Assembly (NCBI GenBank): GCA_037042915.1
Contig: CM073199.1
Location: 3,410,001 to 3,474,000 of the forward strand
Length of the DNA stretch: 64,000 nucleotides
Direction: 5' to 3'
DNA from: Auricularia sp. M13
Lineage: Eukaryota > Basidiomycota > Agaricomycetes > Auriculariales > Auriculariaceae
Shown: positions 1 through 64,000 of the stretch, one piece after another
Numbering within the stretch: position 1 is the first letter of the stretch
How the letters are laid out: each line of letters opens with the position of its first letter
Notes under the pieces: generated by a model
What the model was told of the DNA's origin: nothing
What the model saw: only the letters and a program-made list of their open reading frames with translations
Databases searched by the model: none
Program-made: the position numbers and the translations under genes

Positions 1-2024
1 TGTGGGAGTCCAGGCATCGCCGCTGTGCGGTGACGTTCCTCCGCCAGCGGTTCCCACTTCGAATCCTATGCAATCAACGTCATGACGTGCTGAGTGCGCT
101 ATGACTGTTTATACATTGCAGCATATGACATCCGAGGCTCATTGCATAATTCGACGGCTCTGCAGACGGCGGGTTTCGCGGACTGAGAGGAACAACCGTG
201 ACGTCTAGCGGCGCCGCCGCGCATTTTGACGCACTCAACAGCGTCACAGCTCTAAGTTGTAGTATATTAATAGTGTAGAATACTTAGCACTGCAGCATTG
301 AGTGAATTGCCCCGCCGTTGAACGTCGCAGCGTCGTCAGAATCAAGTCACGTGACCTACTCCTTTCTTGAATTATGAAGGAAGTCGCGTGCTCGTAGTTT
401 GCGAATGTCACGGAGCCGTAGGAAGTTCTGGATGACAATCCAGAGCATGGAGCACCATTCTTCCAATTGAGATAAGCCGGCTGCCGACTCAGACGGCGAC
501 GTCGTCCGCTGCAAGACGGTCGGCCGTCGTCTCGACGGCACGTATGACGTTTCCCCTCCGAGAAAGTCGCGGGCACGGAGTTTGCGAATGTCTCGGAGCT
601 GTAGGAAGTTCTGGATGACGTTCCAGCGCATTGTATTCAAGTGAGAAATCGGACTGCCGACGCGGACGGCGATGTCGTCCGCTGTGAGCTGTCGGCCGTC
701 GTATCAACGGCACGGCCTCCGAGAAAGTCGCGGGCACGGAGTTTGCGAATGTCACGGATGCTGAGAATCATCTGGATGACCGTGAGAGAGCCGCACGGAG
801 TCCCACGGCAAATCCGAGGGCGATGCTGTGCTGCACGCTAAAATCCCCACATCTGCAATTAGATCCAAGTCACGTGACCTGGAGATGTCAAACACCTGAA
901 TGACTGTGTGCGTTCTAATTCTGATACATGAGGCCCACTGCGCTGTCGACGCTATCAGCGAGCATGCTTCACTCGCTGCGCTGCATTGATTCGGCAGGAC
1001 GTGGGCATGGTGAGACTATGCGCGGAATACTACACCACGGATTCCGCGTTGCCACGGACATTCCGCCGACCGACGTGTTCATTTCGCGAAAAATGAGGTG
1101 TGTCATCGGACGTCTATTTCGGCTCGATGAGACTTCTCGCACGCCGGCGATTCGATGAGCCCTCGGGTAAAACTGAATTGACTCGCTAAGCCTCGGACGC
1201 CGAGACCCGCGCACTGCCGCGTTTCTCAGCAGCGGGGATTGAACAGTTTTTCACCTTGTGCCTTCCAGCCAAACCTTCAACCAAGCAGATGTCTTAAATC
1301 CCTCCTAGCTCACCTGGTCTCTGCGCATTCATTCTCGCCCCCAGATCGAATTGCTGCCCGACGTCGGTCCATACGGTGTTCACTCACCGCCGTCTCACTG
1401 CTGTTCTGGGACACTGCAACGTTGGCACGTCGATTTCGACATGGAGGCGAAGCAGCAAGCATCGCAGCTCCTGCTGCTGCCGACGAATACCTTCCTGTAC
1501 GTTGGCACGCAGCGCTCTCACTCATTTCAGTACGCTGACATCGCATTCTGCGCTCAGAATCTCTCCTTGACGCTGGCATCATGTTGGCCAACGCCTGCTG
1601 ACCGCAACCGCTGACACCAATGGTTCGTTCATTGGTCTTTCATCGCGTCCATATTCTCACTCGCCCGCAGATTCTTGTCGTCACCATTCCTCCACCAGTG
1701 TTGCAACATCTCATCTCGCACTGGCGCTTCCATGGTGTGTTTTTTCGTTGATACGGCTACCGACGCTGTTCTGACCGTCAGTTTCCAAGTCCGCCGATCA
1801 AGCTTGTTCCCGACGTTCATGTCGCCGACGACGCGACGTGGGAACATCGAGATCGCGAGCCAACGGCAACCGACGCAATTGGGCATTGACCATGGCCAAG
1901 ACCCGCGTCGGATTTGACTCGTGCAGACGCGGGAGGACGGCCACGGGCCGCAACATCGGTCACAACCTCAAGGACGGTGTAACATTCTCCTGGCGTCGTA
2001 CGCAGCGTCTCGCCATTTAAATCG
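1..2024. other. Intergenic DNA, no supported gene
   Basis: No reading frame here resembles a known protein. The stretch holds a three-copy tandem repeat (listed separately) and two copies of an E-box palindrome in the same context, AAGTCACGTGACCT, near 349 and 867. Several GT...AG stretches with pyrimidine-rich ends near 1500-1680 look like introns, but the exons between them do not join into a convincing protein. Confidence 0.5.
377..780. repeat. Degenerate tandem repeat, three partial copies
   Basis: A module containing AGTTTGCGAATGTCTCGGAG and then GTAGGAAGTTCTGGATGAC occurs near 380, 562 and 722, so the spacing is about 160-180 bp. The first two copies also share a GACGGCGACGTCGTCCGCTG-like segment (about 494 and 661). 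Copies differ at scattered bases, so the array is old or tolerates change. One minus-strand frame reads through two copies as a repeated FLxLRDIRKLRARDF peptide, but there is no intact gene around it. Function unknown. Confidence 0.6.
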
Positions 2025-4360
2025 TGAGTTCTCATGTTCTGTGTGTTGCTAACCTTTGCTGACGTTGCTCAGGAGCGCTTTGCGCGTTCCCGCGGCCGTT
2101 GCTGTCTTCTTCACCGTCGCCGCTACCGGCGCTTCATTCCGCAGCGCCGTCCGCCCCCCTGCACCCAGCTACGAGCTGGTCAACGTTCTTCGACTCCGTC
2201 AACCTCGCTGTCAACCTCCTCGCCTGCGGCGGCAGTCCGCGGCGCGCGCAAGAGCGCAAGTTTGTCGATCTAAACTGCGGGGCAACCTTCGGTGAGCGCG
2301 TCCATCCCCTTCGCGCTGCTGTGCGACGCTGATTCTCGTCTCATAGTGCATATGTAACGCGTCTGTCGCCAACGCTGAGCATGATGCGCTCATTCTCTGC
2401 GCGCGGGACGCCAACCTCGGTCGGCGTCAGAGCGGCATCGTCTGCAGTCCGCCGAGCGCCGTCCTGCTGTCCGCCGCTCCCGTCGTTTGGCCAATGGTTA
2501 CCAGCACTTGATACCGACTCTGGACAGCGCCAACGGTGGCCGCAGCGCTCGATCGGTACGCATTCTCTTTGTGGTCGCCGTCCGCGCCGCTGATGTACTT
2601 ACAGTATCGTTGCATCGCTTCCTCGCGACGCCGCTCAGCCGTATGGCTGTTCCATCATCCAGCTACATATACCAACCGCGGGGAGCGCGCACACGCTGTG
2701 GTGAGTGAATGCTTTCCATTTTTGTCTTTCACCGGAACTGATTTCTCGCAGAACACACGCAGTCCTCCACCTCAACGTCCCGCGCGCGCTGGATATGGAG
2801 CGCGCATTGAGGCGAGTCAGACACCGCAGCGGCCCCCTTGCGGGAACGCTGGTTGATTCCCGGCGAGGAGGTCGACGTCCGGCACGCGCGCGGAGCGCCC
2901 CCGTCGCCGCGCCCGCGTAGTCGGCGTGGAATACCATGCGGGATGATGGTAAGTCTCGTTATATGGCGCGCGAAGCCTGGGTCTCATTCGGTCGGATAGC
3001 TACGACCGACTTTGCTCCAGCACCGCACACGACCTCGTCCGCGGAGTTCTCATCCGCACCGCTCGCGCCGCGGCGAACGAGCTCTTTGGAGGACCTCAAA
3101 CCGCGTGCCGGAGCGCGCTGCGCTGCCGCTCATCGTATGGTGCATGGTGAGTCGAATTCGTCGCGCCGCGGCGTTCATCGCGTCCCGCTGACGCCCTTCG
3201 CGCTGCAGTTCCCCGCGGCCATCGACATCGTGTCCCGCACACCCACGTACACGCCCAGTCGCAATCGCCAGAGATCTCTCTGCGGGTCTGCGCCGCAACG
3301 CGTGTACTGCCCCGCGGATTCGGCGACACGGGCATCGTTCCCGCCTGCGATCGAGGTCATTCGCGCTGTCACGCGCGTTTGGTGAGTCATCTTGCGCGTC
3401 CCGTGTTCTCGCCGTTGACGCTGAGGCAGGACTTCATCATCTGCCGCTGGGGCGGCCTGCTCGTTGCGGTCGTTGCACGCGGTACGTCCCCCGCCTCCGC
3501 GTGTGAGACCTCACTGACGCCGTCCGTCGCAGGATCTCAGACAAGTCACGGGGGGTCGCCGTCGCGCGGTTTAAGACACGTCACGGGCGCGCGCTCGCCG
3601 CTCGACACCTCGTAGGGGATCGTTCCCGCCCGCAGGACTCGGCCGTTCAACGTCGTGGCCGCCATTGGTGAGTCTTCTCGTACGTGCCGTGCTCGCGCCG
3701 CTGATGCTGACGCAGGATTTCATCAACCGGCGCTGGGGCGGGAGAGGCGCGTCCGTTGCACGCGGTACGTCCAGCATCGCGCCGCCGCGTGTGAGACCTC
3801 ATTGACATCGCCCGTCGCAGGATCTCAGACACGTCACAAGGGCTCGCCATCGCGCGATTTAAGACACGTCACGGACGCCCGCCGTCGCACGAAGTGAGAC
3901 ACGTCACAGACGCGCGCTCGCTGCTCGACAGCTCGCAATGACGCGGGAATCCCGCCCACAACCTCCCCGACGAGCGCGGTGAGTCGGTCTCGTGCGAATC
4001 GACTTCCAGCCGCTAACACTGATGCAGCTTCTCGTCGTCTCTCACGCCGGCTGCGCGTCGGCGGTTTCGTCGTCGACTCTGGCGGCTCCCAGCAGCGCCT
4101 GTGACGTCGCGCACCAGGGATCCCGCTGCGGTACGCCGTGTCGATCTTGCCACGCCGCACGCCATCCCCAGCGTGGCCACGCCGCCCGCGTCCCATGCAA
4201 GACTCGAGTCGCGGACTCTGCGGCGGCGTTCCCTCGTCGCTCAGCTCGTCCTGGAACGTCCACGCCGCGCGGACACAGTCCCCAGTCACCGCGGACGTCG
4301 ATTGCTGTGAGTCGTGCGGACAGCAGACGGCAGATCAGCACTGACGACGGCGCAGGAGTG
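2025..4360 (+). other. Train of intron-like modules without a conserved protein
   Basis: At least nine stretches look like short spliceosomal introns on the plus strand: GTGAGT or GTACGT donor, CTGAC-type branch site, then CAG. They start near 2025, 2292, 2574, 2701, 2949, 3148, 3382, 3481, 3668, 3772, 3979 and 4308. Exon-like spacers of 50-220 nt lie between them. Joining the spacers gives frames open for only about 100 codons before a stop, and none resembles a family I know. It could be a fast-evolving coding gene, a spliced noncoding RNA or a decayed gene. Splice signals are clearly better preserved than any frame. Confidence 0.45.
3382..3978 (+). repeat. Tandem duplication of a two-intron module
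   Basis: Two adjacent units, 3382-3667 (286 bp) and 3668-3978 (311 bp), start with GTGAGTC and share the same order of landmarks: first intron, GCTGGGGCG spacer, GTTGCACGCGGTACGTCC donor, GTGTGAGACCTCA inside the second intron, CGTCGCAGGATCTCAGACA acceptor, and TTTAAGACACGTCACGG in the following exon. A third GTGAGTC starts at 3979. Both introns with their exons were therefore copied as one block. The second unit has an extra run of GAGACACGTCACAGACGCGC-like sequence. Confidence 0.75.
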
Positions 4361-4917
4361 CATGCCATCGCCAGATCGCGTCCCGGCGCAGAACGCGGAG
4401 ACAGAGACGACGCGCGCGGTACGAGAACGCCGGCGCCTATCGCGTTGGCTCGCAGCAGTCAGACGGACGCTGGGACGACTCGTGCGTTTGCTGTAGTACA
4501 CCAACGGGCACAAATTAGATAGTAATATATGCGATTTTTCTCTGCCGCGGGCGCCTCTCCCTCTCGCAAAAAGAAAAGAGAAGACTTCCCCCGGCCAGTT
4601 CGTGCGAGCAACGCCCAACGCCTGGAGTCGGGCTCGCACCTAGTGATGGCCTTGCACTCGACGCGTCAGACCACGGCGAGCCCAGTGCGACGCGTCAATG
4701 TCGGGCGGTGGCGGTGCGGACGCGTCCCTCGGCGTTGTTTGCGCCAAACACGGTGCATCTCCTTCCCGACCATGCCGGACTCCAACAACCCCGCCTGCCC
4801 GCCGACGTCCTGCGCTGCGTCGCCGACTTTCTCCCGCCGCCCGCTGCTCTGCGACACGCACGCGCTCCCTGAGCTCCGACGCCCGCAGCTCTTTCAACTC
4901 TCCCTCCCCTCACAACT
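4361..4917 (+). promoter_or_regulatory. Upstream region of kar2 with a repeated CGACGCGTCA element
   Basis: The decamer CGACGCGTCA occurs at 4659-4668 and again at 4688-4697, 29 bp apart and about 220-260 bp before the BiP start codon. It resembles a palindromic bZIP site. BiP genes are classic unfolded-protein-response targets bound by Hac1/XBP1-type bZIP factors, so these are candidate UPR elements. That role is inference; only the repeat is seen. Confidence 0.35.
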
Positions 4918-7364
<2,447 letters not shown>

Positions 7365-8173
7365 GCAGCCGGTCGTTGCGCGAGGAGAGGTGGATGAGCG
7401 ATGAGCAATTAAAAGCGATACAGTTTGCATTGGCTCTTGTGTCTCGGTCTCGATTTTTTTTTTCAGCATACGAGCATAGTCGATACGATATATATTACAC
7501 TGTGTCTGTTGGATGCGATGCGATGCGATGGGCGTGTTGGGAGAGTATTCGCAGATAATGAAAACTGTGCAGGGCAGCTGAGTGTCTGGTCGCTGAAAGG
7601 GCGACGCGGCGGTGTCGGCGAATGTCAATCTATGTCAATGCGGCGACGACGGGCTGCTTAGGGACAGCAACGGCTTCTGTGGCGTGTTTGCTGTCCGCGC
7701 AGAGAATCTCCGTGTTGGTGCTTGCGCTGCGCTGAATGGCCTGGCTACTGACAGTACTGACGGCCTGAGTCTCATAAGAGTCGTTGAAGAGAGACCATTG
7801 CAGGTGTATGAAGTGGAAGTGGACCCGTTCGTGTCGACGCCGCAGGGGTTCTGCCAGACCTCACGGCCTTCCTTCATGTCGTGCCGGGAGCGCGCTTACA
7901 AATTCGCCTAGTCTAACACGACCTTGCTGTGTTTGTGAGACTCGAGCACTGTCTATAGTGTATATCCATCCATGTCTCCAAGCACTTGGGTTCTACACAT
8001 CTGGGCAAGCAGAACTTGAATACATAAGGTTCCACGATCGCGCGCATACGGCATAATAGATGGGCGCGCGAAGCCCGCGGAGTGCTGAGCGTGTGTCCAA
8101 GCCGACGATTGCCTCCTTTGCTTGAGTTTAACGTATGGGATGTGCGTAATAGAGAGTTGCGCACCTCAGCGGC
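7365..8173. other. Intergenic, no gene seen
   Basis: Holds the 3' flank of kar2, including a short GATGC microsatellite near 7513-7530, and the convergent 3' flank of the F-box gene. Frames here are short and not protein-like. Confidence 0.5.
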
Positions 8174-9511
8174 TTACGCCAGCTCGAACGCGGACAGCAA
8201 TGTCTCGCGGTCCCCGGAGAGTGCGACGCCCTGTAGTTGAAGCGAAGGGCGTTTCTCTCGATCGCCGACGAGTAGCGTGAGGAATGCGCTCAAATCGCTC
8301 GCAGTGATCGTTCTGGGCCGAGTATCATCCGCGAGCTCCACGACAATAGTTTTCAGCGCTGGAAGGAGCAGTGCCGGAGGAGTCGTGCTGAGTGACGGCG
8401 GGAACTCGCCGTCGTCGACAACAACCACGAGGGTATGACAGGCGGGCAGCTCCTCGCAATGGGGAGCAAGATACGCGAGTTGGGCGTACAGCCGCAATGT
8501 CGTCACGCGTTCGACGAAGGTTTGCTCGAACAAGGCTTCGCGCGGCCAGTCCTCCAGAACGTGCGACGCGAACTCGATGAACGTTCGCGAGCGCCCAGAG
8601 GAAGGCGAGAACAGCAAAATGTGAACAAGGCCATGCCGTGCGCAAAGAAAGTTCATCCCGATCTCGCCGTCGAGATGACTGATGAATAGCCGGGTAATCT
8701 CCGCGTGAGGTTGCCGGCATTTGACGTAGGGTATCTTGTCGAGATTGGGGATGGAGAATAGGATGCTGTCGTAATCACAAAGTGTGATGCTAACCTCCAG
8801 TAAGGTCAGCTCGGGTACCGTCGTTGCACTTTCCTGCGCAACCTCGCGGTCCGTACCCAGACACGAGTCGCCAAATATGGTCAAGGACGTCAGGGCCGGG
8901 AAATGGACGAAGAGTCCAAACTCGAATATGCGCGGAGACCCGAAGTCGAACAGTAGAGATCGAACATAATCAAAGGCGCGAATGGGTTGTGGAGGGAATG
9001 CCACGTAGGTTAATGCCGCGGCTGTTAGCTTCGGGCATGGGCCTGCGAAGAGGTCGGGAGGCAGAAGAACCGAGCTTTGGTCCTCAGGCAGATGATAGAA
9101 GCGGAGGGCAACGTGTTCGAGGCGCGGAGCTGGATGAGTTAATGTACACATGAGATCATGAGCGACCTCGTAGTGTAGATCAAGCCCAAGGTGACGGAGT
9201 CGTCGAAGATTGCGAGCAATCGCAGACAGGACGAACGATTGTACGTCCTTGGAAAGAGGGCTATCCGTAAGTTTGATAGAGAGATTGATGCTGCTGTCGG
9301 TAGTCTGCTTGAGCCGCGCTTCGAAGAAGTCTAGGGCAGATGTAGAAATAGCCGCAAGCCGGATGTTGCGCCAAAAGAGCGGATGAGAGCGGGCGACGTC
9401 TCGCCATCTGGCGCAGACGCGGGACAACAGCAGCAGTTGTGCAATGTCCACCCAGTCGAACACCAGAGAGATTATCTCCACGGGCAGCCGGCTCGAGGCA
9501 CCAGTCCACAT
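8174..9511 (-). CDS. F-box protein with LRR-like C-terminal part (arm A copy)
   Basis: Single-exon gene, 445 aa. Residues 8-52 form an F-box (RLPVEIISLVFDWVDIAQLL, then VCARWRDVARSHPLFWRNI), which binds Skp1 in SCF ubiquitin ligases. The rest is a run of irregular leucine-rich segments typical of the greatly expanded Agaricomycete F-box families, presumably the substrate side. It is a paralog of the gene at 30978-32318 and of the broken copy at 15128-16527. It is transcribed away from the C2H2 gene at 9784, with about 270 bp between the two starts; the same divergent pair exists in arm B. No substrate can be inferred. Confidence 0.85.
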   Translation of the reverse strand: MWTGASSRLPVEIISLVFDWVDIAQLLLLSRVCARWRDVARSHPLFWRNIRLAAISTSALDFFEARLKQTTDSSINLSIKLTDSPLSKDVQSFVLSAIARNLRRLRHLGLDLHYEVAHDLMCTLTHPAPRLEHVALRFYHLPEDQSSVLLPPDLFAGPCPKLTAAALTYVAFPPQPIRAFDYVRSLLFDFGSPRIFEFGLFVHFPALTSLTIFGDSCLGTDREVAQESATTVPELTLLEVSITLCDYDSILFSIPNLDKIPYVKCRQPHAEITRLFISHLDGEIGMNFLCARHGLVHILLFSPSSGRSRTFIEFASHVLEDWPREALFEQTFVERVTTLRLYAQLAYLAPHCEELPACHTLVVVVDDGEFPPSLSTTPPALLLPALKTIVVELADDTRPRTITASDLSAFLTLLVGDREKRPSLQLQGVALSGDRETLLSAFELA

Positions 9512-9783
9512 TGGGTCGGAGATGAAAGCGTCTAGCTGAGTTTAAACCTCGCACGGTCCGATTTTTGACTTTGACAGCTGCTATGGCGCTCCAGGAATCC
9601 CTGGGCGGCATCCTCGTGACCTCGCCAGGAACAAATCAGGGCCTTATCGTGAGCGCATCGCTCGCTGATTTGTGGGTGTAATCTCATGTGACACGGTCCC
9701 TTCAACAGCAGGACCGATTAGACCGCGCTCGAGGCCCATTCCGGGTCCTTATAAGTCGTAGCTGCTTCGAATCCCGATAGACA
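9512..9783. promoter_or_regulatory. Divergent promoter shared by F-box and C2H2 genes (arm A)
   Basis: The 272 bp between the two start codons is well conserved, inverted, at about 30,690-30,950, including CAGGAACAAATCAGGGCC, GGGTCCTTATAAGTCGTAGC and CTTCGAATCCCGATAGACAA. The TATAAG at about 9751 suits the C2H2 gene. Conservation alongside more diverged coding sequence suggests shared control of both genes, but this is inference. Confidence 0.5.
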
Positions 9784-11697
9784 ATGGCACATAGAAACAC
9801 CCATCCTCCTCTGGACCCTAGTCGCGATGATATCTTCGATGATTACTCTGTCTCACAAAACGCGCGGCATCAGCGCAGTCTGCTGCCTCAGACCGCGCTC
9901 ACACGTCCCCGTCTTCAACTTCATCCCGCACCGCCTACCACAGGTGATTGAGCATCGCCTCTTCCCAGCTTTTGCCTGAACGTCCTGTAGATCCGGCTGA
10001 GGAAGAGGACAACGTCACTGTTCAGGTTGAATATCGATACGTGAGCGTCATGCACAATATTTATACCCTCGTAGCGCCAGTCTGTAGTCGCCCGCGCGAG
10101 AGATGGACGGACGGTTGATCGACGTGTTCGACTTCCGTCCACTGATCCCGCCCGACGTCCCGTCTCAGTACGCCCATTATTATTTCAAGAGCTTAGCGCA
10201 ACTGAACCGGTAATGAGGGGGACCAACGGCGATCTGGCAGCCCACCGCGGCGTAATCTGTTGCAGGATGAAGGTGGGCATTCACTTCACTGCATCTGAAT
10301 TGACTGTGACTCACCTTCCCGAAGACACGAAGCATTCTTCCCGCCGCCGCCCGTCCCCACACGAGGTCCGTCCGTCCTATACACCCTCGGGCACACAGCA
10401 GGTGTCCGATAAGAAGTCACCGAGCCCAAGTGCACAGGATGGAGCCGCTTCGCTGATCCTCCTTGAGAACCAGCCTAAGAAATTCGGCGCACGGACGACC
10501 TCGTCCACGCAGACACACTCGTCTCATCATGTGTTAACAGGCTCTTCCTCTTTTCATGTTGCGGACTTGTCTCGAACAGGTGCAGTGCCTCCGGCAGTCG
10601 TTGCGTCTCGAACTGCGTCGAATCATACAGTATCATCGTATCCTCAAGACGCTATTCCTCAGCACTGGCAGAGCAAGTCACCGAGTCCGCAAGCAGTGGA
10701 TGCGGCCATGCGGCTGTCTCAATGGAAATCTGGCGCAGGCGCGGCGTCGTCCGCGCAGACTCACTCGTCTCAGTATATGTCTACAGGCTCTTCTTCTGCT
10801 CACGTAGCAGATCCGTCTCGAACTGCGACAACTAAGTCACCGAGCCCGCAGGCAGTGGATGCAGCTATTCGGCTGTCTCAATTGAAATATGGCACAGGCG
10901 CGGCGTCGTCCACGCAGACGCACTCAGCTCAACATGTCTCTACGCGCTCTTCTTCTGCTCACGTAGCAGATCCGTCTCGCGCAGGATCAGTGCCTCTGTC
11001 TGCCGTCGTCCCGTCTCAAACTGCGTCGACTCGTGCAGCATCGTTGCGCCGTCAAGACGCGACTCGTGCTACTGGATCTTCTGCGGCAGCAGCGCATCTC
11101 CCTGCCCCGCGTGTTGCTCGCCAAGTCTCACGTGCTAATCGCGACCAGCGAGGGCTTCCTCCGCTTCAGGTTCCCAATGCTCAAGCTCCTCGAGTGCCAC
11201 CCCCCGGTGTCTCACACCTCCCTCCTGCCACTCCAGGTCACGCACCTCCAGCTCCAGGTTTCGCAGCTCCCCCTACCAGTTACCCAATTGCACCATATTA
11301 TGGTCATTCAGCCGGAGCGCAGCACGGAGCTCCCGGCCCCGCCTATCAGAGTGGTGGTCCGCCACCGCCGGCGGCCATTCAAGTTGATATAGATGCCAAG
11401 CATGCAGATGGGAAACACCATTGTCCCGTGTGCGGAGCCACGTTCAAGACTCAGGGGCCTTACCAGGTGTGTGTCCAGTTGGCCTGTTTGCGGTCTGAAC
11501 TGACCTATTATATTCGATCCAGATACACAGGAGGACCCATGAAGACGAACGTGAGCTTCCAGTCCACGATACCATAGCTTAGACTGATCCTTTCTACAGC
11601 GTTCAAGTGCCCCAAATGCGGTGCGGGCTATTCTTCTATTTCGGGTCGTCAGGCGCACTGCAAGAAGAGCTGTCCGTACCGTGTGACGCAAGGGTGA
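9784..11697 (+). CDS. C2H2 zinc-finger protein with low-complexity repeats (arm A copy)
   Basis: Six exons (9784-9943, 9991-10040, 10088-10209, 10266-11466, 11523-11550, 11600-11697) give 552 aa. The C-terminus has two zinc fingers assembled across three exons: CPVCGATFKTQGPYQIHRRTH (C-x2-C-x12-H-x3-H) and CPKCGAGYSSISGRQAHC (C-x2-C-x12-H-x4-C, a CCHC variant). Before them is a proline-rich stretch, and before that 45-50 residue Ser/Thr-rich repeats with the marks KSPSPQAVDAA, QTHSS and SSSAHVADPSR. The architecture suggests a DNA-binding regulator with a disordered activation part; targets are unknown. The paralog at 28768-30434 shares a nearly identical finger region but a rearranged 5' exon structure. 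The 53-aa first exon and the exon 3-4 junction are the least certain parts. Confidence 0.75.
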
Positions 11698-12230
11698 GGC
11701 GCACAGACGATTCGACGCTACGGCGGTGTACAACAAATCGTTGGCATTCTGGCCATAAACTACGCTCTGATCCTGCGACTCCTTTATGACACTTCCCGCA
11801 ATCACAAGAAAATGTTTCTTTCCAAATTGTCTAGGAGATATGATTGCTTTACCAAAACCGCTGGAAGATAGCTCTTGCATAGCTCAACCCGTGAGATGTT
11901 TGCCCCGGAGCCGCTGCGCGGCAAGGGCTGGGGAAGCTGTGGATCAAGGGTCCCTCGGCACAGCTAGTTGTCGTGGAATTGAAGCCGGAATAATCTCTCG
12001 TAGGATGCGCTTTCACCGCACGTTCAAGTTGTATAAATCCAAAGTTTGGGACGGAACGCAGAGACGAGATCAGGAGGCAGAAAGTATTACAGAGTCCGCT
12101 TCACAACTCTCCCAGCGACGGCGACCATGTCCGTCTTGTTTAGCGCGTACCAGCGTCGGTGGCACCTGCGCCCAACGTTTCCGTGCAACCAGCTCTATCT
12201 TGCCTGAAAATCCGCACAGTTCAGCACGAC
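11698..12230. other. 3' flank of C2H2 gene, conserved between the duplication arms
   Basis: No convincing gene. To about 12,090 it is almost identical to the matching DNA in arm B (28,345-28,767), apart from an extra ~25 bp in arm B next to CTCAACCCGTGAG. Noncoding DNA kept this similar points to recent exchange between arms rather than to selection on protein. Confidence 0.6.
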
Positions 12231-12860
12231 AATGACACGACCGTCGACACCTCTAATCGGAGACAGCAAATTAACGAGCATAATAAACTTGGGCAATAAG
12301 CAACCAGCAGTCAGAAGGGATGCTAAAGTCCTTATGTCCCTTGTCATCGAGGAGGCGGGCCCATTCCTCTACCAGGAGCCGCATGTCGACGCCGAGCGCG
12401 ACCTCGCCGCCGTCCTCGCCCGCCTGCACAACCTGCGCGCCCTCCGGATCGTCTCGCGCGTCGAGCTCAACGCCCCGTCCTTTTCCGCCGCCCTCCGCGA
12501 GCTTCGTCTTCGCGCGCTCGAGCTGCCCGACCTCTCGCTGCACATGGCCGCAGCCCTCGCCGATGCCCTGCTCGCCCTCGACCGTCTGCACGTGCACAGC
12601 CCGCCCTACCTCGCGCCCATCGACTCCCTCGCCCTCCGCGCCGCCCTCACCCTCGCCGATCTGCGTCTCGACGCCCATGTCCTGCGCATTCTCATCGCGG
12701 ACGAGACGACGGTCTTCCCCGCCGTGCGTGCGACGCCTGCACGGCAACCTCGACGACCTCGATCTCACACGCGCCTTTTCCGCACTGCAGGCGCCCAGCG
12801 CGCTCCTGCTGCGCTTCCTGTGCGCTCTGCACGAACACCCGCGCCGGCGAGGCAGTCCAC
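12120..12860 (+). pseudogene. Decayed leucine-rich (F-box-like) gene, arm A
   Basis: A frame from about 12,340 reads VIEEAGPFLYQEPHVDAER, then a leucine-rich series (LARLHNLRALRIVSRVEL, LRELRLRALELPDL, LRILIADETTVFPAVR). The related sequence continues in another frame after about 12,720 (RRLHGNLDDLDLTRAFSAL), so the copy is frameshifted. Arm B holds its counterpart (27,640-28,310). The LRR-like spacing recalls the F-box/LRR families next door, but no F-box is visible. A start cannot be fixed: ATGTCCGTC near 12,127 is conserved in both arms but runs into a stop after 26 codons unless spliced. Confidence 0.5.
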
Positions 12861-12899
12861 AAAGCCAGGGGCGGTGGGAGGCTGCGCCGCGCCTGGATG

Positions 12900-13365
12900 A
12901 CCGCCGCACAAGTCCTAAACGCGCTGCTGTCCAGCTTCGGCGTCCGCGTTTGCTGACTGTTTTGCCGCATGATTCGTGCTGCTGAATTCCTCATCCACGG
13001 ACGACCGTACGTTGCCCCGTGCCCGCTCACTCACCGCATGCTCACAGTTTGCGCAGCACGGTACTGGACAACCCTTACGGGCTCCGTCTATCGCGCTTCC
13101 TCGGCAACTATCCACACGACACATTCATGCCATTCTCGTCCGGTATGCGGGCGTGCATCGGCAGGCAGTTCCCACCCTCCAGTGACGTGTTTTTGTACTG
13201 ATCAGGCAAATAGCTTCGCTGAGACCGAGTACATCGCCATCCTCGTGACACTCCTGAGCAAATACAAGATCAGCGTCAAAGACAAGCCCGAGTGGGTAGG
13301 TCTCTCGGTCGAAGCAAAGCGGGAGAAGCTTTTGAAGGCTGAGCCGTTGCTGTCTCTCACCTAGT
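12900..13365 (+). pseudogene. C-terminal fragment of a cytochrome P450
   Basis: The frame at about 13,065-13,185 reads DNPYGLRLSRFLGNYPHDT and then FMPFSSGMRACIGRQF, which holds the heme-binding signature FxxGxRxCxG with its cysteine ligand. A second piece, 13,213-13,365, reads FAETEYIAILVTLLSKYKIS and ends EPLLSLT, the usual P450 end. The two pieces are not in phase across any canonical intron I can find, and the I-helix, ExxR region and membrane anchor are missing. It sits just past the end of inverted-duplication arm A, so the break may have removed the rest. Host gene relic, probably inactive. Confidence 0.65.
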
Positions 13366-13836
13366 CACGAAGTATATCACCCTCCTTATTACTCGCGCTC
13401 GATATTTTTGCAGATAGAAAAACAGCTCCCGATTAGATTCACTCGGTGTTGGGTTCTGTCACCGTGCTAGACCATTCGCTCTGCCAGGCACGGTCTCGCT
13501 GAGTTAGTGAGATCCAACATGAAGCAACATGGGTTGGTAATACGCGTACATCATATAGATGCTCATTTTTGTCCCCACACACTTCGGTTCCTCACAAATG
13601 GAAAGCTTTCACGCCAGCAAGTCTAGGGACATGAAGGATCCCGGGCGTGGAGCGTAGAGATATTGTCCGGGCTAAGTAATCGCTTTTTTGTGTGAATTAG
13701 ACAAGTGGCAAATGGCTGTTCAACCAGCTCCAAGTTGCGGCCCATGATTCATTGTTGCATGGTCGTGCTTTGTGCAGAAATCTACCAAAGTTACATTTCA
13801 AGCAATTGACAGCGCTGTAAGTAGAATACATATACA
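13366..13836. other. Intergenic, no gene seen
   Basis: AT-richer than the flanks. It holds the convergent 3' flanks of the P450 fragment and the following minus-strand gene. Nothing else recognised. Confidence 0.45.
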
Positions 13837-14662
13837 TCACTTCTTGCGACCTGAGTTCAAGACCATTTCCGCCACAATATCCGCCATTGTGAAAGTATCT
13901 TTGGCTCGGCGCATTGCCTGCTTTGCGCGGCAGAGACAGACCTTCCTGGCCAATGTCTTCTTCAAATACATATAAACCTGACCGAGGTCCTCGATCAACT
14001 CGACGTAGAAGTTGCCTAGTTGGCTCCATCCTTCGGCACTCAGCGCAAAAGGACGGTACGGAATGACCTCGTCGATTCCCATCTGTCCACAATGCACTAA
14101 CGCGAGGTCTGCGGGCGCCACAAGACCGTCATACGTATCCCACTGGCGGGAGAGGAAATCGCTGGGGTGTTCATCGGGAATGGGATCCTCTGGCGGCGGC
14201 GGCGATGCTGTCTCCATGTTCCCGATAGCTGCTTCGCGCTTCAGGGAGGCCTCAAGGAGAGGGAGTGACATTGCGTGGTTGTTTCTGGACGCGTAGTTAT
14301 CGGCAGGGCGTATTGATTCCGAAGCAGTACAACCCATTGCAGTGAGGATAGCTCTCGCACGGCGTTCTTGGACGCGTTGACGCGTCAGCTTGAGAAAGTG
14401 ACATTTGGCGAGGCGCTCATCCATCATCTTGTCGAGCTCGTCGTTCGTAGCGCGCTGAGAAGAGAATAAGATCCAATGCTGGCACAAAATGAGTATGCCA
14501 CACCTTGGCTAGCGTGTCTGTGGCTTCGTCGACGAATGCATCTGGCGTCGGAGGCATGTCTGTGGCTTCTTCGACGAATGCATCTGGAGTCGGCGTGTCT
14601 GTGGCTTTGTCCACGAACGCATCTGGAGTCGGAGGAATGGCATTCGGGGACTTGCACGCCAT
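13837..14662 (-). CDS. Lineage-specific family protein, copy 1 (function unknown)
   Basis: Two exons (14504-14662 and 13837-14454, 49-bp intron) give 258 aa. The first exon encodes three near-copies of a ~15-residue unit, (P)PTPDAFVDEATDM/T. The second exon matches the gene at 59221-60015 over two blocks: DELDKMMDERLAKCHFLKL against DLDELMDARLAKCRGLQLL near the start, and a C-terminal block of about 95 residues (SRQWDTYDGLVAPADLALV, ALSAEGWSQLGNFYVELIE, CRAKQAMRRAKDTFTMAD). The rest differs. No known domain, signal peptide or membrane segment is seen. The basic, helix-prone C-terminal block is the conserved core. Function unknown. Confidence 0.75.
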
Positions 14663-15127
14663 CTTTGCGATATAGTTTATAGAGACGAGGAAGGGCGGGT
14701 GAAAGGATGAGAAGACGTGCTCAGCTTCGGCTCTTTATATATCAGTGTGCGCGTGGTCGGCCGGAGCGACGAAGGACACCACGGGAAGCTCAGTGACGCT
14801 TCGCTTCACTAGTCGACGACTGGCCACGATTGTCGTCGGAGAATCCCCGCGACCACGGCGCAGTGAAGCGGGTATCAAGTACCGCGGGCTCCCACCACAG
14901 ATTTCCAAGCGGGACATCGCAACAGGAAGATACATCTATCTGGTCTCTCGCACAGTTGCTAGCTATTCGTAACTGCGTTCCCATTGGCAGCCATGAAGGT
15001 CTGATGCGCGCAGAGACCGGCGGCCGTGAAAGAAACGGACAAGGAAACAAAATCAGCGACATTCGCAGCCGATGCCTCATAGCAATAGACTCGAATGACG
15101 ACGTTGCGCACGAGTGCGCAAGAGGAG
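14663..15127. other. Intergenic, no gene seen
   Basis: Upstream flank of the family gene at 13837-14662, with a TATATA-like sequence near 14,735, and 3' flank of the broken F-box copy. Nothing else recognised. Confidence 0.4.
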
Positions 15128-16527
15128 TTACTTCAGCTCAACGACCGATCGCAGAGTCTCGCGGTCTCCCGAGACTGAAATTCCCTGTAATTCCAGCAAG
15201 GGGCGTTTCTCTCTATCGCGAACGAGTAGCGTGTGGAATGCGCTCAAAGTTCTCCCAGAGATCGTTCTGTGCCGAATCGACGAATGCGTCGCGCGCTCCA
15301 CGACAATCGTTTTCAGCGCTGGAAGGAGCGGTGCCGGCGGAGTAGTGCTGAGCGACGGCGGGAACTCGGTATCGTCGACGACCACAATCAGGGTATGACA
15401 GGCGGGCAGCCCCTCGAAATGGGGAGCAAGATACGCGAGTTGGGCGTACAGCCGCAACGTCGTCACGCGTTCAACGAAGGTTTTCTCGAATAAAGCTTCG
15501 CGAGCCCAGTCCTCCAGAACGTGACACGAACTCGATGAACGTTCGCGAGCGCCCAGAGGAAGGCGAGAACAGCAAAATGTGAACACCACGCCGTGCGCAA
15601 ACAAAGTTCATCTCGATCTCGCCGTCGGGATGGGTGATGAACAATTGGGCGATCTCTAGGGGGGTTGCCTGCATTTCAGACTAGGTATCCGTGAAAGGTT
15701 CGGGATGGAGGAAAACATGGTGCCGTAGTCACCGAATGAGAGGCAGACTTCAAAGACGGACAGCTCCGGCATTGCTGAAGCTATTTCCCGCGTAGAACCG
15801 GTAGCTGTCCCTATGCAAGACTTCCCAATTACAATCTAGGAGGATAGAGCAGGGAAATGGTCGAAGAGTCCGAGGTCGAACATACGCGGAGAGCCGAAGC
15901 AGAAAATTAGCGATCGGACGCGGTCAAAGGCGCCAATAGGTCGTGCGGGGAAAGAAACATCGCCTAACGCTGCGGCGTTTAGCATCGGGCATTGGCCTGC
16001 GAATAAGTCGGGTGGTAGAAGCACCAAGGTTTCCTCCTCCGGTGTATGAAAGAAGGTGAGAGAGAGAGATATTTAAGGCGAGGCGCTGCACCAACGAGTA
16101 CGCGCAGCAGATCTGGTGCAACCTTGTAGTGCAGGTGAAGCCTAAGGTCACACAGTCGTCCAAGGTTGCGAGCAATTGCAGACAAGACGACGGATCGGAC
16201 GTTCTTGGCGAGAGGGATGTCCATGAGGAGGATCGAGATACAGATGCCGTTGATAGTGGTTTGATTAAGCCGCGCTTCGAAAAAGTCGAGGGCTCCCTGA
16301 GATACGGCTGCGAGCCGGATGTTGCGCCAGAAGAGCGGATGGGGGCGAGCGGCAGCCCGCCACCTGGCGCAGACGCGGAACGCCAGCAGCAGCTGTGCAA
16401 TGTCAACATAGTTGAGCACCAGCGAGATGACCTCCACTGGTAGCCAGCTCCAGCCTCGAGATATCATCGGGTCGGGACGAGGGCGTTTTAGCTGACTTTC
16501 AACTTCACGCGCCGCGGCCGGAACCAA
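15128..16527 (-). pseudogene. Broken F-box gene, third copy of the local family
   Basis: Reads with the same order as the 8174 and 30978 F-box genes but in four separate frames: 15979-16527 (F-box, WLPVEVISLVLNYVDIAQLL then VCARWRAAARPHPLFWRNI), 15836-16027, about 15471-15674 and 15128-15604 (C-terminal part ending VSGDRETLRSVVELK). At least three frameshifts and an in-frame stop near 15,837 separate them. It has an N-terminal extension (ESQLKRPRPDP) that the other copies lack. It is in the same orientation as the 8174 copy, lies outside the inverted duplication, and is more decayed. Confidence 0.85.
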
Positions 16528-16608
16528 CTCTCACCTCCCATTTCGAACGAACTCCGATAGCAACACTTGCACTCGAGACAAGCCGAATCTTGGACATCGC
16601 CTTCCACT

Positions 16609-17447
16609 ATGCAGACGACCTTCGACGGGAAGCAGCGCCTTCTGCCCGATCATCTCCTAATTCTAGGCGGGTGGTGCTTGACCATGGACGAAGCTAGAGC
16701 GGTCGCAGAAGTCTACAAGCCGAAAGCGGACTTCGACGTACAGCCGGAGTCCTCCCTTATTTTCAGTTTCTTAGAAGAAAAGGTCGAGCCCAACTTCATC
16801 TCGACGACATGGACAGCACCACCGCCGCAGGATGACAAGTCGGACAAAGGCTGCTTCGTATGTACCAGAATTCGTGTGTTCCAGTCAACGCAGGAAACTG
16901 ATAGATCCATTACATGCACATTAGATGCTTCTTCCCATTGTCTGGGATGAAATTCCCACAGCAACGATCCAGTTCACCGCCGAGGGCCTCAAGTTCAATT
17001 CCATGGAGGTCGAAATCACCGACGAGGACATCAAAACTGCCCGCAAAATTTTGCAGGTCGACGAAACGGTAGATGTCGAGAGCTTTTCAGAGCTGTATGC
17101 AAGGAGCAAGAGGATGAAACCCCTCGTCGACCGCGATGTTCCGGAGCTGGTCATCAGCAAGCTTGTTCAGGCCCTCAAGATCAAGCGCGTGGACATCAAG
17201 CGCCAAGACATCCCGTTCAGATTTTTCCAAGATCCTGACCAGGCCATTGATTGGGAACAGTGCGTCATGCTTTATTAGTTCCGTTGGCAATCTTTTGACC
17301 TTTGTAACTTGATTTAGTCTCTTTCGACTGGCCGACGGCGATCCTGAGAACGAAGTCGGAGGCGAAAGCGTTCCAGATTCAGAGTACAATCCTGAGAACG
17401 AAGTCGGAGGCGAAAGCGTTCCAGATTCAGATGACGAGTCAGAGTAG
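16609..17447 (+). CDS. Unknown protein with acidic duplicated tail
   Basis: Three exons (16609-16857, 16925-17259, 17318-17447) give 237 aa with phase closing at both junctions. No family recognised. The middle is charged and helix-prone (VEITDEDIKTARKILQVDET, ELVISKLVQALKIKRVDIKR). The C-terminus has an exact 48-bp direct repeat starting at 17343 and 17391 that encodes PENEVGGESVPDSE twice and ends DDESE. No signal peptide or membrane segment. It starts about 80 bp after the 5' end of the broken F-box copy, transcribed in the other direction. It is probably a real gene, given consistent splicing and codon use, but its role is unknown. Confidence 0.65.
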
Positions 17448-18059
17448 TTCCCAGTTAAGATAGGACGGACTTGAACTCTCCGGAAACAGACAAATTTCTT
17501 GAGATTTGCGTTGATTATGGGGAGACCGATACAGATGAAAATATATACATGATGAGATGGGTTCAGGGGAAGATGTAAGGCCGAACTGGCCATGGGCGAA
17601 GTGGAGAACCGTGAACTGAATTAATTCGCAACTTACCGATGGCTGAGGCCTTTAGACTTGAGGTTTCTTGAGATTCGAGGTCACTCAGAGATGAATGAGG
17701 CTGAAATCCTATTAAGAAAGACTGAAGATTATGTACATTCAAAGAGCCAGCTTTTATACATCTGACCATAGTTGATTGATTACTAAGCGCAGAAATCAAT
17801 AGACAGAGCATATCGGTGAAACCAGGGATTGGCACGGGTCATTCATGTACGATCGGGAAGAGCAATACATTAATCGTTTCAGCGACGCGAGGTTGAACAA
17901 AATAAGCCTGAGTAAGATCGCGGCCTAGCTCTGGAACGCGTGACTTTGGCCAGCGCAACCAGAACTATGTAGATTGGGTTTAATTGTTCATTGATACTTA
18001 CATGGTTCTAGCCAGTGCCTCGTGCAGCGGAGAACGAATGAAGAGCGCCACAGAGCACA
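17448..18059. other. Intergenic, no gene seen
   Basis: AT-richer DNA between two convergent genes. No recognisable feature. Confidence 0.4.
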
Positions 18060-18846
18060 TCACGCCTTCGCGAACAAGACGTCGCTACGTAAGACCCATT
18101 TAGTGCCCTTGAGAACCGGTGCGCCTTCATGAAGCGCACATTCGCGCCCGTGACGATGGAGCAGGGCCAATCCACGGCGCAGCCCAATGCGCGCTTCGCC
18201 CGAGGTCGCGCCGGCACCCTTCTTGCTCATGACGCGGGCCTCGGGGTAGAAGACGGTCTCGCCGCCCTGCACGCCGTCTTCTTCGCCGGTCAGATAGACA
18301 AGCAGCGTCCTGAATCGTGCTGTCAGCAGGGCTTATGACACATCAACGACAAGAAGACGCCAGGCACCATTCGCTGCGCATTCCACGGCAGAATATACTA
18401 TCGTCGTAGTGCTTTCCGAAACTCTGCCCCTGCTCATAGCGATAGATCCGGATGTCGGTGTTCATGCCGCGGGGGCGCGTGCCCTTCTCGCCCTCCAGGC
18501 CGTCCAGAAGAGAGCCAAATCTGTCCCAGAGCACACGTGCGAACGCAGGATCCTGTCCAGACCACCGCCAGTTGGAGCGTGCAGCCTCGTCCTTGGCCGG
18601 GGGGCGCGGGGGCTGCAGCAGACCAGGCTGGGAGAACAGCGCAATCAGGGCCGCGCAATCGCGCACCGAAAGGAAGCCCGGCACGAGAGCAAGTCCGGGA
18701 AGGTCCAGGCGCTGGAGCTCCAGCGTTGGGGGCTCCGATAGAGCAGGAAATACAGGCGCAGCAGTGACGGTTGGCGTCGGAGCGCTGGCAGAGGCCGTTT
18801 TCGCCTTCTTGTTCCTTGCCTGCGCAGCAGCTCCAGTGCGTTTCAT
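18060..18846 (-). CDS. 2-oxoglutarate/Fe(II) oxygenase, prolyl-4-hydroxylase-like
   Basis: Two exons (18368-18846 and 18060-18309; 58-bp intron) give 242 aa. The double-stranded beta-helix core is clear: IRIYRYEQGQSFGKHYDDS carries the iron-binding H-x-D, the junction rebuilds SEWTLLVYLTGEEDGVQGGE, the distal histidine lies in ALLHRHGRECALHEG, and the 2OG-binding basic residue is in KGTKWVLRSD. This matches the small stand-alone fungal oxidoreductases of the P4H fold, which hydroxylate unknown substrates. A basic/alanine-rich N-terminus (MKRTGAAAQARNKKAK) might direct it to the nucleus. An upstream in-frame ATG at 18939 would add 31 residues; I chose 18846 because similarity starts after it. 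Confidence 0.85.
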
Positions 18847-19931
18847 CCAGATATGGTAGCTGCGCGAGCCGTGGCTTTGGTAGCGTTGCCTTGAGACCCC
18901 GGGCTGGCGGCGCGAATGGGGACGGAGGAAGACCTGCAATCGCCGATTGCCGAAGCGCGGGATCTTTTTGTGATCTCCCCTGACAGCTGAAGGATCAGTT
19001 GACTGTCCTCCAAAGCACCTAGGGAGACAAAGTAGGCGTGCTATCAGGATCTAACCTTCTGCAAAAATGTCTCTATCTAGAAAGCCACTCTAACGTCAAT
19101 AAGCCAGATTCACGCATAGTTCGGGCAGATCATGACCCCTCTGGCTCTGCAACAAGCAGGTCATGCGCTAAAGGGCTTCTCACCGCTGCCGTGGACGTAA
19201 TTCTGGCTGATTGGCGCTGCTTATAACCCTTCAGGGTGGCTCGCACTGCCCAGGGGCGCGTATTCCCCTCAGCTGTGTTTCTCACAGCAAAGGACTCACC
19301 ATTGAAAGGCGTGGCAGTCTCAGCCTGGAGTGGCATTATGAGCCTAGATTCTTGAGCAATGCCACGCGCATTCTACTCTACGCGCACTATAACCTACATT
19401 CGCACGCGCAAGTCCGTGGGTGGAGTCAAGCGACCCTGTATCGTTTGATGTCGTATGGCTTAGCCCTCTTCCGAGCTGACAAAGGGAACATTCAAGCGTC
19501 TACTGCACGGAATGCGTGGATCCCGACCACTTCTGACCGAGGGACAACAGTCAGTCGGCCCATTCTTTGAGAATAGCCCAGGAACGGGCAGTCTGACAGC
19601 AAATGCTCTTGTTCAAGTTTTCTCTTGTCTGCGCCACTGGCTTTGTATGTTATGATGATCTCCTGCTTGGTTGAATATCGCAGGCTCTCATCGTGGGAGA
19701 GTACACACAGGCGACAGCGCTTCGATCCTCCTTACGCAATTGTTTGGAATCAGGGGCGAGTGATAGCCGTTAGAGCCTCAGCCACACGGTAAAAACTGCC
19801 GTTCGCTTGTTCAAGCCGTTTCTGACTCTGCCACGCCAACATAAAAAGACGGGTTCGCCGGCGCGCCCAGATAAAGACCCTCAGCATCTCCCTCCGCTTC
19901 GCCCGCCGTTTGCCGGAGTATCTCGTCCACC
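18847..19931. other. Intergenic, no gene seen
   Basis: Upstream flanks of the divergent oxygenase and kinase-like genes. No reading frame resembles a protein. A weak pair of similar stretches near 19,240 and 19,320 was not pursued. Confidence 0.4.
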
Positions 19932-20851
19932 ATGCCTCAGTACCAGGGTCTGTGGCTCAAACGCGCGCCGCAACCAAGCGACCCGCCCACCGCGTACTCG
20001 TACCAGCTGTCTCGCTCGCTCTACAATGCAGAGCTGGCTATCCTGCAGCGGATAGGGTCCCACCCCCGCATTGCACGCTTTCGAGGTGTCAACGCGGACC
20101 CTGAAGGCTTCTTGCTCGACTTCTATCCACACAACCTGGCGACCTACAGCATGCGCTTTCTGCTCGACACGCCGTTCCCGACGCGCGTCCAGTGGATAGT
20201 CGACATTGCCGAGGGGCTCAGCTTCCTGCATTCGCAAGGTGCGTCACTGCGTGGGCGCTGGGTCCAGGCAAAGACTGACCGAACGCGTACCGGTATCATC
20301 ATCGCTCGCTTACTGTGGCACGTGGGATTTCATCTTTGATGTACACGCGCAATTTCCATTTCGGTGCCCGTGTCTAAACTTTATCCGGCACCCGCGACGG
20401 CGCTCCGCGGCTGGCCATAGGCATCGCCTGGAACGACGGCCACTTCGCCAACATGTTGCTCACGCCCGACCTGCGCGTCGTGCTCTGCGACTTTGGCATC
20501 TCCGTGTGCCCCGCGCTCGGCGTCGCCGCGACTGTCTTCCAGGGCGACCCCTGGCGCTCGCCGTGGCCGGGCACGCCGCGCCAGGACGTGTACGCGTTTG
20601 GCATCGCGGCGTTTGTCCTTCTCGCGGAACGATGGCCGCACGCCGCGTCATTAGACGTCTCCCTCGCCCAGGCCGCGGCTATTTCGGGACGTCACGCCAG
20701 GAGAGAATGGGATATGGGCCTGCAAAATTCGCCGAAGCCGCAGCTGAGAATGGTCGCCGGCATCGTGATGAAGTGCTGGAGAGGCGAGTACGCCACCGCA
20801 CACCCCCTGCTCAGCGACATCCTGCGCTGGAGAAACGCATGTATTCAGTAG
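19932..20851 (+). CDS. Short protein-kinase-like protein with atypical N-lobe
   Basis: Two exons (19932-20238 and 20421-20851) give 245 aa; the 182-bp intron is long for this window. The start has a good Kozak context (CACCATG). Visible kinase marks are the helix-C glutamate (YNAELAILQRIGSHPRIARF), a catalytic-loop counterpart WNDGHFANMLL in which the Asp and Asn are correctly spaced but the HR of HRD is replaced, the DFG motif (VVLCDFGIS), and an APE-region replacement (DPWRSP..DVYAFG). The glycine-rich loop and the ATP-anchoring lysine of subdomain II are not evident. It could be a pseudokinase, or belong to the abbreviated basidiomycete kinase families. Substrates unknown. Confidence 0.75.
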
Positions 20852-22331
20852 TAATAGTCTATCGCCCTGCGGCCCGTCTCCGTCGTCATTGTCATTCTCA
20901 GGGTACCCACCCTGCCGGCTTAAACATCCAGATCTCATTCATGACGATGCGACTCTCAACCAGATCCGTCGCAATGACAGTGCCGCTGCGGATCGCGATC
21001 GTGGCTGGCATGCGCGCAAACAGTTGCGCTTGTTTCAAGTCTGATACGAAGTAATCCCGCGCTTCGAACTGGAACAGTCGCGGCATCGAAATTCCCACAG
21101 GCCAGCGTACTCCGCAACACTCCGGGGGGTCACACACCCTGCACATGACGACAATGTCGGATAGAATGACTTACTTCTGGAAGTTATCTCGGGACGCTGG
21201 GCCTGCGAGCAATGGGCGTACGAGACAGACGTGCCGTAGACAAGAAGCGCTTTTCGTCAGCGGCCGCCGCTTGCGCAACTGTCAAGGCATTGCGACATGA
21301 TCCTCCTCACACAGACGAGTAAAGTTCAAGATCAGAGGACCTGTTGCGAGGCTATCTGTAGTTCCGAAAGCAGGCACTACACGTAGGACTTATAAGGAAA
21401 TGAAGCTCCGTTGCGACTGAAACTGTCAGGTTCCAGGGTACTTAAGAGTGTTCCCGCGTTATAGCGGAAAATCTGAAGAGCGGCTGAGTGGAACTAACAG
21501 TAAGAATCGTACATACATGGGCTATCTGAGGATGAAACGGGACAATCTTTCAGGCAAATCGAGCCCCGTTGCACGTTTCATCGTTAAGAAAGCGTTCCAG
21601 ACTCCAAAGTTACATTTGAGGGATTAGCATCATCACCCTATAACGAGCACCCTAGGACGAGCCGGAGTAATTGGGAAGAAATGTCGTGGGAAAGCGAGAG
21701 CGGCCGCTTGCGCAGAACCAGTCCAGCAGTGAATATAAGGATAGGTCTTCCGCGTAGCTAAGCAGTGGGGAGCATTGTCTCGCCCAAGTGTGAGAATCGA
21801 CCGTCGAAGTTGACGCCACACGGCGTTGGATGAGAGCAGATAACCTGAGGCATCTCCCATTCAGTCTACGTGTCGCTACCGGTGATAGCTAGCCATTATG
21901 AGATGAAACAATGTGGTAATGTATGGTAAGAGCTCCACCGGTCGAGACACGCATGTCGCTGCAGCGGGTAATTTAAGCTGGCGCAGACGAAGAGAGCGGC
22001 AAATGAGCGACGCGATAAGTCATCGGAAAATGGTGTCTCCTAGCGAGGTGTAAGGCGTGTAAATGGCCAGACGATAGAGGCCAGAGCGCGAGATTATATG
22101 TATGCTAGCGATGGGACAAGCCGCCGTCTTAAGCTCGTGGGAGAGCGGCGCATTGATCTCGGATGAACGCCCAACACGACAATCATACCAATGGCTGGCC
22201 AGTGCGTCACATGCAGCGACCGCTTACGGCGACCTTGACGGCGATGGCCAGGCATTTCGATGTGGAGCAAAGACAAACTTTTCCGGAGAACTCAAAACTC
22301 CGCCGTTCCCGCCTTCAGCTCACGGATCCGG
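20852..22331. other. Intergenic, no gene seen
   Basis: About 1.5 kb with only short, unconvincing frames. It contains the 3' flank of the kinase-like gene and the upstream flank of naa30. No repeats with clear ends were found by eye. Confidence 0.45.
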
Positions 22332-23120
22332 ATGAGCATCAGCTATCGGCCGTACGTGGGCGACAGGGACCTGCAGACGGTCATAGACCTCGTGCATAGC
22401 GAGCTGTCCGAGCCCTACGTGGTGTACACCTACCGCTATTTCTTGGATCAATGGTATGCCGATATTCACATCTAAAACGCGATAATTAACTCGGGGGTCC
22501 AGGCCGCAGCTCTGCTTGATTGTAGGCCGTCCCGCGCCGCCAGAGTGAATGGCTGATGACCGGCCAGGCAGAGGCTGGGCAGCGGAGCAGGGCGGTGGCG
22601 GCAGGCGTGATCGTGTGCAAGCAGAGCACGCACAAGAGCGGCGCGAACCGCGGGTACATCGCCATGCTCAGCGTCGCGTCCGCGTTCCGGAAGCGGGGAA
22701 TAGGTGCGTGTTAGGCACTGCTGCCGATGGCCTTGAACCAAGTGGCCAGCCCGCACGCTTGTTGAGCGCGCCGTCCGCAAGATGCAGGTGCGCGGTGCAT
22801 CCGAGGTTCGCACCGCATCCTTTCTCTCCCCACCCCATTTTCTACTGGGTTTCATAACCGATATACAGGTTGTGTTGGAGACCGAATGCGACAATGCTGC
22901 GGCGCTCAGCCTGTACGAGTCTCTGGGCTTCATCCGCGAGAAGCGCCTATACCGCTTCTACCTGAACGGCAAGGACGCCTTCCGGCTCGTACTCGAACTA
23001 GTCCCGCGCCTCCCATCACCGTCCCGGCGCGATCAGTATTTAAGAGATGGCACGTATCCGCCGGCGACGCCCTCCCCGTTTGCCGAAGAGGACGCCCCGC
23101 CGCTTGACGTCGATCCGTGA
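22332..23120 (+). CDS. naa30: N-alpha-acetyltransferase 30, NatC catalytic subunit (Mak3)
   Basis: Five exons (22332-22453, 22503-22521, 22568-22703, 22750-22787, 22869-23120) give 188 aa. The GNAT fold is complete. The N-terminal [15 protein letters not shown] and [13 protein letters not shown] are typical of Naa30. Strands beta4-5 read [20 protein letters not shown] followed by IAMLSV. The acetyl-CoA loop is [14 protein letters not shown]; the usual RxxGxG/A is slightly altered. The end reads [20 protein letters not shown] and [19 protein letters not shown]. NatC acetylates N-termini beginning Met-Leu/Ile/Phe/Trp co-translationally on ribosomes, with Naa35 and Naa38. A ~35-residue proline-rich tail follows the domain. 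Two exons are only 19 and 38 nt, so simple gene callers may miss them. Confidence 0.93.
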
Positions 23121-23629
23121 TGCTGTCAGTATACAGTGTACGAATAGTACGTCTGCCATCGCACATATTTCTGGAACACGCACCCACGCCAGCCGCCGTA
23201 AGAGCACTCAACTGCATTGTTACTGGTTCCCGGACGGCCCGCGGGAGCAGTTCCCTCCCGTTCCAGCAAGATCACGACACTCTACTGCCCTGTTCACCTG
23301 CTTAACCGCGTCTCCAAACGTGCTATAGTGCTTTGAGCAAGCGCGCCCTGGCTTCAGAGGGCATTCTAGGCTCGCAATGCACCAGAAATCGCGCTGCCGC
23401 GCCAGCAAATTCGCCTTTTAAATCCGCATCGATCAATTCCTCGGTTCCTCTGTGTGGCCGTAGAGCGGAGAGACACGTCGAGACGCGCCCCTTGCGCCCG
23501 ACGTGCACGTGCTGCACCTGCAATGGTGCTTTTGCGAGAGTATAAAATGCGCTGCAAAAGGTCGACTCGGCCATCTGCTAGCGGCTCAACTTCGCCACTG
23601 CTTCAGCGCACCCAACCACAGCGTCAGCC
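23121..23629 (+). promoter_or_regulatory. Promoter region of the WSC gene
   Basis: TATAAAA at 23541-23547 lies about 85 bp before the start codon at 23630, a typical TATA spacing for a strongly regulated fungal gene. The rest is unremarkable intergenic DNA after naa30. Confidence 0.5.
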
Positions 23630-24944
23630 ATGCATTACACTGCTGCATTTTTGGCATTGGTGGCCTCGGTGAGCGCTGAAAAGTCTATCTGAGATCTAGC
23701 GTCACTGACGCTGATGGGCCCATGCAGGTCGCAGCCACGGTGCTCGTCGAGCGCGACGTCAACGCCACTCAGGCGCTGACGACAACCCCGACGCCGCGTA
23801 ACGTCCTGCTCTATAAAACCTTCCTCAACATCGGGTGCTGGAGGTATGCTTCTTCTTCTCTTGGCGCTTCCCCGGAGTCACTGAACGCTGAGCGATGAAT
23901 TCACAGCGACGACCCCTCTGCGCGCTTGCTGCACGACTTTGAGCCCGCTGTCTCGCCGCTCACGGTCCAGGGGTGCATCGACAAGTGCAGCTCGCAAGGG
24001 CTGGCGCTCGCCGGGCTCGAGGTTGGGCGCGAATGCTGTCAGTTCTTCCAGTTCTTCATTCCCGCTCCCCATTACCCGCAGCCTTTGAAGTTAGAGCTGT
24101 CTTCAATCTTCAATCTTACTTCACGTTCTCGCCGCCGTCATTTGCTGACTCCTTCCATCAGTCTGCGGCAACGCACTGCTGAACGACCAGCAGCTCATCG
24201 CGCGCGCCAACTGCGCGACGGCGTGCGAGGGCAACGCGCGGCAGGCGTGTGGCGGCGATAACGCGATCAACGTCTACCTCAACTTGCTCAAGCCGTTCGT
24301 CACCGCGGGCCCGCCGTTCATGGTCACGCGCTTCAAGTCGTGGAAGTTCCTCGAGTGCTCGCAGTACGTTTACCATTTTTCTCCCCTTTTCTGTTTCGCG
24401 CGCCGTTTCTCGCGAGGAATGCGATCGTTTCGCGTGGGAGGACGACACCCGTTTCCCCACGCGCAAAACATTGCGTTTGCAGTTGGGCAATACGCACATT
24501 TCAGACATGCAACCCCGCTGGAATCGGAGACTGACGAGCGTTTGATTGTAGGGACGACGTGGCAAACCGCCAGCTGCCGACGCTCATGGACTCCATCCCG
24601 CACGAGCAGATGAGCGTGCCGCGCTGCCTGGACGCGTGCGCCGCCGCCGGGTTCACGTGCGTCCTTCCAACCCCTGCCCTATCCTCCCACACTCACCCCG
24701 CCTACGTAGTGTCGGTGCGCTGCAGTTCGCGCAGGAATGCTGTGTGTACCCACTTCCCGAGAGAGTGGAGCAGTTGCTAATGCGATGTGTGTGTGTAGGG
24801 TGCGGCAACGTCGCGCTGCCGCTGCCCAAGGCGGACGTGAGCAGCTGCAACTCGCCCTGCACGGACGAGGCGAACGAGTTCTGCGGCGGGCCCGGGTTCA
24901 ACCAGATTTACTTCCTCCCGAACGCGACCTTCACCTCCTCCTAA
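23630..24944 (+). CDS. Secreted protein with two WSC domains
   Basis: Seven exons (23630-23668, 23728-23843, 23907-24037, 24162-24363, 24552-24656, 24710-24741, 24799-24944) give 256 aa. A signal peptide is made by exon 1 and the start of exon 2 (AAFLALVASVAATVLV). WSC domain 1 holds IGCWSDD, CIDKCSSQGLALAGLEVGRE then CFCGN, and CEGNARQACGGDNAINVY. WSC domain 2 holds CLDACAAAGFTVGALQFAQE then CWCGN and CNSPCTDEANEFCGGPGFNQ. WSC domains bind glucan-type carbohydrates and occur in cell-wall stress sensors and secreted fungal enzymes. There is no transmembrane segment or catalytic domain here, so it is probably a secreted or wall-attached carbohydrate-binding protein. The ECFCGN and ECWCGN motifs are each split by an intron at the same place, so the domains arose by duplication that included the intron. 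Confidence 0.92.
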
Positions 24945-25690
24945 GCGAGACTTCCCCGGTCTGATGCTTCCACAACAACAAAAAAGAGAGACTTCCCCGC
25001 GCTGAATTCAAAACAGGGGGCGCGGGTGTCATTGCTTTTCTTTTCTGCTTTTTGTATATAGACTTTTGGGTTTGGTTCTTGGTGTGTATGTCACAGGACA
25101 TTGCGATATATAGCCCTGCCAATGTCGGGGGACGCTGTATGTAAATATTTTGACAGTGGGATGTTTTCCTGTCAGGGCACGTGTATGGGGGGCACTGCCA
25201 CGGTGTGCACTGCAAATCGGTGCAAGATCCAGGCACTTTCCAGGCACCACTGGCGATCTCCGCCGCTTGCAGCGTGCCTGATTGGCGCGGCACGTCTGTT
25301 GCGGGCGATTCTCAATTGACAAGAGCATTACTGTACATATCGAGCGATTGGATACAGTATCGAGCAGCGTAAAGTATAATAAGTGGTCATATTGTAGTTC
25401 TACTGGCGCTGGCCATGGAAGAGCGATGTCCGCTTGCATCACTGTCAAACGTGCGCGGCGAAGATAAAATACTGGCAATGATACTGTACTGTATGGCACC
25501 ACAATGCATGCCAAGTGAAGCCCGCCCGCCGCGAGCAGAAACGCCCGGCGTGGCGAGTCATGGCCTGAGGCCAGGAGCTGTGCGTCTCGTCTCGGTGCTT
25601 CGGGGTCCGCTTAGCGTAACTTGCCGTTGTGGATCATGGTGGCGGTTTCTGCTTTGTGCATTGTCTCGTGGATTCGGGAAGTAGCTCTAG
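24945..25690. other. Intergenic, no gene seen
   Basis: 3' flank of the WSC gene, with a short direct repeat (GAGACTTCCCCG at 24,947 and 24,988), then unremarkable DNA to the hAT-type element. Confidence 0.45.
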
Positions 25691-26821
25691 CAAGGGCCCC
25701 TCATCGGCAAAATCCGATATCACGTGGCGGGGGAGGGGGGGTCAGCTTTTTGGTGTTGTGGGAATTTTTTTTCCGCCAGAATTTTGGCTGAATTACCTTG
25801 AAATTGACATAATTTCCCGTCCAGATCTTGTTCTTTGGAAGGCAGAGAGCATGAAAAGGGACCCTTAACAATTCAGAGAGTGTTTATTCAGCTCCTAGTG
25901 CTTTCTACAGAGTATTGGTGGTTTGGTTGTGGTGTGTCAGTCGATCTCCGGAAGTAAATGGTGACAGGTATCCGGATTCCGGATGCAAATCAACTCCCGG
26001 TGGCTCGTGCTGACACCCCTGACGACACCAGCTACAATACAGCTGCATTTTTTCGACGCTGATGCATTTAGAAAACCCCTCAGCACCCATGGGCATGGTA
26101 TTACTAAGCACCGGAAGCAAATAGGGGGAGGGGGGGTCGGTTTGAGATGCTTTAGGCTCGTCACCAGCCGTTTTGGAAGTCCGCTTGAACGGATTCTCAA
26201 AACGGCTGGGCTCCAGTTCCGCTTTTTCAAGCGCCGCCATTTTTGATACCAAATGTGACTTTGGACTTCGCCAAATCGCGCCTGGCGACCTCCCACCACT
26301 GATTTCGAGTTTCCACAGGTACAGGTTAAAACACATTTTAGGCGATTTTGAGGTGATTGAGAACGAGTTCAATTTTTGTCAAAGATAAATACACAGAAAT
26401 TAGAGGGGGGCCTATGAACCCGAGATTTCGACTCAGAAGCATAGTTAGAGTGCTTGGAGAGGTGTTCCAACTTGACCTGCAGCAGCTCAATGCTTTGCCT
26501 ATTTTCCATCTATTTTTCGAGGACAAAATATAATCGTATCTCAAATGCTTCCAAACCCTTCAAAAGTCATTTTCAGCTATGTGCCTGGAGAGGTGAAAGT
26601 TGAGTGTGGAGGGGTCGACGCGTTGCGGCTAAGTCCAAAGTCACGCTCAGTATCTAAAAGTGTGACGCGCCATGTGACGGAACTGGCTCCCAGTCGCTTC
26701 GCCAAGGCTCAGCGCAGCGATTCAGACTCCGCCGGCGAACGCCGACTTAGGTTACGAGTCTAGAGATGCTTATGGGAATTTTTGGCCTTGTGTCTAAAAT
26801 TTTTTTTTCGAGGGGCCCTTG
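25691..26821. mobile_element. Non-autonomous hAT-type DNA transposon (1131 bp)
   Basis: Perfect 12-bp terminal inverted repeats: CAAGGGCCCCTC at 25691-25702 and GAGGGGCCCTTG at 26810-26821. They are flanked by a perfect 8-bp target-site duplication AGCTCTAG (25683-25690 and 26822-26829). An 8-bp duplication and CA-rGGG-type ends are hallmarks of the hAT superfamily. No transposase frame exists: the longest frame, about 155 codons on the minus strand (25905-26372), lacks the BED finger, the RW-containing core and the hATC dimerisation domain. It is therefore a deletion derivative or MITE-like element needing a helper. Inside, a G-rich motif GGGGGAGGGGGGGTC is repeated near 25,733 and 26,123. 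Perfect ends and duplication argue for a young insertion. Confidence 0.85.
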
Positions 26822-26829
26822 AGCTCTAG

Positions 26830-27500
26830 TGGGTGTAGATGTCACAGGCAGTCTAATCGCAGTGATCGTCCAGTCTCGCAGACTTGACGTTCAACTTAAA
26901 GCCTGCGATGTATGGAGCTTTGGAGAACGGCCCGCGACGTCGGACGATGCGCGTTTTCAGAGGACGCCGCGGGATCCAGATTCTGCATGTAGTTGTGTGC
27001 GTTTCGTCCCGGTCGAGTTTCAAGTGGATAGTTTAGTTAGTGTATCGAGGTCTGCGCATGCACGAAAAAGGAAAGATAACGAGGATTCAAGTCGACTCCC
27101 GGCCGGCGGCGTTTCATACTGGTTCGCGGACCCCCTGCCACTGGGTACGCATGGCCTATGTAGGCCATCTCGCTGTCTCAGCGGAAGTCCGAATGCGGCT
27201 AGCCTCGGACTATTGAACCAGGACTCGAGAAGGCTGGCTGTTCTCGGACTGCGGTTGGGCGCTCCGCTCGGAAGAGGAGACTTGCTTACTGTCTCTAGTC
27301 TCTAGCAGAGTCGCGTGGGATAAACAGAAGCGGGGTGAGAGGGCCTCTGTCACTGTTGGTGAGCGGAAGGCTACAGCGCTCCGCTGTGAAGAGGAGACTT
27401 GCAGCGGGTGCTTACTGGAGCAGAGTCGCGTGGGATAGACGTAAGTAAAGCCTAACTAGGCTCCTTTGGCTGCGGCGCGCCGTCCCAGGTCAGCGCCTCG
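26830..27500. other. Intergenic with a local duplication
   Basis: The motif GAAGAGGAGACTTGC followed by GCAGAGTCGCGTGGGATA occurs twice, at about 27,271-27,321 and 27,391-27,438, a roughly 120-bp tandem duplication. No gene seen. Confidence 0.5.
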
Positions 27501-27512
27501 ACGAGGTGTGGC

Positions 27513-28310
27513 TCAACCTGCCGGTCGAAGAAGCCCCAAATAACGGAGGACCTTATCACTTCCTCCAAGTCCACGTCGAAGTGCTTGGCGTCGGGAGCCA
27601 TCCACAGCCCTAGGTTTTGTAGATCTCCACAAATCCGCACGCAGGTAGCGCCGCGCCACGGCGGGACAAGGGGTTCGGGGTAATAATGCGCCCGTGAGGT
27701 CGACCTTGTTGAGGTTGCCGTACAGGCCTAGCATGCGCACAGAAGGAAACACGGTCGCTCCATCAGCCATGAAAAGGCATAGACTGACGTGTCGAGGTGC
27801 ACGTCCGTGAGCGTGGTCGTGGCAGGACTGGAAAGGCGCACGCAGGCGGTCCAGGTCGAGCTGGAGTCGGGCGTTGGCGTCAAGGTTAGGCCTGTCGGTC
27901 ATATGCAGCAGGAGGTCGGGCAAATCGAGCGCGCGCGGGCGAAGAGGGCGCAGAGAGTCGAAGAACGAGGGTGCATCGAGCTTGACGCGCGAGACGATGC
28001 GCCACGTGAGTGAATCGGGCAGCCGGCTTAGGACGGCGGCGAGATAGCGCTCGGCGTCGACATGCGGCTCCTGGTAGAGGAATGGGCCCGCCTCCTCGAT
28101 GACAACACACACAAGGAATTTAGCATCCCTTATTACTGCTGGTCGCTTATTCCAAAATTTATTATGCTCGTTAATTTGCTGTCGCGACTTAGAGGTGTCG
28201 TGTCATCATCGTGCTGAACTTTGCGGATTTTCAGGCGATATAGAGCTGGTTGCATGGATACTCTGGGCTTAGGAGCCATCGCCGCTGGTACGCGCTGAAA
28301 AAGACGGACA
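27513..28310 (-). pseudogene. Decayed leucine-rich (F-box-like) gene, arm B
   Basis: Counterpart of the arm A remnant at 12,120-12,860. A frame from about 28,190 reads RPAVIRDAKFLVCVVIEEAG, then PFLYQEPHVDAERYLAAVLS, LRPLRPRALDLPDLLLHM and FPSVRMLGLYGNLNKVDLTG. It departs from arm A after about 27,700, where the frame loses its leucine pattern. A conserved ATGTCCGTC near 28,306 could be the original start. The two copies break at different places, so both are probably inactive, though an unresolved multi-exon structure is possible. Confidence 0.45.
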
Positions 28311-28767
28311 TGGTCGCCGTCGCTGGGAGAGTTGGGAAGCGGACTCTGTAATACTTACTGCCTTCTGATCTCGCCTCTCTGCATTCCGTCCCAAACCTTG
28401 GATTTATACAACTTGAACGTGCTGTGAAAGCGCATCCTACGAGAGATTATTCCGGCTTCAATTCCACGACGACTAGCTGTGCCGAGGGACCCTTGATCCA
28501 CAGCTTCCCCAGCGCTTGCCACGCAGCGGCTCCGGGGCAAACACCCGCACGGGACTGGATTCTTCCACACTCACGGGTTGAGCTGTGCAAGAGCTATCTT
28601 CCAGCGGTCTTGGTAAAGCAATCATATCTCCTAGACAATTTGGAAAGAAACATTTTCTTGTGATTGCGGGAGTTGTCATAAAGGAGTCACAGGATCAGAG
28701 CGTAGTTTATGGCCAGAATGCCAACGATTTGTTGTACACCGCCGTAGCGTCGAATCGTCTGTGCGCC

Positions 28768-30434
28768 TCACCCTTGCGTCACACGGTACGGACAGCTCTT
28801 CTTGCAGTGCGCCTGACGACCCGAAATAGAAGAATAGCCCGCACCGCATTTGGGGCACTTGAACGCTGTAGAAAGGATCAGTCTAAGCTATGGTATCGTG
28901 GACTGGAAGCTCACGTTCGTCTTCATGGGTCCTCCTGTGTATCTGGATCGAATATAATAGGTCAGTTCAGACCGCAAACAGGCCAACTGGACACACACCT
29001 GGTAAGGCCCCTGAGTCTTGAACGTGGCTCCGCACACGGGACAATGGTGTTTCCCATCTGCATGCTTGGCATCTATATCAACTTGAATGGCCGCCGGCGG
29101 TGGCGGACCACCACTCTGATAGGCGGGGCCGGGAGCTCCGTGCTGCGCTCCGGCTGAATGACCATAATATGGTGCAATTGGGTAACTGGTAGGGGGAGCT
29201 GCGAAACCTGGAGCTGGAGGTGCGTGACCTGGAGTGGCAGGAGGGAGGTGTGAGACACCGGGGGCTGGCACTCGAGGAGCTTGAGCATTCGGAACCTGAA
29301 GCGGAGGAAGCCCTCGCTGGTCGCGATTAGCACGTGAGACTTGGCGAGCAACAGGTGGGACAGGGAGCTGCGGTGCAGCCGCAGAAGATCCCGTAGCGCG
29401 AGTTGTGTCTTGACGGCGCAACGGTGCGGCACGAGTCGATGCAGTTTGAGACATGATGACGGCAGACTTCAGAGGCACTGCACCTGTTCGAGACGGATCT
29501 GATACGTGAGAAGAGGAAGAGCCTGTAGACACAGGAGGAGACGAGTGCGTCTGTGTGGCTGCAGGAGCTTTCCGATGCATTCGACTAATTGACTCCAAGA
29601 GAGCGCCCGCACTCGGTGAAGCGGGGCTCGTTACACGTGTTGGTTTGGGGCGCGATGATACTGTAGCAGTCGACACGGTCCGAGACGCAACGACTGCTGG
29701 TGAGATTCCTGCACCGGTGAGAGACGGATCCGTTCCGTGAGAAGAATATGAGCCTGCGGAAACATGACCAGACGAGTGCGTCTGCGTGGACGAGGTCGCC
29801 GATGTGACGAATCTCCTACTGTGAATCAACGAAGTGACTCCCTCCTGTGTTCTAGGGCTCCGTGACTTCAACATGTCGGATACCTGCCGTGTGTTTGAGG
29901 GTGAATAGGACGGACGGACCTCCGGCGGGGACGGGCGGCGGGAAGAATGCTTCGCGTCTTCTGCAAGGTGAGTCACAGTCAATGCGGATGCAGTGAATGC
30001 CCACCTTCATCCTGCAACAGATTACGCCGCGGTGGACTGCCAGATCGCCGTTGGGCCCCCTCATCCCCCGTTTCAGTTGCGTTCAGCCGTTGAAATAATA
30101 ATGAGCGTACCGCGTCTGGACGTTGGCGGGTGGTAGCGGAAGGGAGTCGAGAGTCCCGTCGCCTGATGAGTCGTGTTCCGGGTGGGGGCGTCTGCAAAAG
30201 CGTCAGTATACAAGGCGGCCAGCGTATAGAGTCCAACCTGAGTACCGTCATCATCTTCAGCCGGACCTGATGCACGTTCAAGTTCAGGAACGATGGGGGG
30301 AAGATAACAGTGGACAAACTAGTAGTGTGCGGCGGACGATGATCTGAGTGAGCCACCACATAACGAGTGTCGTCAAAGGGGTGGTCATCGACAAGGCCTG
30401 TGTATAGAGAAGAGGATGTATTGTTGTGGGCCAT
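28768..30434 (-). CDS. C2H2 zinc-finger protein (arm B copy)
   Basis: Six exons on the minus strand (30360-30434, 30246-30318, 30111-30191, 28999-29960, 28915-28942, 28768-28865) give 438 aa with phase closing throughout. The zinc fingers (CPVCGATFKTQGPYQIHRRTH and the CCHC-type CPKCGAGYSSISGRQAHC) and the proline-rich part are nearly identical to the arm A copy. The Ser/Thr-rich repeats are fewer and diverged. The 5' part is remodelled: arm A intron 1 has no counterpart, and the stretch matching arm A exon 3 (HYYFKSLAQLNR) is intronic here, because its donor is changed and a new acceptor (CCTTGCAG) is used. The 54-bp intron between 30191 and 30246 has no stop and is a multiple of three, so it may be retained. 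The first exons are the least certain. Confidence 0.65.
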
Positions 30435-30977
30435 ACTGGGTCGGAATCGATGCAAGATACTGTACGCTATATGTGGCCTCAGGCTTCAGGCCCGGCTCAG
30501 TGGGTTTATCAGTGAAGCCGAGGTGAAGCTAGTCACATGAGATCGCACCCGCGAATCAGCGAGCAACGCACCCTGAATATGCCCCTGGTTCATTCGTACC
30601 GAGGGCACGAGGATGCCGCCAAGGTATTGTTGGAACACCAAAGACGCAGCTGTCCAGGTCAAAGCGACTAGGGTCCAGAGGAGGATGGGTGTTCCTATGT
30701 GCCATTGTCTATCGGGATTCGAAGCAGCTACGACTTATAAGGACCCGAAATGGGCCTCGAGCGCGGTCTAATCGGTCCTGCTGTTGAAGGGACCGTGTCA
30801 CATGAGATGACACCCAAAAATCAGCGAGCGATGCGCTCACGATAAGGCCCTGATTTGTTCCTGGCGAGGTCATGAGGATGCCGCCCAGGGATTCCTGGAG
30901 CGCCATAGCAGCTGTCAAAGTCAAAAATCGGACCGCTCGAAGTTCAAACTCAGCTAGACGCCTTCACCCCCGACCCA
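30435..30977. promoter_or_regulatory. Divergent promoter region, arm B, with internal duplication
   Basis: Separates the C2H2 and F-box starts. About 30,690-30,950 is the inverted counterpart of 9,512-9,783. A second, more diverged copy of the same block lies at about 30,530-30,680 (CACATGAGATCGCACCC..AATCAGCGAGC, GAGGATGCCGCC), so the promoter block was tandemly duplicated in arm B only. Confidence 0.55.
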
Positions 30978-32318
30978 ATGTTGACTGGCGCGTCGATCCG
31001 GCTACCAGTGGAGGTCATCTCGCTGGTGTTCGACTGCATTGACATTGCACAGCTGCTGCTGGTATCCCGCGTTTGCTCCAGATGGCGGGCCGTCGCTCGC
31101 TCCCATCCGCTCTTCTGGCGCAACATCCGGCTCGCAGCCGTATCTCAGGCGGCCCTCGACTTCTTCGGAGCGCGTCTTAATCAAACAATCATTAACGGCA
31201 TCCGTGTTGATATCCAGCTCCCGGATATCCCTCTCGCCAAGGACGTACAATCCGTCATTTTATCTGCCATTGCTCGCAACCTTGGACGGCTGCGTGACCT
31301 GAGGCTTGACCTACACTACGAGGTCGCTTCAGATCTTTTGCCCGTACTCGTAGATCCAGCACCTCGCCTCGAACACGTCGCTCTCGCTTTCTATCATATA
31401 CCGGAGGAGGAAGGCTCGGTGCTTCTGCCACACGACCTCTTCGCAGGCAGATGCCCGATTCTAAAGGCTGCTGCGTTGACCAATGTTTCTTTTCCCCTAC
31501 AACCTATCCTTGCCTTTGATCACGTCCAATCTCTGATTATCTACTTCGGCTCTCCGCGAGACTTCAACTTCAGGCTTTTTAACCATTTCCCGGCTCTGGC
31601 ATACTTGGCGATGTTTGGCAAGTCGTGTTCGGGTCTGGATCAGGACTCAACACACGCACTTCCCACGCCTATTCCGGAGCTATACGTCTTGGACGTTTGC
31701 CTCTCGCACTGCAACTACGACGGCATATTTTCCTCTTTTCCAAATCTCTCCCGGATAGCCAACGTAAAATGCCGGCAGCCTCCCTTGGATATCGCCCGCT
31801 TGTTCATCACCCATCTCGACGGTGATATCGAGATGGACTTCCATTGCGCGCTGCGTAGTGTTCGCATTTTGCTGTTCTCGCCTTCTTCTCGGCGCGCGCG
31901 AACGTTCATCGAGTTTGAGTCGCGTGTTCTGGAGGATTGGCCGCGCGACGTCTTGTTCGAGCGGCCCTTCGTCGAGCGTGTGAAGATGTTGCGGCTGTAC
32001 GCCCAACTCGCGTATCTTGCTCCCCATTTCGAGGAGCTGCCCAATTGTCACACCCTGAAGGTTGTCGTCGACGATACCGAATTCCCGCCGCCACTCAGCG
32101 CTACTCCGCCGGCTCTCCTCCTTCCCGCGCTGAAATCCATCGTCGTGGAGCTCGCGAAGCATCCGCCGATTCCGCCCAGAACGATCTCTGCGGGCGCTTT
32201 GGGGGCGTTCCTCACGCTGCTCGTCGGCGATCGAGAGAAACGCCCTTCGCTTGAGCTGCAGGGCGTCTCACTCTCCGGGGACCGCGGGACGTTGCTGTCC
32301 GCGTTCGAGCTGGTGTAA
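30978..32318 (+). CDS. F-box protein with LRR-like C-terminal part (arm B copy)
   Basis: Single exon, 446 aa. The N-terminal F-box reads RLPVEVISLVFDCIDIAQLL and VCSRWRAVARSHPLFWRNI, followed by leucine-rich irregular repeats. It has the same length, within one residue, as the arm A gene and aligns end to end without large gaps; the first 71 residues differ at 14 positions. It is intact, unlike the third copy at 15128-16527. As an F-box protein it should recruit a substrate to an SCF ubiquitin ligase through Skp1; the substrate is unknown. It is divergent from the C2H2 gene, as in arm A. Confidence 0.85.
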   Translation: MLTGASIRLPVEVISLVFDCIDIAQLLLVSRVCSRWRAVARSHPLFWRNIRLAAVSQAALDFFGARLNQTIINGIRVDIQLPDIPLAKDVQSVILSAIARNLGRLRDLRLDLHYEVASDLLPVLVDPAPRLEHVALAFYHIPEEEGSVLLPHDLFAGRCPILKAAALTNVSFPLQPILAFDHVQSLIIYFGSPRDFNFRLFNHFPALAYLAMFGKSCSGLDQDSTHALPTPIPELYVLDVCLSHCNYDGIFSSFPNLSRIANVKCRQPPLDIARLFITHLDGDIEMDFHCALRSVRILLFSPSSRRARTFIEFESRVLEDWPRDVLFERPFVERVKMLRLYAQLAYLAPHFEELPNCHTLKVVVDDTEFPPPLSATPPALLLPALKSIVVELAKHPPIPPRTISAGALGAFLTLLVGDREKRPSLELQGVSLSGDRGTLLSAFELV

Positions 32319-33199
32319 GCCGCTGAGGTGCGCAACGTTCTGTTGTGTACGTCCCCATGCGTCTAACTCACGCAAAGGATCGGTGGATTTGGCCACACGC
32401 TCACTGGCATGACCCCGCGGGCTTCGCGCGCCCATCTCTCTTGCCGTACACTCGTGGAACATCACGCCCATCTACATACTCTTAAACTCGTGGAACATCA
32501 TGTATGTATGCAAGCTCTGCTTGTCATATGTGTAGAACCGATGTGCTTCAGGTTGTAGCGGTAAATGAGCATCATGTACAGTACAGTACGTGCCGATGGA
32601 ACTCAGGTTCTTCAACCTCTCTCAGACGGAGAAGTAGAGTAATAAGAATGACGAAAGTTGGTATAATTACTGTAGTCCAGTACCGTGACCCGATTCAGGT
32701 AGAGTCGCAAAAAGAAAGCGAGCTCGTGTCTTCCCGTGCGAGTTGTCATGCGCACTCACAAACTCCACGCGTACAACGTATCCCCTGCTACGTCGATATG
32801 AACGTGTCTGCTTCATACATTCCCGTTGGTCCGCTTTGGACGACTCGTACCTGCCGCTCAGAGATCGTCCCGTTACAGTGCATGCGCTGAAACGCCGGGC
32901 ATGGCGATCTTTGCCCGAGAGCGAGAGATATCAATATGGATGATGAGTCATGAATTGTCGCTCCTGAAGTTAAACGACTTCAATTGCGGGGAGAGATAAC
33001 GAAGGCCGGCTTGGCCGTCGACGGTAAGTTAACTTACGACTCAGAGACTTTTGATCGTGGGAGACCCTTAACAAAACCTACATGCAGTATCTTCTTGACA
33101 AACTCGAAGAGATTCGGAGCGGTGAATGCTGTAAACCAGTTCGCGGTCCCGACGTCTGCGAGCGCATGTTACGGCCTCCCGGAGTAGTTACTAAGGCGC
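32319..33199. other. Intergenic, no gene seen
   Basis: 3' flank of the arm B F-box gene. The first ~20 bp still match arm A, after which similarity is lost. No recognisable feature. Confidence 0.45.
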
Positions 33200-35000
33200 G
33201 GCTTTAGTGTAAGCGTAAGTGTACGAGGGACTCGGCGCAGGATCGGCTCGCAGACCCCCGGGGACGTTGATGGACGATGGAAGCCGGGCGGGAGTTGGCA
33301 TTCTCCCGAAGTTGCCGCTTGTTACTTATCACGGACAGCGGCAGCATCAGGGAATTCACATTGAGTTTCAGGAGGTGTGTGTAGACGAACGAGCGACGGG
33401 CCGGGAATCGCGTGCTTGCGTGCGTGGGTAAATGTGAGACGTATCGTATTCGTGTGCAAAGATAGCCGGGCCTCAGAATTGCGGGTCCCTTGCCGGAGGC
33501 GTACGCGTCGCAGGTAGTAGTGCCATGGCGTAGACGGGACCTCCGAGTCGAAAGCGGGCGAGCGCTTGGAGTCGCGGAGATACGCAGACGCAGCATGAAC
33601 ATCGACCGTGACGGAGGCGGTTCGGCTCTCCAACTCCATGCATTTGGACGTTGAATGGGCGGTGCCGGGATGCGGTGAGACGGCGCGCGATGTACGCTCT
33701 GCGCATGCCGCGAATCGAAGACAGGAGTCACCGTGAAATCAAACCTGAGGCTTTCTCCGTGCGTCGGGCACTGAGCGGATCCGGACGTCGTGGGCTTGGA
33801 GCCTGTTTTGCCAGTGGCGGGATCGTGTGCAAAGATAGCCTCACTGGGAGAAGACTCAGCGCGTGTATTTGGGACGGTTGCCGGAGGTGTGTGTGGTACG
33901 CGTCGCAAGTAGTTCTATGATGCAGGCTGAGGTAGGAGCGAGCAAGCGCTTTGGCAGGCTGGACGTCAAGTTGGTTGAGTCGCGCGGAGATGCGCAACAT
34001 CCGCGTCGATCTCGCGGAGATACGTAACGTTGGCTCGGGCGACGACTCGGACACTTCTTCCTGTGAGCAGTGTCAATGGACAAGACGGGAGACGTTTCGG
34101 TCCGGTCAGTCGGCATGGGCGTGCTTTATTGGACGCATCTGTGTAGAGGACTCGCGGAGCTGGTGCCGGGATGAGACGCCGGCAAGACTGAGGAATTTAC
34201 TAATACTAGTAGCAGGACCTCGAACCAGCCTGAGTAAGTGGATCATGATGCCCGCGCCGGAGATCTCAGATAAGTACGAACTTTGAAGCGAATGAAAGGT
34301 GGAGGGCCCGGGGGGCGCGACTTCCTCCTTGTTTCCCGGCGGGCGCATACTGTAAGTATCTGGGCGTGCCGAGACGGAGACGTCTTGAGTCTTGAGAGTT
34401 GCGCCGGTCGGCATGGGCGCATATAGGAGGACTCGCGGAGCCGGTGAGACGAGATGCACGCGCAGAGGCTGAGGAATTTAACAGGACCTCGAAACCAGCC
34501 TGAGTAAGTGCTCGCGCCGGAGATACGACTCGGAAGCGTCTGAAACTAGCGCGCCGATTCTCGGGTCTGCGTGAGCAGCGTGCGTGCCGAGGCGGAGACG
34601 GAGAGGCCTGGAGTTTGATTCGGCCGGATTCGGTGCCACCTGTGACGAGATGCACGGCGCGCAGATACTGTACGGCGCGCAGCTGCAGATACTGTACGGA
34701 GATGTAAGCGCTCTGCCAGCCAGTGGCATGACTGAATCGAATCGAAGGCAGGACCTCCGAGTCGAAACCCTGAAGAGTCACTTTGAAAGTTACGAGCGCA
34801 CGACCGGGCGCACGACTCGGAGCGTTCCTGCTGCTGTTTGACTTTGAACTCCATTTAGCGGACTCGCACCTCGGAGGTGAGCTGAGATGCACGCGCAGAT
34901 GTTCGGACGCGACGCGGACCGGGCTCGAAAGCGCTTTCTCCGCGAGTCGGTCGCAGTGCGCGGAGATAGGCTGGGTGTGGTGTGTCGAGATGCTAAAGAT
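33200..35000. repeat. Degenerate repeat region
   Basis: Short motifs recur in similar order: GTGTGCAAAGATAGCC (33,455 and 33,826), TTGCCGGAGG(C/T)GT with CGCGTCGCA(A/G)GTAGT (33,491 and 33,880), GGTGCCGGGATG (33,662 and 34,161), CGCGGAGATACG (33,565 and 34,013), and GAGGAATTTA(A/C) followed by AGGACCTCGAAACCAGCCTG (34,190 and 34,468). This suggests three or four old copies of a ~350-400 bp unit. No protein-like frame survives across them. Nature unknown; ends are not sharp enough to call a transposon. Confidence 0.5.
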
Positions 35001-35635
35001 GCGAACGTGAAGCCAAAGAACGTGAAAGTTTCCAGGGTGCGTAGTATTCCTGTCAGAGCCTTTGACTGGAACCGGCCGGGTACTGTACCCATTTCACTGC
35101 GCAAAGTCGAACGATACACATCTCGGAAGGTCGAATCCTGTGCACCCTGCTCAGTGCTCTGGGGTGAAAACAATCTAATCGCGAGGCGGTGCGAAAGAGC
35201 CAGACCCTGTGCGGATTTGGAGCTTCTCGGATGAGCCCGCGAGTGGCACCGCATCGAGCACAGTGCACAGTGCAAGTTCGTCATCCGCCCATGGTCGTGC
35301 AACGGTGCATGCAGGATGATTGGCGATTGGTACCTGATCGCGGGACCAATACCGTGATTATGATTATCGTCAGGGATCCGCAGGCCGCCGCGCAGGATCG
35401 GGTTTCGGCGCCGTGCTCGGGGAAGAGGAGGGCCGGCGCTCGGGCGGGGTGTGCGCCGGATGCTACGCGACGCACCATGAAGGCGGTAGGTATAGGTATC
35501 GAAGGTCCGATGAGCAAGGAGCCAGGAGGGAGGGGAGGTTCAGGAATTGCTGGGGCTGTACATGTGGAAGGGCCGGGCGGTGCCGGTGCCGGGGTCCCCG
35601 CTCGCTCTGTCTCTTGACTCTCGACTCTCGACTCG
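35001..35635. other. Upstream region of the Zn2Cys6 gene
   Basis: No gene seen. Just before the start codon is a short CTCTTGACTCTCGACTCTCG pyrimidine-rich stretch (about 35,608-35,634), a common feature of fungal core promoters. Confidence 0.4.
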
Positions 35636-38600
35636 ATGTCCGCGGGAGCTGTACCTGTGCCCGGCCTGAACTTGAACCAGGATAATAACGAGGGACGGCC
35701 GTCCGCGCTTGCTCTTGGACCTCTGCCCCTCGACCTCGACGGCATGCGCCAGCAGATTCTGCAGCAGGATCCCAGCGCGTACGCAACGCTTGCACGCCCG
35801 CTGCGGGGCTCGCGCTGACTGTGTGTGTGTTGTAGCTTGCGCTGGAACGTGTGGTCCGACATGGGCTCTGGCGCTGGCGCCGGGAACGGGCAGCGCATCT
35901 CGCCCGGCGGCACGACCTTCTACGACCCCGCCACCGGCCTCCAGCAGCAGCACCAACAACCGCTGCACCAGCAGCAGAATGTCTACGCCCAACCCCAGCA
36001 GCAGCAGGGCGCGGTATACAGCATGCCGCAGATGAACGGGATGTACCACCAGCAACTACAGCAGCAACAGCAACAACAGCTGCAGTACAACCCGACCGCG
36101 CTGCCCGCGCGCGGCTGGGATCCGTACCCTGCCGCGCACCAGCAGCAGCAGCAGCAGACGGTCAACCCGTGCGTCCTCATCCCCGTCGCGTTGACGGCGC
36201 CTCCGCTGACTGTACTGTGACAGGCCGCGGGCGTGCGTGCGCTGCAAGCGGCTCAAGGTGCGCTGCGAGAACGTGAACGGGGCGCGGCCGTGCAAGCGCT
36301 GCCGCAATGCGAACCACGAGTGCGTCACGGCGCAGAGGAAGCAGCGGCCCAAGTGCGTCCAATCTGTCTTTTCTCTTTTCGCTCTCTCCTTCATCCTCCC
36401 CCAATTTTCTGCCCAATTTCCGCCCATTTTGTTTTCTTTCGGTGCGAGATCCGGATCCACCATCCCATCTCCGTGTCTTGGGTCTTGGGTCTTGGCTGCT
36501 GGGCGGATCGACGCGCCCATATCCTTCCACACACGCGCCCACGTGGTAATGGCCAGAGCTCCACGGCGCCAATGCCTCCTGCCGCGGCGCTTCCACTATC
36601 TCCTGTGGAAGAAGTATGCGTAGTATTGGGCAGCGCGCACCGGCCTTTCTTGCTGAGCGCCTGGTGCATCGTAATCGAGACTTTCTGCTGCGTGCGTGCT
36701 GTTTGTGCGTTGCGACTTGCCCTGTTTGTGCGTTGCGACTTGCGCTGCTTGCGCATTTGCGTTGCGACGTCGACATGGTGCTTGCGCATTCGCGCTGCGA
36801 CTTCGAAATGGTGCTTGCGCATCAGGCTTCGAATCGGTGCTTGCGCATCCGACTTCGAAATGGTGCTTGCGCGCCCCCTCCTCGACCGCGTGGAGCTGGC
36901 CCTTCCTTCGCGCGCGCTCCCGAAACGATTCGTGCGTTCCTTCGAAATCATCCCATCTCTCCATGTAGTCGGCTTCGCCGGGCGTCTCGCAGCGTACAAC
37001 AACAACCACCCATTTTAATACGTCCCGAACCCGCGTCCGAGCGGCGCGGACGAGGTTGCTGTTGTTGTTGTGCTTTGCGCGGACTGGCCTGCCAGTGCTC
37101 GTGCATGCGCGGACTGGCCTGCTAGCGCAGATTGCCTGCGCACGGATGCGCCTCATTCACATGCCCGCCCGACGTCGACCGTCCAACCCGGTCCCGGCGC
37201 CGCTCGATGCATGATGTCCGACGTCTGGACGCGCGGGATGGTATGTTACGACGGGTGCACTCCCTCTCTTTGCCGCGGAGGCCGAGCTTGTTTACGCACG
37301 GCCGCGGGCTGGGAAGGGAAGGGAAACGGGGATGCACGCGATCGTTTCTGGAGTTTGTTTCCTGGTTCCTGTTTCCTGTTGACTGTTTCCTATTTCCTGC
37401 CGTCGTTTCCTATTTCCTGCCGTCGTTTCCTATTCCCTATTTCCGTCTACCCGAGCGTCGCGCGCGACAGACCCTTGCGTGCGGTGCTGCAGATGCGGCG
37501 CTGCTCCTTTCCTGATACACGAACGTACGGTGACACGAACGTACGCCGTCTCGGCGTTGCGTAACATCCGTGCGCACATCCTCGCGATGTGTTGCCTCGC
37601 TGCTGCGCGGCGCGTCAGCTAGTGTGTGTGGCGCGTGCGGCGTCGGACAGTGCACATTCGCGCGTGCGGCGGAGGACGGCGCACATCCCGTCATGGCGCG
37701 GCGCAGTCGTGGAGCCGACTCTATCTTTCGTCTTATTTTTTTTCGTTTCATTGGTATCCTTTTTGTTTTTGTTTTTGTTTTGAGTCTGTCAGGAAGTAGG
37801 ACGTCCGGACATCGGGATGGACGCGCCGCGCCGCGTCCGCACGCACATGCCGAAACGCGATTTGGTTGCCTCGCTGTCGGACATGTCGCCCGCGTGCCCG
37901 TCATCTAGCTTGCATTTTGTCTGCTTGCCCGGGTCTTCTACCTCACCCGCCCTCCCACTCCCGACCTTTCTCTGTTAATTTCTGCGACTTTCCTTGTGAA
38001 TCTCTGCGACTTTCCTTGTTGATTTCTGCCGTCCCCTCCCCCTTGACCGCTCGCTGACGCCAAAATCTTTTTGCATCCGCAGGAAAGGCGAGCACCGCGT
38101 GGGCGCGGGCGCGGAAAAGTCGTCGCCCAGCGTCGGCGAGCACACGCCCGACTCGCCCAGCGAGGAGAGCTCCGAGGCGGAATACGGCGAGGAGGTGAGT
38201 CCTGCTGCTGCTGCGTGTCTTCGCGTGCCCTCTTCTTCAGCACGCGCGTTCCACTTTCCCGCGCTCTTCGCGCGCTACCGCCTCGCTCTTCGCGCGCTAC
38301 CCCCTCGCTCTTCGCGCGCTACCCCCTCGCTCTTCGCGCGCATTCCATTTTTCGGCTCGCCGCTTTTGTGGCGGCGTCCTGCGTTGTTGCGCGCGTCCGC
38401 CGCGTTCTTTGCGGCGTCCGTCCTCTCCTTATTGCGCGCGTCCGCTGCTTTTTCTTTTCTTGCCGCGTCGCCCGCGTCTGCGCCTCCCAGGACGCGCTGC
38501 GACCTTCGACGCCGCACCCTTCACATTCCCGTCGCGCTCGCGTGCATTCTGCGACCGTATCGCAACGCTTTACTTGGCCGGCGCACGTCGTTAGCTTGGC

Positions 38601-41600
38601 AGCGGAAGGACTGGTAGCGCGGTGCGCGTTGTATGGGGCCCCTGAATGCGTTGTCAGGCTGAACCCTGCGATGCGAGACGCAGGACGCAGGCTACATGCT
38701 AGTCCTCCTCGGAGTGCTGTAACATCCGTTTCGCGTTGTGGAGGAAGCTAGCTGCCCCTGCCTCGCCGGCTCGCGCGCTCCATCCATTCATTTGCTCCCT
38801 GCCGCTGCTGAAGCCGCGAGCGCAACTCGCTGCTGCCTTCCGCTCACACGTCTGCGTTGCGTGCGTTGCTCCGTTCATTGTGTGCGCATCTGCTGCTTCG
38901 TCCGGCGCGGCCGTCTGCGTGCCGCCGCGCGTGCCCGGTTATCTCTTTGCTTAGCCGGCGCACGTCGCTAGCTTGGCAGAGGATTGGTAGCGTTGAATTG
39001 GACCCCTGAATGCGGCGGCTGCGTTGCCACTGCGACGCGACGCGACGCTGGCTAGTCTTCGGAGCGCTGTAACATCCATTGCCGCTCCGCCCGCCCGCGC
39101 ATTCATTCATTCATTTACTTTCTGGCGCTGCCGCTGCCGACTCTGGTCTGGTCGGCGTATTTCGACAAATCGCGCTCTGCAGTTTGCTTGGCCGTGGAGT
39201 GCTGTGACATCCGTAGCCTTGCGCGTGCTGTTTCCTTCCTACCTCCCTCACGCACCGCCCGCGGGCCATTCCGTTTCTTCATGCGTTCACTCCGTGCCGT
39301 TGCCGTGCTACTGCCGAGTCTGGTCGTCGGATTTCGACAGGGTGCAGTGGCGCTCCGCGGTTTGCTTGACCTCGGACTGCTGCAACATTCGTTGCCGTGC
39401 GGTGTAGCCTAGTGCATGCCTACCTCACGCAGCGCCCGCGCGCCATTCCATCCATCCATTCCTTCACTCCGTGCCGTTGCCGAGCTCCCTGCCGCCCACT
39501 CAATTCCAGCCAAACCGCATTCCTGCCGCTCACACAACTTCCTAATTCCTAATTCGCAGGACGACACGCCCGACCCGGACGCGGGCGACGTGCTCTCGCC
39601 CTTCTCGTGGATCAAGGGCGTCGCGCTGGAGAAATCCTCCTCCTCCTCCTCATCTACCACCACCACCTCCACCTCCACCACCTCCACCGCCGCCGCCGCC
39701 TCGCCGCCAGCAGCAAACCCCAAGCCGGCCAAGAAGGTGGGCATCAGCCGGAATTGGTTCGTCAACCATGCTGGGGGAGCGGGACAGGGGGAGGGGAAGG
39801 CGGAGAAGATGGAGATTTTGAATGTTGTTACTGCGAGTGAGGTTGAGATGTTGTTTAAATCGTGCGTGTCTTTTTCGGTTTTTCTTTGGCCGTCTTGCTT
39901 CTTTCGCTTCGTGCTTTATTTTTCGGCGTTGGAAGAGTGCTGATGTCTGCATGCAGGTTCATGGACAAGATCAACCCGTACATGAGCATGTTCGACGAGA
40001 AGCTGCATACGCTGCAGTATGTGAAGAGCAAGAGCCCGTTCTTGCTCACTGTCAGTGAGTACCGTCTTCCCTGCTTCTCATTCCTTCCAGCGCTTCATTC
40101 TTCCACCTGCCTTTCATCTTCTTCATCTCCTGCGAGGCACTTGCTTGCTCGTACCGCCATTCGCTCGAATTCCAAAGCCGCTGTTTGCATTCTAGTCATC
40201 GCTCGCATCTCGACGCTGCCCGCTGCTCGCATCCCGCTTGCATTCCGAGACTGACGCCTTCGCGCAGTGGTGACGATAGCCGCGCGGTTCTACACGACGC
40301 GGCCGGACGCGTACGTGCGCCTGATGGACATCACCAAGAAGCTTGCGGGCGAGGCGATCGTGAACATGACGAAGAGCATCGAGCACTGCCAGGCATTCAT
40401 CCTCCTCGCGTCCTACCCCGCGCCCGACCGCAAGTACTCGGAGAACCGCAACTGGCTCTACAGCGGCGTCGCGTTCCGCATGGCGACCGACCTCTCGCTG
40501 CACCGGCCGCAGCCCGCGCTCCCCTCCCCCTCCGCCGCGGAGAAGCAGGAGATGCTGGAGCGCGAGGCGTTGAATCGCACACGGACGTGGATCGTGTGCT
40601 TTTACCTGGACGAGAGCATGAGCGCGCATTTTGGACGGCCCGCGACGATCCGCGACGACGCGGTCGTGCGGAACGCGATGAGCTGGTGGAGAAGGAGCGC
40701 GTACAACCACGTCAACGACCTGCACGTGTGCCTCTTCGTCGAGCTGCTGCGCATCTTCCGGCGCTATCTAGATATGGGCCAGAACGCCGAGGACGACGCG
40801 GTCGCGCGCGGGGATGCCCAGCCGAGTGTGGATTATTTCGCGATGAGCAGGGCGTTCGATGAGGAGGTTGATCGGTGGGAGACGATGGCGCAGGAGCTGT
40901 TTGAGCAGACTGATCGGAGGAGTGCGTGGCTTTCTTCCTTCTGCCTTATGGTTTGAGGAGCGCTGGTGTTGACGGTGGCTCTAGATCCGGTGTGCATCCT
41001 GCGCGAGCGCCTGTGCGACTTTACGACGCAGTATGCGCGCCTCATCATCCACTCTACCGGATTCCAGAAGGGCCAGCCGGTGCCGCAGGGCCAGGAGGAC
41101 GTCTGCCTTGAGAGAGTGCGTGCTTGTTCTGCTCCTCTACTGGACTTTTTTTGTTGATGTCGCGATATTCTTAGTGTCTGCAAGCTGCGTTCCGTGTTCT
41201 CGAGATCGTCATGCGCGACATACACGCCACGGGCACGCTGCGCTATGGCTGCGATGGCTATTTCTGGTATTGCTCGTTCGCGAGCGCGTTCTTGTTGAAG
41301 GTGGGCGTCGTAACACCTAGCGAAGACGGCGAGCTGATGGCGGAATGCGTGTTTGTACAGTTCCTGGGCCCCGACCACAGCGCAAAGGTGGACGAGGCGA
41401 CGCGGACAAAGATCGTGGCGTACGTGCAGGAGCTGATCGGCGTGCTCGGCTCGCGCGACGTCGCGGTCGACGCGAGCCACCCGCCCAAGCTCTTCTCGCG
41501 CTTCTTGAGCGGTATGCTCGCGAAACACGTCAAGCAGGCCGCTGCGGCGCATACCCCCTCCTCCTCTGCTGCGCCCGCCGCTCCGAGCCAGACTCAGAGT

Positions 41601-42041
41601 CAGGGGCAGACGTCGCCGACGACGACCATGACGGACCACGCGCCCACGCCTGCGCTCACGGCGTCGTCGCCCGTCGAGCCGTTGCAGCCGCCGCCACAGC
41701 ACCAGCAGCACCAGCAGCATCAGGGGGAGGAGTGGCCGCAGCAGCAGCAGTTCGCGGGCTTCGAGGGCTACGACTACGCGCCCGCGGCCGGCGTGTACGC
41801 GGAGCAGGACGAGATGATGAAGGACGTGAGCCCGCACGAGCTCAATACGGGCATGTTCATCCTCGACCACCCGCCGTGGTGGCACGACCCGTCGTTCTCG
41901 ATGGACTTCTCCGCGCTCGCCATGGACAGCGGCGCCGCGCCTGCGCCGGCATTTGAGCAGCCCGCGGGCTTCCCGCCGGCCGCACAGGCGTTTGGCCAGC
42001 AGCATGCGTTCGACGGCGGCACCGCTGCGTTCCAGATGTAA
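35636..42041 (+). CDS. Zn2Cys6 transcription factor with fungal-specific TF domain
   Basis: Ten exons (35636-35778, 35836-36168, 36224-36352, 38083-38194, 39560-39861, 39957-40054, 40268-40921, 40985-41115, 41175-41300, 41361-42041) give 902 aa. A Gln-rich N-terminal part is followed by a Zn2Cys6 cluster (about residues 163-195: CVRCKRLKVRC, then CKRCRNANHEC), a linker, a Ser/Thr run, and the fungal-specific middle homology region (FMDKINPYMSMFDEKLHT, LTVMVTIAARFY, NWLYSGVAFRMATDLSLHRP, SAHFGRPATIRDD). The C-terminus is Gln/Pro-rich and acidic, an activation-type region. The layout resembles Leu3/PriB-like regulators of mushrooms, but targets cannot be inferred. Introns 3 (1730 bp) and 4 (1365 bp), on both sides of a 112-nt exon, are 20-30 times longer than usual here. 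Phase closes across both. Confidence 0.88.
36353..38082 (+). other. Giant intron 3 of the Zn2Cys6 gene, repeat-filled
   Basis: Canonical GTGCGTCC donor and CATCCGCAG acceptor, 1730 bp. It contains a ~33-bp minisatellite at about 36,765-36,875 built on TGGTGCTTGCGCAT with CGACTTCGAAA, a TTTCCTATTTCCTGCCGTCG repeat at about 37,358-37,440, a repeated GCGCGGACTGGCCTGC (37,077 and 37,105), a T-rich GTTTTT run near 37,765 and a repeated TCTGCGACTTTCCTTG near 37,980-38,015. No coding exon resembling the gene was found inside on either strand. Confidence 0.75.
38195..39559 (+). other. Giant intron 4 of the Zn2Cys6 gene, repeat-filled
   Basis: GTGAGTCC donor and AATTCGCAG acceptor, 1365 bp. A 23-bp unit CGCGCGCTACCCCCTCGCTCTT is repeated about four times near 38,268-38,345. 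A larger degenerate unit with the marks GCCGGCGCACGTCG, TAGCTTGGCAG, CCCCTGAATGCG, GGAG(T/C)GCTGTAACATCC and then TTCACTCCGTGCCGTTGCCG recurs near 38,577, 38,950, 39,180, 39,285 and 39,465, spaced about 180-370 bp. The intron therefore seems to have grown by repeated internal duplication. Confidence 0.7.
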
Positions 42042-42879
42042 CAAAAACGATCTACGACCTTCTTACCCGCCCGCCGCTGCCGCGCTGTCTGCGTCTGTAA
42101 ACTTACAGGCTAAGTTCTTCTTCTTTCCATCTGTCCCACTGCTTGTTCTCTTTCTTTCTATCTGCTCCGCATTTTTTTTTGTTTGTTTACGGTGCGCTAT
42201 CGCCCGTTTATGTGTCTGTGCTGCCCAGTGTCTACGCCTTTGTCATCTCTAGTTGTCTCCTGTGCCCTCCCCGTTCCCAGCTCTCCGCACCAAAATCACG
42301 ACCCCTGTGTACGATACACTAACGCATAGATGTTTAGGATGGAATGAAATAAGGAATGCTCAATTCTGTAACGTCGGGAAGGGTTCGCTCTTGCTCTGTC
42401 TTCGCATTGTTGTCCAGTAAGACGGTGCACCTAGTACCGCAAGAGATTGCAGTGGCACTACGGACAGTCATGAGAAGCTAAAGGTGTACTTTCCTCAACC
42501 GAAACGCCGTGCCCAGGAGACGGGGCGTTCCCGGCAGCGGTCAAATCTCGATGGGAGACAGCAGTCGGTTGCGCCAACATTGCTGGATGTCAGGCAGTGT
42601 TGCGTACTCGTTCCACGTGCGCAGTGAATGTCAGGGAATGCTGGGGAAGCGGGGGTCCTGGGGTCTCACTCCGAATTAACATCATAAGCTGCCGATCTGT
42701 CAGTTTGCGATGCGCCGGGAGCTGGCCAGACTGGCAGCGGCATCAAGCCCCGATCGGCGAAACTGTTTCGTTGCTCTGTGCAGCACGTGGGCGAAGAGAT
42801 TGCGGTGGGATTGCTACATAGCGACAACACTCGGAATTGGCAGGGAGCCGCAGGAAGGGAAGGACAAGGGTGATCAGGC
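42042..42879. other. Intergenic, no gene seen
   Basis: 3' flank shared by two convergent genes, with a pyrimidine-rich stretch after the Zn2Cys6 stop. Nothing else recognised. Confidence 0.45.
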
Positions 42880-44060
42880 TTAGCCACCATCACAGGTGCC
42901 GGTGATGCCGCCCGAGGAACACTTGCTCTGTTGGTCAAAATTACTGGCTGTTAGTACTTGCTACGTGGCATCGGGATGCATATTGAACACGTACGTTTTT
43001 GCAGGTGTTCTGCGCGATGCAAATGTTGCTGATCTGCGGCACGGTGGACGCGTGAGCATCTTGTTCAAGTGAGGTAAAGTGAACTCGAAGGCTCACGTTT
43101 CCGAATACGCAGCAGACATCCGACCCGGGGCAGTCGTCGTCAGACGCGCACTGGTCGCCTCCCCCGCCTCCACCACCACCGCCGCCGCCGCCACCTCCGG
43201 AACCAAGCAAAGCAGCCTGAAGCAACTTCGCCTGCTGGTCTCCGAGCGTCTTGAGGGCGTTGATGTCGATTGTCACGTCGCCGACGCCAGAGGGCACCTG
43301 CTTGCCGAAGATGATATACTCGACGTCAATCTCGTCGTGGCCCCTTCCGCCGTCGAGACCGTCGTTGGGGAAGCACGTCTGCGCGAGGAGGATAGACGCC
43401 TCGCCGATCACTTGGGGACTATCTCCACTGCGACGGGGAAAGTAGTCAGGGGTGCGATTCTGCGGCCGGGATAGCTGCTGGCAGCATTGAGAAGAGATGA
43501 GCTTACTCCTCATCGCCGAAGATGCCGTAGAACATCTTTCCGCCGCAGATAACGGCGCCGACAGCGTTCGGGCGCAGATTCCCGGCGTTCTGCTGCTGCT
43601 CGGAGAAGCGAACGGGGAGGACGTAGAACGGCACGCGCTTCGCGGACAAGTGCCCGAAGCTCGTCTCGTCTTGCCCATCCTCGTTGCCGGGGCATTGGAA
43701 CTGATGGGCGACTCATGTGAGACGCCGAAAGCCTGTTTCAGAGACACGACTCACGTCTACGCCATCGCAGTCCACATCCAAGTCGGCCATATAGTGGAAC
43801 GCTGAGACGCCGTTGAGGTTGAGCCAGTCGCCGTAGATGTTGATTCTCGGGCCGTCAGTGCGCACGGGGTAGGTGTCGAGGACGTTCTGTCCGGCGTTCT
43901 GGCTTGCCTTTGCAGCGGCCAGGATGGCCGTGACATTGATGGATGGGTCGGCCTCAAATGCGGCGGCCCGACGCTGCAGCGGCGTCGTCGCTGCCACGAC
44001 GGCGCTGAGCGCCAACAGGCCAACTGTGAGTTGACTCGGAGTGCCTGTGAAGACACCCAT
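42880..44060 (-). CDS. Secreted GH75 chitosanase with Gly linker and Cys-rich tail
   Basis: Five exons (43755-44060, 43507-43700, 43097-43427, 42995-43033, 42880-42927) give 305 aa. A signal peptide (LTVGLLALSAVVAATT) is followed by the GH75 catalytic domain: AFHYMADLDVDCDGVDFQCP, DETSFGHLSAKRVPFYVLP, AVGAVICGGKMFYGIFGDE and SPQVIGEASILLAQTCFPND. It includes the acidic residues of the YxxDxDxD region and the GIFGD/GEAS region thought to act in catalysis. GH75 enzymes cleave beta-1,4 bonds in chitosan. After QAALLGS comes a run of about 15 glycines, then CASDDDCPGSDVCCVFGN and a tail with five more cysteines across two tiny exons. The tail recalls a WAP-type four-disulfide core or a small carbohydrate-binding module. 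A TATA-like box lies about 60 bp upstream. Confidence 0.9.
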
Positions 44061-47000
44061 CCTACAGTGGGGATCTCGGGTATGTTATGATGATTTCAGG
44101 GGGGATATGCTGGTGTTCTTATACCGGAGACACTGGCCGTGCACCTATTGAGGACGTGTGTATCGATCACAAAGAACGCGCTGCCGCGTGTGGCTGCTTC
44201 AGCTGACTATCCTTGGATACCAGCGTCCATCATGAAGGAATTACAGTGGGCATGCCAAGCGTGGCATAGCCTCCCCTAATCTTAGCCGTCCATAGGACGC
44301 TTTCGAGGGCAAAAAAAGCACGGGACTGGCGATGCTGCGGTCTACGGCAAGAGTGAGTCGACTCAGGTTGTATCTACAGAAGCCATGTTCTACCCGTCAA
44401 GTACAGTCAATTATAAAGCCCATAAAATGTTTCCTTCTCACCTCGATTTTCGGCCTGGCATGGCCAGAGACTGTATTAATCACGTGATGGAATTCCGTGC
44501 CAAGCGCACGAAGGACACATCGCCGTGATCATTCCGCCAGTTTCAGTAACAGTCGCCTTCATTCAACGAGGCTCTTCCCTTCGAAGCCTCACAGGGAACC
44601 CGCTTTGATGATGATTGCGATAGGTACTTGTAGCTCATGGTCGTAATGATACTCGCAGTTCTATCAGAAAATTCATCCAAAAACACTCGGAGACTGGTTG
44701 ACACATGTACCCCCAGTAGTTGGAGCGCCCATCTCGGTTCCACAAGCATTCAGGATGCACTCAGCGCTTCCCGTGGCCCGCAATCCCTGAAAGGCAATGG
44801 ATAAAGCCTATTTGGAGGTCGGCAGAGCGTCAGTCTTGCCCGCCAATGATGCGAACTCAACTAGCTGTCCAGAAGTTTCATCGGAACGCCAGCGCGGTGT
44901 AGAGGGCAGAGATCGAGGCATATCGAGACTGAGCCTCGCCCTGCGGTCAGAAATGTGCAGACCCTCGGTCAATGTCCGTGCACGCCGCAGATCATCTGCT
45001 CACTAGTATATCTGAAAGCTCTAACCTTCAGTACCCGCGTAGGTCACTATAGAAATCCATGACTCGCACTGGCAGGGAGCGTGAAACCGGTTTCGATCAT
45101 CACGTTCGACTTCAGTGTGTTCGACTTCAGTGTGTTCAGCATTGAACTCACCGCTGCGAGGGAATGGCCAAGTTCTTTAAATTTAATTTCTCTGTTGGAA
45201 AGGCATCTTTAGCCTGATATGACTGCAGGGTAGTAGAGGTAGGGTCGCTACTCTCGCTGGAGATCCGAGGTTATTAATATTTAGAGGATCTGGCTAAGTC
45301 CAACCCTTGCGCGCCGCAGGTGGGATTTCAATCTGTGTTGACCTTTTCTCCTATGCAGGCTTTACAATCGAAGACAATCCTTGCACTGACACTGTTTACT
45401 AAACCTGCGATGCACCATAGCCCGGTCTGAGGAATAAGCTATGAATTCCTCAAGCGGAAAGCAGTGCACAAAAGGACAAAAATGATGAGCTCACCCTCAA
45501 CGGGGCCCTCGCAGAGTCACACCGGCAGGGTGAGTATGAGGGTTGGCGCACTCAAGCTTGGGTTCAGGTTCATCGCGACGACTCATAACAAGCCAAGGGT
45601 AAGTCTCCTTCTCCGCCACTGCATCCTCAATGGGCACCAAAACCTTTTGCGGGCGCGCGCCCGCGCGGGAGACTCATGAGCAAAAAACGGACAGGTGCGT
45701 CATACGGGAGCGCTCTCAAGCTCACAAAGTCATACCCAAGTCATATGAGGCTCCTCATTCCCCTATGCCCACGAGTGCGAGAGGGGCACACCGCTGTCGC
45801 GCTGACGTCCGGTGTCACGGTGTACGGCGTGCCGTATGCGGAAGCATGACGCCGCGCCAAATGTTGTTTCCCCGGCGCAGTGTGAGTGTCAATGCAAGAA
45901 GCCTGCGCAGTTTCTTCCCCAGGCGTCCCCGTGAAGTTTGAACCTGGAGTCAGACGGCGAGGAGTATTTGTAACGACGCCGCGCGCGCGGGTCAGGTGCG
46001 CTCTCCGCTTTATAAGTTATCTCCGGCAAGCAGGTACTCGCGAAGTTTAATTGTGACAATGTGCGATGGTCAGAGCGCCGGGACCGGGATGCGGGGGCGC
46101 CTAAGTTGACGTTTGAAGTAATGCGACTGAATGGCGCGTAGTCTAAAGGTTGTGCATGTGCTGAGGCCAAAGGAGATGTGCGTCATTGTTCAGACAGAGC
46201 GCACAGACCGCCCACGTAGGACTGACGCAGCGCCCAACTGTAACTGTGGGTTACGGTCCCGATGTTCTGCCCTGACCCCAGACCCCAGACTCCAATGACA
46301 GTATGGCGCTCGGGCGTCCCCATATGCATCCAGACTCTACTTCTTGAGGAGAGAAATTGCCGCCACGGTTGGCTTCGGGAAACCCGAAATACGCGTGGGT
46401 AAGAAGTCTGATTCCTCAAACCAGCCCGTTTTCGACGTCGAGATCCGCAGCACGACTCCCCTGCGCCATGAACCGTGTACCGGTAAGGACGCAGCAGTGC
46501 AGTTCTTGTGTGCGCCGTCCAGGAGCTCGAGAAAAGAAACGCGAATGGCGATCAGCCCTGAAACTCGAAGCCCGAAGAAGGAAAGTGGACGTCCCGTGCG
46601 CAGGGACGCCGGTACGACAACGCTGAGCAAACAGGTCCAATGTTCGATGCCACGCGGCGGCCAGGAGGCTCTGGGGTCACATGTCCTCTGTACGGGACCA
46701 ACCCATTTCGCGTTGGGGATACGGACGCTCATTTGTAGACTTCGTGCGCGGTTCGTGTACGTAGGAAGAGGACGATAGATCGGCCGCTCGGTTGCTGCTG
46801 GCGCTGCACGGCTGCGCAAACAATAACAAGCACAGAGAAGCGATCATTGCACCGAGCCGTATACCAGGCAATTTTCTGGAGGTCGTCGGGGAGGGGGAGC
46901 GCGAACCCCATAATGCACGTGCGTTTGTGAGTCGGCATGCATATTGGGGTGCTGCCTGCATCGATAACAGGATGGACACTGGCGGGCGGGGAAGAGGGTG

Positions 47001-48241
47001 CCGATGGCTAAATGGGGAAGCAGCATCAGCTTCGGGCGCGGGCGCGGATGGATTGGGAAGGACTGAACACGCACGGGCTGGATGGAACGCGGCGGCTGCA
47101 GGTCTGCATCTAGCCCGACCCTGTCTGCAGCTGGTCATGGCAGGCCCGCGCGCGCTGAATGCGCGCACGCGTCAGCGACGACGTGCCGTCCAGCAGCAGA
47201 GAGTTTGGCAATGACCCAGGCGCCAAGTCATCGCCATTCTCTCGGGGAGTAGACAGTTAGCTCCGAGGCGTTCCGGGCGGCCAGGCCAGACGCTGTAACA
47301 GCGCCCGGATCGTTCGGCGTGCTGCTTGGTGACGGGACGTGCGCTTCCCGCGTGTCGAGTGTTCTGCGAGATTGTCTTCGAAGATGGGCCCTGAGAGTCG
47401 GACTGGCTGTCGAATGTGTGCCGGAGCGGCCGTTTCCCCAGTATTAGCGGTCGTGAATCAACCGCAGCTCCTGTGGCCGCCACAGCACGGGCCACGGGGT
47501 CAGCTCACCGCTCAGCTGTGCGAGCGACTGACAGTACGGCCGAGCATCGCATTACAGGGCACAGACGTGGAGGCTCGCGGGGTCAAATGGATATGAAATG
47601 ACCGGCCCGGAGCGCTGGGCGATCGCTTTGGCGTTCCTGTAACAGTTCCCGGCGGCAGAGAACTGAGAAACCGCTGACAGTAGAAACAGTGGCAGTTTTA
47701 CGTTCGGCAGTATCGTTCAACGCGTTGGGCCGCTGTGGAGTGCAGGCTAGGGTCGGGAAGGACATGTGATCCCCCTGCAGTTTCCCTGGGGAAAGCGAAC
47801 TCGGAATCGGGCCGAGCGTGGGTCATGGCAGCACGTGACAGTGAGGGTGACGACGCCGGCGACGGGGGGCTGCGGCGGCGAGGGGGCTCGCCAGTTCTGG
47901 CTCAGGGGGGTTGAGCAGCGCGCGGGGGAGCGGAGGATGGCAGGACCTGGACAGACGGGGATTGCAATTGCGCGCGCGCCAGCCACGAGGCGCTCTGATT
48001 GGTCCAGATGCGCGTCCCGTCTGGTTCCCGCATCGCAGAGGTTAAAGAGGCCGGATGGGCCGGGATCAAAACTCCGCTCCTTATGCTCTCCTCCTCACCT
48101 GCGCTTGACCGACCCTTCGTGTGCTCCTACAGTGCGTCACCCTCTGCTCACCGCCTTTATACCACTATATATATATCCATACCGGGCCACCCGCAGCCGT
48201 TTTTCCTTTCGCCATACCACTGTTCCGTTCTAGCCCCAGCG
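44061..48241. other. Large intergenic region, no supported gene
   Basis: About 4.2 kb between divergent genes. Reading frames are short and lack protein features on both strands. A small direct repeat, GTTCGACTTCAGTGT, occurs twice at about 45,107-45,135. TATATATATA at about 48,167 sits 70 bp before the PPTase start and is its likely TATA box. I could not assign any RNA gene or transposon here. Confidence 0.5.
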
Positions 48242-49421
48242 ATGCAGGCCAGCGAGCGCAAGCGCAGCGAGCCCCAGCTGTATGTCTGGCTTGTCACCAT
48301 AAACCGCGAAGTAACCCGTGAAGTCAGTAGCCTATTCTCTTTTTCTTTGTTGCCATTGTGCTTATTCATTTTATTTATTTTCATTTCTGAATGGCAGGAG
48401 TTTCAAAGGTTCATGGCATGCATCGATCCAGGCCTCAGGAAGCAGCTGAAGCCGCATTTCGGGCAGATGCAGGACCTGCCTACGCTGCGTGAGTGCCACC
48501 CGCGTTTTTACTGGGCGTCTGGCAGCTGACACGATGATTCCTTTGTGACTTGTCACAGGCCGGATCGTCGCAAACCTGCTACCGCGAATGCTCATGATAC
48601 GCCAGCGTATCCCGCGGACGCGCTGGAAATTCGAGACGACGGACACGGGCAAGTCGTATATCGTACGTTGCGGTGCACGTCGGCCGAGCTGTTAACTGAC
48701 CCGCTTTGTTGAATTGCTGACAGGACTCGCCGGAGTCGTCGGCCGCGAGCAAGGCGCGCAAGGTCATGGGCTTCAACATCGCCGAGGAGGACTCGGTCGT
48801 CGCCATGGCCTTTGCGCAAGGACGCAAGCACCAGGTCGTCAACATCGGCATCGACGTGATGCGTGTACCCGTCCCAACTCCGCAGTTCGATGTCGAAAAG
48901 TTCATCGAGGCTCATTCTCACAAGGTGTGCAGCCAGCCATTCAGTAGCCAGCAGCAGTAGCTAATGCCTGGTAGCTGGCACCCAAGGAGGAGACGTACGT
49001 GGTGCCCGCACTGCCCACGGAGGTCAAGATACGGCGGCTCTGCATCATGCTGGCCGTCAAGGAGGCGTACATGAAGGCCATCGGCCAGCCGCCCGGCTTC
49101 GACCTCTCGCGCATCACCGTCAACGTGCCGCACCAGCTGCTCGTCGACGGCCGCCCACAGTTCGGCTGGGAGATCCGGCTCTTCCGCGCCAACATCGGCG
49201 TCGTGCGCGCGGGCAAGGAGGGCGTCCAGGAGGAGTTCCACCAGTGCGCGACCGTCATCTGGCGCGGCTGGCCGAACCGGTCCGAATTCGTCTTTGCGGA
49301 CGAGAAGGATGGCGAGATGGCGAGCTGGATGCAGTTCCTCACCGTCCACACCGTCACCAAGTGCGTGTCGGCGCTGCACAAGGGCGCGGAGGAGGACCTC
49401 ATCCGCAAGGAATCGCCCTAG
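48242..49421 (+). CDS. 4'-phosphopantetheinyl transferase (Sfp/NpgA type)
   Basis: Five exons (48242-48322, 48398-48488, 48559-48662, 48724-48924, 48975-49421) give 307 aa. It transfers phosphopantetheine from CoA to a serine of carrier proteins, activating polyketide and non-ribosomal peptide synthases and alpha-aminoadipate reductase for lysine synthesis. Marks are NIAEEDSVVAMAF, the metal-binding NIGIDVMRV (V/I-G-I/V-D) and LAVKEAYMKAIG (KEAxxK), in the right order and spacing, with an N-terminal LLPRMLMIRQRIPRTRWKF block typical of Sfp-type enzymes. Length fits single-domain Sfp enzymes. Cytosolic; no signal peptide. No biosynthetic cluster lies next to it, which fits a general housekeeping PPTase. 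Confidence 0.92.
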
Positions 49422-51513
49422 CCCGCCCGTTCCCCGTGCTCTGGCATACCGCGCAACGGCGCGACGCCGGATGGGGCGGGCCCGTCCCCGCCCGCCCCGC
49501 TTCGCCCTGTACATGCTTCTCCTCGCCCTTGGCCGACCGCATACCGCGCGTGCTCCGCCCAGCATGCGCGACGTGGCCGGCCTTGTACATTGCTTCCAGA
49601 ACCCGCTTTCGCCGCGACTACCGCCGCACCCACACATATCTATTGCGCCCCGGCAGTCCGCCCGGTGTCAGACCCGCTGCCGCTGTCGACAGTGGACTCA
49701 CAGCGGGCGTCGACACCGGTGCCGCTGCAGGACTCCGATTCTGTAACATACAAGCTCTCCGACCCATCGCCTCCGCCTTTGCAAGTTTTTATCCTCTCTA
49801 TCCATCCCACTCGCGTCCGGCCATCTTTTCGCAGTCTGCGGGATCCCTACCACTTGCCGAATCCACACCTGCCGCATTGCATGATCCCGCACATCCACCC
49901 CGCCTTTCGACATTCGACTGTACATGTTCTTTCTCGACGCACGCTCCTCCCTCGCCCCATCCCATTCCCCATGCACGACTCTGCCCCGCCGTAATCACGA
50001 CCTCCGCCCCGATACATCCCCTCACGACGCAAAAAATGGCTCGACGACGACCCACCAAACCAAACCTCTCCGCCACGCTTTTCTCGCTGTTTATAGTACG
50101 TTGGGCTTGCGTCGATCTTCCCGCTTCACCGCACACCGACTCTTCTGTCCCCTAGCTTGTCCTGACCTGTCCTGTACTCAGTACCTACTATTATCGTCTG
50201 CCGACTCGACTCTCGATACTTAGATACGAACCCGAATGGAATTGAATTGAAGTCAACTGCTCGCAACCTGCACTTTCACTTCGATTGGCGTTTAGCTCGC
50301 TGCACCATCACCACGAGGCGCAGTATATTCAGGCTATCTGAGGCGGCGTTATCAGATGCCTCGTGTTCGTCGGTAAGCTCGGTCGTTATCATCCATTTGA
50401 TTAAAACTTGGTAAGGCACTGGGCATTGGGCAGGTCGGACCCGCGGTAGCCTCGTTCACAGCCTGAGCCTCGTGCTTGCGATACGGCGGCCGCTAATCCT
50501 CAGGCTTAATCCCAACAACCTCACAGTCCCCGCGAGGTGGGGAAGCCGCCCTCCGCCGGTCTGCAGCAGTGGTTGGTGGAGAGCCGCGTCGCGTCGCGGC
50601 TTCTTTGGTGGCGCGTCGCGACGCGGCGGACTCATGGAATCGATCGCGATGATTGTCAGTCAGGTGCGGTGGCGCCGTCCCGACCTTCCGAGTCGTGCAA
50701 ACTGGCGCAGGCTCTCGCTTGTCGATTGTCGATCCTCCACCTCGTCCGCGTCATCATCGGGGATAAGAGATGGAAGGGTTGGGGAAAGGCACGTGTTGAA
50801 TTCATTTGCAATTGTGTTCGCGGGGTTTGCGGCTTTCCTGAACTTGAAGGTATCTCGTCCCGCATAATCTCGGGCTTGGGACCAGGGACGACGATTGAGT
50901 GAATTCTGCCGCCAGCCGCCTGGGGAAGGGGAGTTGTTGGCCAGTCGGCACTCGGCAGCAAGGCGCGAAACTTCAATGAAGGACCTTCCCCCGCATGCAC
51001 ACGAGTTCTGCGATAATCTCACATTATCTTCCATGCATGGAGGCCTAGGCCGCCATGTGCGTCGCTTCGCTAGCCCGTGGGACTTGGAGAGATTGCAAGG
51101 CGTTTCAGTCTCGCTGCGCTTCAAATTCGTCTCTCAACTTCACAATTTTTCGTTGACACACATTAACCCAGCTCCAATCAGTATGACGAGCGAGGATAAT
51201 CGATATGGTGGGGCCCAAATGGCTCGTGCAGTGTCAATGATCATTGGTGTTCATGCGGGTCCGTGCTAACGTCAATGACAGAGTGGTGCGGAAAGAGCGT
51301 GCTGCAAGAGAAGACGAATAGAGCGAAGACGAAGGTAATGGGCTTGGGGGAGCGCGAACGCGAAAAAAAGGGGGTGATTTTCGAAGACGAAGGGATAAAT
51401 AGCCTTGGCCCAACTGGTGGCGACTGCGTAACTGTGGCGGAAAATAAAAAGTCAGTAAAAACGGTGAAAAGGCTAGCTGAGAGGCCTACCTGCCAGCGGA
51501 AAGTACGCGCCGC
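49422..51513. other. Intergenic, no supported gene
   Basis: 3' flank of the PPTase gene and 3' side of the pheromone gene. I looked specifically for a seven-helix STE3-type receptor and for further CaaX precursors on both strands and saw none. A short frame at 49,924-50,223 is not protein-like. Confidence 0.5.
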
Positions 51514-51657
51514 TCATGCAATCACGCAGTAGGGCGTCGTGCCCGAGCTGGTCTCCCCATCGACGGGCAGGGGCGCAGCGGGCGCGCCGTCCTCCGCACC
51601 CGAGCCGAAGATGCGCTCAAAGAAAGAAGTAGACGTGCTGGTGGCGATGGCGTCCAT
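51514..51657 (-). CDS. CaaX lipopeptide mating-type-like pheromone precursor
   Basis: Single-exon 47-aa frame, too short for most gene callers. It begins MDAIATSTSTSFFERIFGSG and ends TTPYCVIA directly before TGA. CVIA is a CaaX farnesylation box; the M-D start, Phe-Phe near residue 12, the Glu-Arg pair at 14-15 as a possible processing site, and the acidic Gly/Pro/Ala-rich middle all fit basidiomycete pheromone precursors. In that family the C-terminal part is farnesylated, trimmed, carboxymethylated, exported by a Ste6-type transporter and sensed by STE3-type receptors. A TATATA box lies about 91 bp upstream (51748-51753). No receptor gene is in the window, so it may be the edge of a B mating-type locus or one of the non-mating-type pheromone genes common in Agaricomycetes. 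Confidence 0.82.
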   Translation of the reverse strand: MDAIATSTSTSFFERIFGSGAEDGAPAAPLPVDGETSSGTTPYCVIA

Positions 51658-51747
51658 TATTTCGTGAGCGGGGCGTGACGGGGCCGTAGCGTTGCAGAAG
51701 GGCGGGGCGAAGGAGGGCAGAGGATGCCGGCCGCCCCACGGCGCCTC

Positions 51748-51753
51748 TATATA
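51748..51753 (-). promoter_or_regulatory. TATA box of the pheromone precursor gene
   Basis: TATATA in a GC-rich surround, about 91 bp before the start codon and properly placed for transcription toward the 47-aa frame. It supports the frame being a real gene. Confidence 0.6.
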
Positions 51754-52585
51754 CCACGCCTGCGCGCCCTAGATCTGCATCTCACATCTCGGACGGGACC
51801 TGTTTCATAAGACGCGCCCCGGCGCGCCGTTCACAAGGGGCACGCGCGCTCACATGGGCCATGATGCCTCCGGGGGGCCATTGTGCACGCGAAGCTGATG
51901 TGACGCAAAATGAAGTGCTGCCGCGCCGACGGCTCATCCGTGGGTTCATCACCGCGCTGTGTGTTCCACAAAGGTGCAGGGTAGGATGTAAATCCGCGCT
52001 ATCCGTATGAACAGTCACTCACCTGATCTCAGGTGCCAATGCTCAGGTCACCTCGGAGCAGTCGCCATTCGCCATCGGCGTACACGAAGATGAATAAGAG
52101 CGATAATCTCCTTGATCATATGGACTGCGTCACCACCTGATGGCTCATTTGAGATGAAACTGAAACGTAAGTACGCTGCGCAAGGGACAAGGATGAGCCA
52201 TTGATGCCGCCGATCAAAATAATCAACGAGCTTTGCTCGGTGACTCCCACCGCGACGCTTCGAACAGACGCTGGAAAGAACAAAATAAGACCGAGAGTAA
52301 GCTTACTGGCAATCATCGGGAAAGCCGGAGAGTTTCCTCGATGAGCGGTTTCCACCACATGAACGATTCATCTCCAGCGGTCACAATTGCATTGGGACGA
52401 TCAATGAATTGCCGTCCCTTGTACGCCGATGCGCAATGCATTAACAGTGTCTTGCGGTCATCAGGAACTGGGGGTCGATGCTACTCGCTGTATCTCTTGT
52501 TTTCCAGCTGTCTCATCAAGATTTCCGGCAGTTCAACGACTTTCATTGCGCCGCGTCCCGCCAGATTTCTCATTGAAGCACCACG
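51754..52585. other. Intergenic, no gene seen
   Basis: Upstream flank of the pheromone gene. Contains only short frames. A 16-codon frame ending CVTT at 52090-52140 was considered and rejected. Confidence 0.4.
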
Positions 52586-52860
52586 GGGAAATGAAACCTT
52601 GTCCAGGCTGCGCAAGCTCCCAGCTCCAAACTCTGCGATTAGTTGCCCAGGATGAGCCTTTGAGACGATGCGCGCTGCGCCAATGCCAACTGCGCCATTC
52701 CTTTCTCGGCCCAGGGAAAGACCTTACAGATAGAGCGTGGGGAGACGGCCCAGCCGCAGAGACGCTAGTCTCCTTCGCAGAGTTTACGTTCGAAGGGAGT
52801 CGTTCGCGGAGACACCCTGAAGCGGGCGGAGCTATGGTGCGTGGGGCGGAGGACGGTTGT
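52586..52860 (-). pseudogene. Degenerate duplicate of the 3' end of the F-box gene at 53086
   Basis: Plus-strand landmarks GCTCCCAGCTCCAA, GATGAGCC, GACGATGCGCG, CCATTCCTTTCTCGG, GACCTTACAGATAGAGCGTG and GGGAGACGGCCCAGCCGC repeat the order seen at about 53,125-53,275 inside the F-box gene (GAGCTCCCAGCTCCAA, GATGCGCG, CCCTTCTCGG, ACAGGTAGAGTGTGGG). Only the last ~80 codons of the parent are represented and indels break the frame. It sits tandemly, 3' of the parent. Confidence 0.6.
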
Positions 52861-53085
52861 TAGCTTTTATTCCTACTATCACGAGCACGAAGCAAGCACA
52901 ATCCCTCCCGGAAGGGTGTGATAACCCACGTGTGAAACGTTTCGACCGCTGAAAATGCGATGCTATGGTGTGCAGCAAAAGTATTGGCATTCTGGCCAAG
53001 TACAGTACTAGTAGCTTTGTGTGGCTTCTCGACGCGACGTGAAAGGAGATGCATAAATCAAGTTTTGCGTTCTGGAAATACTTAT

Positions 53086-54729
53086 TCAAACGGCACGAGG
53101 CACTACCATCTTGTCCTGCGTGAGCTCCCAGCTCCAAGACTGTACAGCCGGTTTTTCCAAATGAGCCTCGTGGACGATGCGCGTATCACCAAGAGCGTTG
53201 TTCCCTTCTCGGTCGAAGGAAAGGCCATACAGGTAGAGTGTGGGAGACGACCCGGCAGCCGCGACACTCCCAAGCAAGTTGGCGATGGCGATGCGCGGAA
53301 CTACGGTGCCCTGGGCGCGGGCTGCTTGTTCTGGTGGTCGAATGAGGCGCAGTGCCTCGAGATTGTACTGGCGCGCGGCCGGCGCGCCATCGAATAGAGA
53401 GCCAGCCGCCGTCCAGTCGTCGCGCGGCAGCAGGCGGAAGGTGAGATCACGCAGGGCTGGCATGTCGACAGATTTAAGAAAGTCCCACATTTCCTCGACG
53501 ATTGCGAGCGTCTGTACGCTGCGCGAGAAATGAGCAATCGCGCGCGGCGTCAGCGCCTCGCAGAGCATCGCCGGTTGGATGTCGACGATGACGGAGTGGC
53601 CGTTGAGCGAGAGGGAAAGGTAGCGCTCCGACTTGCTGTCTGCCAGCCAGAATACGTTGGCGTGGAGGGGCGTCCACGCGATGTCCACAGTCGTGATAGG
53701 CTGACGCTGCGACTCTGAACGGATGGCCTCCTCGACAATGTCCAGCTCTTCGCGCCCGACGCCTCCTGCATAGGAATACAGGACAGATTTGGCGTGCGGG
53801 AACGCAGCGACCACGGCGCTCACTCCGCTTGCGACGTTCACGCGGAGGTCCAGCGCGAGAGGGCAGTAAGACGACACCATGTACTCGTCGAGTACGGTGA
53901 GCGTCAGCTCCGCAAGCCGAGGCATCACGAGTGCGAGGCCTTCCAGAACGTCGTCGTCCACGATGGACCCTGATGTGTGGAAGCTGAGCGATGTGACCCC
54001 GGCCAGCGCACGGCCAGACGCGCCAGAGAGATCGTACGGGAAATAAGCCTGCTCGAGAACGACCGTGCACAAGCGAGGCGCATAGCCGCCGAAAAGCTGC
54101 GAAGGGAGCTTGGGAGTGCCGTCCATGAACGTGTTGTTGTGAACGCGAAGGACCTCGAGCAACGGCGCGCGCTTGCGCAAGAGCCTGTGCCAGTACTTCG
54201 TATTACACGAAGGAATAGTGATGGAGAGAGACTTAATGACCTCCATGTGTCCTGCCAGGTACGCCGCGACGACCTCGAGCGCGTTGAACAATTCGCCGGA
54301 TTCTTTGTATTCGTCGCATTTGAGCTCGAGGGTGAGAGGGCGCTGCGCATTGCGCTTGATCAGGGTCTGCAATGTTGACAGCCAGGCCCTGAAGGTTTTT
54401 TCCTCTAAATGGACGGAGATGTGCGACCAGAGGAATGGGTCTGCGAGCAACGACGCCCTCCACGCCCCGCAAACACTGGCGGCAATCCAGGCATCTCGGT
54501 AAGGGAGGAAGCGCGCAACATGGCATACTAGCTCAGGCGAGAGCTTCGCGGCGGATGAGAAGAAATCCAGCTCGGCGCGGCCCATAGCCAAGGCCGTGTG
54601 AACCGACGGCGCAACCACACGACTCCTGACCAGTTGATGAGTCATGCGGCGATGGGAACTAAGACCCATTTCTACGACGTACGAGTTTGAGTTGGCAGAA
54701 GGAGAGCGAAGTTCGGGGGAAGTGTCCAT
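53086..54729 (-). CDS. F-box protein of a second family
   Basis: Single exon, 547 aa from the ATG at 54729. The upstream frame stays open but has no ATG. The F-box is at about residues 62-105 (KLSPELVCHVARFLPYRDAW then VCGAWRASLLADPFLWSHIS). The remaining ~430 residues are leucine-rich irregular repeats (LEVLRVHNNTF, LRDLTFRLLPRDDW, LEALRLIRP). It is unrelated in detail to the three copies at 8-32 kb. Expected role: substrate receptor of an SCF ubiquitin ligase; substrate unknown. A decayed copy of its 3' end lies just downstream at 52586-52860. Confidence 0.85.
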   Translation of the reverse strand: MDTSPELRSPSANSNSYVVEMGLSSHRRMTHQLVRSRVVAPSVHTALAMGRAELDFFSSAAKLSPELVCHVARFLPYRDAWIAASVCGAWRASLLADPFLWSHISVHLEEKTFRAWLSTLQTLIKRNAQRPLTLELKCDEYKESGELFNALEVVAAYLAGHMEVIKSLSITIPSCNTKYWHRLLRKRAPLLEVLRVHNNTFMDGTPKLPSQLFGGYAPRLCTVVLEQAYFPYDLSGASGRALAGVTSLSFHTSGSIVDDDVLEGLALVMPRLAELTLTVLDEYMVSSYCPLALDLRVNVASGVSAVVAAFPHAKSVLYSYAGGVGREELDIVEEAIRSESQRQPITTVDIAWTPLHANVFWLADSKSERYLSLSLNGHSVIVDIQPAMLCEALTPRAIAHFSRSVQTLAIVEEMWDFLKSVDMPALRDLTFRLLPRDDWTAAGSLFDGAPAARQYNLEALRLIRPPEQAARAQGTVVPRIAIANLLGSVAAAGSSPTLYLYGLSFDREGNNALGDTRIVHEAHLEKPAVQSWSWELTQDKMVVPRAV

Positions 54730-55894
54730 GAGGCTGGCGCGCTGCGTTGGGAAAAGTGGAAACCCGTGGGGCTGACTCTGAATCGAGGCACCGCGAAGAC
54801 GTTCGCATATAAGAAGCAACCGGGATCATCAGATCATGATTTGTGGCGGGTAGATTTCAAAGGCAAGGCTAAGCAAGGCTGCACGGGACTACGCTGGGCT
54901 ACGCAGGACTGGACTTCGCCGTGCAAATTCGCGCAACGGGCGTCCCAAGTTAAAAAGAGACGAATATAAAACAGTTGAAGGCTCGAGAATAGTTCTGATA
55001 GAAAAATCCTCTAGGAAACCTGCATGCACATTCGAGCAGGACCTGGGCAACCCGACCGGCGTGCTTCACACGGATGTGCATGGCCTCGGCAACCCACGAA
55101 GGGTGTAGGGTAAAGCCTAAGTTGACGCATGAAATGCGGTATCAGACGATGAAATGTCCAGTACGACGTCATGTGTCATTGCGAGTAGTACAGACAATGC
55201 AGCAGGGCTTTTATGCGCTCCAGAGAAGACATAGCAGCATTGAAGTCGGGTCAATGAGCTTATGAGAAAGCAAGTGTATGAGTAAGATGGGAATACCCGA
55301 GCGCACCGAGGTTGTCGGTTGTGGAGACCCCGGCGCTGGGCAAGCCGACTGCGACAGAGCAGCCAAGCCATGGGAGCCAGATACCGAGGTTAGCCGATAA
55401 ATCAAGTGCTCAGTACGGCTCACCTGCGTCCAAGCCCGCGGTCTGGCATCTCGTCTAACTACGGCATGAAGCGTCCGTCGCCGTCCTGCCCGAAGTTGCC
55501 TTCCGGAGGGTAGGCGCAGCGTAAACCAGGTTTAAGCTGCTGTGGTAGACATCGTCGCGGACGCATCAATAGCGGCAAAGTGCCACGGTCGCCTCTGCAG
55601 TCCGCCGGCAGTAAGCATAGTCAAGCAAGGAGCTGGAACGAGAAAGAGGAATTTTGATCCGGCAGAAAGTCCGCACCGTTATCTCCACATCCCGAAAGCT
55701 GTGCGAACTTGAAGGAACTTGCTTCTCCATCGCAACCACGGAAACAGGGCCAGTAACATGTACGGAATGGTGTACTTGATAAATCTGTTGTAATATCCGC
55801 TTTTGATTGGTACCAAAGTCAAGCCGAGCAGGCAAAGTAGAAACTTGTAGATAATCGTCTCGAACACCGGAACATCGTAGACACCATAAAACGT
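54730..55894. other. Intergenic, no gene seen
   Basis: Upstream flank of the F-box gene (GCATATAAG near 54,805) and 3' flank of the EZH2-like gene. A short internal repeat, AAGGCTAAGCAAGGCTGCACGGG with CTACGCTGGGCTACGCAGG, lies near 54,862-54,912. No gene recognised. Confidence 0.45.
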
Positions 55895-58602
55895 TCAAGA
55901 TATTGGTTCATTGTCTTCGCTTCCTTCACCATGCGCCTCGTCTTCTGAGTCCTCCGCGCCGTATTCCCTATTCGGTTCCGAGTCGGGGCTTTCACTGTCC
56001 AACAGATCTTCGTCCTCAGAATCACTGCGAAAGTAGTTGTCGCCGTAATCCATCAATATTTCTTGGTTCGGCCGAATGTTTCTCGCTGTTCCAGAGTTGA
56101 GCATAGTTCAGAAAGGTAACGAGTTGTCACCTACAGGCCGTGATGCAAATCTTCATATCGCCTTCCACCCATCTAACTGCCAGTTAAAAAAACTTAGTGG
56201 GGTAGAACTTCGCGTGATACCGATGCATGGGCGGCGTACTGTGTGAGGTGGCGTTAGCTTGTGTGCCTTGAGAATCTGCATGGTTGATGAAACGTGCGGC
56301 GTTTCCAGCTTCGAGCGCGTCGAGGTACAGCTCATCGCAATCGCTCCAGTCGTAGACATAGTTGCGTCCAACGTGCTTGGCGATGATCCTGAAATCTGTG
56401 AGGCGCGGACAGGGGAATCGGAGAGAGATTCGTACGCTAGAGCCTGTGCCCGTTCGCTACCAACAGCTTCAGCCATGTATTCTGTATCATTCCGAGTTCA
56501 GTATGCATTGGTCACAGGTCAAACTCTCCCCAATACAAATAACGCACCCCCGATGGGCTGTCCTGCTGAAATGGGGCGCCTCGCGAAGAGTCCATAACCG
56601 TACTTGCCCTCGGCGACCTTGTAGTACTGCATCCATTGAATGAGTACCCGGAATGAAATTTCAGCATGATCTCACTGCGGCTCGTGGTGCACTGCTGAAG
56701 TCACGATTCCCGCACCGCATTCGAGCTTCATCATTGTGGCCCGCGACACATCCGCATACGCCGCGCTCGCAGTCTCGCCCGAGTTTTATGCAAAGACAAT
56801 ACTTTCTTCTGCATAGACTTTTGCCCCGGACTGAGCGGGGCCGCGAATGGCAGTCGCAGCCAGGGTATTGTCGGCCGCCTAGCGCAGAACTGTGAGTGAT
56901 TTTCGGGAACAAGGCACAACTGTGAACGGACAGGCGGGACCGCAGGAGCACGAGGATTGACAGTACTGCGCTGTTTGTTGTTCTTCCGACTCCAAGTCGG
57001 CGTCGTCGACCAGGGGTTTCATCCAAGTACAGGAGCAGTTGTTTTCCGGAGTACAGGGGCCGTCATGCGAGCACCCGAAGGCCCTGCGTGCGTTCTAGAC
57101 GGATGGGCGGGGAGGCAGCAGATTTACGTACGTATGTTGGCTTCCCATAGCTAAGTTATACGAAGGGAATTGGGACCTAATGTGAGCTTTCTGTGAATAA
57201 AACCGAGAGGAGAGGCTCACGCCACTTCAAGCTATCCGCACGGGAGACAACCACCCGGTCCACGGGCTTGACGAAGACCTCAGGATTCCGTTGGTGCAAA
57301 TCCCGCCTGTGAATAAAGACCTGCCACGATGATGTGGACGAAGGACTAAGAGTGCTTAAGTTGATATACGTACTTCTCGGCAGGGCTTTTGCATCACAAC
57401 GGCAAGTTGACAGACGCCAAGCCCAGGACATTGGCTGACGATTATCGCAAGCTCGTCGAGCTCGTCCTTGGACCAGAAAATATCGTACTGCGACAAAGGG
57501 CGTCAGCCTTCGATCAGAGGGCTTGAAAATATCACTCACCTCCTCCGGACGGGACAGTGACCAGTAGCAGAGATTCCTGCAGGGATTGTGCGTTTGGTCC
57601 TCTTTCACTTCGGGCGCTGGAACAGCTTGAGGCCCTTTCCGCCTGGACCGGTGGCTCGATGCTTAGAGTGACATCATGAGCTATGTGACTGAGAGTGAGA
57701 AAGCACGACCCACGATGCGAGGTGCACAATGTCTCAATGCAGGAAGGGCGGAAACATGACTTGTCTATGAACCACGAGAAATAGTCACAGAACAGAGTGA
57801 AGCCTCCGGCAGACGAAAGGTTGCGCGACGCCATGACCTGGAGAGGCTCTACTCCATTGCTGATGTTCGATGGCCAATCTAACATAGTACTGCAAGAATT
57901 CAGGAGGAAAACACCGGCGATAAATCAAGCGTACCGTTGCCAACAATGAAGGATTAGGTCAGATAGCTCGCGTGAAAGAAGCGCCAGTTGCTGAACCTCG
58001 TCCAACGTGTACTGAGCGCCTTCCGGTCCAGAAAAGAGCCTGCGAAGAGTCTCGAGTTCGATTGCATCCAGATTCGGATCCACAGGCATTGGCGAAACAG
58101 TTCCCTGCAGCCGTCTAAGAAGTCGTAACTGATCCTCCTGTCGCAGTCCAAGCGCTGGTGCACCAGCCAGCCCGCGCAGATATTTGTCGGTGTTGAAGCT
58201 AGGATCATCAGCAAAAGGCATGGCTCTTGGCGTATGGATACGCTCTGCTGTGCCCAGAAATACGTTGGCCAGAAGGGTATCACAGCTCTCGTACTGTGGC
58301 CCTGCACGAATTGTCGCGCAACGCAACACGGGAGCCAGTACGCCGGTATGCATGCTCATATCTTCGTCAAAGACCTGCAAATATGAGCCCTCCAGGACTG
58401 GCTCGCGACCTTCCGGCCTGGGCAGACTCGTAGCTACAGATTCGAAGTCATCGAGAATGGCTGAATCAGATGAAATCGAGTCTTCTTCAGTGTCTAGCCG
58501 ATTCAGAAGCTTCAGAGCAGTATCCTGCTCCCACTGGTAGAAGTCGCCCCAGGTCTGTTCGTAGACTGACACAGCATGGTCGCGGCGAGGATCAAAAGCC
58601 AT
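55895..58602 (-). CDS. ezh2: E(z)/EZH2-type histone H3K27 methyltransferase
   Basis: Catalytic subunit of Polycomb repressive complex 2. Thirteen minus-strand exons (57935-58602, 57714-57889, 57540-57661, 57374-57487, 57221-57320, 57128-57150, 56932-57094, 56676-56878, 56548-56626, 56436-56481, 56240-56388, 56135-56176, 55895-56085) give 691 aa; phase closes at every junction. Seen in order are a SANT-like part (EYDIFWSKDELDELAIIVSQ, VVMQKPCREVFIHRRDL), a Cys-rich CXC domain (GCSHDGPCTPENNCSCTW, YCQSSCSCGPACGRQYPGCD, CRRKYCLCIKLGRDC) and a SET domain (YGYGLFARRPISAGQPIGEY, YLDALEAGNAARFINHA, NIRPNQEILMDYGDNYF), then an acidic tail. CXC directly before SET is specific to E(z). The NHSxxPN motif reads NHADSQGTQAN. 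One exon is 23 nt and one intron only 33 nt. N-terminal exons upstream of 58602 may be missing. Confidence 0.88.
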
Positions 58603-59220
58603 TGCACGGAAAACACCGGGCAACACGCGCAGTTTGCAGCCTTTCCTCCGTCTTCCACCACGTCACCTGGTCCAGAGCCCAGGTCATGAGCAATTGCAGG
58701 AAGCTGCTAATTTCAGCTCTGTATAACGCGCCTAACCTCTCGAACTAATATGGAACGAGAAGGCCTTGCGACTGCGCCCGTCCGCTCACCGAAGTTCAAG
58801 CAAGCTGCCACGTCTGCGCCGGCATTTCCAGAAATGCAGACATTGCAACGCCCGGAGCATCGCGATTTCAGCTGGCTATGCCAATACTTGCTCGGGGTCA
58901 TCGTTTTTCGTATGCCTGCGCGGCAATAAACTTTGCACTGGAGGCTCCAAGCACAGACTCGGCTCGCTTTCGCACGACAGACGGGAGACAAGGGCACGCG
59001 CACAGATGAAAGCGTGGTGCAGGACTCACTTGCTCCCGTTCGGATCACAGAAGCGTGCGCGGCTTCGAGGCCGTGGTTATGGCTTATCGTGGTGGTGGTG
59101 GTGTACCACGCTCGCAGAGATATAAAGGAGCAAACACGGTAGCTGCGCCGCACCATCATTTTCCGCCAACCGATTCGCCAATTTGCGCTGTGCTTATTGC
59201 CATCAAAATCCCGAGCAACG
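58603..59220. promoter_or_regulatory. Divergent region between ezh2 and the family-protein gene
   Basis: Lies between the chosen ezh2 start and the plus-strand gene at 59221. TATAAAGG at about 59,120 is a likely TATA box for the latter. The ezh2 side may still hold small N-terminal exons: a minus-strand frame WALDQVTWWKTEERLQ near 58,640-58,690 is open, but I could not join it in phase. Confidence 0.4.
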
Positions 59221-60015
59221 ATGACCGACGCATCCGACGATGACCATAAAACTCTCTACGATTCGTACGATGACGAAGCCATACAGATGCCGGACGAGAT
59301 AGCGGTTCGTATTCCCACTTCCCCGCCTTGGGGTATCTCACATACAGTCGGCTTTCAGTTCGCGACTGACACAGACCTTGACGAGTTGATGGATGCACGC
59401 CTTGCCAAATGTCGCGGCCTGCAGCTACTGCGCCAATGTGTTGACTCTTGCCCTCCTCTGGACTCGGCCAAGAACCACCACGCGGAAACCTTGCCTATCG
59501 CCATTCCCAAGCCGCGAAACCACGACCACTGCGACGTTCTGGTTCTGCACCGCGCATTGTCCGGCTCTCCACTGTCCTACGCAGCAGAAGCGTCAGAATC
59601 GGTCGATCGCACGAGGATTTCAGCCACGCTGAATATCGAGGAAGCTGATCTAGTGCCCAGACCTGCGCATCCTCCCCCAGAAGTTCTGGATGCGCAGAAC
59701 CTCAAGTCCCGCCAGTGGGAGAGACCTGACGGTCTGCTGGCTCCCGAGGATGTCATCCTCGTTCGACGCGGAATTAAGACAGTCGACGGCATCATCCCGA
59801 CCCGCTCGTCTGCTCTCAGTGTCGAAGGCTGGAGGCAGCTGGGAGATTTGTGCCTCGAGCGCGTTGAGGCTCTCGGAGAGACGTATCCCACCATTCACGC
59901 GACCTGGGTCAAGAAGGCGTGCGTCAACCGAGCAAAGCAGACGATGCGCCATGCCAAGAATGCGTTCAGGACAGCTGACGCCATTGAGGGGTTGCTCGCG
60001 GGCTCGAAAGTCTGA
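59221..60015 (+). CDS. Lineage-specific family protein, copy 2 (function unknown)
   Basis: Single exon, 264 aa. Shares with the gene at 13837-14662 an N-terminal block (DLDELMDARLAKCRGLQLLR) and a C-terminal ~95-residue block (SRQWERPDGLLAPEDVILV, ALSVEGWRQLGDLCLERVE, NRAKQTMRHAKNAFRTADA). It begins with an acidic stretch (MTDASDDDHKTLYDSYDDEA) instead of the repeats of copy 1, and lacks its intron. No known domain, signal peptide or membrane segment. Two conserved blocks separated by a variable proline-rich middle suggest a real but young protein family. Function unknown. Confidence 0.75.
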   Translation: MTDASDDDHKTLYDSYDDEAIQMPDEIAVRIPTSPPWGISHTVGFQFATDTDLDELMDARLAKCRGLQLLRQCVDSCPPLDSAKNHHAETLPIAIPKPRNHDHCDVLVLHRALSGSPLSYAAEASESVDRTRISATLNIEEADLVPRPAHPPPEVLDAQNLKSRQWERPDGLLAPEDVILVRRGIKTVDGIIPTRSSALSVEGWRQLGDLCLERVEALGETYPTIHATWVKKACVNRAKQTMRHAKNAFRTADAIEGLLAGSKV

Positions 60016-61265
60016 ACCCATTTATGTATTATCATTTGCAGAAGGAATACATTCACGTCGTCATTGACATTCGCGCTCGATCGGCACACCGTCACTTCCT
60101 TTCCGTCTCGACGACGCCGCAGGGCCGGACGTTGTCTGAACCTTAGAACGATCGAGGACACTGCTCATCTGATTGCTGGCTGAACAAGGAAACATATCGT
60201 CCGCTGTAGCGGGCCACTGGCTTACATATATGGGAAGTACTTGTATGGTAGCGGCGTTGCTGCATAATCAATCTTCGCCGTCGTTTCCCAGGCTCCGTGC
60301 TGTAACAACCTGACAATGGGCGTCATTGAGAAAGTCTCACCGGCTCTGCATCCTGCAACGCTCACTAGCTTCAGCAATGAATGGGAGACGATCGTGCAGA
60401 ATCGCATGTCAAAACCTCACTCCCTATGCTCAGCTATTGCGTGACTCTCTTATGGCAGTCTCGCGATGCAAGAACTCCATCGGCTCATCGTGAAAACGGG
60501 AAAACACTGCCACCGAAAGAAGCGCGTTTTTAGCCAATCAGGTTGCGCTCGGACTGCTCACCGAGCTCTCAAACTTTTACCCCTCCCGGTAAAAGTTGAC
60601 GAGCTCGCAGAGCAGTCCGAGCGCGTCCTGATTGGCTGAAAACGTGCTTCTTTCTGTGGCAGTGTTCCCCAGTTTTGCTGATGCTGAGAACTGAGGATCT
60701 TGGTGAAAGTGCGATGAAGCTTGGTAATCCAGCGGCTTCTCATCGTCCACGATAGGAAAGCTCTGTTTTCAAGCTCAAGTGGCTTGCAATAACATTGGCA
60801 TAGGTATTCCGCACGTCCCTGGACGGCAACTCACAGCCGAGAGGCTTCTCTGAGTGCTCCGTGCGTTTGCGAGTGAAGATATTCCCCCTGAATCGTTTTA
60901 TTGGCTCTACTTTAGTCTCGACGTAGTATTACCCATTCTGTAGTAACCTAAGTACCAGCCTCTGTCGTGGCAGCTCGTCAGCTGACTCAGCTCGAAATGT
61001 CCGTTGAGCAAGATCATCGATCATGAGCGCATCACGGAATCAATGCCGGCACAGCCTCGAGCTGCCAATCCTGCGAGCCGGCGGACTCGTGCATCCCTCC
61101 CACACAAAAATGCCCTCACTGAATTGCCCACTGCTTCCGGAGAGGCCGCTCCAGGATTACCAATACGCAGCTTACCAACCAGACAACGAGTATATCACTA
61201 CTCCCAGGTCCAGCGTTAGGTCCGCAACTCCTCCCTCGCTTGGACTTCGACACTGATCACGCACG
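60016..61265. other. Intergenic with a foldback element
   Basis: No gene seen. Contains the long hairpin at about 60,490-60,682 (listed separately) and the upstream flank of the GST gene. Confidence 0.5.
60490..60682. repeat. Long inverted repeat / foldback element
   Basis: Two arms of about 90 bp face each other around a ~6-bp loop (CTCCCG, near 60,586). Matching blocks include AACACTGCCAC/GTGGCAGTGTT, GAAAGAAGC/GCTTCTTTC, AGCCAATCAGG/CCTGATTGGCT, GCGCTCGGACTGCTC/GAGCAGTCCGAGCGC, GAGCTC and AACTTTTAC/GTAAAAGTT. Arms match at roughly 85-90% by eye. Such snap-back structures are typical of foldback/MITE-like elements; no clear target duplication is visible. Transcribed, it would form a strong hairpin and could be a small-RNA source. 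Confidence 0.7.
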
Positions 61266-62118
61266 ATGGCGCAATCGACTCGCTACGAGGTCACGTACTT
61301 TCGCGTCCCGGCGTTAGGCGATCTGCCCCGCCTGCTGCTGGAGGTCGCGGGGGCACCGTACGAAAATACCTTCTTCGACTTCCAGGGCGACTGGCCGAGC
61401 CACAAGGAATCGATGACCTTTGGACGGATCCCCAGACTCACGATTTACAGTCCAGATGGCACCAAGAAGGTACGCTGCTACGATCGAGCTCGATTCCTTG
61501 TGTCAACTGAGAATCCTGCAGGAGCTCTTCGAATCGTTCGTCATCGAGGCGTACTTAGCAGAGACACTCTCCCTGGTCCCCGGACCCGACGCGTTCTCCC
61601 GGGCCGAATGTCTCAGTGTCTCCTCGTCCCTCAAGGATATGGACGAGAAGGTCCGCGCTACGGGCGACCTTCCCACCGCCGAGGCGCGCCGCGAGGGACA
61701 CAAGAAGAACCTCGCGGAGGTAATCCCCTCCTTCCTGCGCTTCCACGAGCGCTTCATTGCTTCTCGCGGAGGCCCGTATTACTTCGGGAACAAGGTGCGT
61801 GCCGGTCTGCTAAATCGCCCCGATGCTAACTGCCGTTCGCAGCTCACAGTCGCGGACCTGAAGCTCTACACCGTCCACCTCAAGTTTGCCGCCATGTACG
61901 GGGACAAGAATCCGTTTACCACTGGCCAATACCCCAAGATTGCCAACTTGGTCAAGATACTCGACGAAGGTCGCCCCGGTGACTATGCTCGCAACCGTCG
62001 CTTCGGGTATGTAGTGGTTTTCACGACGATGGAATGACGCGATGAACTTCTTTGCAGAAGCAACTTGCAGTGGAGCGAAGACGATCAGAAATGGGGTTTG
62101 AACATCAAGAAAGACTGA
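61266..62118 (+). CDS. Glutathione S-transferase, sigma/alpha-like
   Basis: Four exons (61266-61469, 61522-61794, 61843-62006, 62058-62118) give 233 aa. The N-terminal thioredoxin-like half reads YEVTYFRVPALGDLPRLLLE, with Tyr in the position that activates glutathione in this class, then GRIPRLTIYSPDG with the cis-Pro, and ELFESFVIEAYLAE, where the glutathione-contacting E-S pair appears as ES. The all-helical C-terminal half carries NKLTVADLKLYTVHLKF, the typical N-capping segment with the conserved Asp. The enzyme conjugates glutathione to electrophiles in the cytosol. No unusual neighbours; its 3' end is 230 bp from the convergent peroxygenase gene. Confidence 0.85.
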
Positions 62119-62345
62119 ACACTTTCGAACTATCGCGTGGTTACCGCCCGTAGACTGCATTGCCAAATTGTATCGCACCGCTTGAACGGGAGCTGAATAG
62201 AATCAGATTGATTGACGGAATAGTCGATGTTGCAGGGGGGAAATAGCCAAGGGAAAGACTGATATTACTAGATACTAGTACTGCTAAAGTCCATAATCCA
62301 AAATGCGAATTTATCACTGTACGACTCAAAGCAGCAAACGAGAAA

Positions 62346-63796
62346 CTAGTCGCTGGTGCAGCTGCCGTCATCAGGATAAGGGTGCGACTGCAGGCAGTCC
62401 TCATCCATGCCAGCGATCGTGTAGAAGTTGTCGAGGTTGACGTTGAGCGCCTTGCGGAGCTCGCCACGAGGGTTCGGGTACAGCGCGACGGTGTTGTTGA
62501 CGAACTTGCGGTACAGCGCGCAACTCGTGTTGCCCTCGTCCTCGCCGAAGAAGTCGGGGTCGGCGACGAAGTTGTTGACCGTGCCGTTGTTGAAGCCGGG
62601 AGTGATGGGGTGCATGTCCAGGAGGACGTCGCTCACGCTCCCGACGTCGTGCAGCCCGAAGGCGCCCTCGCGGCGGTAGAAGTCCTTAGGCATCTTGTGG
62701 TCCTCGAAGAAGCCGCGCATGACCTCTAGGTCGAGCCCCTTAGCCGCACGCACGTCATCGCCCTTAACGCGCCCGTCGATGAAGTAGGCGATGGGGAAGA
62801 CGGACTCGGCGTAGGCGGTGTTGAAGCGCGGGTTGCTGAAGTAGAAGTTCGGGTTGTGCGCGATGGACTCCTGGATACGGCGCCAGCGGACTTCGCCCGC
62901 GACGGTCAGGTTGTACCTCCCAGCACCGAACTTCTTGCTGTCTTTCTCGATCTGAGAGAGAGAGGAAGAATTAGCACGCAAACATGACAGAAATCGCGAT
63001 TGACTCACCAGCTTGAACAGCGTGTTGTTGAAGCTGTGGTTATCGCCCAAGAAGTCATCGCTGCGCGTGAGACTCGCGTCGCCTGAGTCAAGCTGTCAGA
63101 AGATGAGTGAAGACGAAATAAGTGCGGGACGAGCCTTCGAAAGTGCCGTGAACGTTGAGACCGCCAGCGAGCGCTGGCTTCGGGGGCGCAAGCCCGGTCA
63201 ACGGCGAGAGACCACCTGTCCGAACGGTGTTAGAGGATCTCCAGGATATCATTGCGATCGACTCACCGATGCTCATCAGGTTGGTGAGATGGTTGCCGTT
63301 GACGAGGAACGCAGCGTAGGTGACGAAAGTCGCGATATCGTGGCCCATGTTGAAGCCCTCCTGAACGGCAGTGATGATCTGCGCCGGTGTGGCGACTCCA
63401 GAGCGAGGGAGGTACTGCGACACAGACCGTCAGCTGTGGAAATGCAGCGGCGCTGAGAAACCTACGCCGTGCGAAGCGAGCGCGTTTAGGCCGGGGCAGG
63501 GACCTGGGCGAGCACTGTTCAGCGGTTCTATCACAGCAGGTGATGCGACACATACCGCGCTGGTCTCCCTTCTCGAGCTTCTTGTAAGGATGAGCCTTGT
63601 CGTTCACCAGTTTCGAGCGAGTATCCGTGATGGGCGGCGGGACGGGCTCAGCGCCGACGATGGGGACCTGGACGGAGCGCACGAAGTGCTCGATCTCCTC
63701 GTGCGACATTCCAGCCAGCGACTCCCATGGGTGGATAGCGGCCGCAAGCACTGAGGTGACGGCGAGGAGGGCAGAGAGTCCGCGGGTGAGCTGCAT
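62346..63796 (-). CDS. Unspecific peroxygenase (heme-thiolate peroxidase)
   Basis: Six exons (63556-63796, 63466-63503, 63267-63414, 63135-63215, 63009-63082, 62346-62951) give 395 aa. Signal peptide: LTRGLSALLAVTSVLAAA. The heme-thiolate cysteine lies in RGPCPGLNALASHGYLPR, followed by the magnesium/acid-base motif FEGDASLTRSDDF (E-G-D-x-S-x-x-R), diagnostic of unspecific peroxygenases. The conserved AESVFPIAYFIDGR segment and a C-terminal Cys pair follow; several NxT/S sites suggest N-glycosylation. These secreted enzymes use hydrogen peroxide to oxygenate alkanes and aromatics. Length fits the long UPO class. The codon for Gly of EGD is split by an intron with a GC-AG boundary (63083-63134). 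A TATA-like TATAAG lies about 70 bp upstream. Confidence 0.93.
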
Positions 63797-64000
63797 AGTG
63801 AGAAGTAGAAAGAGGGAATGAGGCGAGGGGATGAGTAGCTCACCCTTGCACTTCCCGAGCTCTTATACCTCGCAACACATTTCACTATGGCCCTGCGCTC
63901 GCGGAGCAATTATGTCAACACACAGACCGAGATATCCCGCGCGCAGCGCGGGCGTGCGCGTAGAGAAGACGGAACCAGTGCAGAATATTCCGCGACCAAT
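63797..64000 (-). promoter_or_regulatory. Upstream region of the peroxygenase gene
   Basis: TATAAGAG (reading on the minus strand, about 63,860-63,868) lies some 65-70 bp before the start codon. Nothing else recognised up to the window end. Confidence 0.45.

Follow-up and report, generated by a model that had tools for sequence, protein, structure and literature searches.

The question raised by this locus is whether a short frame with an MD start and a CaaX end, found in a 64-kb stretch of the Auricularia sp. M13 genome (the window, C7:3410001-3474000), is a pheromone gene and, if so, whether it belongs to the B mating-type locus. An earlier reading made from the letters alone (the sequence-only reading) had described a CaaX pheromone precursor of 47 residues, either at the edge of a B locus or solitary and outside mating-type control. 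Here, we argue that the frame probably encodes a pheromone-like precursor without a mating-type role, as a solitary gene in a dispersed family of five or more. On translation, the minus-strand frame at 51514-51657 has the MD start, the FFER motif and the terminal CVIA that had been described, and reads MDAIATSTSTSFFERIFGSGAEDGAPAAPLPVDGETSSGTTPYCVIA followed by a stop. Its ATG, in the context CACGAAATAATGG, is the sole start that gives 25-120 residues to this stop, and the TATATA box noted upstream is indeed there (Table 1). The short frame, the MD-type start and the C-terminal CaaX box are as in fungal lipid-modified (a-factor-like) precursors, so the pheromone-type build first proposed is borne out by the sequence.

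Table 1. Features of the pheromone-like gene, in window positions
Feature	Position	Strand	Basis
Pheromone-like precursor frame, 47 residues, stop included	51514..51657	-	Frame reading, shuffles, relatives
TATATA box, -96 to -91 from the ATG	51748..51753	-	Upstream scan
CaaX box CVIA, residues 44-47	51517..51528	-	Translation
Predicted mature peptide end SSGTTPYC, residues 37-44	51526..51549	-	Inferred from alignment and B-locus ER/EH spacing from the cysteine
Candidate 3' UTR intron, 58 bases, GTAGGC...CACAG, with CTGAC within	51432..51489	-	Pattern match only

Within the window this is the one MD...CaaX frame of 25-70 residues. In 200 dinucleotide shuffles of the window, the mean number of such frames was 0.1 and the maximum 1, and none of the shuffled MD...CaaX frames ended in YC[VIT][VIL][AV]. 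Extrapolated from these shuffles, tens of chance MD...CaaX frames (roughly 80) would be expected in the 52-Mb genome, so that the frame by itself is insufficient and relatives are required. A Pfam scan of the window frame matched no family, and a search of the whole genome with PF08015 gave no match anywhere, missing also the nine B-locus frames described below. Ten other frames of the window were scanned for domains, and five of them carry one (F-box-like, below cut-off; GST C-terminal; peroxidase family 2; GH75; fungal transcription factor), none of which bears on pheromones; the other five carry none. Elsewhere in the window, 10213-11880 and 28585-29982 are copies in opposite orientation, with nearly identical 190-residue frames (11308-11880 on the minus strand, 28585-29157 on the plus strand) and similar long frames adjoining them (8174-9511, minus; 30978-32318, plus), and look like a duplicated, inverted segment.

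Relatives were found in the organism's own genome (52.1 Mb, 14 contigs). With the 47 residues of the window gene as the query, the matches beyond itself were C4:1295635 (E 0.0017, 38% identity) and C11:1201514 (E 0.0094, 50% identity), and neither of two genes on C1. The C11 peptide matched C4 (E 1.7e-8), C1:9245095 (E 3.0e-7), the window gene (E 0.015) and C1:5465034 (E 0.71), and the C4 peptide matched C11 (E 1.5e-8), C1:9245092 (E 5.0e-8) and the window gene (E 0.0022). Queried against the genome, the C1:9245 peptide matched C4 and C11, and the C1:5465 peptide C11 alone (E 0.50); the window gene was matched by neither. Given these reciprocal results, including the C1 queries that missed the window gene, C4, C11 and C1:9245 are, by sequence similarity, a tight trio, with the window gene and C1:5465 as looser members. 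The link of C1:5465 to the dispersed genes is weak (E 0.71 and 0.50), and the tie of the window gene to them is modest.

All four relatives sit in frames that start MDVL and end in AYC followed by TVA, VVV, TVA or ILA; an MD...CaaX frame at all four matches is a property outside the search criteria. The genome contains several mutually similar precursor genes of 42-47 residues, five in number and distributed over four contigs (C7, C4, C11 and, twice, C1), with a common carboxy end, E[K/T]S......[A/P]YC plus the CaaX box. Fourteen columns are invariant in the alignment of the window gene with C4 and C11, including MD, SF, PVD, E and YC. The predicted mature ends read SHSSTAYC, SSSSMAYC, SQSSMAYC, SAGSVAYC and, for the window gene, SSGTTPYC, with the pattern SxSSxAYC in three relatives and SAGSVAYC in the fourth. 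The window gene has PYC where its relatives have AYC, and ET (residues 35-36) where they have EK.

It is these paralogues that decide for more than chance, since the window frame scores 80 at best (mean 66) against the four relatives, and the 212 MD...CaaX frames that mononucleotide shuffling of the window produced did not exceed 34 (maximum mean 16.75). Against the nine B-locus frames, its best score is 41 and its mean 30; those nine frames score at most 45 against the four dispersed relatives (maximum mean 33.5). When the middle residues of the window frame were shuffled, none of 10,000 shuffles attained its summed score over the four relatives. Taken singly, C4 and C11 were matched better by the window frame than by any of 1000 shuffles, and for each C1 gene just one shuffle in 1000 did at least as well. 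Nor did any of 10,000 shuffles attain its summed score over the nine B-locus frames, so a distant relation between the window frame and the B-locus frames is also likely.

The promoter regions were compared in the same genes. A TATA[TA]A box precedes all five dispersed genes, at -96, -89, -100, -92 and -85, reading TATATA in the window gene and TATAAA in the four relatives (-85 to -100). One such box per 16-bp interval has a p of 0.004 at the density of the window, the density around C1:5465 being about 5 times higher. A TATA-like box also precedes seven of the nine B-locus frames, between -55 and -95. The 5-mer CACAA/TTGTG, chosen after looking at the upstream regions, occurs between -300 and -60 in 11 of 14 precursor genes (for the window gene, window 51717-51957); the mean in 200 shuffles was 5.66 and none gave 11. 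It might be a pheromone response element, which we offer as a lead. The best 6-mer, with a count of 7, is at the level of shuffles (mean maximum 6.96).

Could the window gene be a degenerating member of the dispersed family, whose frame is open only by chance, whose product is poorly processed and which is perhaps silent? Its divergence from the C4, C11 and C1:9245 trio would fit this, as would its PYC in place of AYC, the lack of a charged residue beside E35 and a dN of up to 0.67. Such precursors are expected to lose their N-terminal part, to be cut again at a charged dipeptide, to be farnesylated on the cysteine and trimmed of the three residues after it, and to be carboxymethylated; the charged dipeptides that precede the mature peptide are ER, DR, EH, NH, EE or DE (as given in sections of PMC8305134). 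None of these six occurs among residues 29-36 of the window frame. FFER, which the sequence-only reading had pointed out, lies at residues 12-15, its ER (14-15) 29 residues before C44; it has no counterpart in the C4 or C11 alignment and was rejected as the cutting site. The absence of charge near the predicted cut would be a mark against efficient processing of the window peptide. Judged by eye, ER or EH stands 8-9 residues before the cysteine in four B-locus frames, and an ER/EH/DR-type site is found in six of the nine; the remaining three are without the usual dipeptide like the window gene, which counts against reading its absence as decay.

Further evidence against decay is that the frame, the CaaX box and the TATA box are all intact. 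Among four dispersed genes (the window gene, C4, C11 and C1:9245; C1:5465 was left out), dN is lower than dS in all six pairs, from 0.23/0.76 to 0.67/1.38 over 42 codons and near saturation; the three pairs with the window gene give 0.57/1.12, 0.48/0.79 and 0.67/1.38, with dS again near saturation. We regard a decaying copy as unlikely. As for the CaaX box, CVIA had been called the most usual form. This is not so here: of the 14 precursor frames of the genome, one ends in CVIA and four end in CIIA.

To place the window gene relative to the mating-type loci, we searched the genome for STE3 receptors and further MD...CaaX frames, a check that the sequence-only reading had itself suggested and that gave two STE3 genes, nine B-locus frames and the four dispersed relatives. 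Matches to STE3 (PF02076) came as five pieces, read as two genes, and lie only at C7:1494922-1495901 (plus strand) and C7:1536717-1537722 (minus strand). Each receptor used as a genome query found only the other and no third; the search was exon-wise with only the best candidates scored, and further STE3 genes are possible. In the window, as had been noted before, no STE3 gene is seen: with the two receptors as tblastn queries, nothing there fell below E 4.8. The 80 kb around the two STE3 genes contain nine MD...CaaX frames of 28-55 residues (one of 69-70 residues if its first MD is counted), lying no more than 40 kb apart; shuffles gave 0.05 such frames each (n=40).

C7:1494922-1542315 holds nine MD...CaaX frames against two STE3 genes found. 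One of its frames, at C7:1539431-1539598 on the minus strand, has a duplicated unit, VNCDTPGGPTYTCIVA...VNCDTPGGPTYTCIIA, and of its two CaaX boxes the second alone is terminal. Two others, at C7:1502542-1502634 and C7:1515117-1515239, have the common end ERHGSVTVLC and differ in their N-terminal parts.

The window gene is on the same contig as this locus, at a distance of 1.92 Mb, with no STE3 gene nearby in the exon-wise search. The linkage to STE3 genes by which a B mating-type pheromone gene is recognised is therefore lacking at this distance. Of the two alternatives offered by the sequence-only reading, the edge of a B locus can be set aside, and a solitary gene outside mating-type control is favoured by sequence, by place and by the four dispersed relatives. 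It could still have started as a mating-type pheromone gene inside the B locus, left that locus and kept its part in B recognition, possibly loosely linked on the same chromosome. The common contig fits this, as do the build shared with the B-locus frames, the score against those nine that beats 10,000 of 10,000 shuffles, and an ET at a similar place in the B-locus frame B1514. However, the 1.92 Mb stands against it, the window frame is closer to four genes elsewhere than to any B-locus frame, and mating type cannot be defined by a peptide that is encoded at unlinked sites. We consider such a move quite improbable.

Homeobox genes were also located. There are nine Homeobox_KN matches in the genome; the strongest is on C3, and a cluster lies on C6 at 2.77 and 2.81 Mb, where one of four is over the cut-off. 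The C6 matches form two pairs of the same layout about 41 kb apart (C6:2769877-2770995 and 2810864-2812085), perhaps two HD subloci. Grouping of homeobox matches on C6, with the B locus on C7, would fit two unlinked mating loci. A position of the window gene near the HD locus was rejected because of this clustering on C6; a weak match (E 0.61), short of the cut-off, does lie on C7 at 3.56 Mb, about 0.1 Mb from the window gene.

Two other explanations concern the nature of the product. The frame could encode a prenylated microprotein that is retained intracellularly and has no signalling role. To our knowledge, pheromone-type precursors have no classical signal peptide, which counts for this explanation. 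Its build nevertheless matches precursors described as exported pheromones, and conservation peaks beside the CaaX box, as in a mature peptide, so that we judge an intracellular role very improbable. A chance frame, even with tens of MD...CaaX frames expected in 52 Mb by extrapolation, is scarcely credible in view of the relatives, the shuffle controls and the TATA position common to all four relatives.

Solitary, non-mating-type pheromone-like precursors, as which we read the window gene, are already known in mushrooms. Agaricus bisporus has four genes for precursors of 44-54 residues at a distance from its mating locus. Expression is described for three or more of them, their 3' UTRs contain introns, and three mature peptides are similar to the non-mating-type motifs of Coprinopsis cinerea and Laccaria bicolor, whose consensus is GGGSGNGAYC and GGGSGNNAYC, respectively (parts of PMC8305134). 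Pycnoporus cinnabarinus has seven precursors of 39-65 residues, four of which are more alike and resemble presumed non-mating-type peptides (PMC4101180, in part), and in Pleurotus tuoliensis two pheromone-like peptides are on scaffolds other than those of matB (PMC5755439, in part). The portions seen of the Grifola frondosa and Pleurotus ostreatus PC80 papers mention B-locus precursors only. A literature search for the strings AYCVIA, AYCVVA, AYCTVA, PYCVIA, AYCIIA and AYCVVS gave no fungal paper, as judged by titles.

The dispersed genes resemble these systems in several respects. Like the non-mating-type precursors of A. bisporus and P. cinnabarinus, as far as the excerpts describe them, they are short MD...CaaX frames, and as in Coprinopsis, Laccaria, Agaricus and Pycnoporus there are several similar ones per genome, none adjoining mating-type receptors. 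The 3' UTR introns of A. bisporus have candidate counterparts here: a simple intron pattern fits four of the five dispersed genes and not C1:9245 (pattern match only), and in the window gene a second possible donor lies 17 bases earlier. The mature ends, compared by eye with the printed motifs, consist of small residues closing in AYC as in the C. cinerea and L. bicolor consensus; unlike it, they are serine-rich and not glycine-rich, and the window gene closes in PYC. By this comparison, the five dispersed genes look like members of the same family as the GGGSGN[G/N]AYC peptides. They share the MD start and CaaX end with B mating-type (PR locus) precursors of tetrapolar Agaricomycetes, such as the nine of 28-55 residues in this genome, whose mature ends are diverse, whereas the window gene is closer to the dispersed genes.

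With four relatives elsewhere in the genome and the B locus 1.92 Mb away, the window gene would be a lone member of a family that is scattered outside the B locus. It would be transcribed from its TATA promoter. The precursor would receive a farnesyl group on cysteine 44, lose VIA and be carboxymethylated at the end thus exposed; cleavage near residues 33-36 would take away its N-terminal part, and the exported product would be a lipopeptide, some 8-12 residues long, with SSGTTPYC as its end. Since four contigs encode similar ends and no adjoining receptor was found, a role of the peptide in distinguishing mating types is unlikely. Our best guess is that its most likely role is that of a constant self-signal, in hyphal growth, fusion or fruiting, via an STE3-type receptor. 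Of this mechanism, the receptor step is the weakest part: both STE3 genes found are in the B locus, and no spare STE3 receptor for the dispersed peptides was seen among them.

Mushrooms carry STE3-like receptors that are still orphan, and Wirth and colleagues propose that two of them in Schizophyllum commune, Brl3 and Brl4, sense self-signals, with self-pheromones as possible ligands (from parts of PMC8161036). It is conceivable, though we put it forward as a tentative proposal with the odds against it, that all five genes specify a single conserved lipopeptide that is independent of mating and closes in AYC (in PYC for the window gene), of an age that would let the Agaricales share it (GGGSGN[G/N]AYC), and that serves as a general self-signal of mushroom hyphae. 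Such a peptide might be the ligand of an orphan STE3-like receptor or, where there is no spare receptor, a tonic input to the B-locus receptors. Five precursors with a common mature end and promoter layout, together with the two STE3 genes found, would provide a defined peptide and a short list of receptors.
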